DNA from: Ehretia macrophylla
Lineage: Eukaryota > Streptophyta > Magnoliopsida > Boraginales > Ehretiaceae
Assembly (NCBI GenBank): GCA_037974665.1
Contig: CM075764.1
Coordinates: 91,270,825 to 91,334,824 of the forward strand
Length of the DNA stretch: 64,000 nucleotides
Direction of reading: 5' to 3'
Of this stretch, positions 1 to 64,000 are shown in pieces (the stretch's first letter is position 1; each line of letters starts with the position of its first letter). The notes beneath the pieces were generated by a model. That model made no database searches and had not been told where the DNA came from. It saw only the letters and a program-made list of their open reading frames with translations. The position numbers were made by a program, and so were the translations under genes.

Positions 1-7
1 AGTTTAC

Positions 8-980
8 CACAAGGGCATCACCCCTCAAAGCTAGATACTTGACGTTATGAACTCCTTGAAGAAAAGTTTAACTACGGCTTTGGAGTAATGATCATAGCCG
101 ATCAGCGGAACATTTTCTTCATCTTTTATAATTTCAGTATCAACATCTGCTTCCTCTAGCGGGCATAAGTTTTCCACAGAGAAGTCCCTCGAAAGAGTGT
201 CAGATAGATTAAGGTATGTAAGTGCAGGAGCATTTATCTCAAGCTTGTACTTGAGGTCTTCAGGGAAGGGGATATCTTCGTAAAAGTCAATGGTGAGGTT
301 TCTCAATGTAGGAGAAGATATGGTAAAGATGACCACATTGTCATATGCAACTCTTTGAATAAACAGTGTCTCCAGCGATGAATAGCCAGATATAAGGTTA
401 CGCACAGATTCATCGCATTGGTAAATCACAGATTCAAGATGAAGGGTTTTGAGATTTGGAAGACAAACCAAGCTTGGGACATTGAGACTCATGCTCCCTC
501 TTAAGACAAGAACCTCTAGTGTCTTACAGTGAAAAGACTACAAGGCAACTTAATGCGTGGATCAGCAGGGTAGGAAGTGTTCATACAAAACTTAAGCACT
601 TTAACTTGTCTAGCAACTGCAGCAGCTATCCAAGTAGTAACATCATACACCTCACAGTATTTCTCAATCTTAAGAGAAAACTTGCCTACGGTTTGTTGAT
701 TAAGGAATATTAAAACCATGTTTACAAAATGTGCAAACTTAATGTTTTTGTCTTTCATGCCCCAACTGAACAACCTCGTCCTAGCACTGAAGATGAGATT
801 ATGGATACTTGTCCAGAGGAATTTCCACCTTTTTGATACCAAGCTGGTGGCCACAGCTTCCTCTGTTGGAAGAAATGAGAGTATGTGACAATGAACGGAT
901 TCTGGCAAGTTGCTAATCCTATCAACATCATTTGAAGCTTGTTGGCGCTTATGGCCAGAAGATCTTGCAAGCCATGACAT
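8..980 (-). pseudogene. F-box/LRR/FBD gene copy A, exon 1 (damaged; rest lies left of the window)
   Basis: First exon of a plant F-box/LRR/FBD protein, a family whose F-box binds Skp1 in SCF ubiquitin ligases while the LRR part binds the substrate. The ATG at 978-980 matches the start used by copies D and E (M-S-x-L-A-R-S). The F-box follows at about residues 19-56 (LPES, ILSFLPT, SxxWKFLW), then leucine-rich segments (LNVPSLVCLPNLKTLHLES). A probable splice donor GT lies at 6-7, matching the other copies. Two frameshifts are seen by comparison with the paralogs: one base missing near 528 (after SLF) and two extra bases near 61-66. The exon is 973 bp, so it is out of phase. The later exons are outside the window. 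Clearly homologous to copies B-E; non-functional as read. Confidence 0.85.
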
Positions 981-1385
981 ATTAATCAGAGTGGTGGTAA
1001 CACTTTGATGGAAGCTCTTGGATTTTGATAGCTTTTCTGGGTTTTCGCTTGTGAATAGAAACACCAGCTTGATCTTAGTTGTTTATGTGGGGAACATGAG
1101 GGTTCATGGGCGGGAAACACTTTGATAGGAAAATTTAGAGGTTAAAGACAGAATGAAAATTATTGGGTTCTGATCGCTTTTCTAGGTAATGTGTGGGGGA
1201 AGATGAAGGGTTTATGGGATGAGAATCTTGAAAGATAAATTACTCAAATATAAACCACCCTTAGAACCCAAAAGTCATATCGTGCCATTGTTCAATGTTG
1301 GACGCATAATTTGAAAGACAACTCTTTTTACACAATTTTCTTGGTGAAAAGCTACAACAAATTCAAGATACAACAGGAGATATAT

Positions 1386-1700
1386 AATAAGAGTTTTGTG
1401 GAAGTGGACAGAAATTAATGAAAGGCTTTTCTTAATCAACTCAGATTTCATTATCAAAAGCTATGCAGGGTTTAGACGGCCCCCAAACAAATTCACCGAC
1501 CCCCACTACAATGTGTATCACTTCCCCAAGATTCACAAAGTGGACAAAAGCTCACTCACTTACCTAATCATTGCTAATGATCTCTTGATTTTCTTCAAAG
1601 TTGAGTTGAGATCTTCAAAACTTTGAGGCCTAACAAATTAGCTCACTGAAAAGTGAGATCCTCCGTGGATGAGGAACAGTCCTGCCTTGAAGAACCATAT
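1386..1700 (+). mobile_element. LINE reverse-transcriptase remnant 1
   Basis: Decayed non-LTR retrotransposon fragment in the 5' flank of copy A. Across frames it reads VEVD...KAF...INSDFIIK, the block around the first catalytic Asp of plant LINE reverse transcriptases. Further on it reads IANDLLIFFKVE, a degenerate form of the FADDLLIF catalytic block. The sequence between the two blocks is shortened. The same pair recurs near 49.7 kb and partly near 53.6 kb, also beside F-box copies. Confidence 0.6.
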
Positions 1701-1737
1701 ATGCCAAGTCGTCGGAGGTTCTAACCCTAGGCTATCT

Positions 1738-1795
1738 ATGGCTTGTTGATTTGAAGAATACTAAAACCATGTTAACAAAAGGCGCAAACTTGGGT
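1738..1795 (-). pseudogene. Fragment of an F-box exon
   Basis: About 55 bp match the segment of exon 1 that encodes KFAHFVNMVLIFLNQQT in the other copies. Here it reads roughly KFAPFVNMVLVF. Nothing homologous continues on either side, so this is a shred of a further family member left by rearrangement. Confidence 0.55.
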
Positions 1796-1907
1796 ATTTC
1801 CGTAATTTGACGAATTTTTTTTCTTCCCTGTTTTTTTTTGGGTCAATTTCTTCCCTTCTTTTTTTTTTTTTAATTGTCAAGTAAAATCTCAACTATAGCC
1901 CATATTA

Positions 1908-2288
1908 GGCTAACTCTAATATGTTCTCTATTTTTTTCTCTACATGTAGAGATTTTGGACAAATTTTCTACATCTAGAGATTTTTTATTTGAATTTCACT
2001 TCAACAACTTCTATACATTTAATCAATCTTTTATTTCAGAGAATTCTTATTTTAGTTTCACTTCAACAGTTTCTTTATATTTAATTAATCTATTTTTTTG
2101 TGTCAGATAAATTTAAAGAATGGGTAGGGAATTGTTTCAGCATCTCTACATGTGAAGATGCTAAATATTGATTGTAGGGATTCCCTACAAAGTAGAGAAT
2201 CTGTAGAAAGCTGTTAGAGACCAAAATCTCTAATAACTTCCCTGCATGTAGAGATTTTGCCCTTTTAGAGCACATGTTAGAGCCAACC
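1908..2288. mobile_element. Tourist-like MITE (381 bp)
   Basis: Imperfect terminal inverted repeats: GGCTAACTCTAATATGTTCT on the left, and the reverse complement of the right end, GGTTGGCTCTAACATGTGCT. Both ends are flanked by TTA (1905-1907 and 2289-2291), the target-site duplication typical of PIF/Harbinger-type MITEs. The interior is AT-rich with further inverted copies of a CTACATGTAGAGATTTT motif. No coding capacity. Confidence 0.75.
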
Positions 2289-2291
2289 TTA

Positions 2292-3941
2292 GAAGAATAT
2301 TGTATGTAGGTAACCATTTTACTTGTCATGTTTTGTTACTATACCATAATTTATATAAAATTACCAAAATAATTTTGAAGATTGCAAGCAGTTTCTATCG
2401 AATCATGATGGATTGTGTTTAAGAAACTTACTGCAGATTGCTCGAACCACGTAATCTAATCAATGCGCCATTTCTATTTTTTGTTAGTTAAGAGAGACAG
2501 ATGGAGGAATTCTCGTATAGTCAACAATTCCTTCTTTTTCTCCACCATTGAAGACCAAGAAATGCCAATCAAGAGAAATCATACACGACATGAGTCTAGG
2601 GTAAAGTTAAAATAGATACGGTCAAGAGAAATCGACTTAACTTCGAGTGAGCACCATTGGCATTTGTGGTTAGACAGGTGACAATATGTATGACGTTGAC
2701 CTTTCGCTATATCAAACGAGGGAGAGAGCTTTGATTCTCGGGACTAGTGATTAGTAGTTTCAGAATTAATGGTAGGATTCATAGGCGGAGGAGGCTACCT
2801 GTATGTTGCATGAGGGGGCTAAGATGCACTGAAAGTCGTGATTAACAACCTCGCTACATGAATAAAAAATGTAAGTGAAATCAACTAAATCAACATAGGA
2901 TGATTCATCATAAATGAGTTCAGAATCAGGCTAGGATTGTATCATTACTCCCGGACTAGTTGAAATTTTGGACCATTAACTTATTAGTCGACTTGTTCAT
3001 ATAGGTATTCCGAAAAACCAACAGAGTTAAGATGGGCCAAACTTTGGGCAGCTGCTTCGTTAGTTCCATTCCATTGTAGTTATAAAAAAAAAAGATAAAA
3101 TAGTGAGACATTCCGAGGGTGATTGTCCAGAGTTTTTTGTTTTGATTCTCTCATTTCTTTACGTGAGATGTATTATTTCCTGTTAAAATAGTATAAAATT
3201 ACTTTTGTATCCTTCCTTTTTTTCCATCTTTTCCTTTCTTGTCCTTTTTCCTTTTCCTGTTCGTTTTTCTATATTTTTTGGCAGCATAATACATTTGCAG
3301 CAATGAAGAATTTTTGTAGATTTAGAAAGATTAACTAGCAGAATGGAATGAAACCAAAAAGGAATCAAGAATTATACATTTCGTGAGAGACAAAGGTGCC
3401 GATTTGCATAGAATAAATTCTTGAAATATACTACTAGTTCAATAACATATATATATATATATTGGTGGATCTGATGGATAAATTGGTGGATCTAACAATT
3501 GAAACCATGTAGAAACTTGCTAGTATAGAAATAATCAAGTAACTTAACTTTCAAAACAGAAAACCAAACGACTGGGCCATATTCAAAATGCAACTTTTAT
3601 TCACAAAACCTTCACAAAAAACCCTTCTTTGCCCATTTCCTCATCTGGGTCATCTTCACTGCAAAAAGACTTTTTTCACACAATTTCTTGTGTATGTTGC
3701 CTTGAAGTTGCAATCTTTATTCATACCAACTTAACAAAATGCAATTCCTCATAACGATCATCTTAAAAATAGCCTTTAAAACACCCAATCTTGTTGTTTG
3801 CTAGTTCGTTGAAGGCTTCCAAAATGGGATCTATTAAAGGATTGATAGATGTCTTGAATGAGTTAGGTGGAGGAGAAGCTTGGTTGTGTTGATGGTGATA
3901 TGGGAGAATCGTCGAATAAAGGATTGGAGGAAAGAGTGTAA
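2292..3941. other. Intergenic, partly duplicated flank
   Basis: No supported gene. About 140 bp at 3030-3170 match 53,823-53,965 upstream of copy E, so they belong to the duplicated unit. A short AT microsatellite lies at about 3450-3462. The minus-strand frame at 3183-3368 is low-complexity. Confidence 0.5.
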
Positions 3942-4496
3942 GGTAACTCTAACACCCTTTTATAAGAGATTCTCTATTTTTATTTTACTCTAATATAAAA
4001 AAAAAGTAAAAAATTATAATATTAGTAAAGAAATTATAATTTAAAATAATGTGACATAAACATAATTAAAAAATTATAACAAATTAAAATAAACCAAAAG
4101 ATAATTATAGTATAAATAAAAGAATTATTAGATTAAAAATATAGTTTACTAATTTTTAACCTAATTAATGTTGACCAAAATAAAAATAAAAAACTCTATC
4201 GACACATCAGCGCCTTCTAACCCCTCATCTCACCATGGGCTACCACCACCTCAACCATTAGGCACCACCACCCAGAGCTGTTATGAAAAGAAAAAAAATC
4301 AATAACTTTTATCTTCAAATTTTGTGTTTCTTTTTTCGGATTTGGTTTCGTTATTGCTTTATTTTGTATTTTTTTTACAAATCCAGGTTTTAGCTTTTTG
4401 GAATCTTTTGCAATGTAGAGAGCCAACTTTTGACTAAACGAGTCTTGCCATGAAATGTGGAGCTCAATTTTGCCTCTCTATAATGGTTAAAGAGCC
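3942..4496. mobile_element. Candidate MITE, degraded
   Basis: The left end GGTAACTCTAACACCC and the reverse complement of the right end GGCTCTTTAACCATTATAG are similar to each other and to the ends of the MITE at 1908-2288. The flanking trinucleotides (TAA and TTG) do not match well. The interior is very AT-rich and non-coding. Possibly an older member of the same group. Confidence 0.4.
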
Positions 4497-4817
4497 TTGG
4501 AGATAATGTAAAAGGAACAGGGAAAAAGGCGAAAAGGTCAAGAATGGAAAAAAGAAAAAAAAATCAAGGATACAATAGACATTTCAAATTATTCTAACAT
4601 AAAATTAGACAGATTCCTAATAGAAGAGGTCTGTCTCTCACTTTTTAATAAATAAAGGGTCTAAGTCACACTTATTTTTTGTTGAGGAGGTCTCAATCAA
4701 AAATACTCAGAGAATTATACATGTGGTTTTATCACTATATGCAGTTTTCATCAATCATGTAATAGACTGATATTAATTCAAATGGACCGAGTAAATTCTC
4801 AATAGAAAAAAAGCTAA

Positions 4818-4880
4818 GGATCATTTGGTCTAATGGTACGCTTCTTGCTTTACGTGTGAGAGATTTCGATGTGGCCTCCT
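4818..4880 (+). repeat. tRNA-Pro-like sequence (SINE head or tRNA pseudogene)
   Basis: CATTTGGTCTAATGGTA followed by CTTCTTGCTTTACGTGTGAG resembles the 5' half and anticodon arm of plant tRNA-Pro, with box A recognisable. The T-arm is degraded (GATTTCGATG) and there is no acceptor pairing. A second, shorter relative lies at 18,645-18,705. Most consistent with a tRNA-derived SINE fragment. Confidence 0.45.
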
Positions 4881-5025
4881 TTTAAATTAATTTAGGTAGG
4901 AACTAGTGAAGGATTAATTAACCCTTTTTTATGTTTTGTTACTAAATGCCATAACATTATCAAGAAAAAAAGAAAAAAAAAAACCCAAATAAATAATATC
5001 GATAAAAGCTAAAGGAAGGGTTGAT

Positions 5026-5563
5026 TAGAGGTGAGAAGTAATGTATTTTTTTCTGAAAAATAGATTTGGTCCCCCCCAATAAATATTATTAAAGTTGTTA
5101 AAGTTTATATGACATGAATTAGTTTGGTGGTTAGTCACTAGAACCTTTATAAGGTTGACGTGAGTTCGATTCACTATGGCTACAATTTTTTTTTTTTTTG
5201 CTAGCAGGCTATTGTAAGTTGGTGAAAGAAAAAAAAAAAAAGAAAGGCTAGGGAAGTGCCACGTGGGCACTTCCTTTGCCAATTGCCTTGCCGGGAAACA
5301 AAAGCTGTGTTGGTGTTGCACTTTTTTTTTTTTTAAACAAAACTATCACCATCTTCATCTTCTTAAAAACTCTCTACAAATCTCAACTTTATTACACCAC
5401 AGCTTTCTACAAATCTCAAGTTAAAAGGTATATATATATATGTGTGTGTGTAAAAAAAATTAAAACCATAAAAATTAAGTCTCTTTTCTACAAATTCAAG
5501 AAATACTGTATAAAAAAAAAAAAATTCATCCTCCCTAATATTCTAATCCTGGCTCCACCCCTA
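5026..5563. mobile_element. Non-autonomous hAT derivative
   Basis: The right end GGCTCCACCCCTA and the left-end region resemble the 4.57-kb hAT element at 55,567-60,133. Internal blocks are shared in the same order: a C-rich run before AATAAATATT, AGTTTGGTGGTTAG, then GCCACGTGGGCACTTCC. The transposase is missing, so this looks like an internally deleted relative. No matching 8-bp duplication was found, so the left boundary is approximate. Confidence 0.55.
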
Positions 5564-5872
5564 GAAATGTCAACTTTAGATGGTAATGGAATAAGATGCA
5601 ACAAGGCAATATTTACATCTACATCAAAAGAAATTCCATACTTAAGAGAGGATTGGCTACGTGATGGAAACACCATCTTATATGAGGAGCCATAGGTGGT
5701 AATTTTTTGTGAATAGGTAATAACTCTCCATTTCGCAGAGTTCAATACATAGAACTAAATAAGTTGTCAGAAACTTACCTACAACTTGGTAAAGAGAGAA
5801 GTTTATAATATAGAATGTTTCAAGAAAAACTAGACCACATAAATAAATATTGGAAGTGAAACCCATCAGCAC
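5564..5872. other. 3' flank of copy B, outer part
   Basis: No gene seen. 5670-5720 and 5760-5860 match 12,300-12,560 (downstream of copy C), and the second part also matches about 44,990-45,070 (downstream of copy D). These are non-coding parts of the duplicated unit. Confidence 0.5.
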
Positions 5873-6075
5873 CACGGGCGGAGTTAGGTCGGGGTAGCAG
5901 GGGCCCCGGCCTTCCCGAGATTTTTTTTTTTTTAAAGTCTATGTAGTATCGTTAAAAAAATTTATGCAGTATCCTTAAAAATAAGTTAACGGCCCCCCTA
6001 TTTTTTTTTTCCTTATTATGAATGTTCTTATTTGAATCTTAGCCCCCCAATTTTAAAATTCTGGCTCTGCCCCTA
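5873..6075. mobile_element. Short hAT-like non-autonomous element (203 bp)
   Basis: The ends are CACGGGCGGAGTTAG and, reverse-complemented, TAGGGGCAGAGCC. They are flanked by the 8-bp direct repeat ATCAGCAC/ATCAGCGC (5865-5872 and 6076-6083, one mismatch). Non-coding, with poly-T and C-rich tracts. Confidence 0.75.
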
Positions 6076-6584
6076 ATCAGCGCAATGGTTAAAATTTACT
6101 TCGATTGAAGAGCAAAATTTTCCAAGAAAACCCAAACAGAAAATCATTCAGATAGAAGTAGAGCTGATTTCAAGCACGCAGTCAGGTTCTTAATGGATGG
6201 AAAGACCATACCCAACATCTTGGAGGTTATATATCAATTATCAAATACCTTTGAATGAGATAATTCAAGAACCTAGAGCATGGTTAACAAGTATCAGGTG
6301 GCAACAATCAAAATATGCAGCAATTCTGAATAGATATTAAATTGTTACAAATTCATTCCCGCTGTTTGTATCAACATAGCCCGTCAACTTGTTTGTGCAT
6401 CTATTCCATCCTCCACTTCACAAATGAAAAGAGAAGATGGACATCCTTCTTCAAGCAATCTCAAGAAAATATAATTACACATTTTGTAGATCCTCGAGAA
6501 AACTTTGCTACCTTCTGAAGCAACTGAAATCTAGCCTCAAGGTCAAGAGGATCGACAACCTTTATAGTCATTATTCTCAAGACT

Positions 6585-7349
6585 AGGAATGACAACGGTT
6601 CGGATAACTGCAAAAAATGATAAAATCGTAACCAAACCGTTTAGCAAACCAATAACCATAACCGTAACCAAAACCTAACGGTTTTAAAAAACAATAACTA
6701 TAACCGTAACCGTTAAGAATTTAAAAAACTGCGGTTAACCGTAACCGTAACCGGAATCGTTTAACTAAAAAATAATTAGTTTAAATAAAAAAACCTAAAA
6801 GAATGTATGAAAAATTAGTTTAAATGTAAAGAAACAAAAAATAAAAGAATCCAATCCAATGATAAAACTTGAAATAAATTACATAATATTTTATGAACAA
6901 AAATCAAAATCAATAAGTTATACAAAGAGAAATTCATTCCTAAGTGTCAAGCGAGAAACGTCTCTTCTTTCTTTTCGACAAGTAAATATGACAATTCTTA
7001 AGAGTATATGTATTGGTTTAATGAATTTGGCATATCTCTTTTAATTGAGATTATTTCACTTTTTTTTAATTGAGTTTAGTTCAAATTTTATCATTTTAAT
7101 TACCAATTTTAGTTAGTATTCTATTATTTTAAGTATATATATATATGTTAGATTTTTTTATTAAATTAATAACGGATTTCAGGTTTTAATTTTTTTTAAC
7201 GTCAAAAACCATAACCTATCAGTTTACCTATTGGTTTCCTTTTGTAAAATCTAAACCCTAACAGATTTCCCATCAGTTTTTGTTATCGAGTTTTTATCAG
7301 ACGGTTATTCATCGGTTTCAGATAAAGCAAGTACCCATTGCCATCCTTA
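6585..7349. mobile_element. MULE-like non-autonomous element inside the FBD exon of copy B
   Basis: A 765-bp insert that interrupts a coding block continuous in copies C, D and E. It is flanked by the 9-bp repeat CTCAAGACT/CTCAAAACT (6576-6584 and 7350-7358). The ends, AGGAATGACAACGG and reverse-complemented AAGGATGGCAATGG, are short imperfect inverted repeats. The left third repeats the motif AACCGTAACCGTTAAC. A 9-bp duplication suggests Mutator-like transposition; the superfamily is inferred from duplication length only. The frame at 6859-7044 is not a recognisable protein. Confidence 0.7.
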
Positions 7350-7743
7350 CTCAAAACTTTAGCATTCTCCAGAATATAAGCTACCATTGAAAGTTCATCT
7401 TCCAGGCATGCGAATCCATGGAATGACATTGTTTTAAGGCATGACAACAAGCATATATGCACTTTCTCAGGTTTGCTTCAGCTTGTTACATGTGTGCCGG
7501 AATGATCAAAATCCTATAGCAACAAAAGGCAGAGACTTTAAGAACTTTGCCGATTAAGAAAGAACCACCCCCTTCCCTTCTCTCTCTTTCGTGGATTTTT
7601 CTGACCTTTGAAAAGCTAAGAGACATTAGCTTGTTCGAGCCTTCAACCAAGTTTAGCAGTGAATTCCATTTACATTAGTCGACTTTCACAGTTAATCGAG
7701 TTAGTCTCGAATAGCTTGGGCACACACTTGCATGGCTAAAAGC

Positions 7744-10068
7744 CTTCATAGAAGGAAAAAGAATAGAATAAATAAGAAACAAAATTGTGTTCATGTCCCA
7801 TATTAATAGTTTTGAGGATATTATACAAGAAAATATTTAAGAGGTGAGACTAAAGATCCAAACAAAAAAATTAGCAGCTAACCTGCAACTTCTTGAGCTA
7901 AGAAATTTCACAATGTAAAATACTTGAGTAATTGACTTATATAAATAACATTAGAATTACAATCTATTGATGCAAAGATTGGAATTCACTTCAACTAAGG
8001 GAGAATTTTATGCTAAAAAGTCAAGAGAAAAATATTCATTTCAATTGAGGTATTACAGGTTATCTCAAGCGTGATCGAGATCTTCAGAGTGAAGAAGGAA
8101 ATCATATTGTACATCTTAGAGGGCACATTCCAAACATCAAGCAAAAGCTTTAAGATTAACTTAGAAAGGGGAACTCTAGATCATTTAAGCGCACAGATCA
8201 GGAACCATACTCTTGCGCAAGTGAAGAAATTATGTGGCAAAGTGCAAAACCAACAACTCCTGATCAATGCAAAGATCAAGCAGTTCATGCTAACGAGTGT
8301 TGTCCCCAGTACTTCTTCATGTACTGGGGATCGCATAAGCATCAAACTTCTGCTGACATAAATCATGTAAAGGTTACTCTTTCATATATTGTATAAGATG
8401 AGAAGTCAGCAGGGTTCAACTCATTGGATGTAAAAATTAATAAACAGAAACTGCTCAACATATTACGAACAATATTACCTCTGTTTAGTAGCTAGAATCG
8501 CTGTGTGATACAATGCCAAGTCACCTATGCTAATGAAAATTATCTCCAATGATGTCTCTTGGAATACCAATGATCAAAGCCATAAAATTGTCTGCCAGAA
8601 CTTCTACTCCTAGACCTCTGGTACATTGTCCAAATTTTCGAATAGATTAACACATTAAGCCTGGTTTTACTTTAAATGTCTAATCATGCATGTCAAAAAT
8701 TTCTTAGATGAAGTGGTAGTTAGTTATCAAGCCAATAGGAGTATATCAACTTTACTGAAAGTATATTGTACTTCTGAAGCAGGACAATGAGTTTATCACT
8801 AGAAAGAAGAAAGATACATCTGTGATATATATTTCTTAAGCAAGAAAACAGATTACGAAAGAATTAATATTTTACTATATGAAAAAGAAGTCTCTTCAGC
8901 CCTCAAATTTTTCTTCAACCCTACCACAAGATCCTATATTGGATTGGATCCAAGAGTACCCAATTTAAAAGAAGATTTTACTCGGTCAAAAAAAGCATAT
9001 GAAAAATACTCCACATCATCTTTACTTTAATCATTCTTCTGTAAGGAACTCTTATGATGTACTTACCAAGCATTAATTTCAAATTATACACATGCTTATG
9101 CTCAAATGTACAGAACGAAACAGACATATTTATATACATAGAATTCGTAGTGATCTTCCACAAGCAGATAAGTGAAGCTTAAATATAAACAATTACGCGA
9201 TTAGCAATTAACAAGAGTTGTATGTGGCTATTGTCAAGTTGCGTAGAATCTTGTAGAAAATACTGTTTTCTATGTTCAATATTTTAAGTTTTACGGTAGA
9301 GATTCCTAGCTGAAAGTTTCTATAGAATGACTGCATCATTGTACGGAAATGGAGAACACATAAATTCTAGCTTTTACATTAGATGTCAAATATATTGTAG
9401 AGTCACTTAAGTTCCTCAAAAAACATCGACATAAAGCTAAGTGAAAAGACAATTTAGGAAAAAGAATTGCCGATGTTTCCAGCATAAAAATAGTACAGGG
9501 TTTGGAGATTAAATTCCCGAATCGAATAAAACAGCTTTCTATCTTTTTAAAGAAGAGATACCTTCAATTTGGGTATATACTGATTGAAGAATATAAGAAG
9601 AATTTCTTTGGTCACATCAATAGTTACAGATCAGAATTCTATTTGTTTAATTCATACGTAGGTAACATGACCAACATTCACTGAAACCAGATCGATGAGT
9701 CCCCTGGTTTCACACATTAACTAAAACTTTCAGAGATAAGACCTTTTGCAAACTCTCAAGCTAGTTCAGCAGCAAAACATCATTTTAAAGTGGATGGAGA
9801 AACAAAACAAGAATGCTGTTGATCATTAGTTTTGAGTCTCTTCAAGAGACAAGTCTGGTTCATGGGTTGTTACACTGATACAATTTCTGATTAAGTACAT
9901 GAAACACAATGATTATGGCAATGGATACGATGATTTCCAGTTACCAAAATGTTACAAAATAATGATATTACACAGAAAGAAGTAGAACAAATCAGTAATG
10001 GTAAAAAGTTGACAAAATTTTCAAACTCATTTGAATAAGTAGAATGTAAGAATGAATTAGCAGTTTAC
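7744..10068. other. First intron of copy B
   Basis: Non-coding. Blocks match the corresponding introns of copies D (46,140-46,860) and E (51,040-52,260), for example around 7860-8110 and 9740-10,060. About 8115-8890 and 8995-9735 are absent from copy D. A 9-bp stem with an 8-nt loop lies at 8308-8333 (CCCCAGTAC / GTACTGGGG). Confidence 0.55.
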
Positions 10069-10928
10069 CTCAAGGTTATTACAGCTTAAAGATAGATGCT
10101 TCACATTATTAACTCCTTGAAGAGGTTTAACTACAACTCTGGAGTAATGAGCATAGTCAATCAGCGGAACATTTGCTTCCTCTTTTATAACTTCAGTATA
10201 TGAACATTTGATTCCTCTAGGGAGCGCAAGTTTTCAACAGAGAAGTCCCTCGACAAATGATCACATAGATCTCAAGCTTGTAGTCAAGCTCTTCAGGGAA
10301 GGGGTTCTCCAAGTCAGAAAAAATGAAGGTGAGACTTGTCAATGTAGGAGAAGATATGGTAAAGGTGACCACACTGTCATATATATATATATCTCTTTCA
10401 ATATACAGAGTGTCCAGCGATGAACAACCAGATATCAGCATACAGACAGATTCATTGCATCGGTAAATCACTGATTCGAGATGAAGGGTTTTGAGATTCG
10501 GAAGACAAACCAAGCTTGGAACATTGAGACTCACAACAGCACGTAAAACAAGAACCTCTAGCGTCTTACAAGTGAAAAGACTACAAGGCAAGTGAATGGG
10601 TGGATCAGACTAGGAGGAAGTGTTCATACAAAACTCAAGCACTTTAACTTTCCTAGCAACTGCAGCTGCTATCCAAGTAGTAACATCGTACAGCTCACTA
10701 TATTCATACATCTCAAGAGAAAACTTGTTTATGGTTTGTTGATTGAGGAGTATTAAAACCATGTTAACAAAATGTGCATACTTAATGTTGATGTCTTTGC
10801 TCAAGCCCCAACTGAACAACCTGGTGTGATAACTGAAAAGGAGATGATGAATATTTGTCCAGAGGAATTTCCACCTTTTTGATACCAAGCTGGTGGCCAC
10901 AGCATTCTCCGTTTGTAAGCAATGACAT

Positions 10929-12963
10929 ATTACTCACAATAGTGGAGAAGATGAAGAGTTTAAGCCTTTTAAGGGGGTGAAAATCTCACTACACAAATGG
11001 GTTGCTTCAACACAAAATGGACAAGATTATCTATGTACTAAAAGATAAAAACTAATTATCTTACTTAAGAGTATTGAGTAATCATCGATAAGCTTTGTCT
11101 TCTCCAAGACCTTCCTCTTCCACAGTAACACTTTCTTCATTTTTAATCTATGTACTAAAAGAGAAAGGTTGCACGGGCTGATCCCAATGAATATTATGAA
11201 ATTGTTGTAAATAAAATTATTAAATGAGATATATATAGTATTGGTTTCAATTGTTGTTACATTTTTTAAACAAATTGTAAGAAATGTTTTAAAGTTTAAT
11301 ATAACGAAAATTAACTTGTATCAATCAATTGAGTTTGTTGAATAAATAGTAATATAATCATATAAATTCTAATATTGATAAATTAATTTGAATTATTTTG
11401 TTCGCTATGTAAGTGAGTCTTTTCACAGGACCAATTAGAAGCCTTATTTTGTAAAAAAGAAAATAAATTCAATTTTTGAATAAGCATAGATAGATGTAAA
11501 TAAGCAAAAAGATAATTTTCTAAATCCATAATTACAACTGCTCATGTTACCTGAACATGATATTGTTAACAATAGTAAAAAAACTAAGATGACTCGTAAA
11601 AGTAGCCACCCGATTCAATTGATGAATGAGTGATTCTGACTTTTGATAAATGAGAGTGAGACCCCATACTTTTTAAAATATGTGAGCTACCCTTCTTTTA
11701 AAGTTCCATTACATTTTCTGCAAAAAAGTAGAACAATCATTTAATTATGAAGAAACAAAAAGAAAAATGAAGTAAAAATGTCTCAGATCATGACATGTTT
11801 CCAGGTAATAAGCCCAAAAATAAAACAAACACATCTTGTCTTCTCTCTAATTCATCTTCTCACTCCTATCACTTTTTACTTTTTCTCTGAAGCTGCTTGA
11901 GGAAAATTAAGGACTTGATCTTGCAAATCTATGATCTCTTTTCAACGTTATAATACAGAACAAAAACTTACATTCTTTGACATTTATTTGTATTTTACTT
12001 GACTCTTTTGTTTTGTATATGTATGGTACTGGGCGCTAATATGATAGTGAAAGAGTATTAAGGAAGAGACCCTCTTGGCAAAAACTCCTACTCAGACAAC
12101 TTTGGTTCAAGATAATAGCTAACCATGTGGCTATGCACTGCTCTGTTTGTATTTGGTAATTCCACATAATGTGGCATATATCTCTGTTACTTCCTCATCT
12201 ACTCTTGTGTATTGTTGTAAATAAAGTTACTGCTGTGCAAGTCAATGAAACAAGCTTCCAATTAATTGAGCTCTATCTCTTATATGGTATTAGAAGATAG
12301 TCCAGGACCTTCAAACCATCTTATATGGGGAGCCATAGGTGGTAAATTCTCTGTGAAGGTGAAATATACGGGCCTTGTAACCCTCCTGTGATACCGTAAC
12401 TCCCTTATAATTTTTTTGTGGTTTTTTAAACTAAACATGTGTGCCTAAAGAGGACTAAATGAATGGTCATAAACTAACTTTCAACTTGGTAAAGAGAGAA
12501 GTTTACAACATTCAATGCTTCAAGAAAAATTTGACCAACATAAATAAAATTGGAGATGGTTAACATTTACTTTGACTAAAGAGAAAATTTTTCTAAGAGA
12601 ACTCGCAAACAGAAATTTGTTCAGATAGAAGCAGAGCTGATTTCAAGCATGCTCTCAAGTTCTTAATGGATTGAATGGTTATATTCAACATCTTGGAGGA
12701 TATATGCCATTATCAAATTTCTTTTAATGAGTGAATTCAAGAACCTAGAGCTAGAGATATGCTTAGAAACATATTCATTTAATGGTTAACAAGTATCAGG
12801 TGTAACAGTCAAAATATGCAGCAATTCTGAACAAAAATATTTAATTGCTCCAAATTCTTTCCTGCTGTCTATAACAACATAGCTTGTTAACTAGTTTGTG
12901 CATCTATTCCATCATCCACTTCACAAATGAAAAGAGAAGATTGACATGCTTCTTCAAGCAATT
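10929..12963. other. Intergenic between copies B and C
   Basis: 10,929-12,290 holds no recognisable gene or repeat boundary. 12,300-12,963 is the 3' flank of copy C and matches the flanks of copy B (5670-6460) and copy D (44,950-45,458). Confidence 0.45.
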
Positions 12964-15101
12964 TCAAGAAAATGTAATTTTACATTCTACAGATCCTCGG
13001 AGAAACTTTACTACCTTCTGAAGCAACTGAAATCTAGCCTCAAGGTCAAAGGAATCGGCAGCCTTTATAATCATTGTTCTCAAGACCTTATCATTCTCCA
13101 GAATATAAGCTACCATTGCAAGTTCATCTTCCAGGCCTGCGAATCCATGGAATGACATTGTTTTAAGGCATGACGACAAGCATATAGGCACTTTCTCAGG
13201 TTTGTTCCAGCTTGTCACATGTGTGCCGTTATGATCAAAATCCTATACCAACAAAAGGCAGATACTTTAAGAACTTTGCCGATTAAGAAAGAACCACCCC
13301 CTTCCCTTCCCTCTCTTCATGGGTTTTTCTGACCTTTGAAAAGCTAAGAAACATTAGCTTGTTCGAGCCTTCGACCAAGTTCAGCAGCGAATTCCATTTA
13401 TAGCAGTTGGCTTTCATAGTTAACCGAATTAGTCTCGGAAAGCTCGGGCATGCACCTGCATAGCTTAGAGCCTTCATAGAAGGAAAAAGAACAGAATTAA
13501 TAAGAAATAAAACTGTTTTCATGTAATCAATAAGAAATAAAACTGTTTTCATGTCCCATATTAATAGTCACGCATCAAAAATCCACCACGTGCAGACAAA
13601 TATACAGATCCAAACAAAAAATTAGCAGCTAACCTACAACTTCTTGAGCTAAGAAATTGACAATGTAAAATACTTGAGTGAATCACTTAATATTTTGGTA
13701 ACTGGAAATCATTGTGTCCGTTGCTGTACTCTTTGTGTTTCAAGTATTTTTCATACAATGCATATCAGAAATAAATCACATATCTTAAATGCTTTGGTGA
13801 TGATGCTTTGCTCAGAACTAACCCGAGAGCATGGACTCATGTATCAAGTGGTCACCCATCTAAAATCAGAACGAGTTTGTTGTATTTGTTTATTGTGTTT
13901 AACATCATGGTTTGACCAAACAATTTCTTTTGAGATTCCATGAAATTTTGGCATTTACTTATGAGTTGAAAATTAGAATTATATTTGGTAGAGTATTGAT
14001 ATCACATGGCTTTAGTATATAAAGTATTTTCTCTCTTGAGTTTTTAGTGTAGAATTCCCCCTTAGTTGAAGTGAATGTCAATCTTTGCATCAATAGATTG
14101 TACTTCTAATAATGAGATTACACGACGAGAAGTAGAAGAAATCAGTAATGCTAAAAAATCACAAAATTATCAAACTCAATTGAATAACAACAATGTAAGA
14201 TAAAAAAAAATTAGCAGTTTACCTCAAGAATATGACCACTTAAAGATAGATGCTTCACGTTATAAACCCCTTGAAGAAGCTTAACTACAAGATTGGAATA
14301 ATGATCATTATGAATAAGCGTAACATCTTCATCTTCATCTTTTATATTTATGGTGTGAAGTCCTGCTTCGTCTAGCAAGCATAAGTTTTCAACAGAGAAG
14401 TCCCTTGAAAAACTGTCAAGTAGATTAAGGTATCTAAGTGCAGGAGCATCTATCTCAAGCTTGTCGCCAAGCTCTCCCAAGTAGAGGATGTTTGGATCGT
14501 AAAATTCAAAGGTGAGACTTGTCAATGTAGGAGAACATATGATACAGGTGACCGCATTGTCGTCTGTAAATCTTACAATATACAGAGTCTCAAGGGACAA
14601 ACAACCAGATATAAGGCTTTTGAACCTCTAGCGTCTTACAAGTGAAAGCACTACAAGGAAACAGAATGCGTGAATCATAAGGGTAAGGATCGTCCACGAA
14701 AAACTCAAGCACTTTAAGATTCTTAACAACTGCAGCAGCAATCCAAGTAGTAACATCGTATACCTTACAATGTCCAGAGATCACAAGAGAAAACTTGTGT
14801 ATGGTTTGTTGATTGAGGAATAATAAAACCTTGTTAACAAAATGTGCAAACTTAATCTCTCTTTCTTTTGTCGCGTCCCGACTAGACCGGCTGGTGAAAT
14901 CATCAGTGAAGTTGAGATTGTGGATATTTGTCCAGAGGAATTTCCACCTCCTTGATAACACGCTAGTGGCTACAACATCCTCTGTTGGAAGAAGGGACAG
15001 TATGTGACAAAGAAAAGAATCTGGCAAGTTACTAAGCCTATCAACATCATTTGAAGGTGTTGGCTCTTATTAAGGCCACAAGTTCTTCCAAGTGACGACA
15101 T
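12964..15101 (-). pseudogene. F-box/LRR/FBD gene copy C (pseudogene)
   Basis: Exon 1 at 15,101-14,223, exon 2 at 13,471-13,334, FBD exon at 13,242-12,964, with a 91-bp second intron (donor GTCAGA, acceptor TATAG). The F-box is well preserved (LPDSFLCHILSLLPTEDVV, SRRWKFLWTNI). The FBD end reads AYILENDKVLRT then FQLLQKVVKFLRGSVEC. Damage in exon 1: two extra bases in the N-terminal stretch before the F-box (near 15,070), and a deletion of about 115 bp in the LRR part (junction near 14,618) that leaves the two halves in different frames. The first intron contains an inverted block (13,688-14,112). Exons 2 and 3 look undamaged, so decay is concentrated in exon 1. Confidence 0.85.
13688..14112. 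other. Inverted segment in the first intron of copy C
   Basis: This block is the reverse complement of intron sequence in copies B, D and E. For example, ATTTTGGTAACTGGAAATCA here appears as TGATTTCCAGTTACCAAAAT near 46,780 and 52,125, and CAATAGATTGTACTTCTAAT here is the reverse of the sequence near 46,207. Flanking sequence on both sides keeps the normal orientation. The breakpoints are estimates to within about 10 bp. Confidence 0.75.
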
Positions 15102-15630
15102 ATTCAAGATGAGGGTTTTGGCCCTTTTGGGATTTGATTACTTTTTCTGGGTTTTGGCTTGATTTCTTGCTAGTTGTGTACTGAGGCGAGGTGGGGTCGG
15201 TGTGCTCAACTTGAGATCGTCATTAGACCCATTGATACTACAGACTACAATTAATGACGATAAAGCCAATAATTAAACCCAATTAACTCTTTCCGTTTAG
15301 CTACTAGGCTTTAATTCAGTGATAAGTTATTGGGTTTATATATACGAGAGAAGTCTAGTTAATTATATTATATGGTCTTAAAATAAAATAAAATAAAAGA
15401 TTAAATCTTTTCATTTTAAAAATTTCTTGGAAGCAATTTGGTCTTTTGTTATAATTGAATATCAAAAGACTAAATCATTGAAAATTAACCTCATAAGTTT
15501 AGCAAATGACATACTTAAAACAGAAAATAATTTAAATTTAACCTCATAAATTCAACAAATTATACACTCATATACATATATATAACCATCGCCTGTGGCC
15601 CCGAAAGGTGATGGAAAATTTTTGTCATCA
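15102..15630. other. 5' flank of copy C
   Basis: AT-rich sequence with no supported gene. The first 60-70 bp match the 5' flanks of the other copies (TTTTCTGGGTTTTGGCTT). The remainder has no recognised feature. Confidence 0.4.
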
Positions 15631-15687
15631 AATATCATTTGAAGGTCGTTGGCGCTTATGGCCAGATGGTCTTGGAAGCAATGACAT
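15631..15687 (-). pseudogene. Start-codon fragment of a further F-box copy
   Basis: ATG at 15,685-15,687 followed by 18 codons (MSLLPRPSGHKRQRPSNDI) and a stop. This is the N-terminal leader of the family, cut just before the F-box. The upstream 130 bp (to about 15,810) match the 5' flanks of copies A, D and E. This is a truncated family member placed directly upstream of copy C. Confidence 0.7.
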
Positions 15688-15810
15688 ATTAATCAGAGTG
15701 GTGGTAACACTTTGATGGAAACTCTTGGATTTTGATATCTTTTCTGGGTTTTGACATGCAAATAGAAATGCCAACTTGATTTAGTTGTTTATGTCGGGAA
15801 GAAGTGTTTA

Positions 15811-17200
15811 TGGGGGAGATATGGAATTAGTTTGTAATTGCTCGGTGGAGTGTTTTTAATATAAAAGGTGATATGGTAAAAAATTACGATTACTAATTAT
15901 ATATGGATGTGTTAACAAATTATATATATATTATAGTGATTAATGAGTATCTTATAACACAAAGAAGTATTATTATTGCACATGTAATTTTCATATGTAA
16001 TGATTTTAGTCAGAATTGATTTTAAATATTTGAAATTCAATTATAGTAATGTCATTTTTACTTTTAATAGGAAGTACATGGCTCAGTATATAATTTATAT
16101 TTATTTAACACCTTTGTTTATATTCATCATAACATTATGTTTTTTATTTATATTTTGAAATTATATAATTCAAATTAAACTAAATATCACAATATATTTT
16201 TTTTTTTAAAAAAAAACCACTGGGGATTCAAAGACGAGGCGAAGGTAGGGAATGAGGGTGCAAAATGCGTAGGGGAAAGGGTGGGTGAGTGGGTTTTGGA
16301 GTGACATTTTAGGAGACAAGGCGGGGTATAGGGATAAGTCCCCACCCCATTACCATCCCGAATTTTAGGGTTGGAACTTGATTTAATATAGAATTAAGAA
16401 CCTAACTTTAAAATCTTTAATTGAATGACCCAAACTTCTGAAAAATGATATTTTACACTTCCATCAACCACAAATATTGGACTAATATATTACCCATATA
16501 CAATCTAACTTTTGTTCTCTAATGTTTATTTTATATTACTCAACCTTCTCACATAATGTAGTTAACTAAGATGTCCTTCATAATCATTAACAATATACGA
16601 AGGTACAAAAATATCCTTCATTTATATTTATTGTTAATTTTTGTTTTCTTTTGTGTAGATTTTAAAAATTCTAGACAAGAAAAATTACTACAAAAAATAG
16701 AAGTATTGGGAAAAATACTAAACTGTATATACATTGAGAGGGTAAAATAATAGTAACCTAAGGTTAATAATGCTTTACCCTTTAAGTTTTAAAGTATAAG
16801 ATTTGTTTCCTAATATTGTATTTATATCATTTAATATATTTGTATTATTATTAGTAAAAAGAAAGGGTATTTACAAATATTCGTATCATTTTTAAAAATT
16901 AGAAGGGACATGCCTGTTAACTAAATCGTGGAAGGACGTTAGGCACATCAAATAAGAAGTAGGATAAAATGTTTTATTGTACATACAATGCAGGGTTAAA
17001 GTAATATTAACTCAATATTTTGTGTATAAATATCCTTTTTTCAAGAGTTTGAACCCTTTCAATAAGGTTTTAAAATTCATGCTCTTAATTATACATAAAA
17101 CCAATTCAGACTCTAAAATTATCATACATCCTAAATATTTTTGTGAAAAGTTATAACACATACAAAGATTATGGACAATATTTTGATTAGACAAGAATAA
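15811..17200. other. Intergenic, duplicated 5' flank
   Basis: Very AT-rich. 16,680-17,200 matches 48,640-49,117 upstream of copy D (for example AAACTGTATATACATTGAGA), so it belongs to the duplicated unit. No gene seen. The frame at 17,012-17,194 is not supported. Confidence 0.45.
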
Positions 17201-17204
17201 TGAA

Positions 17205-17285
17205 AACTTATGGAAGTGGACATAATGAAGGCTTCTGATTCAATCAACTCAGACTTTTATCATCAAAGCTAATGCACTTTGTGAA
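17205..17285 (+). mobile_element. LINE reverse-transcriptase remnant 2
   Basis: Reads VDIMKASDSINSD then a frameshift: the same block as VDMMKAFDSINSDFIIK near 49,655, from a LINE reverse transcriptase. Only this short piece is left. It occupies the same relative place upstream of a copy as the other LINE scraps. Confidence 0.5.
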
Positions 17286-17552
17286 TCAAGCAAAAGATAT
17301 GGAAAAAAGACATGTAAAAAATTATTTTAAAAAAATGAGCAAAAGACAAATTTGAAATCAAAGATCCAGGCATGCAGGGTGAAATCAACCAATTCGAGAA
17401 AGAAAAATTCTTCACTTAATCCAAACTAACATTAGTCCGTGTGAGAGAGTGAAATGTAAATTTAGAGTGATTGAAGAGTTTTCCTTCAAAAATTTCATTG
17501 GGTCTTGAATGTGCTTTTCATCGTTCGAAGTCAATATGTCAAGAAAAGCTTA

Positions 17553-17973
17553 AAAGCTTGTTTGGATTGGACTTTTTAAAGGAAAGGAAAGGGTAGGGAG
17601 GGAATAAGAAATCTCTCTCTTTGTTTGAATTGAAATTTTAAAGGAGAGAAATGTTATGGAGGGTTTCCAAAACTCTTCTATTTTCTTTAATGAGAAGAAT
17701 TTTGTAATCCTTACAAATTGGGGTGTTTTAGAGGGAAATAAAATGTTTTGTTGTAAAAAGTCTCTTTTGTCCCTACATATTTCATGATTATAAAAATAAA
17801 AAGGGTACTTAAGTAATTTTACATTTAAAATTATCATTTTCTTTCCTTTCATTTCCTTTCCATTATTATTTTTTTGCAATTCAAACAAAGTAATTTATTT
17901 GCTTTCCTTTCTTTCATTTTTCTTCCTCCACTTTCCTTTCCTTTCTTTTACTTTGTGCAATCCAAACAAGGGG
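17553..17973. mobile_element. Tourist-like MITE (421 bp)
   Basis: Terminal inverted repeats AAAGCTTGTTTGGATTG and, reverse-complemented, CCCCTTGTTTGGATTG, flanked by TTA on both sides (17,550-17,552 and 17,974-17,976). The interior is rich in GGAAAGGAAAG and its complement, so the whole unit can fold back. The frame at 17,550-17,888 lies inside it and is not a gene. Confidence 0.75.
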
Positions 17974-18048
17974 TTAATGCAAAGTGATTAGAATGATTTG
18001 ACATGATAGAAGGGGACAGAGAATAGAAGTGGAGGCACGAAACAAAAA

Positions 18049-18523
18049 GAACAAATCTTTCAAATAGTCTCCATTATTTGTATTTTGTCCTATTTTAATC
18101 TTTATTATTTTAAAAGTCATGCAAATGATCCTTATTATTTATATTTTATTTCATTTTAATTTTTATTGTTTCAAACATCACGTAATTGGTCCATATTATT
18201 TACAAATAAATTACTACTAATCCTTATTATTTATAAATATATCAATATTAGTCTTTATTATTTATAAATGTATCACTATTAGTCCTTGAAATAATAGACA
18301 CTAAAATAGGGCAAAACGTAAACGATTGGGACTAATTGTGATACATTTGTAAATGATGGAGACCAATCGCGTGATTTTTAAAATAATAAAGACTAAAATG
18401 AGATAAAATGTAAACAATGAGGACTAATAGTGATATATTTATAAACAATAAAGACCAATTGCATGACTTCTAAAATAATAAAGACTAAATGTAAATAACA
18501 TGGACTATTTGTGAAAGTTGCCC
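18049..18523. mobile_element. MULE-type fold-back MITE, copy 1 (475 bp)
   Basis: Flanked by a perfect 9-bp repeat AAACAAAAA (18,040-18,048 and 18,524-18,532). The right end reversed reads GGGCAACTTTCACAAATAG; the left is GAACAAATCTTTCAAATAG. The long inverted arms consist of phrases such as GTCCTTATTATTTA and TTTTAAAATAATAAAGACTA. It is clearly the same family as 49,127-49,603. No coding capacity. Confidence 0.75.
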
Positions 18524-19050
18524 AAACAAAAATGTCAAAAACAATACAGAGTACTTTTCGGACATGGCTAGATGTGACGGTAGAGATATCCAAGTAGGCC
18601 AGATTGAAAAATGCTAAGAGCTAAGCAGCAATGATATTATTTCAGACCATTTGGTCTATTCTTGCTTTAGATATGAGAAACTTCGAGATTGATTCTCGTG
18701 TGTAACATCTTAAGTGATATAAAAATAGACCTCCCTTAAATATAGAAAAAAAAATCCCATTTTTTTAAGGCTGGTCCTCAAAATCATTTCAAATTACATC
18801 GCACCCCAGTTGTAATTTATCAAGAATTTCATTACTAAACTGCTTGCTAATGTTATACTTATCTTCCCAAGGACGACTTACTGTCTAACAATAATCAATT
18901 TCTCTTCCCTTTCCTATGTCTCATTTCTCTTGCCTCTTTCTTCTCTCTTTCTTCTTCAGTTCTCCACCAAATGTCTGACTCCCCTTCTCTCCCACCAAAA
19001 CCTTTCTCCCAACAAACCAAAAAAATTTAGTGCATTGGTTTAAAGGAGAA
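18524..19050. other. Left flank of the nested element block
   Basis: No gene. A second tRNA-Pro-like scrap (ACCATTTGGTCTA, CTTGCTTTAGATATGAG, TTGATTCTCG-like T-arm) is at 18,645-18,705 and parallels 4818-4880. The rest is unremarkable AT-rich and CT-rich sequence. Confidence 0.4.
18645..18705 (+). repeat. tRNA-Pro-like sequence, second copy
   Basis: CCATTTGGTCTA, CTTGCTTTAGATATGAG and TTGATTCTCG echo tRNA-Pro arms with a deletion in the D-loop. Related to 4818-4880. Probably a SINE remnant; too degraded to be a tRNA gene. Confidence 0.4.
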
Positions 19051-19055
19051 CATAT

Positions 19056-19290
19056 TGTTAAGACATAGTTGGTGCTTATGCTTATCATTCTGTTGCTGAT
19101 AATGTATTTAAATGTATTATGTTGTTGGCTGTAATTTATCTAATGTAACAACTAGATTTAGTTTCCTATTTTTGTGAGCTTTAGCTTAGAGTTGTAGTTA
19201 TCCACTTGCTTACATCAATGTAATATAAACTATGTAATGTCTCCGAATGGAAATAATAGAAATAGTTCTTCTGTCCTTTGAACCTCTTTA
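19056..19290 (+). repeat. Copia-1 5' LTR
   Basis: 235 bp, starting TGTTAAGACATAG and ending CCTCTTTA directly before the primer-binding site. It matches the 3' LTR apart from scattered substitutions and a 24-bp duplication in the latter. Confidence 0.88.
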
Positions 19291-19371
19291 TGGTATAAGA
19301 GCCAACTTGACTCCAACGAGCCTTTCTTATCTATTCAGCAAAAGTTACTTTTTTTTCTTCTATTTGCAATC

Positions 19372-20330
19372 ATGGCTCAACAAGATTTCTTTTCATCTTC
19401 TACGAGCACTACTATTGCACTTCCATCATCAACGACACCGTTTGATGGACTTATTATCGTCAATGCTGCAGCTCAGTTGCCCATCAGTTGACTCGCTTCA
19501 ACTTCCCGGCATAGAAGACTCAATTTGATGCCTTGCTTATAGGCTACCACCTCATGGGTTATTTGGATGGATCCACTCCATGTCCACCACATGAGATCAC
19601 TAATAATGTCAAAAAAATCCTCAATCTAGCATATCTTCTTTGGGATAGGCAAGATAAACTCCTACTTCATGCGATCCTTGTATTACTCTCTGATAAAGTC
19701 GCATCTCTTTGCACCTCCGCTCAAACTTCTCGCTTTCTCTGGGTGTCACTTCGCAAGCTTTTCGCTAGCAAGTCTCATGCACGTGTCATGAATATCAAAG
19801 ATAAACTCATTAATCTGTCGCGAGGTAACCAATCTGTTTCTAAGTATTTGCATAATATTCGAACTATTGCTGACAAATTGGCACTTATTGATATGCCGCT
19901 AAGTGATGACGATCTCGCTATTTTTGCTCTCAATGGTCTTGGAAGTAGTTTCAAGGAGATATCTACTACCTTGTGAGCTCGTGATACACTTATTACCTTT
20001 GAAGAACTCCACGATAAGTTGGTAGAGCATGAGAAGGCGCTTAAGCGTGATGATGCTCGCCTTAGTTCCTCTATTCTCACAGTGAATAGTACTCGTGTCC
20101 ATGGCAACTACTCCAACTTTTAGAACAAGAATAGGAACTCTTTCAATTCTCATAGGTCTAACAATGCTAAAGGCGATAATCAATGGAGGAAGAATGGTAA
20201 TGGTGGTAAAATTAAATCTAATATTACATGTCAGTTTTAGGACAAAAAGGGCCATACAGTGAAACAGTGTTTCACTGCAAAGAGACTCATGCAATCTCAG
20301 CCTATTGCCAACCACACTTCCACGGCTAAT
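19372..20330 (+). pseudogene. Copia-1 gag (broken)
   Basis: Begins at the ATG at 19,372 (MAQQDFFSSS) after the primer-binding site. A stop and frameshift occur near 19,489. The longest intact part, 19,533-19,976, reads IGYHLMGYLDGSTPCPP, then a conserved gag core (SLRKLFASKSHARVM, SKYLHNIRTIADKLALI) typical of the UBN2/retrotran-gag region of plant copia elements. It ends in a TGA at 19,974. A zinc-knuckle remnant near 20,227-20,275 reads CQF then a stop, then DKKGHTVKQCF, so its second cysteine is lost. Capsid-type protein for particle assembly in the intact element; dead here. Confidence 0.8.
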
Positions 20331-20340
20331 GCTTCATCTG

Positions 20341-20429
20341 GGAATTGGCTTCTCGACACAGGGGCTTCACACCATGTAACCTCTGACTTTAGCAACTTGT
20401 CTCTTGCGCAACCTTATGAAGGTCCAAAT
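20341..20429 (+). pseudogene. Copia-1 protease start (truncated)
   Basis: Reads NWLLDTGASHHVTSDFSNLS: the D-T-G-A active-site motif of the copia aspartic protease with the usual HHVT context. It stops at the junction with the 1.64-kb LTR-like segment, and the rest of protease and integrase is absent. Confidence 0.8.
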
Positions 20430-22071
20430 TGACAACTTTGCGCAACGTTTTTCTAAGGACCGTATCCGGTCAATTCAACTCCAAATTGAGTTCCGTTTGA
20501 TTTTAGAACCATCTACATTCGATAAGCTTCAATTCTATACCAAAATCTAGTTATTTGGAGTTCGAGAGAATAGGAAATTAACTATTTAAGATAGGCTAAT
20601 GCGAGAGCATTGAAGTTGTTTGGTCGTATTTAATGGTTGTTAGTGGTAGAAGTTATTGTTTAAGTGGCCAACTTGCAAGTTCTTGATTAGTAAGTGCTAA
20701 TACTAAAGGAGCTTACATGAAAGATATTGTATGTATTACATGTACATATAAATACATGATAATTGCTTGACATGTTTACATGATGCGAAATATGAAAGGT
20801 ACTTGATTATGCTTGATAAGTTATGAGCTCACTTTGTACTTGTCAATGATTATGAAATGGTATTACTTATAGCACTCCAAATGTTATACAACCTTGCAAG
20901 TACCCTCTCTCGCTGGGGAACTTTGATCCCCTGGGGGAGTTGGAACGTCTCTTTCTTATTATATATATGCGCGGCTTGGTTGCAACCTCTTACTTGTTAA
21001 GGGATGGAATCAAAGGTGCACACGACAGTGATAGTTGGAGGCACATTTCGGTGCACATGGCTGTGATAGTGGTAGACACCTCCCTGAGCAAAGTGCACAC
21101 GACAGTGATAGTGGGAGACACCTTTCGGTACACACGACTGTGATAGTAGGAGACACATCTTGAGTCCGTATATACCACCTTCCTTATCTTGTATCTATCT
21201 CTTGATCATGTCCAAGATATATATATGCTACGATATATGTTTCCTACTCTCGCTTGGTCCTTAGAGGTCCTCGGAGAGTATAGATGGTCTTTATTTTAAT
21301 GTTATAACTGTTGTCTTAATTCATGTTTTACTAAATGTTCTTATTGAATATATTCCGAATCAGGTAATGTTTATTTGTGAATTGTACTTATATGTGCATG
21401 GCAGTGTTTTCAACAATAGATTTCGAAATGATAAAAATGATTGCGAAAATCCCCTTCTCTTTATCCCTCGCTGAGCTAATTGTAGCTCATCCCTCTTTCT
21501 TTACTATTTCAGGTATAGTTAAGCTTTCCATGGGAGGGAAATCTTCAGTTCTTTGTTGAGTTGGATCTTCTGTCTCTTGTGATCCTACTTGATATTATGA
21601 TGTACACTCTTATGTTATATTATTGTGTTATGTAAATTGGAATATTTGAAGGATTGTATTTATTCTTTTGGATATGCGGGTTGTAAATAATTAGTTTATT
21701 GTCCTTTTGAGGATTAGATGTAGTAGTTGAACCTATATGATGTAATTTGAAGGATCTAGGTCTTGTAAATATGTATTCAGTGGTTGTAATTTTAATTATT
21801 AGTGATGAAGTTTGTATAATGCATTTTATTGAATTAGGTTATCAACATGTAAAGTAAATGTGATAATTAACAACTTGGATGTTGGTTTTATGGAAATTAG
21901 AGCTCAGTCTAGTATATTGTGCCTTAGCGGACCTAAGAGGAGTGATCTTCTTAAGCCCATGGCATCACGATCCTGGATTTTGAAGTCTACATAAGTTGAA
22001 TGTAATTCTTCTTATGTCATTAATGCGGTATCAGAGATTATTACATTAATTAGGAAAATGGGGTCGTGACA
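20430..22071 (+). mobile_element. Probable solo LTR (gypsy-like) at a deletion junction in Copia-1
   Basis: Starts TGACAACTTTGCGCAACG and ends GGGTCGTGACA, so it has TG...CA termini. The style recalls plant Ty3-gypsy LTRs (CTCTCGCTGGGGAACTTTGA, compare CGCTGGGCAACTTTGTTGC in the LTRs at 34-42 kb). No reading frame of note. The flanking copia code jumps from protease to reverse transcriptase and no target-site duplication is evident, so insertion and deletion are combined here. Exact borders are uncertain. Confidence 0.5.
21017..21165. repeat. Minisatellite of about 35-bp units
   Basis: About four imperfect units built on GTGCACACGACAGTGATAGT followed by a GGAGRCAC phrase, inside the probable solo LTR. 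The overlapping frames at 20,940-21,178 are repeat readings, not genes. Confidence 0.7.
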
Positions 22072-22321
22072 ATTCTCCCAACAGTTCTCAGTGAAATATC
22101 TAGGCCACCTTAGTTACTTCTTGGGTATTGAAGCTGTTCTTACACCTCAAGGTCTCTTTCTTTCCGAACATACATATATACAGGACTTGCTCGCCAAACA
22201 CCATTTCAGTGACATGAAGGAAACCTCCATTCCTATGGCCTTTTTTTCCAGACTGGTCTTAGACGATGGCACGCCTCTGACTAAAGGAGAATCCTAGTGG
22301 CGTCTAGTGGGTAGTCTTCAA
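22072..22321 (+). pseudogene. Copia-1 reverse transcriptase, C-terminal part
   Basis: Reads FSVKYLGHLSYFLGIEA, then GLFLSEHTYIQDLLAKHHF, then after a stop WRLVGSLQ: the conserved post-catalytic block of copia reverse transcriptase. The frame is cut at GSLQ by the element at 22,322 and resumes at 23,265 with [19 protein letters not shown]. Confidence 0.85.
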
Positions 22322-23264
22322 CAGGGACAGAGCCATGATTTTAATGTTGGAGGGCCAAGATTTAGTTAATAAGATTGAAAATATTATTTAGCAAAAATAA
22401 CAAAAAAATATTGTACAGTAAAATTTACCAATTCAATTGATATAATTGTACTCGTTTCTCTTTCGTGAAATATTATTTATCTATCATATCAACAAGAACA
22501 TCTTTTGCCAAGAAAAAGCACTAAAATTTGTATTAAAAATTACAAAATTACGTAGCCAAATAAATAAAATATTATTAAAATTTATTCACTAAAAATATCT
22601 ATCTATTACAGAAAATTGATCACTAAAATAAATCTAACAACAAAAAATAAACACTAAAAATGTATTCAGTTATTCAACAAAAATTCAAGTTTAAACTAAA
22701 AATATAAATACAAAATCTAACTTGGAACCAAATGTCAGAAGTTGAAGAATAGAAAAGTCTTACAATTTTTTTGATAGGAAAAGTTTTGCAATTTGGTTTT
22801 GGTAGGTAGAGGTTTTTTGTTTGGTTGAGAAATAAACAAGAACAAAAAATGTAGAAGTTGAGAAATAAGCATTTGAAGCTTAGCTTTGCAAAATTTTGCA
22901 AAGTTGGTGCCTAGTAAGCAACGGTAGAAAACAAAGGAATAAAAACAAAGCAAGACCAAATGATAAAAAAAAGAAAAGATGTAATAATGACATGGGTAAA
23001 AGATGAAGTAATATGTTTTTTACTTCATAAAAGAATAAGTAATTAAACCTTTTTAGTCTTTTTTTGTTAACTAGTGGGATTAGAAGTATTTTTTATATTA
23101 AAAAGATAATTCTTTTAATAGAAGTGGGGTTGTGAGTAATAATTTTGTCAAAACTAGGAAGGCCAGTGATAATTTTTTTTAAAAAATACATATATGTTAG
23201 AAAGAAAAATTTTAAACTTGGTGGGGCCGTGGCTTCCCTCGCCACCCCTAGCTCCGTCATTGGA
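22322..23264. mobile_element. hAT-like non-autonomous element in the Copia-1 pol
   Basis: The left end CAGGGACAGAGCCATG and the reverse complement of the right end CAATGACGGAGCTAGG are hAT-like. The flanking repeat is GTCTTCAA/CTCTTCAA (22,314-22,321 and 23,265-23,272). Removing the insert rejoins GSLQ to YLLLTRP in the reverse-transcriptase frame. The interior is AT-rich and has no convincing coding sequence. The last 2 bp before the right repeat may be a footprint. Confidence 0.7.
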
Positions 23265-23390
23265 CTCTTCAATACCTTTTGTTAACTCGTCCTAACATTG
23301 TATTTGCAGTGAATAAATTAGCCCAGTTCATGCATGCTCTGCATCAAAGTCACTGGTCTGCAACCAAAAGACTAATGTGTTATTTGAAAC

Positions 23391-23632
23391 AATAGAAAAA
23401 AAGATATTGCAAAATACATTCTTACAATCTATGTTAATGACATTCTTACAATCTGTATTCATGACAATCTTACAATCAGAGTAATAAATAGAACAAACAA
23501 GACTACATTAGTCAAACATCACACTGCCCTAGAATTACATTATTCAAGACTGAATCAAAGGCACACTACTCAAGAAATCTTTAGCTAGAAATCCTTAGTT
23601 GTATTATCTTCTTTTCTACAGATATTTCAACA
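23391..23632 (-). repeat. Copia-2 3' LTR
   Basis: 242 bp, 24 bp longer than its partner because the unit starting CATTCTTACAATCTATG at 23,417 is duplicated at 23,441. In element orientation it starts TGTTGAAATAT and ends CTATT rather than CA. Confidence 0.85.
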
Positions 23633-23821
23633 CTCCCTTTCAAGCTAGGGCGAAGATATTGATGAGCCCGAGCTTGCCACAAGCTGATTGAAGAAGTGAC
23701 GGTCCAAGGGACTTGGTAAACATGTCAGCAGCCTGCTCAGAGGATGTAACAAAGCAAGGTGTGATAACTCCTGAGCTAACTTTCTCCCGAATAAAATGGA
23801 TATCAACCTCAATGAGTATTG
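23633..23821 (-). pseudogene. Copia-2 RNase H, C-terminal end
   Basis: On the minus strand it reads VDIHFIREKVSSGVI, then EQAADMFTKSLG, the conserved tail of copia RNase H. It ends near the polypurine tract. The frame is interrupted by Copia-3 and continues from 29,390. Confidence 0.85.
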
Positions 23822-23826
23822 TCCTC

Positions 23827-24688
23827 TATTAGGATCTGATTTTTATTTTATTATTGTTGGCTGTATTTTGCAAAAAATATGGATATTGCGTGTGGTGGTT
23901 TGAGCTTGCAGGAATCTACGAAGAAGTCACGATCAAGAGGGATTCAAGTTCTGAAGTGTTCTAATGCTAGAAGAATTCTTGAAGAGTCCACATGACTATA
24001 AAGATATCTTGGAGATAAAGTGATAATGGGATAAAGTCAAGATTATCAAGAACTCTTGAGCTAATTGGATTATCTTGAAGACTCTTCTGCGTGTACTCAA
24101 CATCCCAAGCAAATCCTTCAAATAGGCGTCTCATTTCTCAGTTGAAGGTGCAGCGAGTAGTGAGCAGAAAATAAGGAGCTGAAACGTGAGTTAGCTATAG
24201 GCTGTCTGTGTCAGGTCGTGTTGCAACATATTATGTAATAGAGTATGCTGAATGTTTTGATTAGTGTTGCAGCATAGTTTGTTTTAAGTCATATGTATTG
24301 ACCAATCCATCTAGAGTTTCAAGACTCTTTTTATTATGTTTTAGTATACATTCTTTAGGAGAAGAATGTGTGTTCTTAGGAGAGAACTTTTGTAAGTTGA
24401 GGGGAGCTCGCCAAACTAGAGAATCTACTAAGGGAGTCTTACACCTAGGCAGCAAGGGTTAAGAGGGAGTCTCCAATTGCGTAAGTTTTCATTGGTGTCT
24501 ATAATCTCTTGAAACTTAGTGGATTGGTTTGTTGGCCAGAGGATGGCCGCGTGGACATAGACCAAGTTGGTTGAACCACATTAAAATTTACGTGTTCTTA
24601 CTTTTGTTGCAACAAATTTAATTTCCTGCAAATTTACTTAGTTGATTTGTTTATTTATCAAATTGATTAAAGAGCCAGAAACCTAACA
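23827..24688 (+). repeat. Copia-3 5' LTR
   Basis: 862 bp, the same length as the partner, with scattered substitutions visible by eye. Followed directly by the primer-binding site. Confidence 0.88.
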
Positions 24689-24766
24689 AGTGGCATCAAG
24701 AGCAGGTTACTGAACTAACTCAGTTAGATCTTTAGGAAAGTTTTTTTTTCTAGTTGTTTCACAGAT

Positions 24767-26540
24767 ATGGACATATTTCGGGATGGAAGTTCAATTACCA
24801 AACCACTACTATTGGATGGATCAAACTACTCATATTGGAAGGTTTGAATGAGAACATTTATCAAATCCATTGATGAAAAAGCTTGGAGGGCGGTTGTCAT
24901 AGGATGGGCACATCCTACAATGAAGAATGATTAAGGAATTGAAGTGTCGAAAAATGAGGATCAATGGACCACAAATGAAGATCGTTTGGCTAACAATAAT
25001 TCTAAGGCTTTAAATGCGATTTTTAATGATGTAGATCTAAATCAATTTAAACTGATTTCAACTTGTGAAACTGCTAAAGATGCTTGGACTATTTTACAGA
25101 GTGCATATAAAGGAACAACAGCTGTCAAAGTGTCCAAGCTTCAAATTCTTGCAATAAGATTTGAGGAATTGAATATGCAAGAGGATGAGACTATTGTTGA
25201 TTTCAATAGCAGGTTGTATGACATTGCAAATGAGGACTTTGCACTAGGTAAAAAATATTAAGATTCAAAGGTTGTGAGGAAGGTGTTACGATCACTTCCT
25301 GATAGATTTGCCATCAAGGTTGCTGCCATCGAAGAAGCAAAAGTTGTTGATGACATGAAACTGGATGAATTAATGAGTTCACTTCAGACATTTGAGATGA
25401 AATTTAAATAGAAAAGAAATGAGAAAAATATTGCATTCCAAGCTGAAGTTCAAAGTAAAGATGATCAAAGCTCTTACTATGATGAAGATGCAGAAATTAC
25501 TGAATCTTTAGCATTGCTCACAAAGAATTTCAACAAAGTGCTGAAAAATGGAAGAAGCAGAGAAGTGGATATAGACCAGCAACTTTTGAAAGGAAGCAGA
25601 CTGTTACAACAAATCCTGAGACATTCAGAAGGCAAAATGGAAAACCATTCGAGGAGAAAAAGAAAAATAAAGGCATTCAGTGCAGGAAGTACGAAGGATT
25701 TGGTCATATACAGACTGAATGTGCAAATATCTTGAAGAAAAAGAATAGAACCATGAATACCACTTGGAGTGATGAAGATTCAGATGATGTTTCTGAAAGT
25801 GATGAAGGAGACACCAGCAATTATGTTGCATTCGCTATTGCAACATGACAAAATTGCAAAAAGTCAGGATCAACAGATATCGCACTGTCTGTGGCAACAA
25901 CGTCCACAACAGAACATGTGTTATCAGATGACAGTAGCACAAATTCTGAAACAGATAGTGACAATAATCTGGATAAAGAAGGAATCATGAAAGCATACAA
26001 GGAGATGTATGAAAAATGGCTGATTGTATGCAAGAAGAATCAAGAGTTAGAAGAAAAGATCAATGAACTGGAGGAACAAAAGGCTGACTTGACAAAATCT
26101 GTGAGAAACCATCAGATCCAAGCAGCTAAAAGTCATCTGAAGATTGAAGAGTTGCAACGTGAGCTGAAACAAACTAAGCAGAATGTGAAGATGCTGAATT
26201 CAGGAACTTTGAAGCTTGATCATATGTTGTCAATTCAAAAGACAAATGGAGATCATACTGGACTTGGGTTCCAAGAAGGTCTTTCAACTAGAAAAACTAT
26301 ATTTATCAAAGAATCTAGAAGCCAAAGCTAGAACTGCATGTTACAACATCCCATGCGACAAAGGCAAAAATTTTAGAAGGAAAGCAAAAGAGATTTGTTC
26401 CTATCTGTCACTACTGCGGCATTCCTGAACACATCAGATTGCGATGCTATAGGTATATTGATGATCTGAAAAGAGGTATATTTGTTAATCCCTTCTTTTA
26501 TGATAAGCCTAGGAAATCACCAAAAGTAAGGGTTGATTTG
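24767..26540 (+). pseudogene. Copia-3 gag (stops and frameshifts)
   Basis: ATG at 24,767 opens MDIFRDGSSITKPLLLDGSN, then YSYWK and a premature TGA. The clean part 24,944-25,261 contains the conserved copia gag core (ISTCETAKDAWTILQSAYKG, VSKLQILAIRFEELNM). A first zinc knuckle near 25,681-25,722 reads CRKYEGFGHIQTEC, with its second Cys replaced by Tyr. An acidic, Ser-rich part (25,760-25,980) and a Glu/Lys-rich, likely coiled-coil stretch (25,985-26,230, QELEEKINELEEQKADL) follow. A second knuckle near 26,407-26,448 is intact (CHYCGIPEHIRLRC). The two-knuckle, coiled-coil architecture is seen in some large plant copia lineages. Confidence 0.75.
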
Positions 26541-28527
26541 TCATAACAGAACTTGAAACAGATATGGGTAAGAAAATCTGACACATTTGATGCATCCAAA
26601 AATTTGTGCTTAAGGTTAAAAACAGAGAAAAATTGCAACTTATGAAAGATTTTTAAAATAAAAACTGATCGTGGTAGGGAATCTGAGAACTTTGCATTTT
26701 CTAAATTTTGCACTGCATAATGAATATCACATGAGTTTTCCACACAAAACAAAAAAATTGGTATAGTTGAAACAAAAAAAAAAAGATTGTTCTAGAATGT
26801 GTTGCAACAGAACATCAGCTACCACACATTTTCACTAAGGCACTTGACTTTGTGAAATTTGAAGTTTTGAGAAAAGCTATTGGTATTTGTTCCAATTGAT
26901 GTTAGCACATGCATTGAAACATGAGAGTGATCAGTCTCAAGGGATGTGAAAGTTTAATAATTAAATCAACTTGAGATTTATTATTTGAACCATACATCTT
27001 GTGCACACTATATTTTGATCTGATTGAGAAACTGATTTTAAAGGTTTACAAGTGCAGGAGTTTAAATTTCCTAGTGACTTTGGATATAAAGAGAAGTCTC
27101 TTTATCCATTTATGTACTCTATTTACTCATGAAAAGAAAAAAAAAGAAAAAAAAAACAAACGGGAAAAAAGGTAAAGATTGGAAAAAGCTACCTAGACCA
27201 GATTGAAAGTTCTAGAGTAAAAGCTACCAAGTCCAATATTCATGTAAAAAAATTTTGCAATGTGATTAGACGATCAAGTTGTTTGAACAGATTGTTTAAA
27301 ATTCTAAATCTTGCAAAGGTTGATTCTAAGGAATTTCAAGAAAGATCTTTATATAGCTTTCATACACACACATGGTTCAAGTTATAAATTCTTGTGTGAT
27401 TTAAGTATTGAATAAATCTAATTTCTTGTTGATGACATCACAATTAATGTGGATTGTGTGTGACATTCATTGTTTTATGTTTGAGAAATATTTCATAAGT
27501 TTAAGTACTTAAATGGTTGACTAGTAAAGTAATGTTGCAACATGGACTGAAACAATCTCTCTCACAAAACTTGTGTTGTAAGAGGAAAAAATGGGAAAAT
27601 AAGTTTTTCTTTGACATCAATTCTGTTTGTTGACATGACAGATATATGTTGACATTGGTAAGCTAAAAAGTTGTGAGTATTCAAGAGAGTTTGAATTCCA
27701 CAAAACTTTTGGCATTGTTACATGTTAATCTAGGACTCTAATCATTGAAAAAAAACTCTTTCTTCTAGAAAGTTTGCTCATCTAAAGCTTCTTATTGTCT
27801 CACATGGATTTCTCGCTCATCTATTTTTCTACTCACCACTTCATCTTCTTGAGAAAGTGCTAGGACATTGTTCTGAAGGGTCAACATAAAGTAGATATTC
27901 AGGGGGAGCCTCGAGTTGAAGGGCATGTTGGACCAACTTCTGCAACAACTTTTGATGTGTTGTTGCAATAGGCGCAGAAACATTAGAGTGAAGTTTATGA
28001 GCTGTGCAACGATCAAGCCACTATTAAAGCTAATATGCAGAAGATCATGGCTGATCTTGAGAAGTTGATGGAAGGACAACAACCCCTATTTGATTTCGTC
28101 ATCAAATCCGATGTTTGAATGTTCATTTGCTTGATGATTATAGCTATGATACTTTACTAGTTTTGGTTTTGCTCTAATACTTCGCTATGTTTAACTTCTG
28201 CTATTTGCTCTGGGTTCATATTTCTGTTCGATGTTGTATGTTATGCTTCTATTGCTCTGATACTCTATTCTACTACTTTGGTTTCTTTTGTCAAAGGGGG
28301 AGATAGATCCCACAAGCTAATGGTTTGATTTATGCTTTGCAAAATTTTGTGTTACACTATTTTTTTGATGATTGAATTTGGTAAGATGGTTTATAATTGT
28401 TTGGTTTATGTTTTGAGCTTTGCTCAACTATGAGTTACCTTACTAAGAGGGAGATTGTTTACATTTCTTATTTTGATGTTAACCATTGCTTGTGAATTTT
28501 TGCCAAAATAAAGCCAAAGGGGGAGAT
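26541..28527 (+). other. Copia-3 interior after gag, mostly non-coding
   Basis: A decayed integrase scrap occurs at about 26,670-26,830; the remainder to the polypurine tract has no recognisable pol domain. The minus-strand frame at 27,792-28,082 is not supported as a gene. Confidence 0.5.
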
Positions 28528-29389
28528 TGTTAGGATCTGATTTTTCTTTTATTATTGTTGGCTGTGTTTTGCAAAAATTATGGATATTGCATATGGTAGT
28601 TTGAGCTTGCAGGAATCTACGAAGAAGTCACGATCAGGAGGGATTCAAGTTCTGAAGTGTTCTAATGCTAGAAGAATTCTTGAAGAGTCCACATGACTAT
28701 GAAGATATCTTGGAGATAAAGTGATAATGTGATAAAGTCAAGATTATCAAGAACTCTTGAGCTAATTGGATTATCTTGAAGACTCTTCTGCGTATACTCA
28801 ACATCCCAAGCAAATCCTTCAAATAGGCATCTCATTTCTTAGTTGAAGGGGCAGCGAGCAGTGAGCAGAAAATAAAGAGCTAAAACATGAATTAGCTATA
28901 AGTTGTCTGTGTCAGGTCGTGTTACAACATATTGTGTAACAGAGTGTGCTGAATGTTTTGATTAGTGTTGCAATGCAGTTTGTTTTAAGTCATATGTATT
29001 GACCAATCCATCTAGAGTTTCAAGACTATTTTTATTATGTTTTAGTATACATTCTTCGGGAGAATAAGGTGTGTTCTCGGGAGAGACCTTTTGTAAGTCG
29101 AGGGGAGCTCGTCAAACTAGAGAATCTACTAAGGGAGTCTTACATTTAGGCGGCAAGGGTTAAGAGGGAGTCTTCAATTGCGTAAGTTTCCATTGGTGTC
29201 TGTAATCTTTTAAAACTTAGTGGATTGGTTTGTTGGCCAGGGGATGGTTGCGTGGACGTAGACCAAGTTGGTTGAACCACGTTAAAATTTATGTGTTCTT
29301 ACTTTTGTTGCAACAAATTTACTTTCCTGCAAATTTACTTAGTTAATTTGTTTAATTATCAAATTGATTAAAGGGCCAGAAACCTAACA
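28528..29389 (+). repeat. Copia-3 3' LTR
   Basis: 862 bp with intact TGTTAGG...CCTAACA termini, preceded by the polypurine tract. Confidence 0.88.
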
Positions 29390-29394
29390 TCCTC

Positions 29395-30660
29395 TCATGA
29401 AGGACTGAGTCAAAAGACAACATAATAGCAGATTTATTGTCACAAAATAAGGTGGATGAGTCGGATATTGGAAACCCAAACTCAGATATGAGAGAGCGTA
29501 ACCAAAGTAGTTCACATGTTCGTTAGGCCATAGCACGGTACTCAGCTTCTACAGAAGATCATGAGACAACTGCTTGCTTCTTACTTTTCCATGAAATAAG
29601 GTGATTTCCAAGGAAGGGGCACATCCCTGAGGTATAACGCCTATTACTCTTTGACCCTACATAATTCGCATCAGTGTAACAAGCAATCCTTTTTCTACAC
29701 CTGTTGCATAAAAGATGCCAAGTCTAGGAGAAGATTTAAGATGCGGAAGGATATGATAGACAACATCCAGATGAGAGGTACGAGGTGCATGCATGAATTG
29801 GTTTACAATACTTACTGCATATATAAGGTCTGGCCTTGTGTTAGTCAAATAGATAAGTCATCCCACAAGTCTCTGATATACTGACGGCTCAGCTAACAAT
29901 TCCACTTATTCCCCTGTCAACTTAAGACTGGGGTCCATAGGCATCGCGGCAGGTCAACAACCTAGCATACCTGTATCTTGGAGAAGATCCAATGCATATT
30001 TTCTCTGGGATAGAGATATACCCTAGCGATTTCGAGCCACCTTAATACCCAAAAAGTATCGAAGTTTGCCCAAATCCTTAATGTCAAACATCATCCCAAG
30101 GTCATATTTTACCTAAACAATTCCATGAGTGTCATCTCCAGTAATGAAAATATCATCCACGTATACTGATATAACAATGCACTGACCTTGAGGATGGTGT
30201 CGAACAAAGCAAGTATGATCAGAGTGGCACCTAATAAACCCTATAGTAAAAACCACCTCACTAAAATGGTTGAACCAAGCACGAGGGGATTGTTTAAGCC
30301 TATAAAGGGATTTACGAAGGTGACACACTTTCCCTGAATACTCCCCCTAAGCCCGAAAGCCTGGTGGAGGATCCATGTAAATAGTCTCAGAGAGATCGCC
30401 ATTAAAAAATGCATTTTTGACATCCAATTGGTGGAGAGGCCAAGAATATGAGGCAACCAAAGAGACAATGAGCCTGACTGTAGTTAATTTGGCGACAGGA
30501 AAAAATGTGGCACCAAAGTCCTTGCCTAGTACCTGAGTAAACTCTTTAGTGATAAGACGGACCTTATATCGATCAATGGTAACATCTGCAAGATACTTGA
30601 CACTAAAAACCCATTTGCAGCCAACGGTCTTTTCGCCAACCAGGACATCAACCAGCTCTC
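29395..30660 (-). pseudogene. Copia-2 reverse transcriptase and RNase H (broken)
   Basis: Read right to left on the minus strand: KSLYRLKQSPRAWFNHFSE and SVYVDDIFITGDD at 30,113-30,328 (the YVDD catalytic box), an FLGI block near 30,060, then NTRPDLIYAVSIVNQFMHAP at 29,657-29,848, and RNase H down to 29,395, where Copia-3 interrupts. Several frame changes and stops separate the pieces. In the intact element this enzyme copies the RNA into DNA in the particle. Confidence 0.85.
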
Positions 30661-31238
30661 ATGTCTGATTTTGCTGGAGGGCATCCATTTCTACTTTCAT
30701 AGCAACCACCCATAAAAGAATTATGTAGGGCCTCCGAAACTGAGCGAGGGATAAAGACCAAATCAACCTAACCAACGAAAGATTTATACTGATCAAAGAG
30801 ACCCTGAAATGACACAAACTGGGGAATAGGATGATAAGTAATACTTGAAAGTAAGTAACGGGAAGGGGGGCATCGGTCACGAGTGGGGTAACGAGAAGGG
30901 GCAGGTTCAGGGACCAAGAGAGAAGAAAGGTTACCTGAAATCAAAGAAGAAGCTGGTAATGGAGCTGGAGCACGAGGACGCCGAGAGTAAACCTACAGGG
31001 GAGCTGGAGAAGAGACAAGGGGGAAACCATCATTGGGGCTCGACAAGGGTGCATGAGACGGTTGAGATGTATCAGGAAGAGGAATAGGGCGAGAAAGACA
31101 GGGAGGGTCCTCCGCAGAGGACACTTTTGGAGAATGCTCTAAGGGTAGGGAATGAATAAGGAATAAAGGTACAGTCTCAAGGAATATGACATCCATCGAG
31201 TAGTGGAAGTGATGAGTAACCGGATCATAGCACCTATA
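30661..31238 (-). pseudogene. Copia-2 integrase-reverse transcriptase linker
   Basis: Pro/Ser-rich variable linker between integrase and reverse transcriptase; on the minus strand at 30,993-31,196 it reads IPLPDTSQPSHAPLSSPNDG. It is out of frame with both neighbours. The plus-strand frame at 30,845-31,087 is its shadow. Confidence 0.6.
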
Positions 31239-32487
31239 TCATTTAGACAGGGAAGAGTACCCAAGAAAGATACAACGGATAGCTTTATCATCTAACTTAG
31301 TACGAGTAGGGCTGCGATTTTGAACAAAGCATGTACAACCAAAGACTTGTGGAAGAATAAGAAAAATGACAGTATTTGGCTTGAGAATGTGCAGGGGTGG
31401 TTGACCTTGGAGGACACGACCAGGGGTGCGATTAATAATGTATGTAGCGGTAAGGACAACAAGGTGCCAGAAATATTGAGGTACATGCATACCAGATAAA
31501 AGATATCGAACTGTAGACATAATGTGGCGGTTCTTTCGTTCTGCCACACCATTCTGTTCAGGTATGTAAGGACAAATAAGTTGCTGAAGAATGTCTCTTT
31601 TATTAAGTTCAGCCCGAAAATCATTGGTTAGATATTCTTTACCATTATCAGAATGAATATTGCGGACAACAATATGGATTTGGGTTTTGACCATTTGAAG
31701 GAAGTGAGTGAAATAAGTGAAGACTTCATATTTTTTCTTCATCGGGTAGACCCAAGTACAACGAATATAATCATCTATAAATGTAACATAGTAACGATGG
31801 TGAGAAATGGCCATGATATGAGAGGGACCCCAAATATCAGAGTAAACAAGGTCAAAGGCACATGGAGCCCGATGCATGCGAGGAATATATGTAGTGCGAG
31901 CATGCTTTGACAATTCACAAGTGACACATTTGAACTTAAAAACCTTGCATGCTTTATTAAAAGATGGAAATAACCAATATAAATATTGAAAGTTTACACG
32001 TCCTAAATGGGCATGCCACAAATCTAAGTTTTGAAGAGAGCTAACAGGAGTATCAAAAATTGGAGACACAGAAGCTTGTAGACTGGACACGGGTACAATA
32101 GAGGTGAAAGGTTCGCCGAAGTAGTAAAGTCCATCGTGCTTATACCCTATGCCAAAAATCTTATTCGAAGTCAGGTCCTGCAAGAAACAACGGTTAGGTA
32201 AGAAAACAAATGCACAGTGAAGACTCTTGGCAAGACGACTAATAGAAAATAGATTATAAGCAAAGTTGGGGACATTGTAAACAAAGCGAAGAGTGATATC
32301 TGAGGATAAACATGCATCTCCTTGACAACGGATAGGAATAAACGTTCCATCGAAAATTTGAACTGATTGATTTACGGAACTAACAAGAGAGGAAAAAATG
32401 GAGAGCTCACCAGTCATATGATTATTGGCCCCGGAATCCAGAATCCAAAATGGTTGGCCTGAATTACCATAAAGGGCGGTAAGAGTA
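31239..32487 (-). pseudogene. Copia-2 protease and integrase
   Basis: Longest surviving pol piece, about 410 codons without a stop. The N-terminal part has the protease motif WILDSGANNHMTGE. It is followed by the GAG-pre-integrase block LWHAHLGRVNFQYL and an integrase core with the D-D-E triad: D in YSDIWGP, D in HSDNGKEY, E in PEQNGVAERKNRH. It ends LDDKAIRCIFLGYSS, the usual integrase C-terminal block. The 5' side is cut by the hAT-like insert at 32,496; the frame resumes beyond 33,097 as PTAALVTGTLTALYG once the insert is removed. Integrase joins element DNA to the chromosome. Confidence 0.88.
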
Positions 32488-32495
32488 CCCATAGC

Positions 32496-33089
32496 CACTG
32501 GCGGAGCCACATGGCTCTCAGAGGGTTCACATGAACCCCTTAAAATTTGAATTTTTTTTTTGTTCATCTAAAAATATCCTCTTATTTTTATTCTCTCTCT
32601 TTTCTCATGTTTTTCTCTCTTCATTTTTTACTTTTATTCTCTTATTTATAAATAAGTTTTAATTTTTTTTTATATTTTGGGGATTATTTGTGTTATCATT
32701 GTGTATGAATTTTGATTCATTTATTTTTGTAATATTTTTAACATTTAAGTTAAACTTTTCTAGTTTAATTGTACATTTAATTTAATTTTAATTTGAATTT
32801 TTAAAAATAATTTTTACACTGTCTTTTATTTTTAATTGATTATTTTGTATTTTTGATTAAACAGTTCAGTTCGAATACTAACGAATTTTATATGTTTAAA
32901 TATTTTAATATTTTTTCATCATTGTCATGATTTTAGGGATAAGGGCAATAGTTTTTTTTTTCAATTTATATAAAAAAATTTGCATGAATGAGTGTCCAAA
33001 CCCGGTTACTGACTCTGCCATGTAGTACACCCCTAATCCCCTGTGGCGAAGCGGTACCCCCTAAACCCGGGTGCCTAGCTCCGCCACTG
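32496..33089. mobile_element. hAT-like non-autonomous element in Copia-2 pol (594 bp)
   Basis: The left end CACTGGCGGAGCCAC and the reverse complement of the right end CAGTGGCGGAGCTAGG are inverted repeats. The flanking 8-bp repeat is CCCATAGC/CCCGTAAC (32,488-32,495 and 33,090-33,097, two mismatches). Excision restores the Copia-2 frame. AT-rich and non-coding. Confidence 0.8.
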
Positions 33090-33097
33090 CCCGTAAC

Positions 33098-34048
33098 AAG
33101 GGCAGCAGTGGGGCCAGATGATGAAATGAGACCCAAGTATAGTTGAAGTTGAGCAATCTGAGCCTAAAGTTGACTATAATTTGGTTGGCTAGAAACTAGT
33201 TCTGTTGAGGCTGAAGGGGGTGCCAATTCGGCCACAGCTCCAATACGAAGACCTCCTTTCTTTTGTTAACCACCAGGATTTCTAGAATATTGTTGCTTTA
33301 ATTCAGGATGAAGAGTGAAACATCAGTCAATGAGGTGACCAGGTTTTCGACAATGTTGGCAATACAGACGAGTACCTGTTTGCCGAGAACCTGTAGGAGC
33401 AGCAAATGCCATTTGATCTGAAATAGACTGAGTAGGTTCAAGTGCAAGTAGAAGACGCCTTCGATTATCACCATCCACAATTGCGAATGCCTTATATAAA
33501 GAGGCTAGAGGAGTTGTATTTAAAATATGAGTCCGAAGATTCTCGAACTCAGGCTTTAGACCTATCAAGAACTGATAAGTCTGACGATGATCTAGACGTT
33601 TAGTCTCAACCTCAGCATCATTTGGGAAGTCACTCAAAGGCTGATACTGAGCTAGTTCTTCCTATCTAGTTTGGAGATATCCAAAATAATCCGCAACAGG
33701 GAATCCTAAAGTCGTCTAAGAAGCATGAGAAATTTCACGGTAAAGCTCAAAGATTCGAGAATCTTGACGTGTATGGGCATACATCTTTGTTAGGGAATTC
33801 CATAGACCATGAACTGTCTTGTGATACATAAACATATTATAGATTCGCTCCTCCATAGAATTGAACATCCAACCTAAGATAACACAATTATCCTCATGCC
33901 ATTGAGCAAAATTAGGATCTGCTTCTTTCGGCTTAGGCTCTGAACCTAAAATCCATCCAATTTTACGTTTTCCACCAAGATAAAGGCAGAACGAACGAGA
34001 TCAAGCATGAAATTTTTTTCCATTTAATAACACATTTGTGACTCGCTG
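33098..34048 (-). pseudogene. Copia-2 gag, main part
   Basis: On the minus strand it reads YQFLIGLKPEFENLRTHILN then LASLYKAFAIVDGDNRRRLL, the conserved C-terminal half of copia gag, and a zinc knuckle YCQHCRKPGHLID whose last Cys is out of frame. The upstream part near 33,760-34,000 encodes the N-terminal gag block (WNSLTKMYAHTRQDSRIFEL context). Stops are present. The first 39 or so codons lie on the far side of the tandem LTR array at 42,737-42,853. Confidence 0.8.
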
Positions 34049-36577
34049 TGTGACACCCGAGAATTTCACCATAGAATTTATTATAATCGTTGCATACTTA
34101 TGTGCGCATTTCTACGTGCATCATTTTTCTTGTTTAATTGTTTTTGTTGTGGGTTACTATTCATAATATTTTTGACTGTTTCAAAAGCTTGATTTTAAAT
34201 TTTTCCTAGGTCACTCGACATTTAAAAGGAACCAAGAAATTTTCGTTTTGAACTTTCGAGCTTAGGAGTATGCGTTTGAAAAATATTTTCCGTGAGCTTT
34301 GAATAGTGTTACGTAAGAATAGTAACATTTGCAACTAAAAATAATTGAAATTGCATTTTGGCCTAGTTTGATTAAGTTTTTTTGAGATTAATTAGCTTAG
34401 AATATTAATTATATACATCACATAAAACAACTAACTCATCAATTAAAAGCCACATATCATATTAGCTCTCAAAACAATTGCAAAAATTCCCTCCATGTCC
34501 CCCCCATTTGGCCGTCCACTTCAAGAGAGGAAAGGAGAGAATTTTGCTTCAACATCCATGCACTTGAGCTCCTAGATTGATCTTGAGAGGATTTTGGAGC
34601 AACTTAGGACCTTCAACAAAGCTTCTACATCTTCAAAATTGTGAGGGAGATGCATTTATTTGTTTTTAAAGTTTATGTGCATATATTGAATTTTATTGAT
34701 TTGTTGATATTAGCTATAAAGCTTGTTTTGAATGCTTTCTATGAGTTATTTGATGCTTATAGAGTTAACTTTTGAGGTTTGATAGCAAAGTTAATGGTTG
34801 AAACTTGAAATTGATCAAAGAGGTGATGAATAGTGCAGTGAATAGTAAAATCCGAAAATTTAGGGTTTTTTTTTTTTTTTATTATATAATTTGTTAATTA
34901 GATTGAATTGAGGCTTCCTTTAGGTGCTTTAGACATTAGTGAAACTAGACAAAGACTCAGGTGAGGTTGAATTACCCGAAAATGAGTTAAAATGCAAAAT
35001 TTGTTAACTTTAAAAAGAGGGTTTTATACGTTAAGCAATCCGAGCAAAGTTGAGCATCGATTTGGGTATCCTCGAGCTAAGGAAGCACCTTTGGTGCTTT
35101 CATTTCGCGAAATTGGGGTTCGGTTAGTATGGCTATAGTTCAAACCCGTTCGGGGCCTTCCCGAACTTTTGTTTCTAAAATGAGTTTTAGTAACTTTAAA
35201 GGGTACCTTTGAGCTTAATTAGGAATATAGAAAGACTAGGGTATGATTGGGAATCTCGAACCACGCTTAGGAGAAAGAAAGCTCGGTTAAAGAAAGGGGA
35301 AATGTAGTGTTTAGCCTTTTTAGTTGCATTTGAAACTTGTTGTGTGTTAGTAATGACTTGCATTGAATATTTAGGATGTATTTAAGTTATTTGAGTAGAT
35401 TATTGGAATTAATTGTGTTGATTGCTACTTTTGGTATCTTAAAGTTAATATCGTGCTTATTTGAACTTTTATCGTGCATATATGTGAGGGCGGCCTACTT
35501 TGTCGTCCCTCTTACGTGTTATGTGATATATTGATTGTTTGTGACTTGTATTGGGTTGCGCAACCTAAATCGGACATGGTAGCGTCGAGAAACACGGGCG
35601 GCATCGGGCTTGCCGTGCTCCCTCGACTACCATGGTGCCTATTCCCTTCTCGCTGAGGCATACTCCACTACCCCAGAGGCGTGGTTCACCTGCTGGGCAT
35701 GGACCTACCTCGGGAGAAAGGGTCGTAGGATCGGGATACATCTGGAGTATCCCAATTGTTGGTGTTTGGGGTTTGCCGGCATGTTCGTGATGCTCGTGGT
35801 TCGTGGCTCGTGATTGAAGACTCGGAAGTGGAACCGTATCCTTTTTAAAAGTGGTTAATTGCTTGGTTTATTGTCTTGTTGGTTTATGTGGATTATATAT
35901 GTTTTCTTGTGTTTGCATATCATATTGCACGTTGGCATGCTGCATCACCTCCCTCGCTGGGCAACTTTGTTGCTCATTCCTCATTTAACATGTTTCAGGT
36001 GAAGCTGAGGTGAATCCTCAGCTGATAGAAGAAGAGGAAGTTTACGTAGATCAGAATCCGTGACTTTGTGTGCTGAGGTGGATTTTATGTGCTTCTTGCG
36101 TGGAGTTCTTGTTAAAAATGTATTTTGAGGCTTTGGAGTCTTGTATATATATGTCTAGTAGATGTGTACTAGGATGTTAAAGAAAGTTGTTGGATTGTAA
36201 TAATGAATTCTAGACTTTAATTTCCCTTGCATGCTTGGAGTGTTAGTTAATCTTCATATGGAACTTAGAATTTCATTGTATTTAATTACTTATGACTAAA
36301 ACCAACTTATCTCGCATGCTTGTGTGCTTTAGTAGAATGTTGTTGCTCCAAGGCTCGGATGGCCTTGTGATTGTGTTTTAGCTTTGGAGACATTAGTAGA
36401 TAAGTTGTTGTTATAGTTCAAAAGACTTGAGTGGCTATTTGCAGGTAACAGTATTGTCCTATAAACAGGGGAGACTCCGTCCGTTTTCCCCTAAAATTTT
36501 GTGCCCGGGGTTTGGAATTGGTTGAGAATAGCATGGTTATTAGAGCCTCCGGTCTCGTGAGGGATCGGGGCGTTACA
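34049..36577 (+). repeat. Array LTR 1 (2529 bp)
   Basis: Ends TGTGACACCC...GCGTTACA. Contains a long T run at about 34,863-34,880. The small plus-strand frames at 35,474-35,813 recur in all three LTRs and match no known domain, so they are not called as genes. Confidence 0.88.
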
Positions 36578-37127
36578 GGTGGTATTAGAGCTTAGCTAGT
36601 TAGCTAGGCGCAAGCCGGGATAGGGTCTTCGGCTTGTGGGGTAGTGGCCTTAGTGTCAATGTGTTTAGAAAGTGTATGTGCATGTCTTATGTGATAAGAG
36701 AGTTAATGTGATCAATGTGCTTATGTGATCAACATGTTTTATTTGTTGAGTGAACTAGTTGTGGTTTATGTGCTTGTGTGATAAGTGATATGGATGTGGT
36801 TAACATGCTTGATGTGTTTACATGTTCAATGTGTTTATGTGATTAATGCGAACTATGTGATTAACGTGCCTTGTGTGAATTATGTGCTTTGTGTACTTGA
36901 GTGCTCGATATGCTTTATATGACTAATGTGAATATGTGATTAACTTGTTTTATGTGAAGTTGTTGTTTAAATGACTTAGTAGTTTATAATTTGTGTATGT
37001 GAACTTATTGCTTATGTGACTTTACTTGTTATATATTGCTAACGTGATCAATGTGTTTTATGTATGAGGGTAGCTCGCTTGTATGTGTAAGAATTGCGAG
37101 GACGCAATTAGTTTAAGGGGGAGAGGG
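36578..37127 (+). other. Array internal domain 1 (550 bp, non-coding)
   Basis: Primer-binding site TGGTATTAGAGC at 36,580-36,591 and polypurine tract at 37,111-37,127. Between them is low-complexity sequence of repeated phrases such as TATGTGATTAATGTG. No gag or pol. Confidence 0.85.
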
Positions 37128-39649
37128 TGTGACACCCGAGAATTTCACCATAGAATTTATTATAATCGTTGCATACTTATGTGCGCATTTCTACGTGCAT
37201 CATTTTTCTTGTTTAATTGTTTTTATTGTGGGTTACTATTCATAAAATTTTTGACTGTTTCGAAAGCTTGATTTTAAATTTTTCCTAGGTCACTCGACAT
37301 TTAAAAGGAACCAAGAAATTTTCGTTTTGAACTTTCGAGCTTAGGAGTATGCGTTTGAAAAATATTTTCCGTGAGCTTTGAATAGTGTTACGTAAGAATA
37401 GTAACATTTGCAACTAAAAATAATTGAAATTGCATTTTGGCCTAGTTTGATTAAGTTTTTTTGAGATTAATTAGCTTAGAATATTAATTATATACATCAC
37501 ATAAAACAACTAACTCATCAATTAAAAGCCACATATCATATTAGCTCTCAAAACAATTGCAAAAATTCCCTCCATGTCCCCCCCATTTGGCCGTCCACTT
37601 CAAGAGAGGAAAGGAGAGAATTTTGCTTCAACATCCATGCACTTGAGCTCCTAGATTGATCTTGAGAGGATTTTGGAGCAACTTAGGACCTTCAACAAAG
37701 CTTCTACATCTTCAAAATTGTGAGGGAGATGCATTTATTTATTTTTAAAGTTTATGTGCATATATTGAATTTTATTGATTTGTTGATATTAGCTATAAAG
37801 CTTGTTTTGAATGCTTTCTATGAGTTATTTGATGCCTATAGAGTTAACTTTTGAGGTTTGATAGCAAAGTTAATGGTTGAAACTTGAAATTGATCAAAGA
37901 GGTGATGAATAGTGCAGTGAATAGTAAAATCCGAAAATTTAGGGTTTTTTTTATTATATAATTTGTTAATTAGATTGAATTGAGGCTTCCTTTAGGTGCT
38001 TTAGACATTAGTGAAACTAGACAAAGACTCACGTGAGGTTGAATTACCCGAAAATGAGTTAAAATGCAAAATTTGTTAACTTTAAAAAGGGGGTTTTATA
38101 CGTTAAGCAATCCGAGCAAATTTGGGCATCGATTTGGGTATCCTCGAGCTAAGGAAGCAGCTTTGGTGCTTTCATTTCGCGAAATTGGGGTTCGGTTAGT
38201 ATGGCTATAGTTCAAACCCGTTCGGGGCCTTCCCGAACTTTTGTTTCTAAAATGAGTTTTAGTAACTTTAAAGGGTACCTTTGAGCTTAATTAGGAATAT
38301 AGAAAGACTAGGGTATGATTGGGAATCTCGAACCACGCTTAGGAGAAAGAAAGCTCGGTTAAAGAAAGGGGAAATGTAGTGTTTAGCCTTTTTAGTTGCA
38401 TTTGAAACTTGTTGTGTGTTAGTAATGACTTGCATTGAATATTTAGGATGTATTTAAGTTATTTGAGTAGATTATTGGAATTAATTGTGTTGATTGCTAC
38501 TTTTGGTATCTTAAAGTTAATATCGTGCTTATTTGAACTTTTATCGTGCATATATGTGAGGGCGGCCTACTTTGTCGTCCCTCTTACGTGTTATGTGATA
38601 TATTGATTGTTTGTGACTTGTATTGGGTTGCGCAACCTAAATCGGACATGGTAGCGTCGAGAAACACGGGCGGCATCGGGCTTGCCGTCCTCCCTCGACT
38701 ACCATGGTGCCTATTCCCTTCTCGCCGAGGCATACTCCACTACCCCAGAGGCGTGGTTCACCTGCTGGGCATGGACCTACCTCGGGAGAAAGGGTCGTAG
38801 GATCGGGATACATCTGGACTATCCCAATTGTTGGTGTTTGGGGTTTGCCGGCATGTTCGTGATGCTCGTGGTTCGTGGCTCGTGATTGAAGACTCGGAAG
38901 TGGAACCGTATCCTTTTTAAAAGTGGTTAATTGCTTGGTTTATTGTCTTGTTGGTTTATGTGGATTATATATGTTTTCTTGTGTTTGCATATCATATTGC
39001 ACGTTGGCATGCTGCATCACCTCCCTCGCTGGGCAACTTTGTTGCTCATTCCTCATTTAACATGTTTCAGGTGAAGCTGAGGTGAATCCTCAGCTGATAG
39101 AAGAAGAGGAAGTTTACGTAGATCAGAATCCGTGACTTTGTGTGCTGAGGTGGATTTTATGTGCTTCTTGCGTGGAGTTCTTGTTAAAAATGTATTTTGA
39201 GGCTTTGGAGTCTTGTATATATATGTCTAGTAGATGTGTACTAGGATGTTAAAGAAAGTTGTTGGATTGTAATAATGAATTCTAGACTTTAATTTCCCTT
39301 GCATGCTTGGAGTGTTAGTTAATCTTCATATGGAACTTAGAATTTCATTGTATTTAATTACTTATGACTAAAACCAACTTATCTCGCATGCTTGTGTGCT
39401 TTAGTAGAATGTTGTTGCTCCAAGGCTCGGATGGCCTTGTGATTGTGTTTTAGCTTTGGAGACATTAGTAGATAAGTTGTTGTTATAGTTCAAAAGACTT
39501 GAGTGGCTATTTGCAGGTAACAGTATTGTCCTATAAACAGGGGAGACTCCGTCCGTTTTCCCCTAAAATTTTGTGCCCGGGGTTTGGAATTGGTTGAGAA
39601 TAGCATGGTTATTAGAGCCTCCGGTCTCGTGAGGGATCGGGGCGTTACA
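37128..39649 (+). repeat. Array LTR 2 (2522 bp)
   Basis: Same as LTR 1 with few substitutions; a shorter T run explains most of the length difference. Confidence 0.88.
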
Positions 39650-40201
39650 GAAGTGGTATTACAGCTTAGCTAGTTAGCTAGGCGCAAGCCGGGATAGGGT
39701 CTTCGGCTTGTGGGGTAGTGGCCTTAGTGTCAATGTGTTTAGAAAGTGTATGTGCATGTCTTATGTGATAAGAGAGTTAATGTGATCAATGTGCTTATGT
39801 GATCAACATGTTTTATTTGTTGAGTGAACTAGTTGTGGTTTATGTGCTTGTGTGATAAGTGATATGGATGTGGTTAACATGCTTGATGTGTTTACATGTT
39901 CAATGTGTTTATGTGATTAATGCGAACTATGTGATTAACGTGCCTTGTGTGAATTATGTGCTTTGTGTACTTGAGTGCTCGATATGCTTTATATGACTAA
40001 TGTGAATATGTGATTAACTTGTTTTATGTGAAGTTGTTGTTTAAATGACTTAGTAGTTTATAATTTGTGTATGTGAACTTATTGCTTATGTGACTTTACT
40101 TGTTATATATTGCTAACGTGATCAATGTGTTTTATGTATGAGGGTAGCTCGCTTGTATGTGTGAGAATTGCGAGGACGCAATTAGTTTAAGGGGGAGAGG
40201 G
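39650..40201 (+). other. Array internal domain 2 (552 bp, non-coding)
   Basis: Almost identical to internal domain 1. The primer-binding site is mutated to TGGTATTACAGC (39,654-39,665). Polypurine tract at 40,185-40,201. Confidence 0.85.
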
Positions 40202-42731
40202 TGTGACACCCGAGAATTTCACCATAGAATTTATTATAATCGTTGCATACTTATGTGCGCATTTCTACGTGCATCATTTTTCTTGTTTAATTGTTTTTGT
40301 TGTGGGTTACTATTCATAATATTTTTGACTGTTTCGAAAGCTTGATTTTAAATTTTTCCTAGGTCACTCGACATTTAAAAGGAACCAAGAAATTTTCGTT
40401 TTGAACTTTCGAGCTTAGGAGTATGCGTTTGAAAAATATTTTCCGTGAGCTTTGAATAGTGTTACGTAAGAATAGTAACATTTGCAACTAAAAATAATTG
40501 AAATTGCATTTTGGCCTAGTTTGATTAAGTTTTTTTGAGATTAATTAGCTTAGAATATTAATTATATACATCACATAAAACAACTAACTCATCAATTAAA
40601 AGCCACATATCATATTAGCTCTCAAAACAATTGCAAAAATTCCCTCCATGTCCCCCCCATTTGGCCGTCCACTTCAAGAGAGGAAAGGAGAGAATTTTGC
40701 TTCAACATCCATGCACTTGAGCTCCTAGATTGATCTTGAGAGGATTTTGGAGCAACTTAGGACCTTCAACAAAGCTTCTACATCTTCAAAATTGTGAGGG
40801 AGATGCATTTATTTATTTTTAAAGTTTATGTGCATATATTGAATTTTATTGATTTGTTGATATTAGCTATAAAGCTTGTTTTGAATGGTTTCTATTAGTT
40901 ATTTTATGCCTATAGAGTTAACTTTTGAGGTTTGATAGCAAAGTTAATGGTTGAAACTTGAAATTGATCAAAGAGGTGATGAATAGTGCAGTGAATAGTA
41001 AAATCCGAAAATTTAGGGTTTTTTTTTTTTTTTTATTATATAATTTGTTAATTAGATTGAATTGAGGCTTCCTTTAGGTGCTTTAGACATTAGTGAAACT
41101 AGACAAAGACTCACGTGAGGTTGAATTACCCGAAAATGAGTTAAAATGCAAAATTTGTTAACTTTAAAAAGGGGGTTTTATACGTTAAGCAATCCGCGCA
41201 AATTTGGGCATCGATTTGGGTATCCTCGAGCTAAGGAAGCTCCTTTGGTGCTTTCATTTCGCGAAATTGGGGTTCGGTTAGTATGGCTATAGTTCAAACC
41301 CGTTCGGGGCCTTCCCGAACTTTTGTTTCTAAAATGAGTTTTAGTAACTTTAAAGGGTACCTTTGAGCTTAATTAGGAATATAGAAAGACTAGGGTATGA
41401 TTGGGAATCTCGAACCACGCTTAGGAGAAAGAAAGCTCGGTTAAAGAAAGGGGAAATGTAGTGTTTAGCCTTTTTAGTTGCATTTGAAACTTGTTGTGTG
41501 TTAGTAATGACTTGCATTGAATATTTAGGATGTATTTAAGTTATTTGAGTAGATTATTGGAATTAATTGTGTTGATTGCTACTTTTGGTATCTTAAAGTT
41601 AATATCGTGCTTATTTGAACTTTTATCGTGCATATATGTGAGGGCGGCCTACTTTGTCGTCCCTCTTACGTGTTATGTGATATATTGATTGTTTGTGACT
41701 TGTATTGGGTTGCGCAACCTAAATCGGACATGGTAGCGTCGAGAAACACGGGCGGCATCGGGCTTGCCGTCCTCCCTCGACTACCATGGTGCCTATTCCC
41801 TTCTCGCTGAGGCATACTCCACTACCCCAGAGGCGTGGTTCACCTGCTGGGCATGGACCTACCTCGGGAGAAAGGGTCGTAGGATCGGGATACATCTGGA
41901 GTATCCCAATTGTTGGTGTTTGGGGTTTGCCGGCATGTTCGTGATGCTCGTGGTTCGTGGCTCGTGATTGAAGACTCGGAAGTGGAACCGTATCCTTTTT
42001 AAAAGTGGTTAATTGCTTGGTTTATTGTCTTGTTGGTTTATGTGGATTATATATGTTTTCTTGTGTTTGCATATCATATTGCACGTTGGCATGCTGCATC
42101 ACCTCCCTCGCTGGGCAACTTTGTTGCTCATTCCTCATTTAACATGTTTCAGGTGAAGCTGAGGTGAATCCTCAGCTGATAGAAGAAGAGGAAGTTTACG
42201 TAGATCAGAATCCGTGACTTTGTGTGCTGAGGTGGATTTTATGTGCTTCTTGCGTGGAGTTCTTGTTAAAAATGTATTTTGAGGCTTTGGAGTCTTGTAT
42301 ATATATGTCTAGTAGATGTGTACTAGGATGTTAAAGAAAGTTGTTGGATTGTAATAATGAATTCTAGACTTTAATTTCCCTTGCATGCTTGGAGTGTTAG
42401 TTAATCTTCATATGGAACTTAGAATTTCATTGTATTTAATTACTTATGACTAAAACCAACTTATCTCGCATGCTTGTGTGCTTTAGTAGAATGTTGTTGC
42501 TCCAAGGCTCGGATGGCCTTGTGATTGTGTTTTAGCTTTGGAGACATTAGTAGATAAGTTGTTGTTATAGTTCAAAAGACTTGAGTGGCTATTTGCAGGT
42601 AACAGTATTGTCCTATAAACAGGGGAGACTCCGTCCGTTTTCCCCTAAAATTTTGTGCCCGGGGTTTGGAATTGGTTGAGAATAGCATGGTTATTAGAGC
42701 CTCCAGTCTCGTGAGGGATCGGGGCGTTACA
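40202..42731 (+). repeat. Array LTR 3 (2530 bp)
   Basis: Terminal LTR, ending GGGGCGTTACA against the CGCTG duplication. Very similar to LTRs 1 and 2. Confidence 0.88.
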
Positions 42732-42736
42732 CGCTG

Positions 42737-42853
42737 TGCGGGTGTATTAGGCTCATGAGATAGGTCTATATGTGAGGTAATAGTTGACTGACTGGTTTCT
42801 CCTGTGCCCTTAGATTGAGTGAGTTGCTCTTTTTCTGAGTCCATAGATGACAT
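42737..42853 (-). pseudogene. Copia-2 gag start
   Basis: ATG at 42,851-42,853 on the minus strand opens MSSMDSEKEQLTQSKGTGET and about 20 more codons up to NTPAQR. It is then cut by the tandem LTR array; gag continues at 34,048 with VTNVLLNGKNF. The Ser/Thr-rich start is usual for copia gag. Confidence 0.75.
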
Positions 42854-43651
42854 ATCTAACGTGGTTCAAAATAGTAATAACAACCCTACTATTACACAAA
42901 AGCAAATAAGGCAATGAAATTAAAAGAAAATTGATACTTATCAGAAAAGAGAAGAACTCTGGCATATGAAGATAAGAGAAGCACGCTGGCTGATGAAGAC
43001 GCCGAACACTCGGCTTTGAAGGCTACAACTCGATCAAAGTTTGTAGACTACAATACCTGGTATACACTTTAGCCCAACATACAAGAAACTACCATAGATC
43101 CGTGCTTTAGTTAGGAATCTCTACTATCATCAGTAGCATCATGATACTTCTCATCCTTCTCAGTGACTGAGCCGACATAAACAAAATATGAAAACTTCAC
43201 TTATTCTAAAACCATATGAATAAACTTCCCTGAGTCGACATAAGCAACATATGAAAACTTCACTTATTCTCAATGGCAACGACGGAAGCAGACGAAGACA
43301 AGATGTGAAGCTATCTTGCTGGTGACGACGAGTTCCGAAGCTGTGTCACTGGCGATGACGCGAGCATGGGCTTAGCTGCTGTGGTGGCTCACGACGGCAG
43401 AAGCTTACGATAGGATCTAGAGCAGCCAACGATGACGATGACAAGATCTGAACCGGTGATGATGTCGACGACAAGATCTGAAGTTATCTTGTCGGCGACG
43501 ATGAGTTCTGAAGATGACGCGAGCATGGGCTTAGCTGCTGTGGTGGCTCACGATGGTAGAAGCTTGACAAGCGACCGAGATAAGTTTTTTTTATTTTTTT
43601 ATTTGTGTTCTGTTTGTCTATCGTGAAACGTTGTTGTGGCTCTAGATACCA
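42854..43651 (-). other. Copia-2 leader with internal repeats
   Basis: Untranslated leader between primer-binding site and gag. It contains a duplicated block, GAGCATGGGCTTAGCTGCTG at about 43,363 and again at about 43,521 with its flanks, and repeated GACGACAAGATCTGAA phrases. The frame at 43,432-43,626 is a reading of these repeats. Confidence 0.65.
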
Positions 43652-43869
43652 AATAGAAAGAAAGATATTGGAAAATACATTCTTACAATCTGTATTCATG
43701 ACAAGCTTACAATCAGAGTAATAAATAGACCAAACAAGACTACATTAGTGAAACATCACACTACTCTAGAATTACATTATTCAAGACTGAATCAAAGGCA
43801 CATTGTTCAAGAAATTTTCAGCTAGAAATCCTTAGCTGTATTATCTTCTTTTCTACAAATATTTCAACA
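43652..43869 (-). repeat. Copia-2 5' LTR
   Basis: 218 bp. In element orientation it starts TGTTGAAATATTTG at 43,869 and is followed by the primer-binding site at 43,651. Confidence 0.85.
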
Positions 43870-43874
43870 GAAAC

Positions 43875-44419
43875 GCACAATTTATTATGGTCTCTTTTAT
43901 CGCAAGAATCAACCTCTTGTGCTTAATGCTTTTTTTGATGCCGACTGGGCAGCTGACAAAGATAACTTCACTTCTACAACTTCATATATACTCTATCTTG
44001 GCAATAATCCCATTTCATGGCGCTCTAAAAAGCAACGAACGGTTGCCCATTCATCTTCTGAAGCTGAGTATTGTTCGGTTGTATCAACTGCTGCTGAAAT
44101 TTCCTGGGAGTCGAATTTATTGAGTGAACTTGGCATTGATGTATCCACTACACCATCCATTTTTTGTGACAATTTAAGAGCTACCTATCTATGTAAAAAT
44201 CCAGTTTTTCACTCTCGAATCAAGCATGTGGTGCTTGATTATCACTTCGTTCGTGACCAGGTAATGGCAGGTTTACTTCGTGTTTCGCATATGCCATCCT
44301 CTTATCAACTTGCTGATATTCTTACCAAGCCGTTTTCAAAGGAGCAATTTTCAAATTTAAGGCTCAAGATTGGTGTTGCCGATGGCACCATTATCTTGCG
44401 GGGGCATGTTAAAACATAG
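43875..44419 (+). pseudogene. Copia-1 RNase H and end of pol
   Basis: An open stretch to the stop at 44,417-44,419, cut at its start by Copia-2. Motifs: FFDADWAADKDNFTSTTSYI, SWRSKKQRTVAHSSSEAEY (copia RNase H signature), HVVLDYHFVRDQV, and QLADILTKPFSKEQF near the C-terminus. The code overlaps the polypurine tract and first bases of the 3' LTR. In the intact element RNase H removes the RNA template during reverse transcription. Confidence 0.88.
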
Positions 44420-44665
44420 TTGGTATCGATGTTTATCATTCTGTTGGTACCTATGTTTATCATTTTGTTGCTGATAATGTATTTAAATGTATTGTGTTGT
44501 TGGCTGAAATTTATGGAATGTAACAACTCGATTTAGTTTCCTATTTTTGTGAGCTTTAGCTTAGAGTTGTATTTATCCACATGCTCACATCAATGTAATA
44601 TAAACTCTGTAATGTCTCCGAATGGAAATAATAGAAACAGTTCTCCTGTGCTTTGAACCTCTTTA
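44407..44665 (+). repeat. Copia-1 3' LTR
   Basis: 259 bp. It carries a 24-bp tandem duplication (44,421-44,444 and 44,445-44,468) not present in the 5' LTR. Flanked on the right by CATAT. Confidence 0.88.
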
Positions 44666-44670
44666 CATAT

Positions 44671-45458
44671 GAATCTAGCGTTTCTCTTTTTCTTTTCTTT
44701 TTTTAAGAAGAAAATTAAAAAGTTGAAGAAATAAAGCAATATAATGTTGTTCCCTTAGCGTCCAAATGCAGCATAAAAAATTTTTAGTGCTAGGATAACA
44801 TATGAATCTGGCATTTCATCTTTTATATAACATTTGTATTGCCTATTGTGAATGCTTAATGTGAAAAAATGTAGACTAATAGTGATGGAAGTATATAACA
44901 TTAGTTTTGCATCATAACTTTTTAGGTGAATAGCACCAGACCCCATGTGCTCTAACTAAAGAGGACCAAATGAATGGTCATAAACTAACTTTCAACTTGG
45001 TAAAGAGAGAAGTTTATGACATAGAATGCTTCAGGAAAAATTAGACCAGCAAAAATAAAATTGGAGATAGTTAACATTTACTTCGACTAAGAGGAAAATT
45101 GTCTAAGAGCACTCACAAACAGATATTTGTTCAAATAGAAGCAGAGATGGTTTCAAGAATGCAGTCAAGTTCTTAATGGATTGAATGGTTATATTCAACA
45201 TCTTGGAGGATATATACAATTGTCAATCTTTGAATGAGTGAATTCAAGAACCTAGAGCTAGAGATATGCTTAAAAACATATTCATTTAATGGTTAACAAA
45301 TATGAGGTTCAACAGTCAAAATATGCAGCAATTCTGAACAAAAATATTTAGTTGTTTCTAATTGTTTCCCGCTTCTGTAACAGCATAGCTTGTCAACTGG
45401 TTTGCGCATCGCACTTCACAAATGAAAAGAGGAGATGGACATGCTTCTTCAAGCAATC
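44671..45458. other. 3' flank of copy D
   Basis: 44,671-44,950 holds nothing recognised. From about 44,950 the sequence matches the 3' flanks of copies B and C, so the nested element landed just outside the duplicated unit. No gene. Confidence 0.5.
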
Positions 45459-47801
45459 TTAAGAAAATATAATTTTATATTTTGCAGATCCTCGGGGAAA
45501 CTTTGATACCTTCTTAAGCAACTGAAATCTAGCCTTGGGGTTAAGGGAATAGGCAGCCTTTATAGTCATCGTCCTCAAGACTTTAGCATTCTCCAGAATA
45601 TAAGCAACCATTGAAAGTTCATTTCCAGGCTTGTGAATCCATGGAATGACATTGTTTTAAGGCATGACAACAAGCATATAGGCATTTTCTCAGGTTTGCT
45701 CCAACTTGTCTCATGTGTGCCGTTATGATCAAGATCCTATAGCAACAAAAGGCAGAGACTAAGAACTTTGCCAATTAAGAAAGAACCACCCCCCTTCCCT
45801 TTTCTCTATTCATTGGTTTTTCTAACCTTTGAAAACTAAGAAACATTAGCTTGTTTGAGCCTTCAACCAAGTTTAGCAGCAAATTTCATTTACAGCATTT
45901 GGCTTTCACAGTTAACCGAGTTAGTCTCGGAAAGCTTGGGCATGCACCTGCATGGCTTAGAGCCTTCATAGAAGGAAAAAGAATAGAATACATAAGAAAT
46001 AAAACTTTGTTTATGTCCGATATTAATAGTTTTGACGATACTATACAAGAAAATATCTAGGACATGAGACAACAAGCATAAAAAATCCACCACGTGCAAA
46101 CAAATATACAAATCCAAACAAAAAATTAGCAGCTAACCTACAACTTCTTGAGATAAGAGATTTCACAATGTAAAATACTTGAGTAATTTTCTTATACAAA
46201 TAACATTAGAAGTACAATCTATTGATGCAAAGACTGGCATTCAGTTCAACTAATGGGGAATTCTATACTAAAAAGTCAAGAGAAAAATATTCATGTTAAT
46301 TGAGGTATTAAAGGTTATCTCAAGCATGATCGAGATCTTCAGAGTGAAGAAGGAAATCTATCGTACATCTTAGAGGGCATATATTGGAAAACAAGATCCT
46401 AGATGGAAAACAAAAGAAACCAAGAAAAAGAAGTCATTTTCAACCCTCAAACTTCTTCTTCGACCCTACCACAAGATCCTATATTGGAATAAGTCCAAGA
46501 GTACCCAGTTTAAAAGAAGATCTTACTCGGTCAGAAAAAAGGAATTTGTAGTGAACTTCCAAGCTCTCAAGCTAGTTCAGCAGCAAAAAATCATTAATAA
46601 AGGATTTTGGATATGCTTACTTATTTCAACGAGGATAGAAAAGAAAATCAAGAATGCTGTTGATCATTAGTTTTGAGTCTTTACAAGAGACAAGTCTGGT
46701 TCTTGGATTATTACATTGATACCTTTTATTTTATGGTCAAGTACTTGAAACAGAGAGAGTATGGCAAAAGTCGCAATGATTTCCAGTTACCAAAATATTA
46801 CAAAGTAATGACATTACACGAAGAATAACCAGAATGTAAGATCGATAATAATCAGCAGTTTACCTTAAGAATATCACCCCTCAAAGAGAGATGCTTCACG
46901 TTATGTACTCCTAGAAGAAGCTTAACTACAACTTTGAGGTAACGATCATAGTCAATCACCCCGGAACATTTACTTCATCTTCTATATTTTCGGTCCAAAC
47001 ATTTGCTTCATTTAGCGAGCGTAAGTTTTCAAGGGAGAAATTCCTCGAGAAATGGTCAGATATATCAAGGTATCCAAGTGTAGGAGCATTTATCTCAAGC
47101 TTGAAGGGAAGCTCTGCGGGGAAGGAGCTCTCTCCTTGGTAAAAATAGAAGGTGAGACTTCTCAATGTAGGAGAAGATATGGTAAAGGTGTCCACACTGT
47201 CGTATACATCTCTGTCAATATAGAGAGTCTCCAGTGATGAACAGCCAGATATAAGCTTACGCACAGATTCATCGCATTGGTAAATAACCGATTCGAGACG
47301 AAGGGTTTTGAGAATTGGAAGACAAACCAAACTTGGGACATTGAGACACATAACACCGTCTAATTTAAGAACCCTTCGTCTACAAGGCAACTGAATGGTT
47401 GGATAATAAACCACGCAGCCAGTAGTCATACGAAACTCAAGCACTTTAACTTTCCTAGCAACTGCAGTGGCTGTCCATGTAGTAACATCATACGCCTCAC
47501 AATCGTACTCGATCACAAGAGAAAACCTGTCTATGCATTGTCCATTGAGGAATAGCAAAAACATGTTAACAAAATGTGCAAAATTATTTTCATTCTCATT
47601 TTCATCACTGAAAATGAGATTACGGATATTTTTCCAGAGGAATTTCCACTTTGTTGATAGAAAGCTGGTAGCCACAGCATCCGCTGTTGGAAGAAGTGAG
47701 AGTATGTGACAAAGAACAGATTCTGGCAAGTTGCTAAGCCTATCAACATCATTTGAAGCTTGTTGCCGCTTATGGCCACAAGATCTTGCAAGCGATGACA
47801 T
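45459..47801 (-). pseudogene. F-box/LRR/FBD gene copy D (pseudogene, F-box intact)
   Basis: Exon 1 at 47,801-46,864, exon 2 at 45,963-45,827, FBD exon at 45,736-45,459 ending in TAA where the others have TGA. Exon 1 is open for 281 codons: leader MSSLARSCGHKRQQ, F-box with LPESVLCHILSLLPT and STKWKFLW, and LRR segments (LNVPSLVCLPILKTLRLES). A deletion removes a few codons of the TCKTLEV segment while keeping the frame. Two extra bases near 46,960 (CACCCCGG where others have CAGCGG) shift the frame before the splice donor. Exon 2 lacks one base near 45,835 and the FBD exon one base near 45,622. As read it could give only a truncated F-box/LRR protein. Introns about 900 and 90 bp. Confidence 0.85.
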
Positions 47802-49126
47802 ATTAATCGGATGAGTGGTGATAGCACTATGACGGAAACTCTTTTGATTTTGATACCTTTTCTGGGTTTTTGGCTTCCGAGTGAAAACGCCAACTTGATT
47901 TTAGTTGTTTATGTAGGGAAGATGAAGGGTTTACGGGGGTGACTGGTGAGAATTTCACAAGTCATATCGAGGTATGCGCCCAAACAAACCATCTAGCTCC
48001 CTTTTTTCAATGTTCGATGCATAATTGGAAAAATAACTCTTTTTTTTTTTTTTTTTTTTTTTCTCTTAAGTTTTTGGGGGCAAGGATAATTTTAAGTAAG
48101 GATGACAATTGGTGGATTTATGGGGGAGGGTATTCGGTGACAAATTAGAAATGGGATAACACTTGTACCTTGTCTTGTCTTGAGATATTTTTGATTTTAC
48201 GAGAGTTATTTTGTCGGAAAAAAAGTTATGGGGCTGAGTAAAAGTTAATTTTCAATCTTCGTGCAAGATCAGGAAAGGCGACCGCATATGTTTAAAGTTA
48301 TTTTTTTATATTTACTTCTTATATATGTACTAAAATTTAAAGCTTATTAATTTAATAATTCCCGACAAGAAACTTACTACAAAATATGAAACTTCAAGCA
48401 AAATGCTATATTGTATAAATACTATAACTTTTCTTCCCCTAATAGATATATTCTATTTTAGGTTAATATCATTTTAATTACTTAATATATATATATATAT
48501 ATGTTACACTTTTCCTCTCATATTTACTTTGTATCACTTAGCCATTTTGTGTTATTAGGTAAAAATAAGAGACATTTTTGTTCATTTGTTATAAACGCAA
48601 TAAGGGACATTGTTAACTATTGAGTGATATAAACTAAAGTACTGTATCAGGAAAAAATATTAAACTGTATATACATTGAGAGAGTAAAATAATATTAACC
48701 TAACATTAATAACAATTTATCCTTTAATATATAAAGTATAAGATTTTGTGCCCTGATATTTATTTTATATCATTTAATACCTTTGTATTATCAGTAAAAA
48801 CAAAGGGTATTTACGAATATTTGTTACTTTTTTAAAAACTATAAGGGACATGCTTGTTAACTAAATCACAGAAAGAGGATAAGATTATAAAATAAGCATT
48901 AGGGTAAAATATTATATTGTACACACATTGCGGGATTGAAGTAATTTTAACTCTATATTTTATGATTAATAATGTATAAATATCCCCTTTTCAAAAGTTT
49001 GGCCTTCCGTTAAGGTTTTGAAATCTATGCCCTTAATTTTATATGGGAATAATGAGATCAAGTTTAAACCCTAAAATTATCATTCATCCTAAACCTTTTG
49101 TGAAAAGTTATAACAAGTAATAAGAT
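47802..49126. other. 5' flank of copy D
   Basis: The first 150 bp match the other copies' 5' flanks. A 25-bp T run lies at about 48,039-48,063 and a TA microsatellite at about 48,485-48,503. 48,640-49,117 matches 16,680-17,160. No gene. Confidence 0.5.
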
Positions 49127-49603
49127 GGGCAAATTTTACAAATGGTCCTCATTATTTACATTTAGTCTCATTTTAGTCCCTATTATTTCAAAAGTCATGT
49201 AATTGATCCTCATTATTTACAAATATATTACTATTAGTCCTCATTATTTACATTTTGTCCTATTTTACTCCTTATTGTTTCAAAAGTCATACGGTTCATC
49301 CCCATTGTTTACAAATATTTCACTATTAGTCCCCATTATTTACATTTTGTCCCATTTTGGTCTCTATTATTTTAGGGACTAATAGTGATTCATTTGTAAA
49401 TAATAAGGACTAATACATTTATAAACAATGATAACTAATAGTGATATATTTATTAACAACAGGGACCAACCGTGTGACTTTTAAAATAATAGGGACTAAA
49501 ATGTGAAAATGTAAACAATAGGACTAACCGAGTGACTTTTGAAACAATAATGACTAAAATGAAACAAAAGGTAAACAATGTGGACCATTTGTGAGATTTT
49601 CCC
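49127..49603. mobile_element. MULE-type fold-back MITE, copy 2 (477 bp)
   Basis: The ends are GGGCAAATTTTACAAATGG and, reversed, GGGAAAATCTCACAAATGG. The flanking 9-bp sequence is TAATAAGAT/TATAAAGAT (49,118-49,126 and 49,604-49,612). The paralogous flank near 17,155-17,175 lacks the element, giving an empty site. Same family as 18,049-18,523, with repeated phrases such as GTCCTCATTATTTACA in both orientations. Confidence 0.75.
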
Positions 49604-49650
49604 TATAAAGATTATGGGCAACATTTTGATTAGACACGAATAATGAGAGC

Positions 49651-50060
49651 TTATGGAAGTGGACATGATGAAGGCTTTTGATTCAATCAACTCAGACTTT
49701 ATCATCAAAGCTATGCAGGTTTGGACTACCCAAACAAATTCATTGCTATCAATGGACGATTGGAAGAATACTTTCGAGGAGTTTTAAAGGTTTGAGGCAA
49801 AGAGATCCTCTCTCTCCTTGTTTGTGATTGCAATGGGGGTCATGTCCTAAATTTTCAACAAAACTATACTAAAAAAGAATTTTAACTTCCATCTTAGTGC
49901 AGAAAAGCCCCCTGATCAACCACCTAATGATCTATTGATTTTCTTCAAAGCTGAGATGAGTATCTTCTTTAGACATCAAAAAGACTCTCCTCCTCTTCAG
50001 CCAACTTTCAAGCCTAACAAATTAGCTGACTGAAAATTGAGATCTTTTATGGAGAAAGCA
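49651..50060 (+). mobile_element. LINE reverse-transcriptase remnant 3 (best preserved)
   Basis: Across frames it reads VDMMKAFDSINSDFIIKAMQ, then INGRLEEYFRGVLK, GLRQRDPLSPCL, FVIAMGVMS, and a LLIFFKAEM remnant of the catalytic FADD block. This order is that of plant LINE (non-LTR) reverse transcriptases. Frameshifts separate the pieces. It lies upstream of copy D, at the same position as remnant 2 in the copy C flank. Confidence 0.7.
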
Positions 50061-50221
50061 ACCCTGCCTTGAAGAACATAATATGACTGAAAATTGAGGT
50101 CTTTTGTGGATTATTACACTGATATGCATTATATCAAAAATATATGGAACACAAAGGTCATGACAATGAATCACAAAATATTCAAAATTACTTGAATGAC
50201 AAAAATGCAGAATCAAATAAT

Positions 50222-50340
50222 TAGCAAACCTGAAAGGGAGGTATCACCCCTTAACTGTAGATGCTTGACCTTATAAACACCTTGAAGAAGTTCAACTACA
50301 GCTTGGGAGTAATGATCATTGTTAATCGGCGTTCATCAAT
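50222..50340 (-). pseudogene. Fragment of an F-box exon 1 (3' end)
   Basis: About 115 bp match the end of exon 1 of the other copies (NDHYSQAVVELLQGVYKVKHL). Further downstream are about 60 bp of intron-like sequence that also occur at 50,925-50,985. A sixth copy reduced to its exon end by rearrangement. Confidence 0.65.
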
Positions 50341-50466
50341 TGTGTTTCCATATTAATAGTTTAGAGGATACCGTACACCACAATTGCAAAGAGGTGAGAC
50401 ATTAAAAGGCATCTATTCACCATTTCACTAAGAAAAGAGAAGATGGACACGATTGTTCAAGCAATC

Positions 50467-53247
50467 TCAAGAAAATATAATCTCACATTCTTCAGATCCT
50501 CGGTGAAACTTTGAAACCTTCTGAAGCAACTGAAATTTAGCTTTAAGGTCAAGAGGATAGGCAGTCTCTATTGTCATCGTCCTCAAGACTTTAGCATTCT
50601 TTAGAATATAAGCTACCATTTCAAGTTCATCTTCTAGGCCTTCGAATCCACGCATCGACAGTGTCTTAAGGCATGTCAACAAGTATCTAGGCACTTTCTC
50701 AGGTCTTCTCCATACCTTATGGCCTCTCCATATACTTCTACTGACCTTTGAAAAGGTAAGAAATTCTAATTTATTGGAGCCTTTAACCAAGTCTAGCAGC
50801 GAATTCCATCCATCGTATTCGGCTTTCACAGCCAATCGGGTTAGTCTCGGAAAGCTTGGGGAGACACCTGCATGGCTAAGAGCCTTCACAAAATGGCCAA
50901 AAAATTAATTAAAAATTGAAGTGTGTTTCCATATTAATAGTTTAGAGGATACTGTACACTACAATAGCGAGAAGGTGAGACAACAAGCACAGCATCTCCA
51001 CCACGTGAAGCAGAATATACAGATCTAAATAAAAAACTTAGCAGCAACTAATCAACAACTTCTTGAGCTAAGAAAATTCAAAATGTAGAATACTTGAAGA
51101 AATTCATTTACACGAATAACATCAAAGAACCAAATGGACTCTTGGGAAACTGCAGACGCTACACGGCAAAGTGCAAGGGAGTTAATCCCAGTACTTTAAA
51201 TCCCGATACTTATCCATAAACAGGGGATTGCGAAGTATTAAAATCATGCTAAGACTAAACATATTGTATAAGATGATAGGGGATAATAGTCTGTAAAAAC
51301 TTCCATCTTTTGACTGCGGCAGCTATCCATTGCACATTTGGTGGAAAGAAGAAGAGAATTTGATTGTTCCAGCTTGTTGGTGACTTCATTTTATAATTTG
51401 ATAGTGCATAAGGATTCAATATACACATAAAATTTAGGACTTGATAAGAATAGTGCAGATGACTATTATAAACATCATGCATATGCACAAAAGTATATAG
51501 AGAAAAAGACATTTATATACGTATTATTTCTAGAGAAAAGGTACCTAGGCAATTAGCAATTAAACTGAGTTGTATGTGGCTATTGTCAAGTTGTATACAA
51601 TCTTGTAGAAAATAATATTTTCTATGTTCAATATTCAAAGTTTTATGGTAGATCACAAGCTAGAAGATATTGACTAGCAAACATAACACTGGCGATTAGT
51701 CGATACAGTAGTTCATGTTCATCACTGCATAAATTATATCTGCATCCTTTTAAGAATTGAAAAAGAAAATTATACACGAGAGACAAATAGGTAAAGCCAT
51801 GTTATATCAATACTTTACTATTCGAAATTCTAATTTTCATTTCAGAAGTAAAGGCCAAAATTTCCCGGAATCTGATAAGCAAGGAAGTTGCAAGACAGAA
51901 GAAGAAATTGTTTGGTCAAACCATGATGTTAAACACAATAAATAAATACAACAAACCCGTGTCTCATTTTAGATATGCGATTTATTTCAAAGAGGATAGA
52001 GAATGCAAAACAAAAATGATGTTGCATAATTTTGAGAAATCAGTCTTGTTCATGCGTTGTTAAACTGATATGGGGTTGTATGAAAAGTACTTGATGCACA
52101 AAGAGTACAGCAATGGATACAATGATTTCCAGTTACCAAAATATTACAAAACAATGAGATTACATGAAGAGAAGTAGAAGAAATCAGTAACGCTAGAAAT
52201 TTCACAAAATTATCAAACTCAATTGAATAACAACAATGTAAGATAATAAAATTAGCAATTTACCTCAAGAATATCACCACTCATAGATAGACGCTTCACG
52301 TTATAAACTCCTTGAAGAAGCTTAACTACAATATTATTGGAGTAATGATCAACATCAATCAGCGGAATATCCATATATTTTATATTTATGGTCTCAACTT
52401 TTGCTTCATCTAGCAAGCACAAGTTTTCAACAGAGAAGTCGCTCGTCAAAAAGTCAGATAGATCAAGGTATCTAAGTGCAGGAGCATCTATACAAAGGTT
52501 GTAGTCAAGCTCTTCAGGATCGGGGCTCTCTGATCAGTAAAATTTGAAGGTGAGATTTCTCAATGTAGGAGAAGATATGGTAAAGTTGACCACATTGTCG
52601 TATACATCTCTTTGAATATACATAGTCTCCAACGATGAACAGCCACATATAAAGTTTCGGAAAGATTCATCGCTTTGGTAAGTCACTGATTCAAGATGAA
52701 GTGTTTCGAGATTTGGAAGACAAACCATGCTCGGGACATTGAGATTCTTAACACGAAATAAATCAAGAACCTCTAGTGTCTGACAAGTAAACAGACTACA
52801 AGGCAACTGAAAGCGTGATTCAGAAGCGTCAGGATTGCTCACCCAAAACTCAAGCACTTTAAGATTTTTAGAAACTGCAGCGGCTATCCAAGTAGAAACA
52901 TCATACACCTCACAAGATGATGATGTGATTACAAGAGAAAACTTGTCTATAGTTTGTTGATTGAGGTAAATCAAAACCTTGTTAACAAAATGTGCAAACT
53001 TAATGTTTCTCTCTTTTGTCTCACCCCAATTGGACCGTATGGGTATATCATCACTGAAACTGAGATTATGGATATTTGTCCAGAAGAATTTCCACCTTGT
53101 CGATAGCAAGCCAGTGGCCACGGCGTCCTTCGTTGGAAGAAATGAGAGAATGTGACAACGAATCGATTCTGGCAAGTTGCTTAGCCTATCAACATCATTT
53201 GAAGCTTGTTGGCGCTTATGGGCAGAAGATCTTGCAAGCGATGACAT
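50467..53247 (-). pseudogene. F-box/LRR/FBD gene copy E (one in-frame stop; otherwise complete)
   Basis: Exon 1 at 53,247-52,264 (984 bp, 328 codons) and exon 2 at 50,883-50,467 (417 bp with TGA stop) join in phase 0 to 466 codons, a normal length for the family. Leader MSSLARSSAHKRQQ; F-box LPESIRCHILSFLPT with STRWKFFW; LRR segments LNVPSMVCLPNLETLHLES and CSSLETMYIQRDVYD; exon 2 LRR FPRLTRLAVKAEY; FBD end VAYILKNAKVLRTMTIE, FQLLQKVSKFHRGSEECEI. The only lesion seen is a TGA at 52,534-52,536 (codon 238), with the same frame open on both sides. The short second intron of the other copies is absent here and the two exons are fused in frame. Could be a recent pseudogene, a variable allele, or a sequence error. 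Confidence 0.8.
50884..52263. other. First intron of copy E
   Basis: Non-coding; blocks match the introns of copies B and D. The donor on the minus strand is GAG|GTAAAT; the probable acceptor is TGTGAAG before GCTCTTAGCC. The frames at 51,255-51,512 and 51,757-51,945 are not supported. Confidence 0.5.
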
Positions 53248-53589
53248 ATCAATGATCCGATTGGTAGTAACACTTGGATGGAAAATTTAGAGGCTAAAGA
53301 CCGAACGAAAATTCTTGGATTTTGATAGCTTTTCTGGGTTTTGGCTTGTGAACAGAAACGCCAACTTGACATTGCTGCTAGTTAACTATATAGGTAATAT
53401 GTGGGGGAAGATGAAGGGGTTAATGGGATGAGAACCTCGAAAGACAAATTACTCAAATATAACCCCTTAGAACCCAAAAGTCATATCTAGTGCCATTGTT
53501 CAATGTTGGATGCATAATTTGAAAAACGACTGTTTTTAAACAATTTTCTTGGTGGAAATTAGCTACAACAAATTCAAGCAACAACAGGA

Positions 53590-53822
53590 GATATATAATA
53601 AGAGGTTATGGAATTTAACTTTCATCCTAAGTGCAGAAAAGTTCACCGATCAACCATCTGAGCATTACTAATGATGTCTTGATTTTCTTCGAAGTTGAGT
53701 TTGAGATCTTCTTTACACATCAAAAACGCACCCCTCCTCCTTAGCCAACTTTGAGGCCTAACTAATTAGGTCACTGAAAAGTGAGATCTTCGATGGATGA
53801 GGAACAGTTCTGCCTTGAAGTA
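53590..53822 (+). mobile_element. LINE reverse-transcriptase remnant 4
   Basis: Matches 49,881-50,060 and the distal part of remnant 1: a FNFHPKCRK block, then a degenerate DVLIFFEVE (FADDLLIF-type) block. It sits upstream of copy E. Confidence 0.5.
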
Positions 53823-55558
53823 CCAACCTTTGGGCAGCTGCTTCGTTAGTTCCATTCCATTGGAGTTGCTCCTATAATTGATATAAAATGATAAAATGGT
53901 GACACAACTTCTCCAAGGATGATTGTTTATAGCATCTTATTTTGATTTTCTCATTTTTTAAATTAACTCATTAGATTTTACCCTTTTAAATGTCAATCAT
54001 TTATTTCAAATTATTTCTTAAAATATTTTTTCATAAATAATTAATTTATTGCTCAAGATCTAATGACTAAAATTAAATGATTAATCTAACGATTTATAAC
54101 ACGTCCTATCTAAAAAATAGGATTTAGTAGAAAATATGATCCTTACCCGCTTTTCACATCTGATGCCTCCATATTGTATATATATAGAAAAAATAGAGGA
54201 AAATAGAATGCACATGCGAATTCTTAGGATCATAAAATTTGGAGCCTAACTTGTGACCATCAGCTACTCTACTTTACGAAAATTCGTTGTTATTTGATGA
54301 AACAAAAATTAAAGAAAAGAGAAGTTGTACTATATTGAGAATTTATATTATTAGTACCTGTAATATATGCTAGAATTTCTGACTTAACATTTAAAGGGTC
54401 TTATATTTCTAAGTGGAAAGAATTGAACACGTACTTATACTTGTTTACAATTAGATTAGGATTACATACTCTCGTGTTAAAGTCAAATGACCAATAAATG
54501 AGAAATTCGATGATGAATTTGAAGGATCAATTTTAAAGCATTAAGGAAGTTGCGTTTGATCCACATAAGAAAAATGAAGTCAAATGTGTCAACCATTGGG
54601 TTTTGGTCGAATCTACCACAGACTCATGTAAGTGTCTGCCTCGCATGCTTGGCTTGGTTTGGCTCCATTCGTATTAATGGGTTTTATTTTTTGCTATAAT
54701 TCTAGAATTTATTTTAGATTTGTTTCAAAATTTATTCCAAAAATAAATACTAGATTTGAATATATGGAGGAATTTATTTTATGATTTATTCTAGAAATAA
54801 ATATCATAAAAAATTAAATAGGTTTTTAGTTACATCCGTTTTATTTTCCAGCACTTAATGTCATTACCAAACCAAACCAAGCTGAGTCTTAACCTACTAG
54901 GTGGGGTCGACTATATGGATTAAACGACGATGTTCATTTTCTGTTGAAAGGTAACTCTTGTATAAGTTTCATATCGCCTCAATAGTAATATCATGTTGTC
55001 GTAACTTCATATGAAAAATCCGACAAGTTTTACTCTAACTATTGGTAGACTAATGCAACCCTCTTTTTTTTATCTGGGCTTGAGATTGGCAATACCAGGG
55101 AGTGACCCCTGACACAAGTGGACCAGCACTTAATGTCATTATTCAGATTGAATCCTAACAATAAGGTGACACTATTCTAGTATTAAAATCTTTATTTTCT
55201 TTCTATAGATACTCGGCTCATCCCGTGCTTGGTATCTTCGATATGCTTAGTTATTTTTCGCTTTAAAGCATTGACTTTTTTAAAAAATACACATGCATAT
55301 AGAGTTCAGATAATATAAAAAAAAAGAGTTTTACTTTATTTAGTTCGCAGTATCTTGTGATTTGAAATATTACAATTACAAGATGAAAATCGTTAACTTT
55401 CGAAAGACTTGCACCAATTACCATAAGTATTGTAGCTGAGCGATAAAAGTTTTAAAAATATTAAATCAACGATAGGCCTCGATTTTACTTCAAGTTTCCT
55501 GAATTTACGAATTTCTTATAGTAATTGGCTTTCTAGTATTCTCCGTATATTTTGGTAT
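53823..55558. other. Intergenic between copy E and the hAT element
   Basis: The first 140 bp match the flank at 3030-3170. A short block at 54,868-54,925 (CTACTAGGTGGGGTCGACTA then TATGGATTAAACGACG) resembles a short repeat motif common in plant genomes, probably SINE-related (weak). No gene seen. Confidence 0.4.
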
Positions 55559-55566
55559 TCCACTTT

Positions 55567-58500
55567 CAGGGGCGGAATTAGGGAGGGGCGAGGGGGCATG
55601 CCTTAAAAAAAAAATGTATATATTTTTTAAAATATATAGGTTCAGCCCCCCATAAATATTGAAAAATTTGTCTCAAGTATACAAGTTCTGAGTTAGTTTG
55701 GTGGTTAGCTATATTTAAGTTTAGTCTTATGTCCTATATTCGAGTCCCCTTTTATGGGGGAAAAAAAAAAGATGAAAGGGTATAGAAGTGTCACGTGGGC
55801 ACTTGGAAACGAGTCAAAAAGCAGATATCAATTGTTTTTTTTTAACTGATCAATGAAAGGCTAGGGAAATGCCCACGTGGTACTTCCCCAAACCCATTAG
55901 CTGGAAACGCAAAAGCATATATCAATTATGCTTTTTTTTTTATAACTAATCAATTGATCTGATCGTTGATCAATTGATCAAAATAACTTATTTCTTTTGA
56001 AAATAAAAACCAACAATTTCTAAATAACCTTTTCTTTTAGAAAAAAAAAAACTAAAGTACCATATCTTCTTGACTTCTTCAAGTTTTCAAGACTTCAACT
56101 CTCAAATCTCTTTAGAAATTTCAATTTTTCCAAAGATATGTATATCTTTTTAAAACATAACTATCATTTTTTTTCCTTAATTTAAATTGTATATATTAAA
56201 TTGTAAATGATTATGTATATATTTGTGTATATAAGTGTATTATGTATATTCATATTTTGTTTAGAAAATCAGTTAATAGTTCTTTGAGATTCAATCAGCC
56301 AATTAATTAATATTGACTGTCTATGATAGTCTGTTTAATTTGTATGGAGAAGAAAGTTCAACTTGAAGCCTAAAGCCAATTAATTTTCAATTTGAAAGCA
56401 TTTTTTTGGTTGAATTTAGCTGTTGATGTTTCGAAAGTTAAATTTTGGTGATCAAAAGCACTGTTTCACTTTGCATTATTGGTTAACCACATCATTACAG
56501 TTGTGGCATGTTTCAGTTAGCTTTTGGAGTGTTATCTGTAATTACTGAAGGGCGACTCTAGAACATAATTTTTGAATTAATCTTGCGACTGATCAACTAT
56601 TATTTGAACATAAAGTGTCCGGCTTGCAGGAGTGTTCTTTCCCTACCTATAAGAATTGAGAACTAGCTTCTGAGTGATGATGAGAAGAATATAAGAAGCC
56701 AAATGAAAGAAGAATGATATCCCACACCCTTTTTAAACTTCTTAATGACAGGTTGCAATTCCAGAATAATTGCAAGTGTGAGGTGCTTAATGGACGATTG
56801 CATTTTCCACCTGTAATTTCATAACTGAGCCCCTTTTGCATTGAAATTCTAATACGATTTTGATTAAATTGTTTTTCATTTTTAATGTCTGGTTATTGGT
56901 TAAACTTCAAAGTTGTAATGAGACATGACGAATATGAATGATTAAATTTTGGAACTAAAAGAGTTGAATTAAAATATTGATGATCAAGATGACATGTTTT
57001 TTTTTTTAAATTGAGTGAGTCCGTTGATGCAATTTTCAGAAAGAAATGCCAAAGCATGTTTCTCCAACATACCCAAAAAAAGTAGAAGGAAAATATCGTA
57101 AAATAGCACATGTACCTTAACAACTTTGTTGATTGCTCCATTTCATCAAATAACCAAACGGAAAAAAAGGGGAAAAAGCATATGATTATCTTTTATGTAA
57201 ACTGGCATGATATATATATATATATATACCACCAATGTGGCTCTAAAGAAGCTAGAGGAAAAAATAATGACTATATGAATTAGTGTTCATTTTATATATA
57301 TATATATATATGTCTAGTATTCATATATATGTTGATTTTATTTTTGCTCTTAGTTGGTCTCTTTGCCATTGTCCTTCTCGTCATCTCAGAAGACAGAAAT
57401 AGCTGATTCAAGTGATCAAACAAGTGAGTTTAAGCTCAACTCTCTTTCTCTATGTTGGACAATATTGCCTATCATTTCATCATATTATTATTTATTTGTT
57501 AGAAATTACTTTCAGCCTTCAGGTTAAAATATGAGTAAGTCAAAAACAATTTATTCTTTCTTTGAAAGAAAAGAAAAGGTTGTTGACTCATAGCCCGAAG
57601 AACAATCTTCTGTACCTAATAGTGATACAAATGTGATTTTAGAACCTCAAACAAAATTATGAAGGATTGAAAATAAGACAATTGATATGAGTTCTTTAGT
57701 GCGTGATCTGGGTTTACGCTTTCAAATTTGGGAGTATCCAGTGAATCAAATAGATGAAATTCGTAGAGCATATATACAATTTGGTCCATATCATCATATT
57801 CAATCAGATTATCCATTATCTGGACAAGAGAGTCATCCACGCCGATTTCAAGCTCATTGGTTCAAAATATTTCCTTGGTTAGAGTATTCACCTGCAAAAG
57901 ATATTGTGTTTTGTTTTCCTTGCTACACTTTTGCAAAAGAATCATATGAAAAAACTGGATTTGATGTATTTACTATTAAGGGATTTAAAAATTGGAAAAA
58001 AAGTAGGTAGAAAAGATTGTGCTTTTTTTATCTCACGTGGGGAAGGATAGCATGTCAGTCCATAATTCAGCTTCCAAATATTGTGAGAATTTGAAGAACC
58101 AGTCTTCTCATATTGAAAAGGTGATGCAGAGGCAAACTTCTTCACAAATTTTGAATAATTGCTTATGCCTTAAAGCTTCCATAGATGTTGTTCGGTACCT
58201 TACATTTCAAGGATGTGCTTTTAGAGGGCATGATGAAAGTTCGAACTCAATGAATCAAGGTAACTTTCTTGAAATGATAAAGTTGTTAGCATCTTACAAT
58301 GAACAAGTGCATGCAGTTGTTTTGGATAATGCGCCACAAAATGCTAAATATACAACACATAAAATTCAAAAAAAAAATTTATCTGTGTTGGCTAGAAATG
58401 TGCAAAATAAAATTCGTGATGAGATTGACGATGCAATGTTTTGCTTAATTGTTGATGAATCTCGGGATGAATCTAAAAGAGAGCAAATGACTCTTGTTAT

Positions 58501-60133
58501 AAGATTTGTTGACAAGGATTTGTTAGAGAGAGATTTCTTGACTTGGTACAACGTTAACTCTTAAAAGAGAGATTTCTTGTGCATTGTCTCATCATAACCT
58601 CAATATTCTTAACATTTGTGGTCAAGGATATGATGGAGCTAGCAATATGCATGGAGAATGGAATGAGTTACAAGTTTTGTTTCTTAAAGATTGTCCTTTT
58701 GCTTATTATGTGCATTGTTGGGCTTACCAGTTGCAATTAGCTCTTATTGCTGAATCTAGAGAAGTTTCTGATATATATACCTTTTTTGAAAACTTGAATT
58801 TCATTGTTAACATTGTGGGGCCTTCTTCCAAAATGAATGATGAATTACAAGCTGCCCAACTAACTGAAAATGCACATTTAATTGAATGTGGTAAGATTGA
58901 TACCGGTAGAGGAGCCAATCAAATAGGAACTTTACAACGTCCTAGAGATACTAGATGGGGTTCTCATTTTAAGTCAATTTGTAGTTTGATAAGGATCTTT
59001 GGTGCAACTTGTGTAGTTCTTCAAAACATAGCTATTGAAGGATCTATATACTCTCAACATAGAGATGCTACTTTTGCTCTTAAGGTATTGATGTCATTTG
59101 ATTTTGTATTTATCTTGCATGTGATGAAAGAAATCATGGGGATTACGAACACACTTTGTTAAGTTTTGCAACAAAAATCTTAGGACATTTTAAATGCTAT
59201 GCATATGGTTTCAAGTACAAAATTATTATTACAAAAGTTGAGAGATGTTGGTTGATAAATTTTCATAGAGAATGTGACATCATTTTGTTTGCATAAGAAT
59301 ATACAAGTTCCTGATATGAATGCTTCTTACTTTGATGTACTCCGATCTTGTCGTTGAAATGATAGTATAACAGTGGAGCATCATTACTGGATAGATATCT
59401 TCACAGCTGCTATAGATCAACAATTACAGGAGTTAAACAATAGATTTAGTGAGCAAGCAACTAAGCTTCTTACTCTTAACATAACTTTGGATCCAAGATA
59501 TGGTTACAAGTCATTTTCAATTGATGATATATGCAAACTTGCTAAAAGATTTTATCCTTTTGACTTCTTCGAACAAGAGATGATTCATCTAAGTTATCAA
59601 TTGCAACATTACAAGCTTGATGTGCGTAATCATCCTGATTTGAAAAGCTTGCCTATCTTAGCAGCTCTATGTAGAGGATTGATGGAAACTGGAAAATCAA
59701 AAGCTTATCCGTTAGTTGATAGATTGATACGGTTGATTTTAACTCTTCCTGTCTCAACAGCAACTACAGAACGAGCTTTCTCTGCTATGAAAATTATCAA
59801 AACAAGGCTTTGCAACCGGATGAAAGATGACTTTCTTAGAGACAGCTTGATTATCTATATTGAAAGGGAAATTGCTAAAGATGTGTCTGTTGATCTGATA
59901 ATTGATGATTTCTATACCATGAATAATAGATGAGCCCAACTTCATTGACAAAATCGGTAAATATTACTTTACAAGTTTACATAATCTTATATCATTTTGT
60001 TAAATAGTATTATTTACATGTGTTTTTTTTAACTAAGTTTCTTTACATGTGTTTATGTTTAAAATATATTATATCATTAATTTTTTTAATTAAATCTCGA
60101 CCCTCCTATATTAAAATCCTAGATCCGCTCCTA
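55567..60133 (+). mobile_element. hAT transposon (4567 bp) with decayed transposase
   Basis: Terminal inverted repeats CAGGGGCGGA and, reversed, TAGGAGCGGA. A perfect 8-bp duplication TCCACTTT lies at 55,559-55,566 and 60,134-60,141, as expected for hAT. The transposase pseudogene is on the plus strand at 57,531-59,933. Subterminal sequence has C-rich and poly-A tracts and two CCACGTGG-type blocks (about 55,792 and 55,871). TA microsatellites lie at about 57,210-57,228 and 57,294-57,311. Confidence 0.92.
57531..59933 (+). pseudogene. hAT transposase (TTF-type zinc finger and hAT dimerisation domain), broken
   Basis: ATG at 57,531 opens MSKSKTIYSFFERKEK, followed by in-frame TAG (57,591) and TGA (57,660). 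57,687-58,010 carries a zinc-finger-like block (HPRRFQAHWFKIFPWLEYS, then CFPCYTF). A frame change near 58,000 leads to 58,019-58,564 (SLIVDESRDESKREQ-like core: CLIVDESRDESKREQMTL), another near 58,555 to 58,584-59,162 (GQGYDGASNMHGEWNELQ; HCWAYQLQLAL). Further stops occur between 59,163 and 59,372. The C-terminal hAT dimerisation domain at 59,373-59,933 is well preserved ([33 protein letters not shown]). Resembles plant TTF-type/DUF4371 hAT proteins. Not functional as read. Confidence 0.88.
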
Positions 60134-60141
60134 TCCACTTT

Positions 60142-60598
60142 GCATTTATTTTGCAAAACATTCTTCCAAGCACAAGTCAACTTTCTTTCATGATTTATAT
60201 ACATATTTCGTAGTATATAAACACATATCTATAGTTGACCATGGCGTATAAAGAATTTAGAATTCTGAATTGTGACAATATTCTAATTTTATTATTTCGG
60301 AATTACCATTTGACATGCAAATTGTATATTAGGGAAGAGAGAGAGAGATAAAGAGAATAAATGTAAAGTCAACTTGTGATTTAATAAAGATGGGAGAGTC
60401 GACACAAACATGAAGCACTACATGGACGTGCATAATCCTCAAAAGATTATGTATTGCTTTATATGCTAGAACACAAAGGCTTTTTCTAATAGAGGCTTGC
60501 TTTTTCAAGTTCCACCTTCTAATCTATACAAAGTGTTGCCCGTTTTCTCTCAGCATCTCTACATGCTCCTCCTTGGCCCCTACCAAATGATCCAAAGG
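60142..60598. other. Spacer between hAT element and inverted repeat
   Basis: No gene or repeat boundary seen apart from a short GA run near 60,338. Confidence 0.4.
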
Positions 60599-62639
60599 TG
60601 TTACGCCCCAATACCATCCTAAAGAACAGAGCTAGGGCGTGACACGACGTGATCTCAAGAAGTGTAATTTTTTAAGCACGCTAGACTATACTAACATACC
60701 AGAAGAACAAACAAGAGTACTACATTCCACAATATTTCAAAACTCTCTTACAATCCTTGTCAAATTAGAAATTCAAGCTTAATCCACAAATTATTACATC
60801 AATTAAGTCAAAACAAACTTAATTAGAAAATACCAAATATCCAAAATTCAAATCTCATAGTTTTAATTATTTCTCCCAGTTGACTACCCCGCTCATAAAT
60901 CAAGGCATCACCCTTACTCTGTCGAATCTGAAAAGAAATCAGGCAGAAGCAAAACTGGTAAGCGAACAAAAAGATCAGTAAGAGGAAAACTTTCCCAAAT
61001 AATATGGTAATGATGATGAAATAGACGAACAAAATACTCATAACGAATGAACGAACAGACAAACGAATAAAGTTACAAATAACGAACAAATGGATGGACG
61101 GACGAATAAGGGCACAAATATATATATTAAAATAATTTTAAAAATGATAACAAACTAACAGATCATAGTTCTCAAACTGTATCGGAAGATAGGCATTATG
61201 CCCCCATCGGGCCAGATAGGATGATGAGTATTACGCCCTCATTAGGCAAGAGATTTCTTCAGTCGAACAAATTCATATCAAGGTATACAGTTGAGAATAA
61301 GTCAAATACATATTTCATAGTTTGAATAATCAAAATAAAAGTAGTAGTAATAATAGTATCAGTACTACTAAAATAATAATAATAATTGATTTATTGTCCA
61401 GGAAAAATATATAAAAAAAAGACAATACTAATACATTGACCGAAAATCAAAATGAGTGAGATATAAATACTTATCAAGATATACGAATGGATCACTTCGG
61501 ATAATCTAAAATAAATAAATTATTCCGAAGTACAATAGTCTCGTTGATCGAACAAATGAATGAAATGTATAAACACACGACATAAGAACTAAATACTCTA
61601 GGAAATTAGATAGGATTAAATGGACAAATAGAATAAAAATACCGTATGAACCAATAAAAATATTATATGAGCTATCATAAATATTAGAAGAAATATAATT
61701 TTATTTTGAGTTTCCATGGAAGTAAAAAGAAGAAAAATAGGAAACTCAAGGAACGAGGCATTTTTGGTCATGACATGAATATAATCAAACTTTTGTAAAA
61801 CGAACAAGACATACATTTAGTTCAACGATTTAAAGTTGAATGAAGTTCTTTTTCAACGAACATAATTTTCGATGAGTAATATTATGTATGGAATAATTGA
61901 GGAGAACGAACACCTAAATACAACAATGAAACTGATACGAATACCTGAACGGAATTTATTCCGAACATATTCAAATGAAGACTAGTAATTCAAAGGGAGA
62001 CTAGTAGTCAAAGTGAAAGAATCCCACTTAGCCCAATTTTACGGAAGTATTATCTTTGTTCAGTCACAAACCTACAAATTTAATCAAAACTCTCATTTCG
62101 TTAACTCTCAATTTACTTAGTCATCCTTCCCTAAAATATTCTAGAATAATTAATTCATCCAAAATTATATAAATCAAAAGCCTATAATCTTACCTTGTTG
62201 AAATGGTTCTAAATATTATGCATTAATTTGTTTCTTCTTCTTCTTCTTCTTCTGCTATTGGTACTGCCGAGAGAAAGAGAAAAAAAGAAGTGAAATGAAA
62301 TTAGAACAATTTGCACTGCAGATGAGCTTTTCGCTCATTTTGGAATCTATAATGTTTGGTTTAAATAAAACCATTTTCTCAATTGGGGTGACTAAATTAT
62401 TATGAGTGGGAAAAATTGGCTAAAGTGGTAAAGTAAGTCAAAAAAAAACTCTTAAGTGGCTCGGAATTTGGTTTACGGGTGGAGAAAAATTTGGCTAAAG
62501 TGGCATAAGAAGTCCAAAGCTCAAAAGTGGCTTGGAAATTTGGATTCTAAGTGGAGAAAAATTTGGCTAAAGTGGCATAAGAAGTCAAAAGATCAAAAGT
62601 GGCTTGGAAATTTAGCTTCCAAGGCCATGTGCATTTATA
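60599..62639 (-). repeat. Gypsy-type LTR, left arm (2041 bp)
   Basis: Read on the minus strand it begins TATAAATGCACATGG (TG mutated to TA) directly after the polypurine tract and ends GGGGCGTAACA at 60,599. It contains two tandem copies of an about 88-bp block with GGCTAAAGTGGCATAAGAAG (about 62,480-62,610). A CTT microsatellite lies near 62,233-62,253. Confidence 0.75.
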
Positions 62640-62774
62640 TCCTCTCCCCCTTAAAAGGAGTTTCGCCCTTAAAACTTATCTTACCTTGGTTTTCAAATAG
62701 CTTTGGGTATTTGGCACGAGCCTCCTCTTCAGGCATCCATAGAGCTTCTCTAGTTGTTTGGTTGTGCCATCTTA
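62640..62774 (-). pseudogene. Gypsy pol tail (chromodomain end), left arm
   Basis: On the minus strand it reads RWHNQTTREALWMPEEEARA then KYPKLFEN, matching the right arm. It then runs into a CTTTTAAGGGGGAGAGGA polypurine tract. It starts abruptly at the palindrome centre. Confidence 0.75.
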
Positions 62775-62789
62775 TTCCATATGTGAAAG

Positions 62790-62923
62790 TAAGATGGCAC
62801 AACCAAACAACTAGAGAAGCTCTATGGATGCCTGAAGAAGAGGCTCATGCCAAATATCCAAAGCTATTCGAAAACTAAGGTAAGATAAGTTTCGAGGGCG
62901 AAACTCTTTTAAAGGGAGAGGAT
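62790..62923 (+). pseudogene. Gypsy pol tail (chromodomain end), right arm
   Basis: Reads KVRWHNQTTREALWMPEEEA then HAKYPKLFEN and a stop at 62,876-62,878: the C-terminal chromodomain of plant Ty3-gypsy integrase (WHNQTTREALWEPE pattern). The polypurine tract AAAGGGAGAGGA follows. The longer frame from 62,456 is only this tail joined to left-arm sequence read antisense. Confidence 0.78.
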
Positions 62924-64000
62924 GTAAAAGAACATGGCCTTGGAAACTAAATTTCCAAGCCACTTTTGAGCTTTTGACTTCTTATGCCACTTTAGCCAAA
63001 TTTTTCTCCACTTGGAAACCAAATTTTCAAGCCACTTTTGAACTTTGGACTTCTTATGCCACTTTAGCCAAATTGTTCTCTACCCGTAAACTAAATTCCA
63101 AGTCACTTATGAGTTTTTTTTGACTTATTATACCACTTTAGCCAATTTTTCCCACTTAGAATAATTTAGTCACCCCAATTGACAAAATGGTTTTATTTAA
63201 ACCAAGCATTACAAATTCCAAAATGAGACAAAAGCTCATCTGTAGTGCAAATTGTTCTAATTTCATTTCGCTTCTTTTTTTTTCTCTTTCTCTCGGCAGT
63301 ACTAATAGCAGAAGAAGAAGAAGAAGAAGAAGCAAATTAGTGCATAATATTTTGAACCATTTCAACAAGGTAAGATTCTAGGCTTTTGATTTATATAATT
63401 TTGGATGAATTAATTATTCTAGAATATTTTAGAGAAGGATGACTAAGTAAATTGAGAGTTAACGAAATGAGAGTTTCGATGAAATTTATAGGTTTGTGAC
63501 TGAACAAAGATAATACTTCCGTAAATTTGAGGTAAGTGGGATTCTTTCACTTTGACTGCTAGTCTTCCATTGAATTACTAGTCTTCATTTGAATATGTTA
63601 ACTCATATAATACTTTTATTGGTTCATATGGTATTTTTATTCTATTTGTCATTTTCGTCCTATGTAATTTCCCATAGTATTTCGTTCCTATGTCGCGTGT
63701 TTATACATTTCATTCATTTGTTCGATCAACGCGACTATTCTACTCTGGAATAATTTATTTCTTTTAGATTATCCAAAGTGATCTATTCGTATATCTTGAT
63801 AAGTATTTATATCTCACTCTTTTTTTTTTTTTGTCAATATGTTAGTATTTTCTTTTTATTTTATTTTTCTTGTACAATAAATCAATTATTATTATTATTT
63901 TAGTAGTACTGATACTATTATTACTACTACTTTTATTTTGATGATTCAAACTATGAAATATGTATTTGACTTGTTCTCAACTATATACCTTGATATGAAT
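62924..64000 (+). repeat. Gypsy-type LTR, right arm (partial)
   Basis: Starts TGTAAAAGAACATGGCC after the polypurine tract and continues past the window edge. Reverse complement of the left-arm LTR, with the 290-bp deletion near 63,600 and small differences. Confidence 0.75.

Follow-up and report, generated by a model that had tools for sequence, protein, structure and literature searches.

The long inverted repeat that begins at position 60599 is the middle of one Ty3/gypsy element of 7,635 bp (60599-68233), and the whole element is flanked by AAAGG as a perfect 5-bp target-site duplication (TSD). The element is real and well bounded, and it most likely entered the genome by one integration. 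We propose that it is probably one aberrant Ty3/gypsy reverse-transcription product, in which strands were changed twice and which was integrated once. The window is the whole stretch of 64,000 nucleotides that was analysed (C1:91270825-91334824 of the Ehretia macrophylla assembly GCA_037974665.1, 1.58 Gb in 20 contigs), and its numbering is continued for features beyond its right edge. A second stretch, L009 (window 60001-70000), was used to read past this edge; it is identical to the window where the two are shared, and N is absent from both stretches examined. The stretch 60-80 kb was compared with itself, which showed that a 2-kb LTR is present three times (A, B and C). The element and its borders comprise the following features:

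60594..60598, no strand: TSD AAAGG, left copy, reading CCAAAGG/TGTTACG
60599..62639, minus strand: LTR A, the 3′ LTR and left palindrome arm, 2,041 bp, from sequence self-comparison
62640..62774, minus strand: PPT and pol 3′ end of the left arm, from comparison with 28 other family loci
62774..62775, no strand: junction 1, the centre; left-arm pol ends CCATCTTA and the right arm starts TTCCATATGTG, with a 1-nt overlap
62775..62922, plus strand: pol 3′ end and PPT of the right arm, including the former 15-bp "spacer" (62775-62789)
62923-64666 (the window holds up to 64000), plus strand: LTR B, the inverted inner LTR
from 64667, minus strand: gag, beyond the window
66179-66190: PBS complement GCTCTGATACCA, beyond the window
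66195-68233, minus strand: LTR C, the 5′ LTR, with TG...CA ends, beyond the window
68234-68238: TSD AAAGG, right copy, beyond the window, reading TTTACA/AAAGG

Along the plus strand, the order is LTR A (-), PPT and pol end (-), centre, pol end and PPT (+), LTR B (+), gag (-), PBS and LTR C (-). Since gag, PBS and LTR C adjoin LTR B, and AAAGG flanks A and C, the palindrome forms the interior of a single rearranged gypsy element. A search for a duplication around the palindrome had been suggested; the duplication surrounds the larger element instead. A stand-alone palindrome with its own TSD is ruled out, the right arm continuing into gag and the TSD flanking the larger element.

The LTRs of the element are about 2.04 kb long; its PBS is TGGTATCAGAGC and its PPT is GGGAGAGGA. 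LTRs A and C are in direct orientation with 90% identity, and the U3 of LTR A starts with TA, not TG. Missing from LTR B are an internal segment of about 284 bp (corresponding to left-arm 61680-61963, and present in A, in C and in a related copy on C17, L003) and the final 7 bp of U5. Apart from the LTRs, what remains of the coding part is gag and a short pol end in each arm; most of pol is absent. The gag piece matches the Pfam families Retrotrans_gag (3.8e-10) and Ty3_capsid (6e-7; 29.5 bits, barely over the cut-off of 29.1). Among the relatives, the pol piece of L071 matches Integrase_H2C2 (2.9e-20), with an rve (integrase core) match below the cut-off only, and L031 matches SH3_Tf2-1 (3.2e-28), a domain that lies directly ahead of the pol tail in relatives. 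By its LTRs, PBS, PPT, 5-bp TSD and gypsy-type gag, together with the integrase domains seen in relatives, the element is assigned to the Ty3/gypsy LTR retrotransposons. The original prediction named a chromodomain, and we take the pol tail to resemble one; the relatives gave no Pfam chromodomain match at E<=0.1, and the 31-aa pol tail itself gave no Pfam match at E<=0.01.

Just left of the element, at window 58007-59933, there are the remains of a hAT transposase gene, with a Dimer_Tnp_hAT match (8e-11) in 59358-59930. Similar open frames are repeated on the minus strand at 31-1082, 14590-15066, 46956-47900 and 52534-53286 of the window, and presumably represent an F-box/LRR gene cluster.

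The inverted repeat from 60599 was correctly recognized as a real, non-chance structure extending beyond the window, and its arms consist, as had been read, of a gypsy pol end and an LTR, with the PPT between them. Six ungapped pieces in register (I1-I6) are 86-95% complementary, the innermost arms being 15 nt apart; pieces I7-I10 of the same search reflect 72-bp repeats out of register or low-complexity sequence. A gapped alignment of 61964-63599 against itself gave 92.9% over 1,642 bp. The arms are therefore about 90-93% identical, and the description "near-perfect" does not hold. The left arm is 60599-62774. The right arm starts at 62774/62775 and ends at 64666, not near 64.96 kb, because about 284 bp of the LTR and the 7 bp that close U5 are missing. 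These differences also bear on a possible assembly artefact, a hairpin chimera of reads. Palindromic chimeras occur in long-read libraries, and the general existence of such reads agrees with this explanation; yet a hairpin at the read level would give identical arms, and here about 7-10% of positions differ between the arms, the right one lacks the 284-bp segment, and both stretches examined are free of N. We regard an artefact as highly improbable.

The centre of the palindrome was compared with other members of the family. The junction 1 query gave 41 matches; 30 loci were cut out, two of which are the own locus, so that 28 relatives of the 39 other matches were examined. In all 28, pol continues uninterrupted through the junction point, reading CATCTTA, then a stretch resembling CTTTCACGTATGGAAT, and onward into pol; the element reads CATCTTA/TTCCATATGTGAAAGTAAGATGG. 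The left-arm stretch 62640..62774 has 89.6-98.5% identity to the same stretch in 28 family loci. Because the relatives read on through this point into pol, the 15 bp taken earlier for a spacer between the arms (62775-62789) belong to the pol of the right arm. The breakpoints of the two arms are 15 nt apart in pol, the right arm reaching further upstream; contrary to the earlier statement, the arms do not begin at the same pol residue. With a 111-bp query around the centre, 80 matches were obtained, and among the 40 of 66 candidates that were scored the centre is spanned by the own locus only, on both strands. L003 runs on into ordinary pol past the centre point and is therefore not a plain copy of the left arm.

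At junction 2, arm B ends ...AATATTGGGG, 7 bp short of the LTR end as known from A, and is joined to gag TCCAACTTGAGC through a TGGGG microhomology. The query for this junction gave 40 matches, 39 of them elsewhere, and gag reads through the junction point in every one of the 29 of these that were cut out and examined. TGGGG stands directly ahead of this point in 21 of the 29 relatives, four of which have TTGGGG, as in the U5 of A; in the other eight it is not intact, with one base different, which counts against the explanation we prefer. No further copy of junction 2 was found among the 40 of 215 candidates scored, where the remaining matches cross the junction by at most 8 bases, about the length of the microhomology. 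Autointegration made by integrase at this junction is disfavoured, given that the U5 end is without its 7 bp and microhomology is present.

An example of what nested insertion looks like in this family is found at C20:3169769-3186627, where a same-family element (nested part C20:3175-3185 kb) lies in opposite orientation within gag. This nested copy has a U5 complete to CA (...GGGGCGTGACA), a U3 starting with TGTAATGCAT, a start shared by several other copies, and a TSD of its own, TGCAG, on both sides. Such a nest has the topology of a precursor from which palindromes may arise through deletion. It shares with the element studied here the family, the gag target and the opposite orientation, and differs in its full LTR ends, its own TSD and the absence of a palindrome with adjoining pol ends; junction 2 is unlike it.

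The C20 copy gives some substance to an explanation by nested insertion and deletion, in which a family member was inserted in opposite orientation into the gag of an ordinary element (A...C), and a hairpin-bypass deletion then joined the pol ends. The required topology exists on C20, and hairpin bypass could have produced the near-symmetrical breakpoints. However, A and C would be expected as twins and B as a stranger, whereas an A+C clade is rejected (p 0.0007) and the distance B-C is no larger than A-C. In addition, B is 7 bp short at its U5 end and shows microhomology to gag, where the C20 copy has a full end and a TSD; and two insertions, a large symmetrical deletion, an end deletion and LTR conversion would all be required. 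We therefore consider this course of events unlikely. The part of the original prediction that favoured one fold-back or template-switch event over two insertions is supported, since there is one AAAGG TSD, the LTR divergences are equal, the centre is near-symmetrical, junction 2 shows microhomology and the C20 nested copy looks different; the palindrome as a separately inserted unit has to be given up.

The three LTRs are equally diverged, with K2P distances of 0.0857 (A-B), 0.0930 (A-C) and 0.0886 (B-C), and ML path lengths from the common node of 0.045 (A), 0.044 (B) and 0.048 (C). Across 1,660 sites, the changes away from the outgroup majority other than C>T number 53 in A, 55 in B and 50 in C; the C>T changes are unequal (52, 61 and 72, respectively), which counts against the preferred explanation. 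At a substitution rate of 1.3e-8 per site per year, the LTR divergence would correspond to about 3.4 million years. The equal age of the LTRs is relevant to a repair after integration, in which a break in an ordinary element was followed by MMBIR template switching through other family copies, with a turn in pol. The microhomology at junction 2 and the single nucleotide at junction 1 suit this mechanism, as does the different lineage of LTR A from C, but the equal age would be a coincidence, and the repair must have spared both outer LTR ends and the TSD. Such a repair seems improbable to us.

The kinship of the three LTRs is less simple than their distances. LTR A is sister to the C17 copy, L003, with support 100/99, and no 5′ LTR of L003 was found within the 9.5 kb upstream examined. 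Sites with two-against-two patterns join A with L003 against B and C in 26 cases, A with B in 5 and A with C in 3; the 26 sites are spread over the LTR between positions 17 and 1883. An AU test of A+C, A+B and A+B+C, clades that were chosen after the site patterns were known, rejects all three (p 0.0007, 0.002 and 0.001, respectively). B and C as twins were dropped as a candidate: the B+C clade is unsupported (49/0), and 7 of the 10 changes shared by B and C are C>T.

The anatomy, the TSD, the junctions and the equal divergence of the LTRs are directly observed, whereas the timing of the switches in reverse transcription, the identity of the growing strand and any participation of two different RNAs are inferred. 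In the proposed course, the growing cDNA strand in the particle would copy RNA through the LTR and the pol end, leave its template there for the complementary cDNA strand, and copy this second template back through PPT, U3, R and U5. Copying would halt 7 nt ahead of the LTR end, pairing at TGGGG would move the strand to gag, and the PBS end would then be finished as usual. The product would be LTR-gag-[inverted LTR + pol end]-pol end-LTR, whose outer LTR ends are normal, so that integrase could insert it with a 5-bp duplication. A simple self-priming of a single minus strand, left arm first, is disfavoured, as the right arm has 15 nt of pol absent from the left. Against the proposed strand switching, junction 1 has an overlap of only 1 nt, and a jump from one molecule to another would account for its near-symmetry only if the two strands had ended at about the same position.

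If one RNA had been copied, A, B and C would have been equal at insertion; since the clade A+B+C is rejected, either two RNAs or a later conversion is needed in addition. Provided that strand switching in reverse transcription is accepted, we tentatively consider a special form of it, with two RNAs in one particle, A coming from one and B and C from the other, next to one RNA whose product later underwent gene conversion involving A and L003. The 26 sites that group A with L003 along the LTR speak for two RNAs. Intermolecular plus-strand transfer explains asymmetric LTRs in HIV-1, according to the parts of PMC9278108 used here, and recombination of co-packaged RNAs was inferred for Onsen in the corresponding parts of PMC5668417. 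Against two RNAs, the prediction that B equals C lacks support, the B+C clade having 49/0, and the equal distances of A, B and C from one node look like those of copies that were identical at insertion, a point in favour of a later exchange with L003.

Other inverted or complex copies occur in the family. Opposite-orientation LTR neighbours within 12 kb were found at three loci among the matches listed, which include at least 47 places with the U5 half of the LTR: the present element, the C20 nest and C13:74.015 Mb. The last of these (L073, C13:74012600-74019200) has its centre near 3260 and contains two nearly full LTRs, U5 to U5, reading TTTTGGGG-AGTGA-CCCCAAAA (GGGG-AGTGA-CCCC), with the 14-bp PPT retained on one outer side. 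Its arms belong to different sublineages, and L073 may therefore be two separate insertions; its flanks gave no match to the loci with which they were compared. Another copy, L013 (C16:69038262-69041735), has the order pol end-PPT-LTR-PBS-gag (about 300 bp)-PBS-LTR, the last two inverted. Its arms are 587 bp long and 96.4% identical, with the limits of plus-strand strong-stop DNA; CAAGG adjoins the right end and is also present 66 bp ahead of the locus start, and no 5′ LTR was found within 7.4 kb upstream. To judge from this pattern, strand switching during reverse transcription is a supported, if putative, process in the family. L013 and L073 are weaker cases than the element at 60599-68233, a TSD being established for neither. 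In addition, three same-orientation LTRs about 7 kb apart at C13:56625265-56640250 may be a direct template-switch or recombination complex, and L029 (C14:14735735) and L025 (C14:14816479) are near-copies separated by about 81 kb; each contains an inverted LTR fragment, which in L025 lies about 0.8 kb past the pol end.

Complex LTR retrotransposons with three LTRs and one 5-bp TSD have been attributed to template switching in one reverse transcription followed by one integration (Sabot & Schulman 2007, PMC1950507). The present element shares with these complexes a third, internal LTR and a single TSD around the whole. In those complexes, however, the third LTR lies between two complete cores and the outer LTRs are highly similar, and an inverted middle LTR is not described; here the core is reduced to gag (-) and a short pol end in each arm, the LTR in the middle is in inverted orientation, and A and C (K2P 0.093) are no closer than A and B or B and C, with A+C rejected. 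The HIV-1 asymmetric-LTR proviruses, as presented in the parts of PMC9278108 considered, resemble the element in outer LTRs that were unlike at integration, for which intermolecular plus-strand transfer between co-packaged genomes is proposed, and inversions are reported in a few; unlike in our element, the asymmetry arises through deletion, and those parts describe no inverted third LTR. Tandem arrays are the subject of PMC7215508, in the portion consulted. Among the papers listed in literature searches, no title or abstract opening describes a third LTR that is inverted within a single TSD. The element is surprising in shape and as yet modest in consequence; it is a fully bounded case, in which the TSD and the two inner junctions are defined, of one integrated retrotransposon with a third LTR in inverted orientation. 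For such elements, dating by the divergence of the outer LTRs may mislead.

Transcription from LTR C through to LTR A would yield a hairpin whose arms measure about 1.9 and 2.2 kb. Both arms are old and have diverged. Perfect pairing with the left arm is seen for 391 of the 1,857 right-arm 21-mers, and 1,048 of the 2,156 left-arm 21-mers are found exactly in 67 other loci examined, some of them overlapping. Since such a transcript would hold both arms, and arm 21-mers pair and recur in other loci, silencing of the family by the putative hairpin transcript is possible. In maize, the transcript of Mu killer, in which a transposon end is duplicated in inverted orientation, could likewise fold into a hairpin; Mu killer is a DNA-transposon derivative with demonstrated silencing, whereas the present element is an LTR retrotransposon with a predicted hairpin. 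The bounded structure of the element suggests that one integration event may be enough to produce an LTR-driven hairpin, as opposed to a nested insertion that is rearranged afterwards. A wider idea, which we hold to be doubtful, is that the family repeatedly makes fold-back copies (the present element and L013, perhaps also L073) through strand switches at predictable positions, the PBS end and the U5 end, and that those integrated as LTR-driven hairpins silence the family from which they came. If this were true, the silencing trigger would be a by-product of reverse transcription itself, and if such products recur, they would be a testable source of natural silencing triggers.
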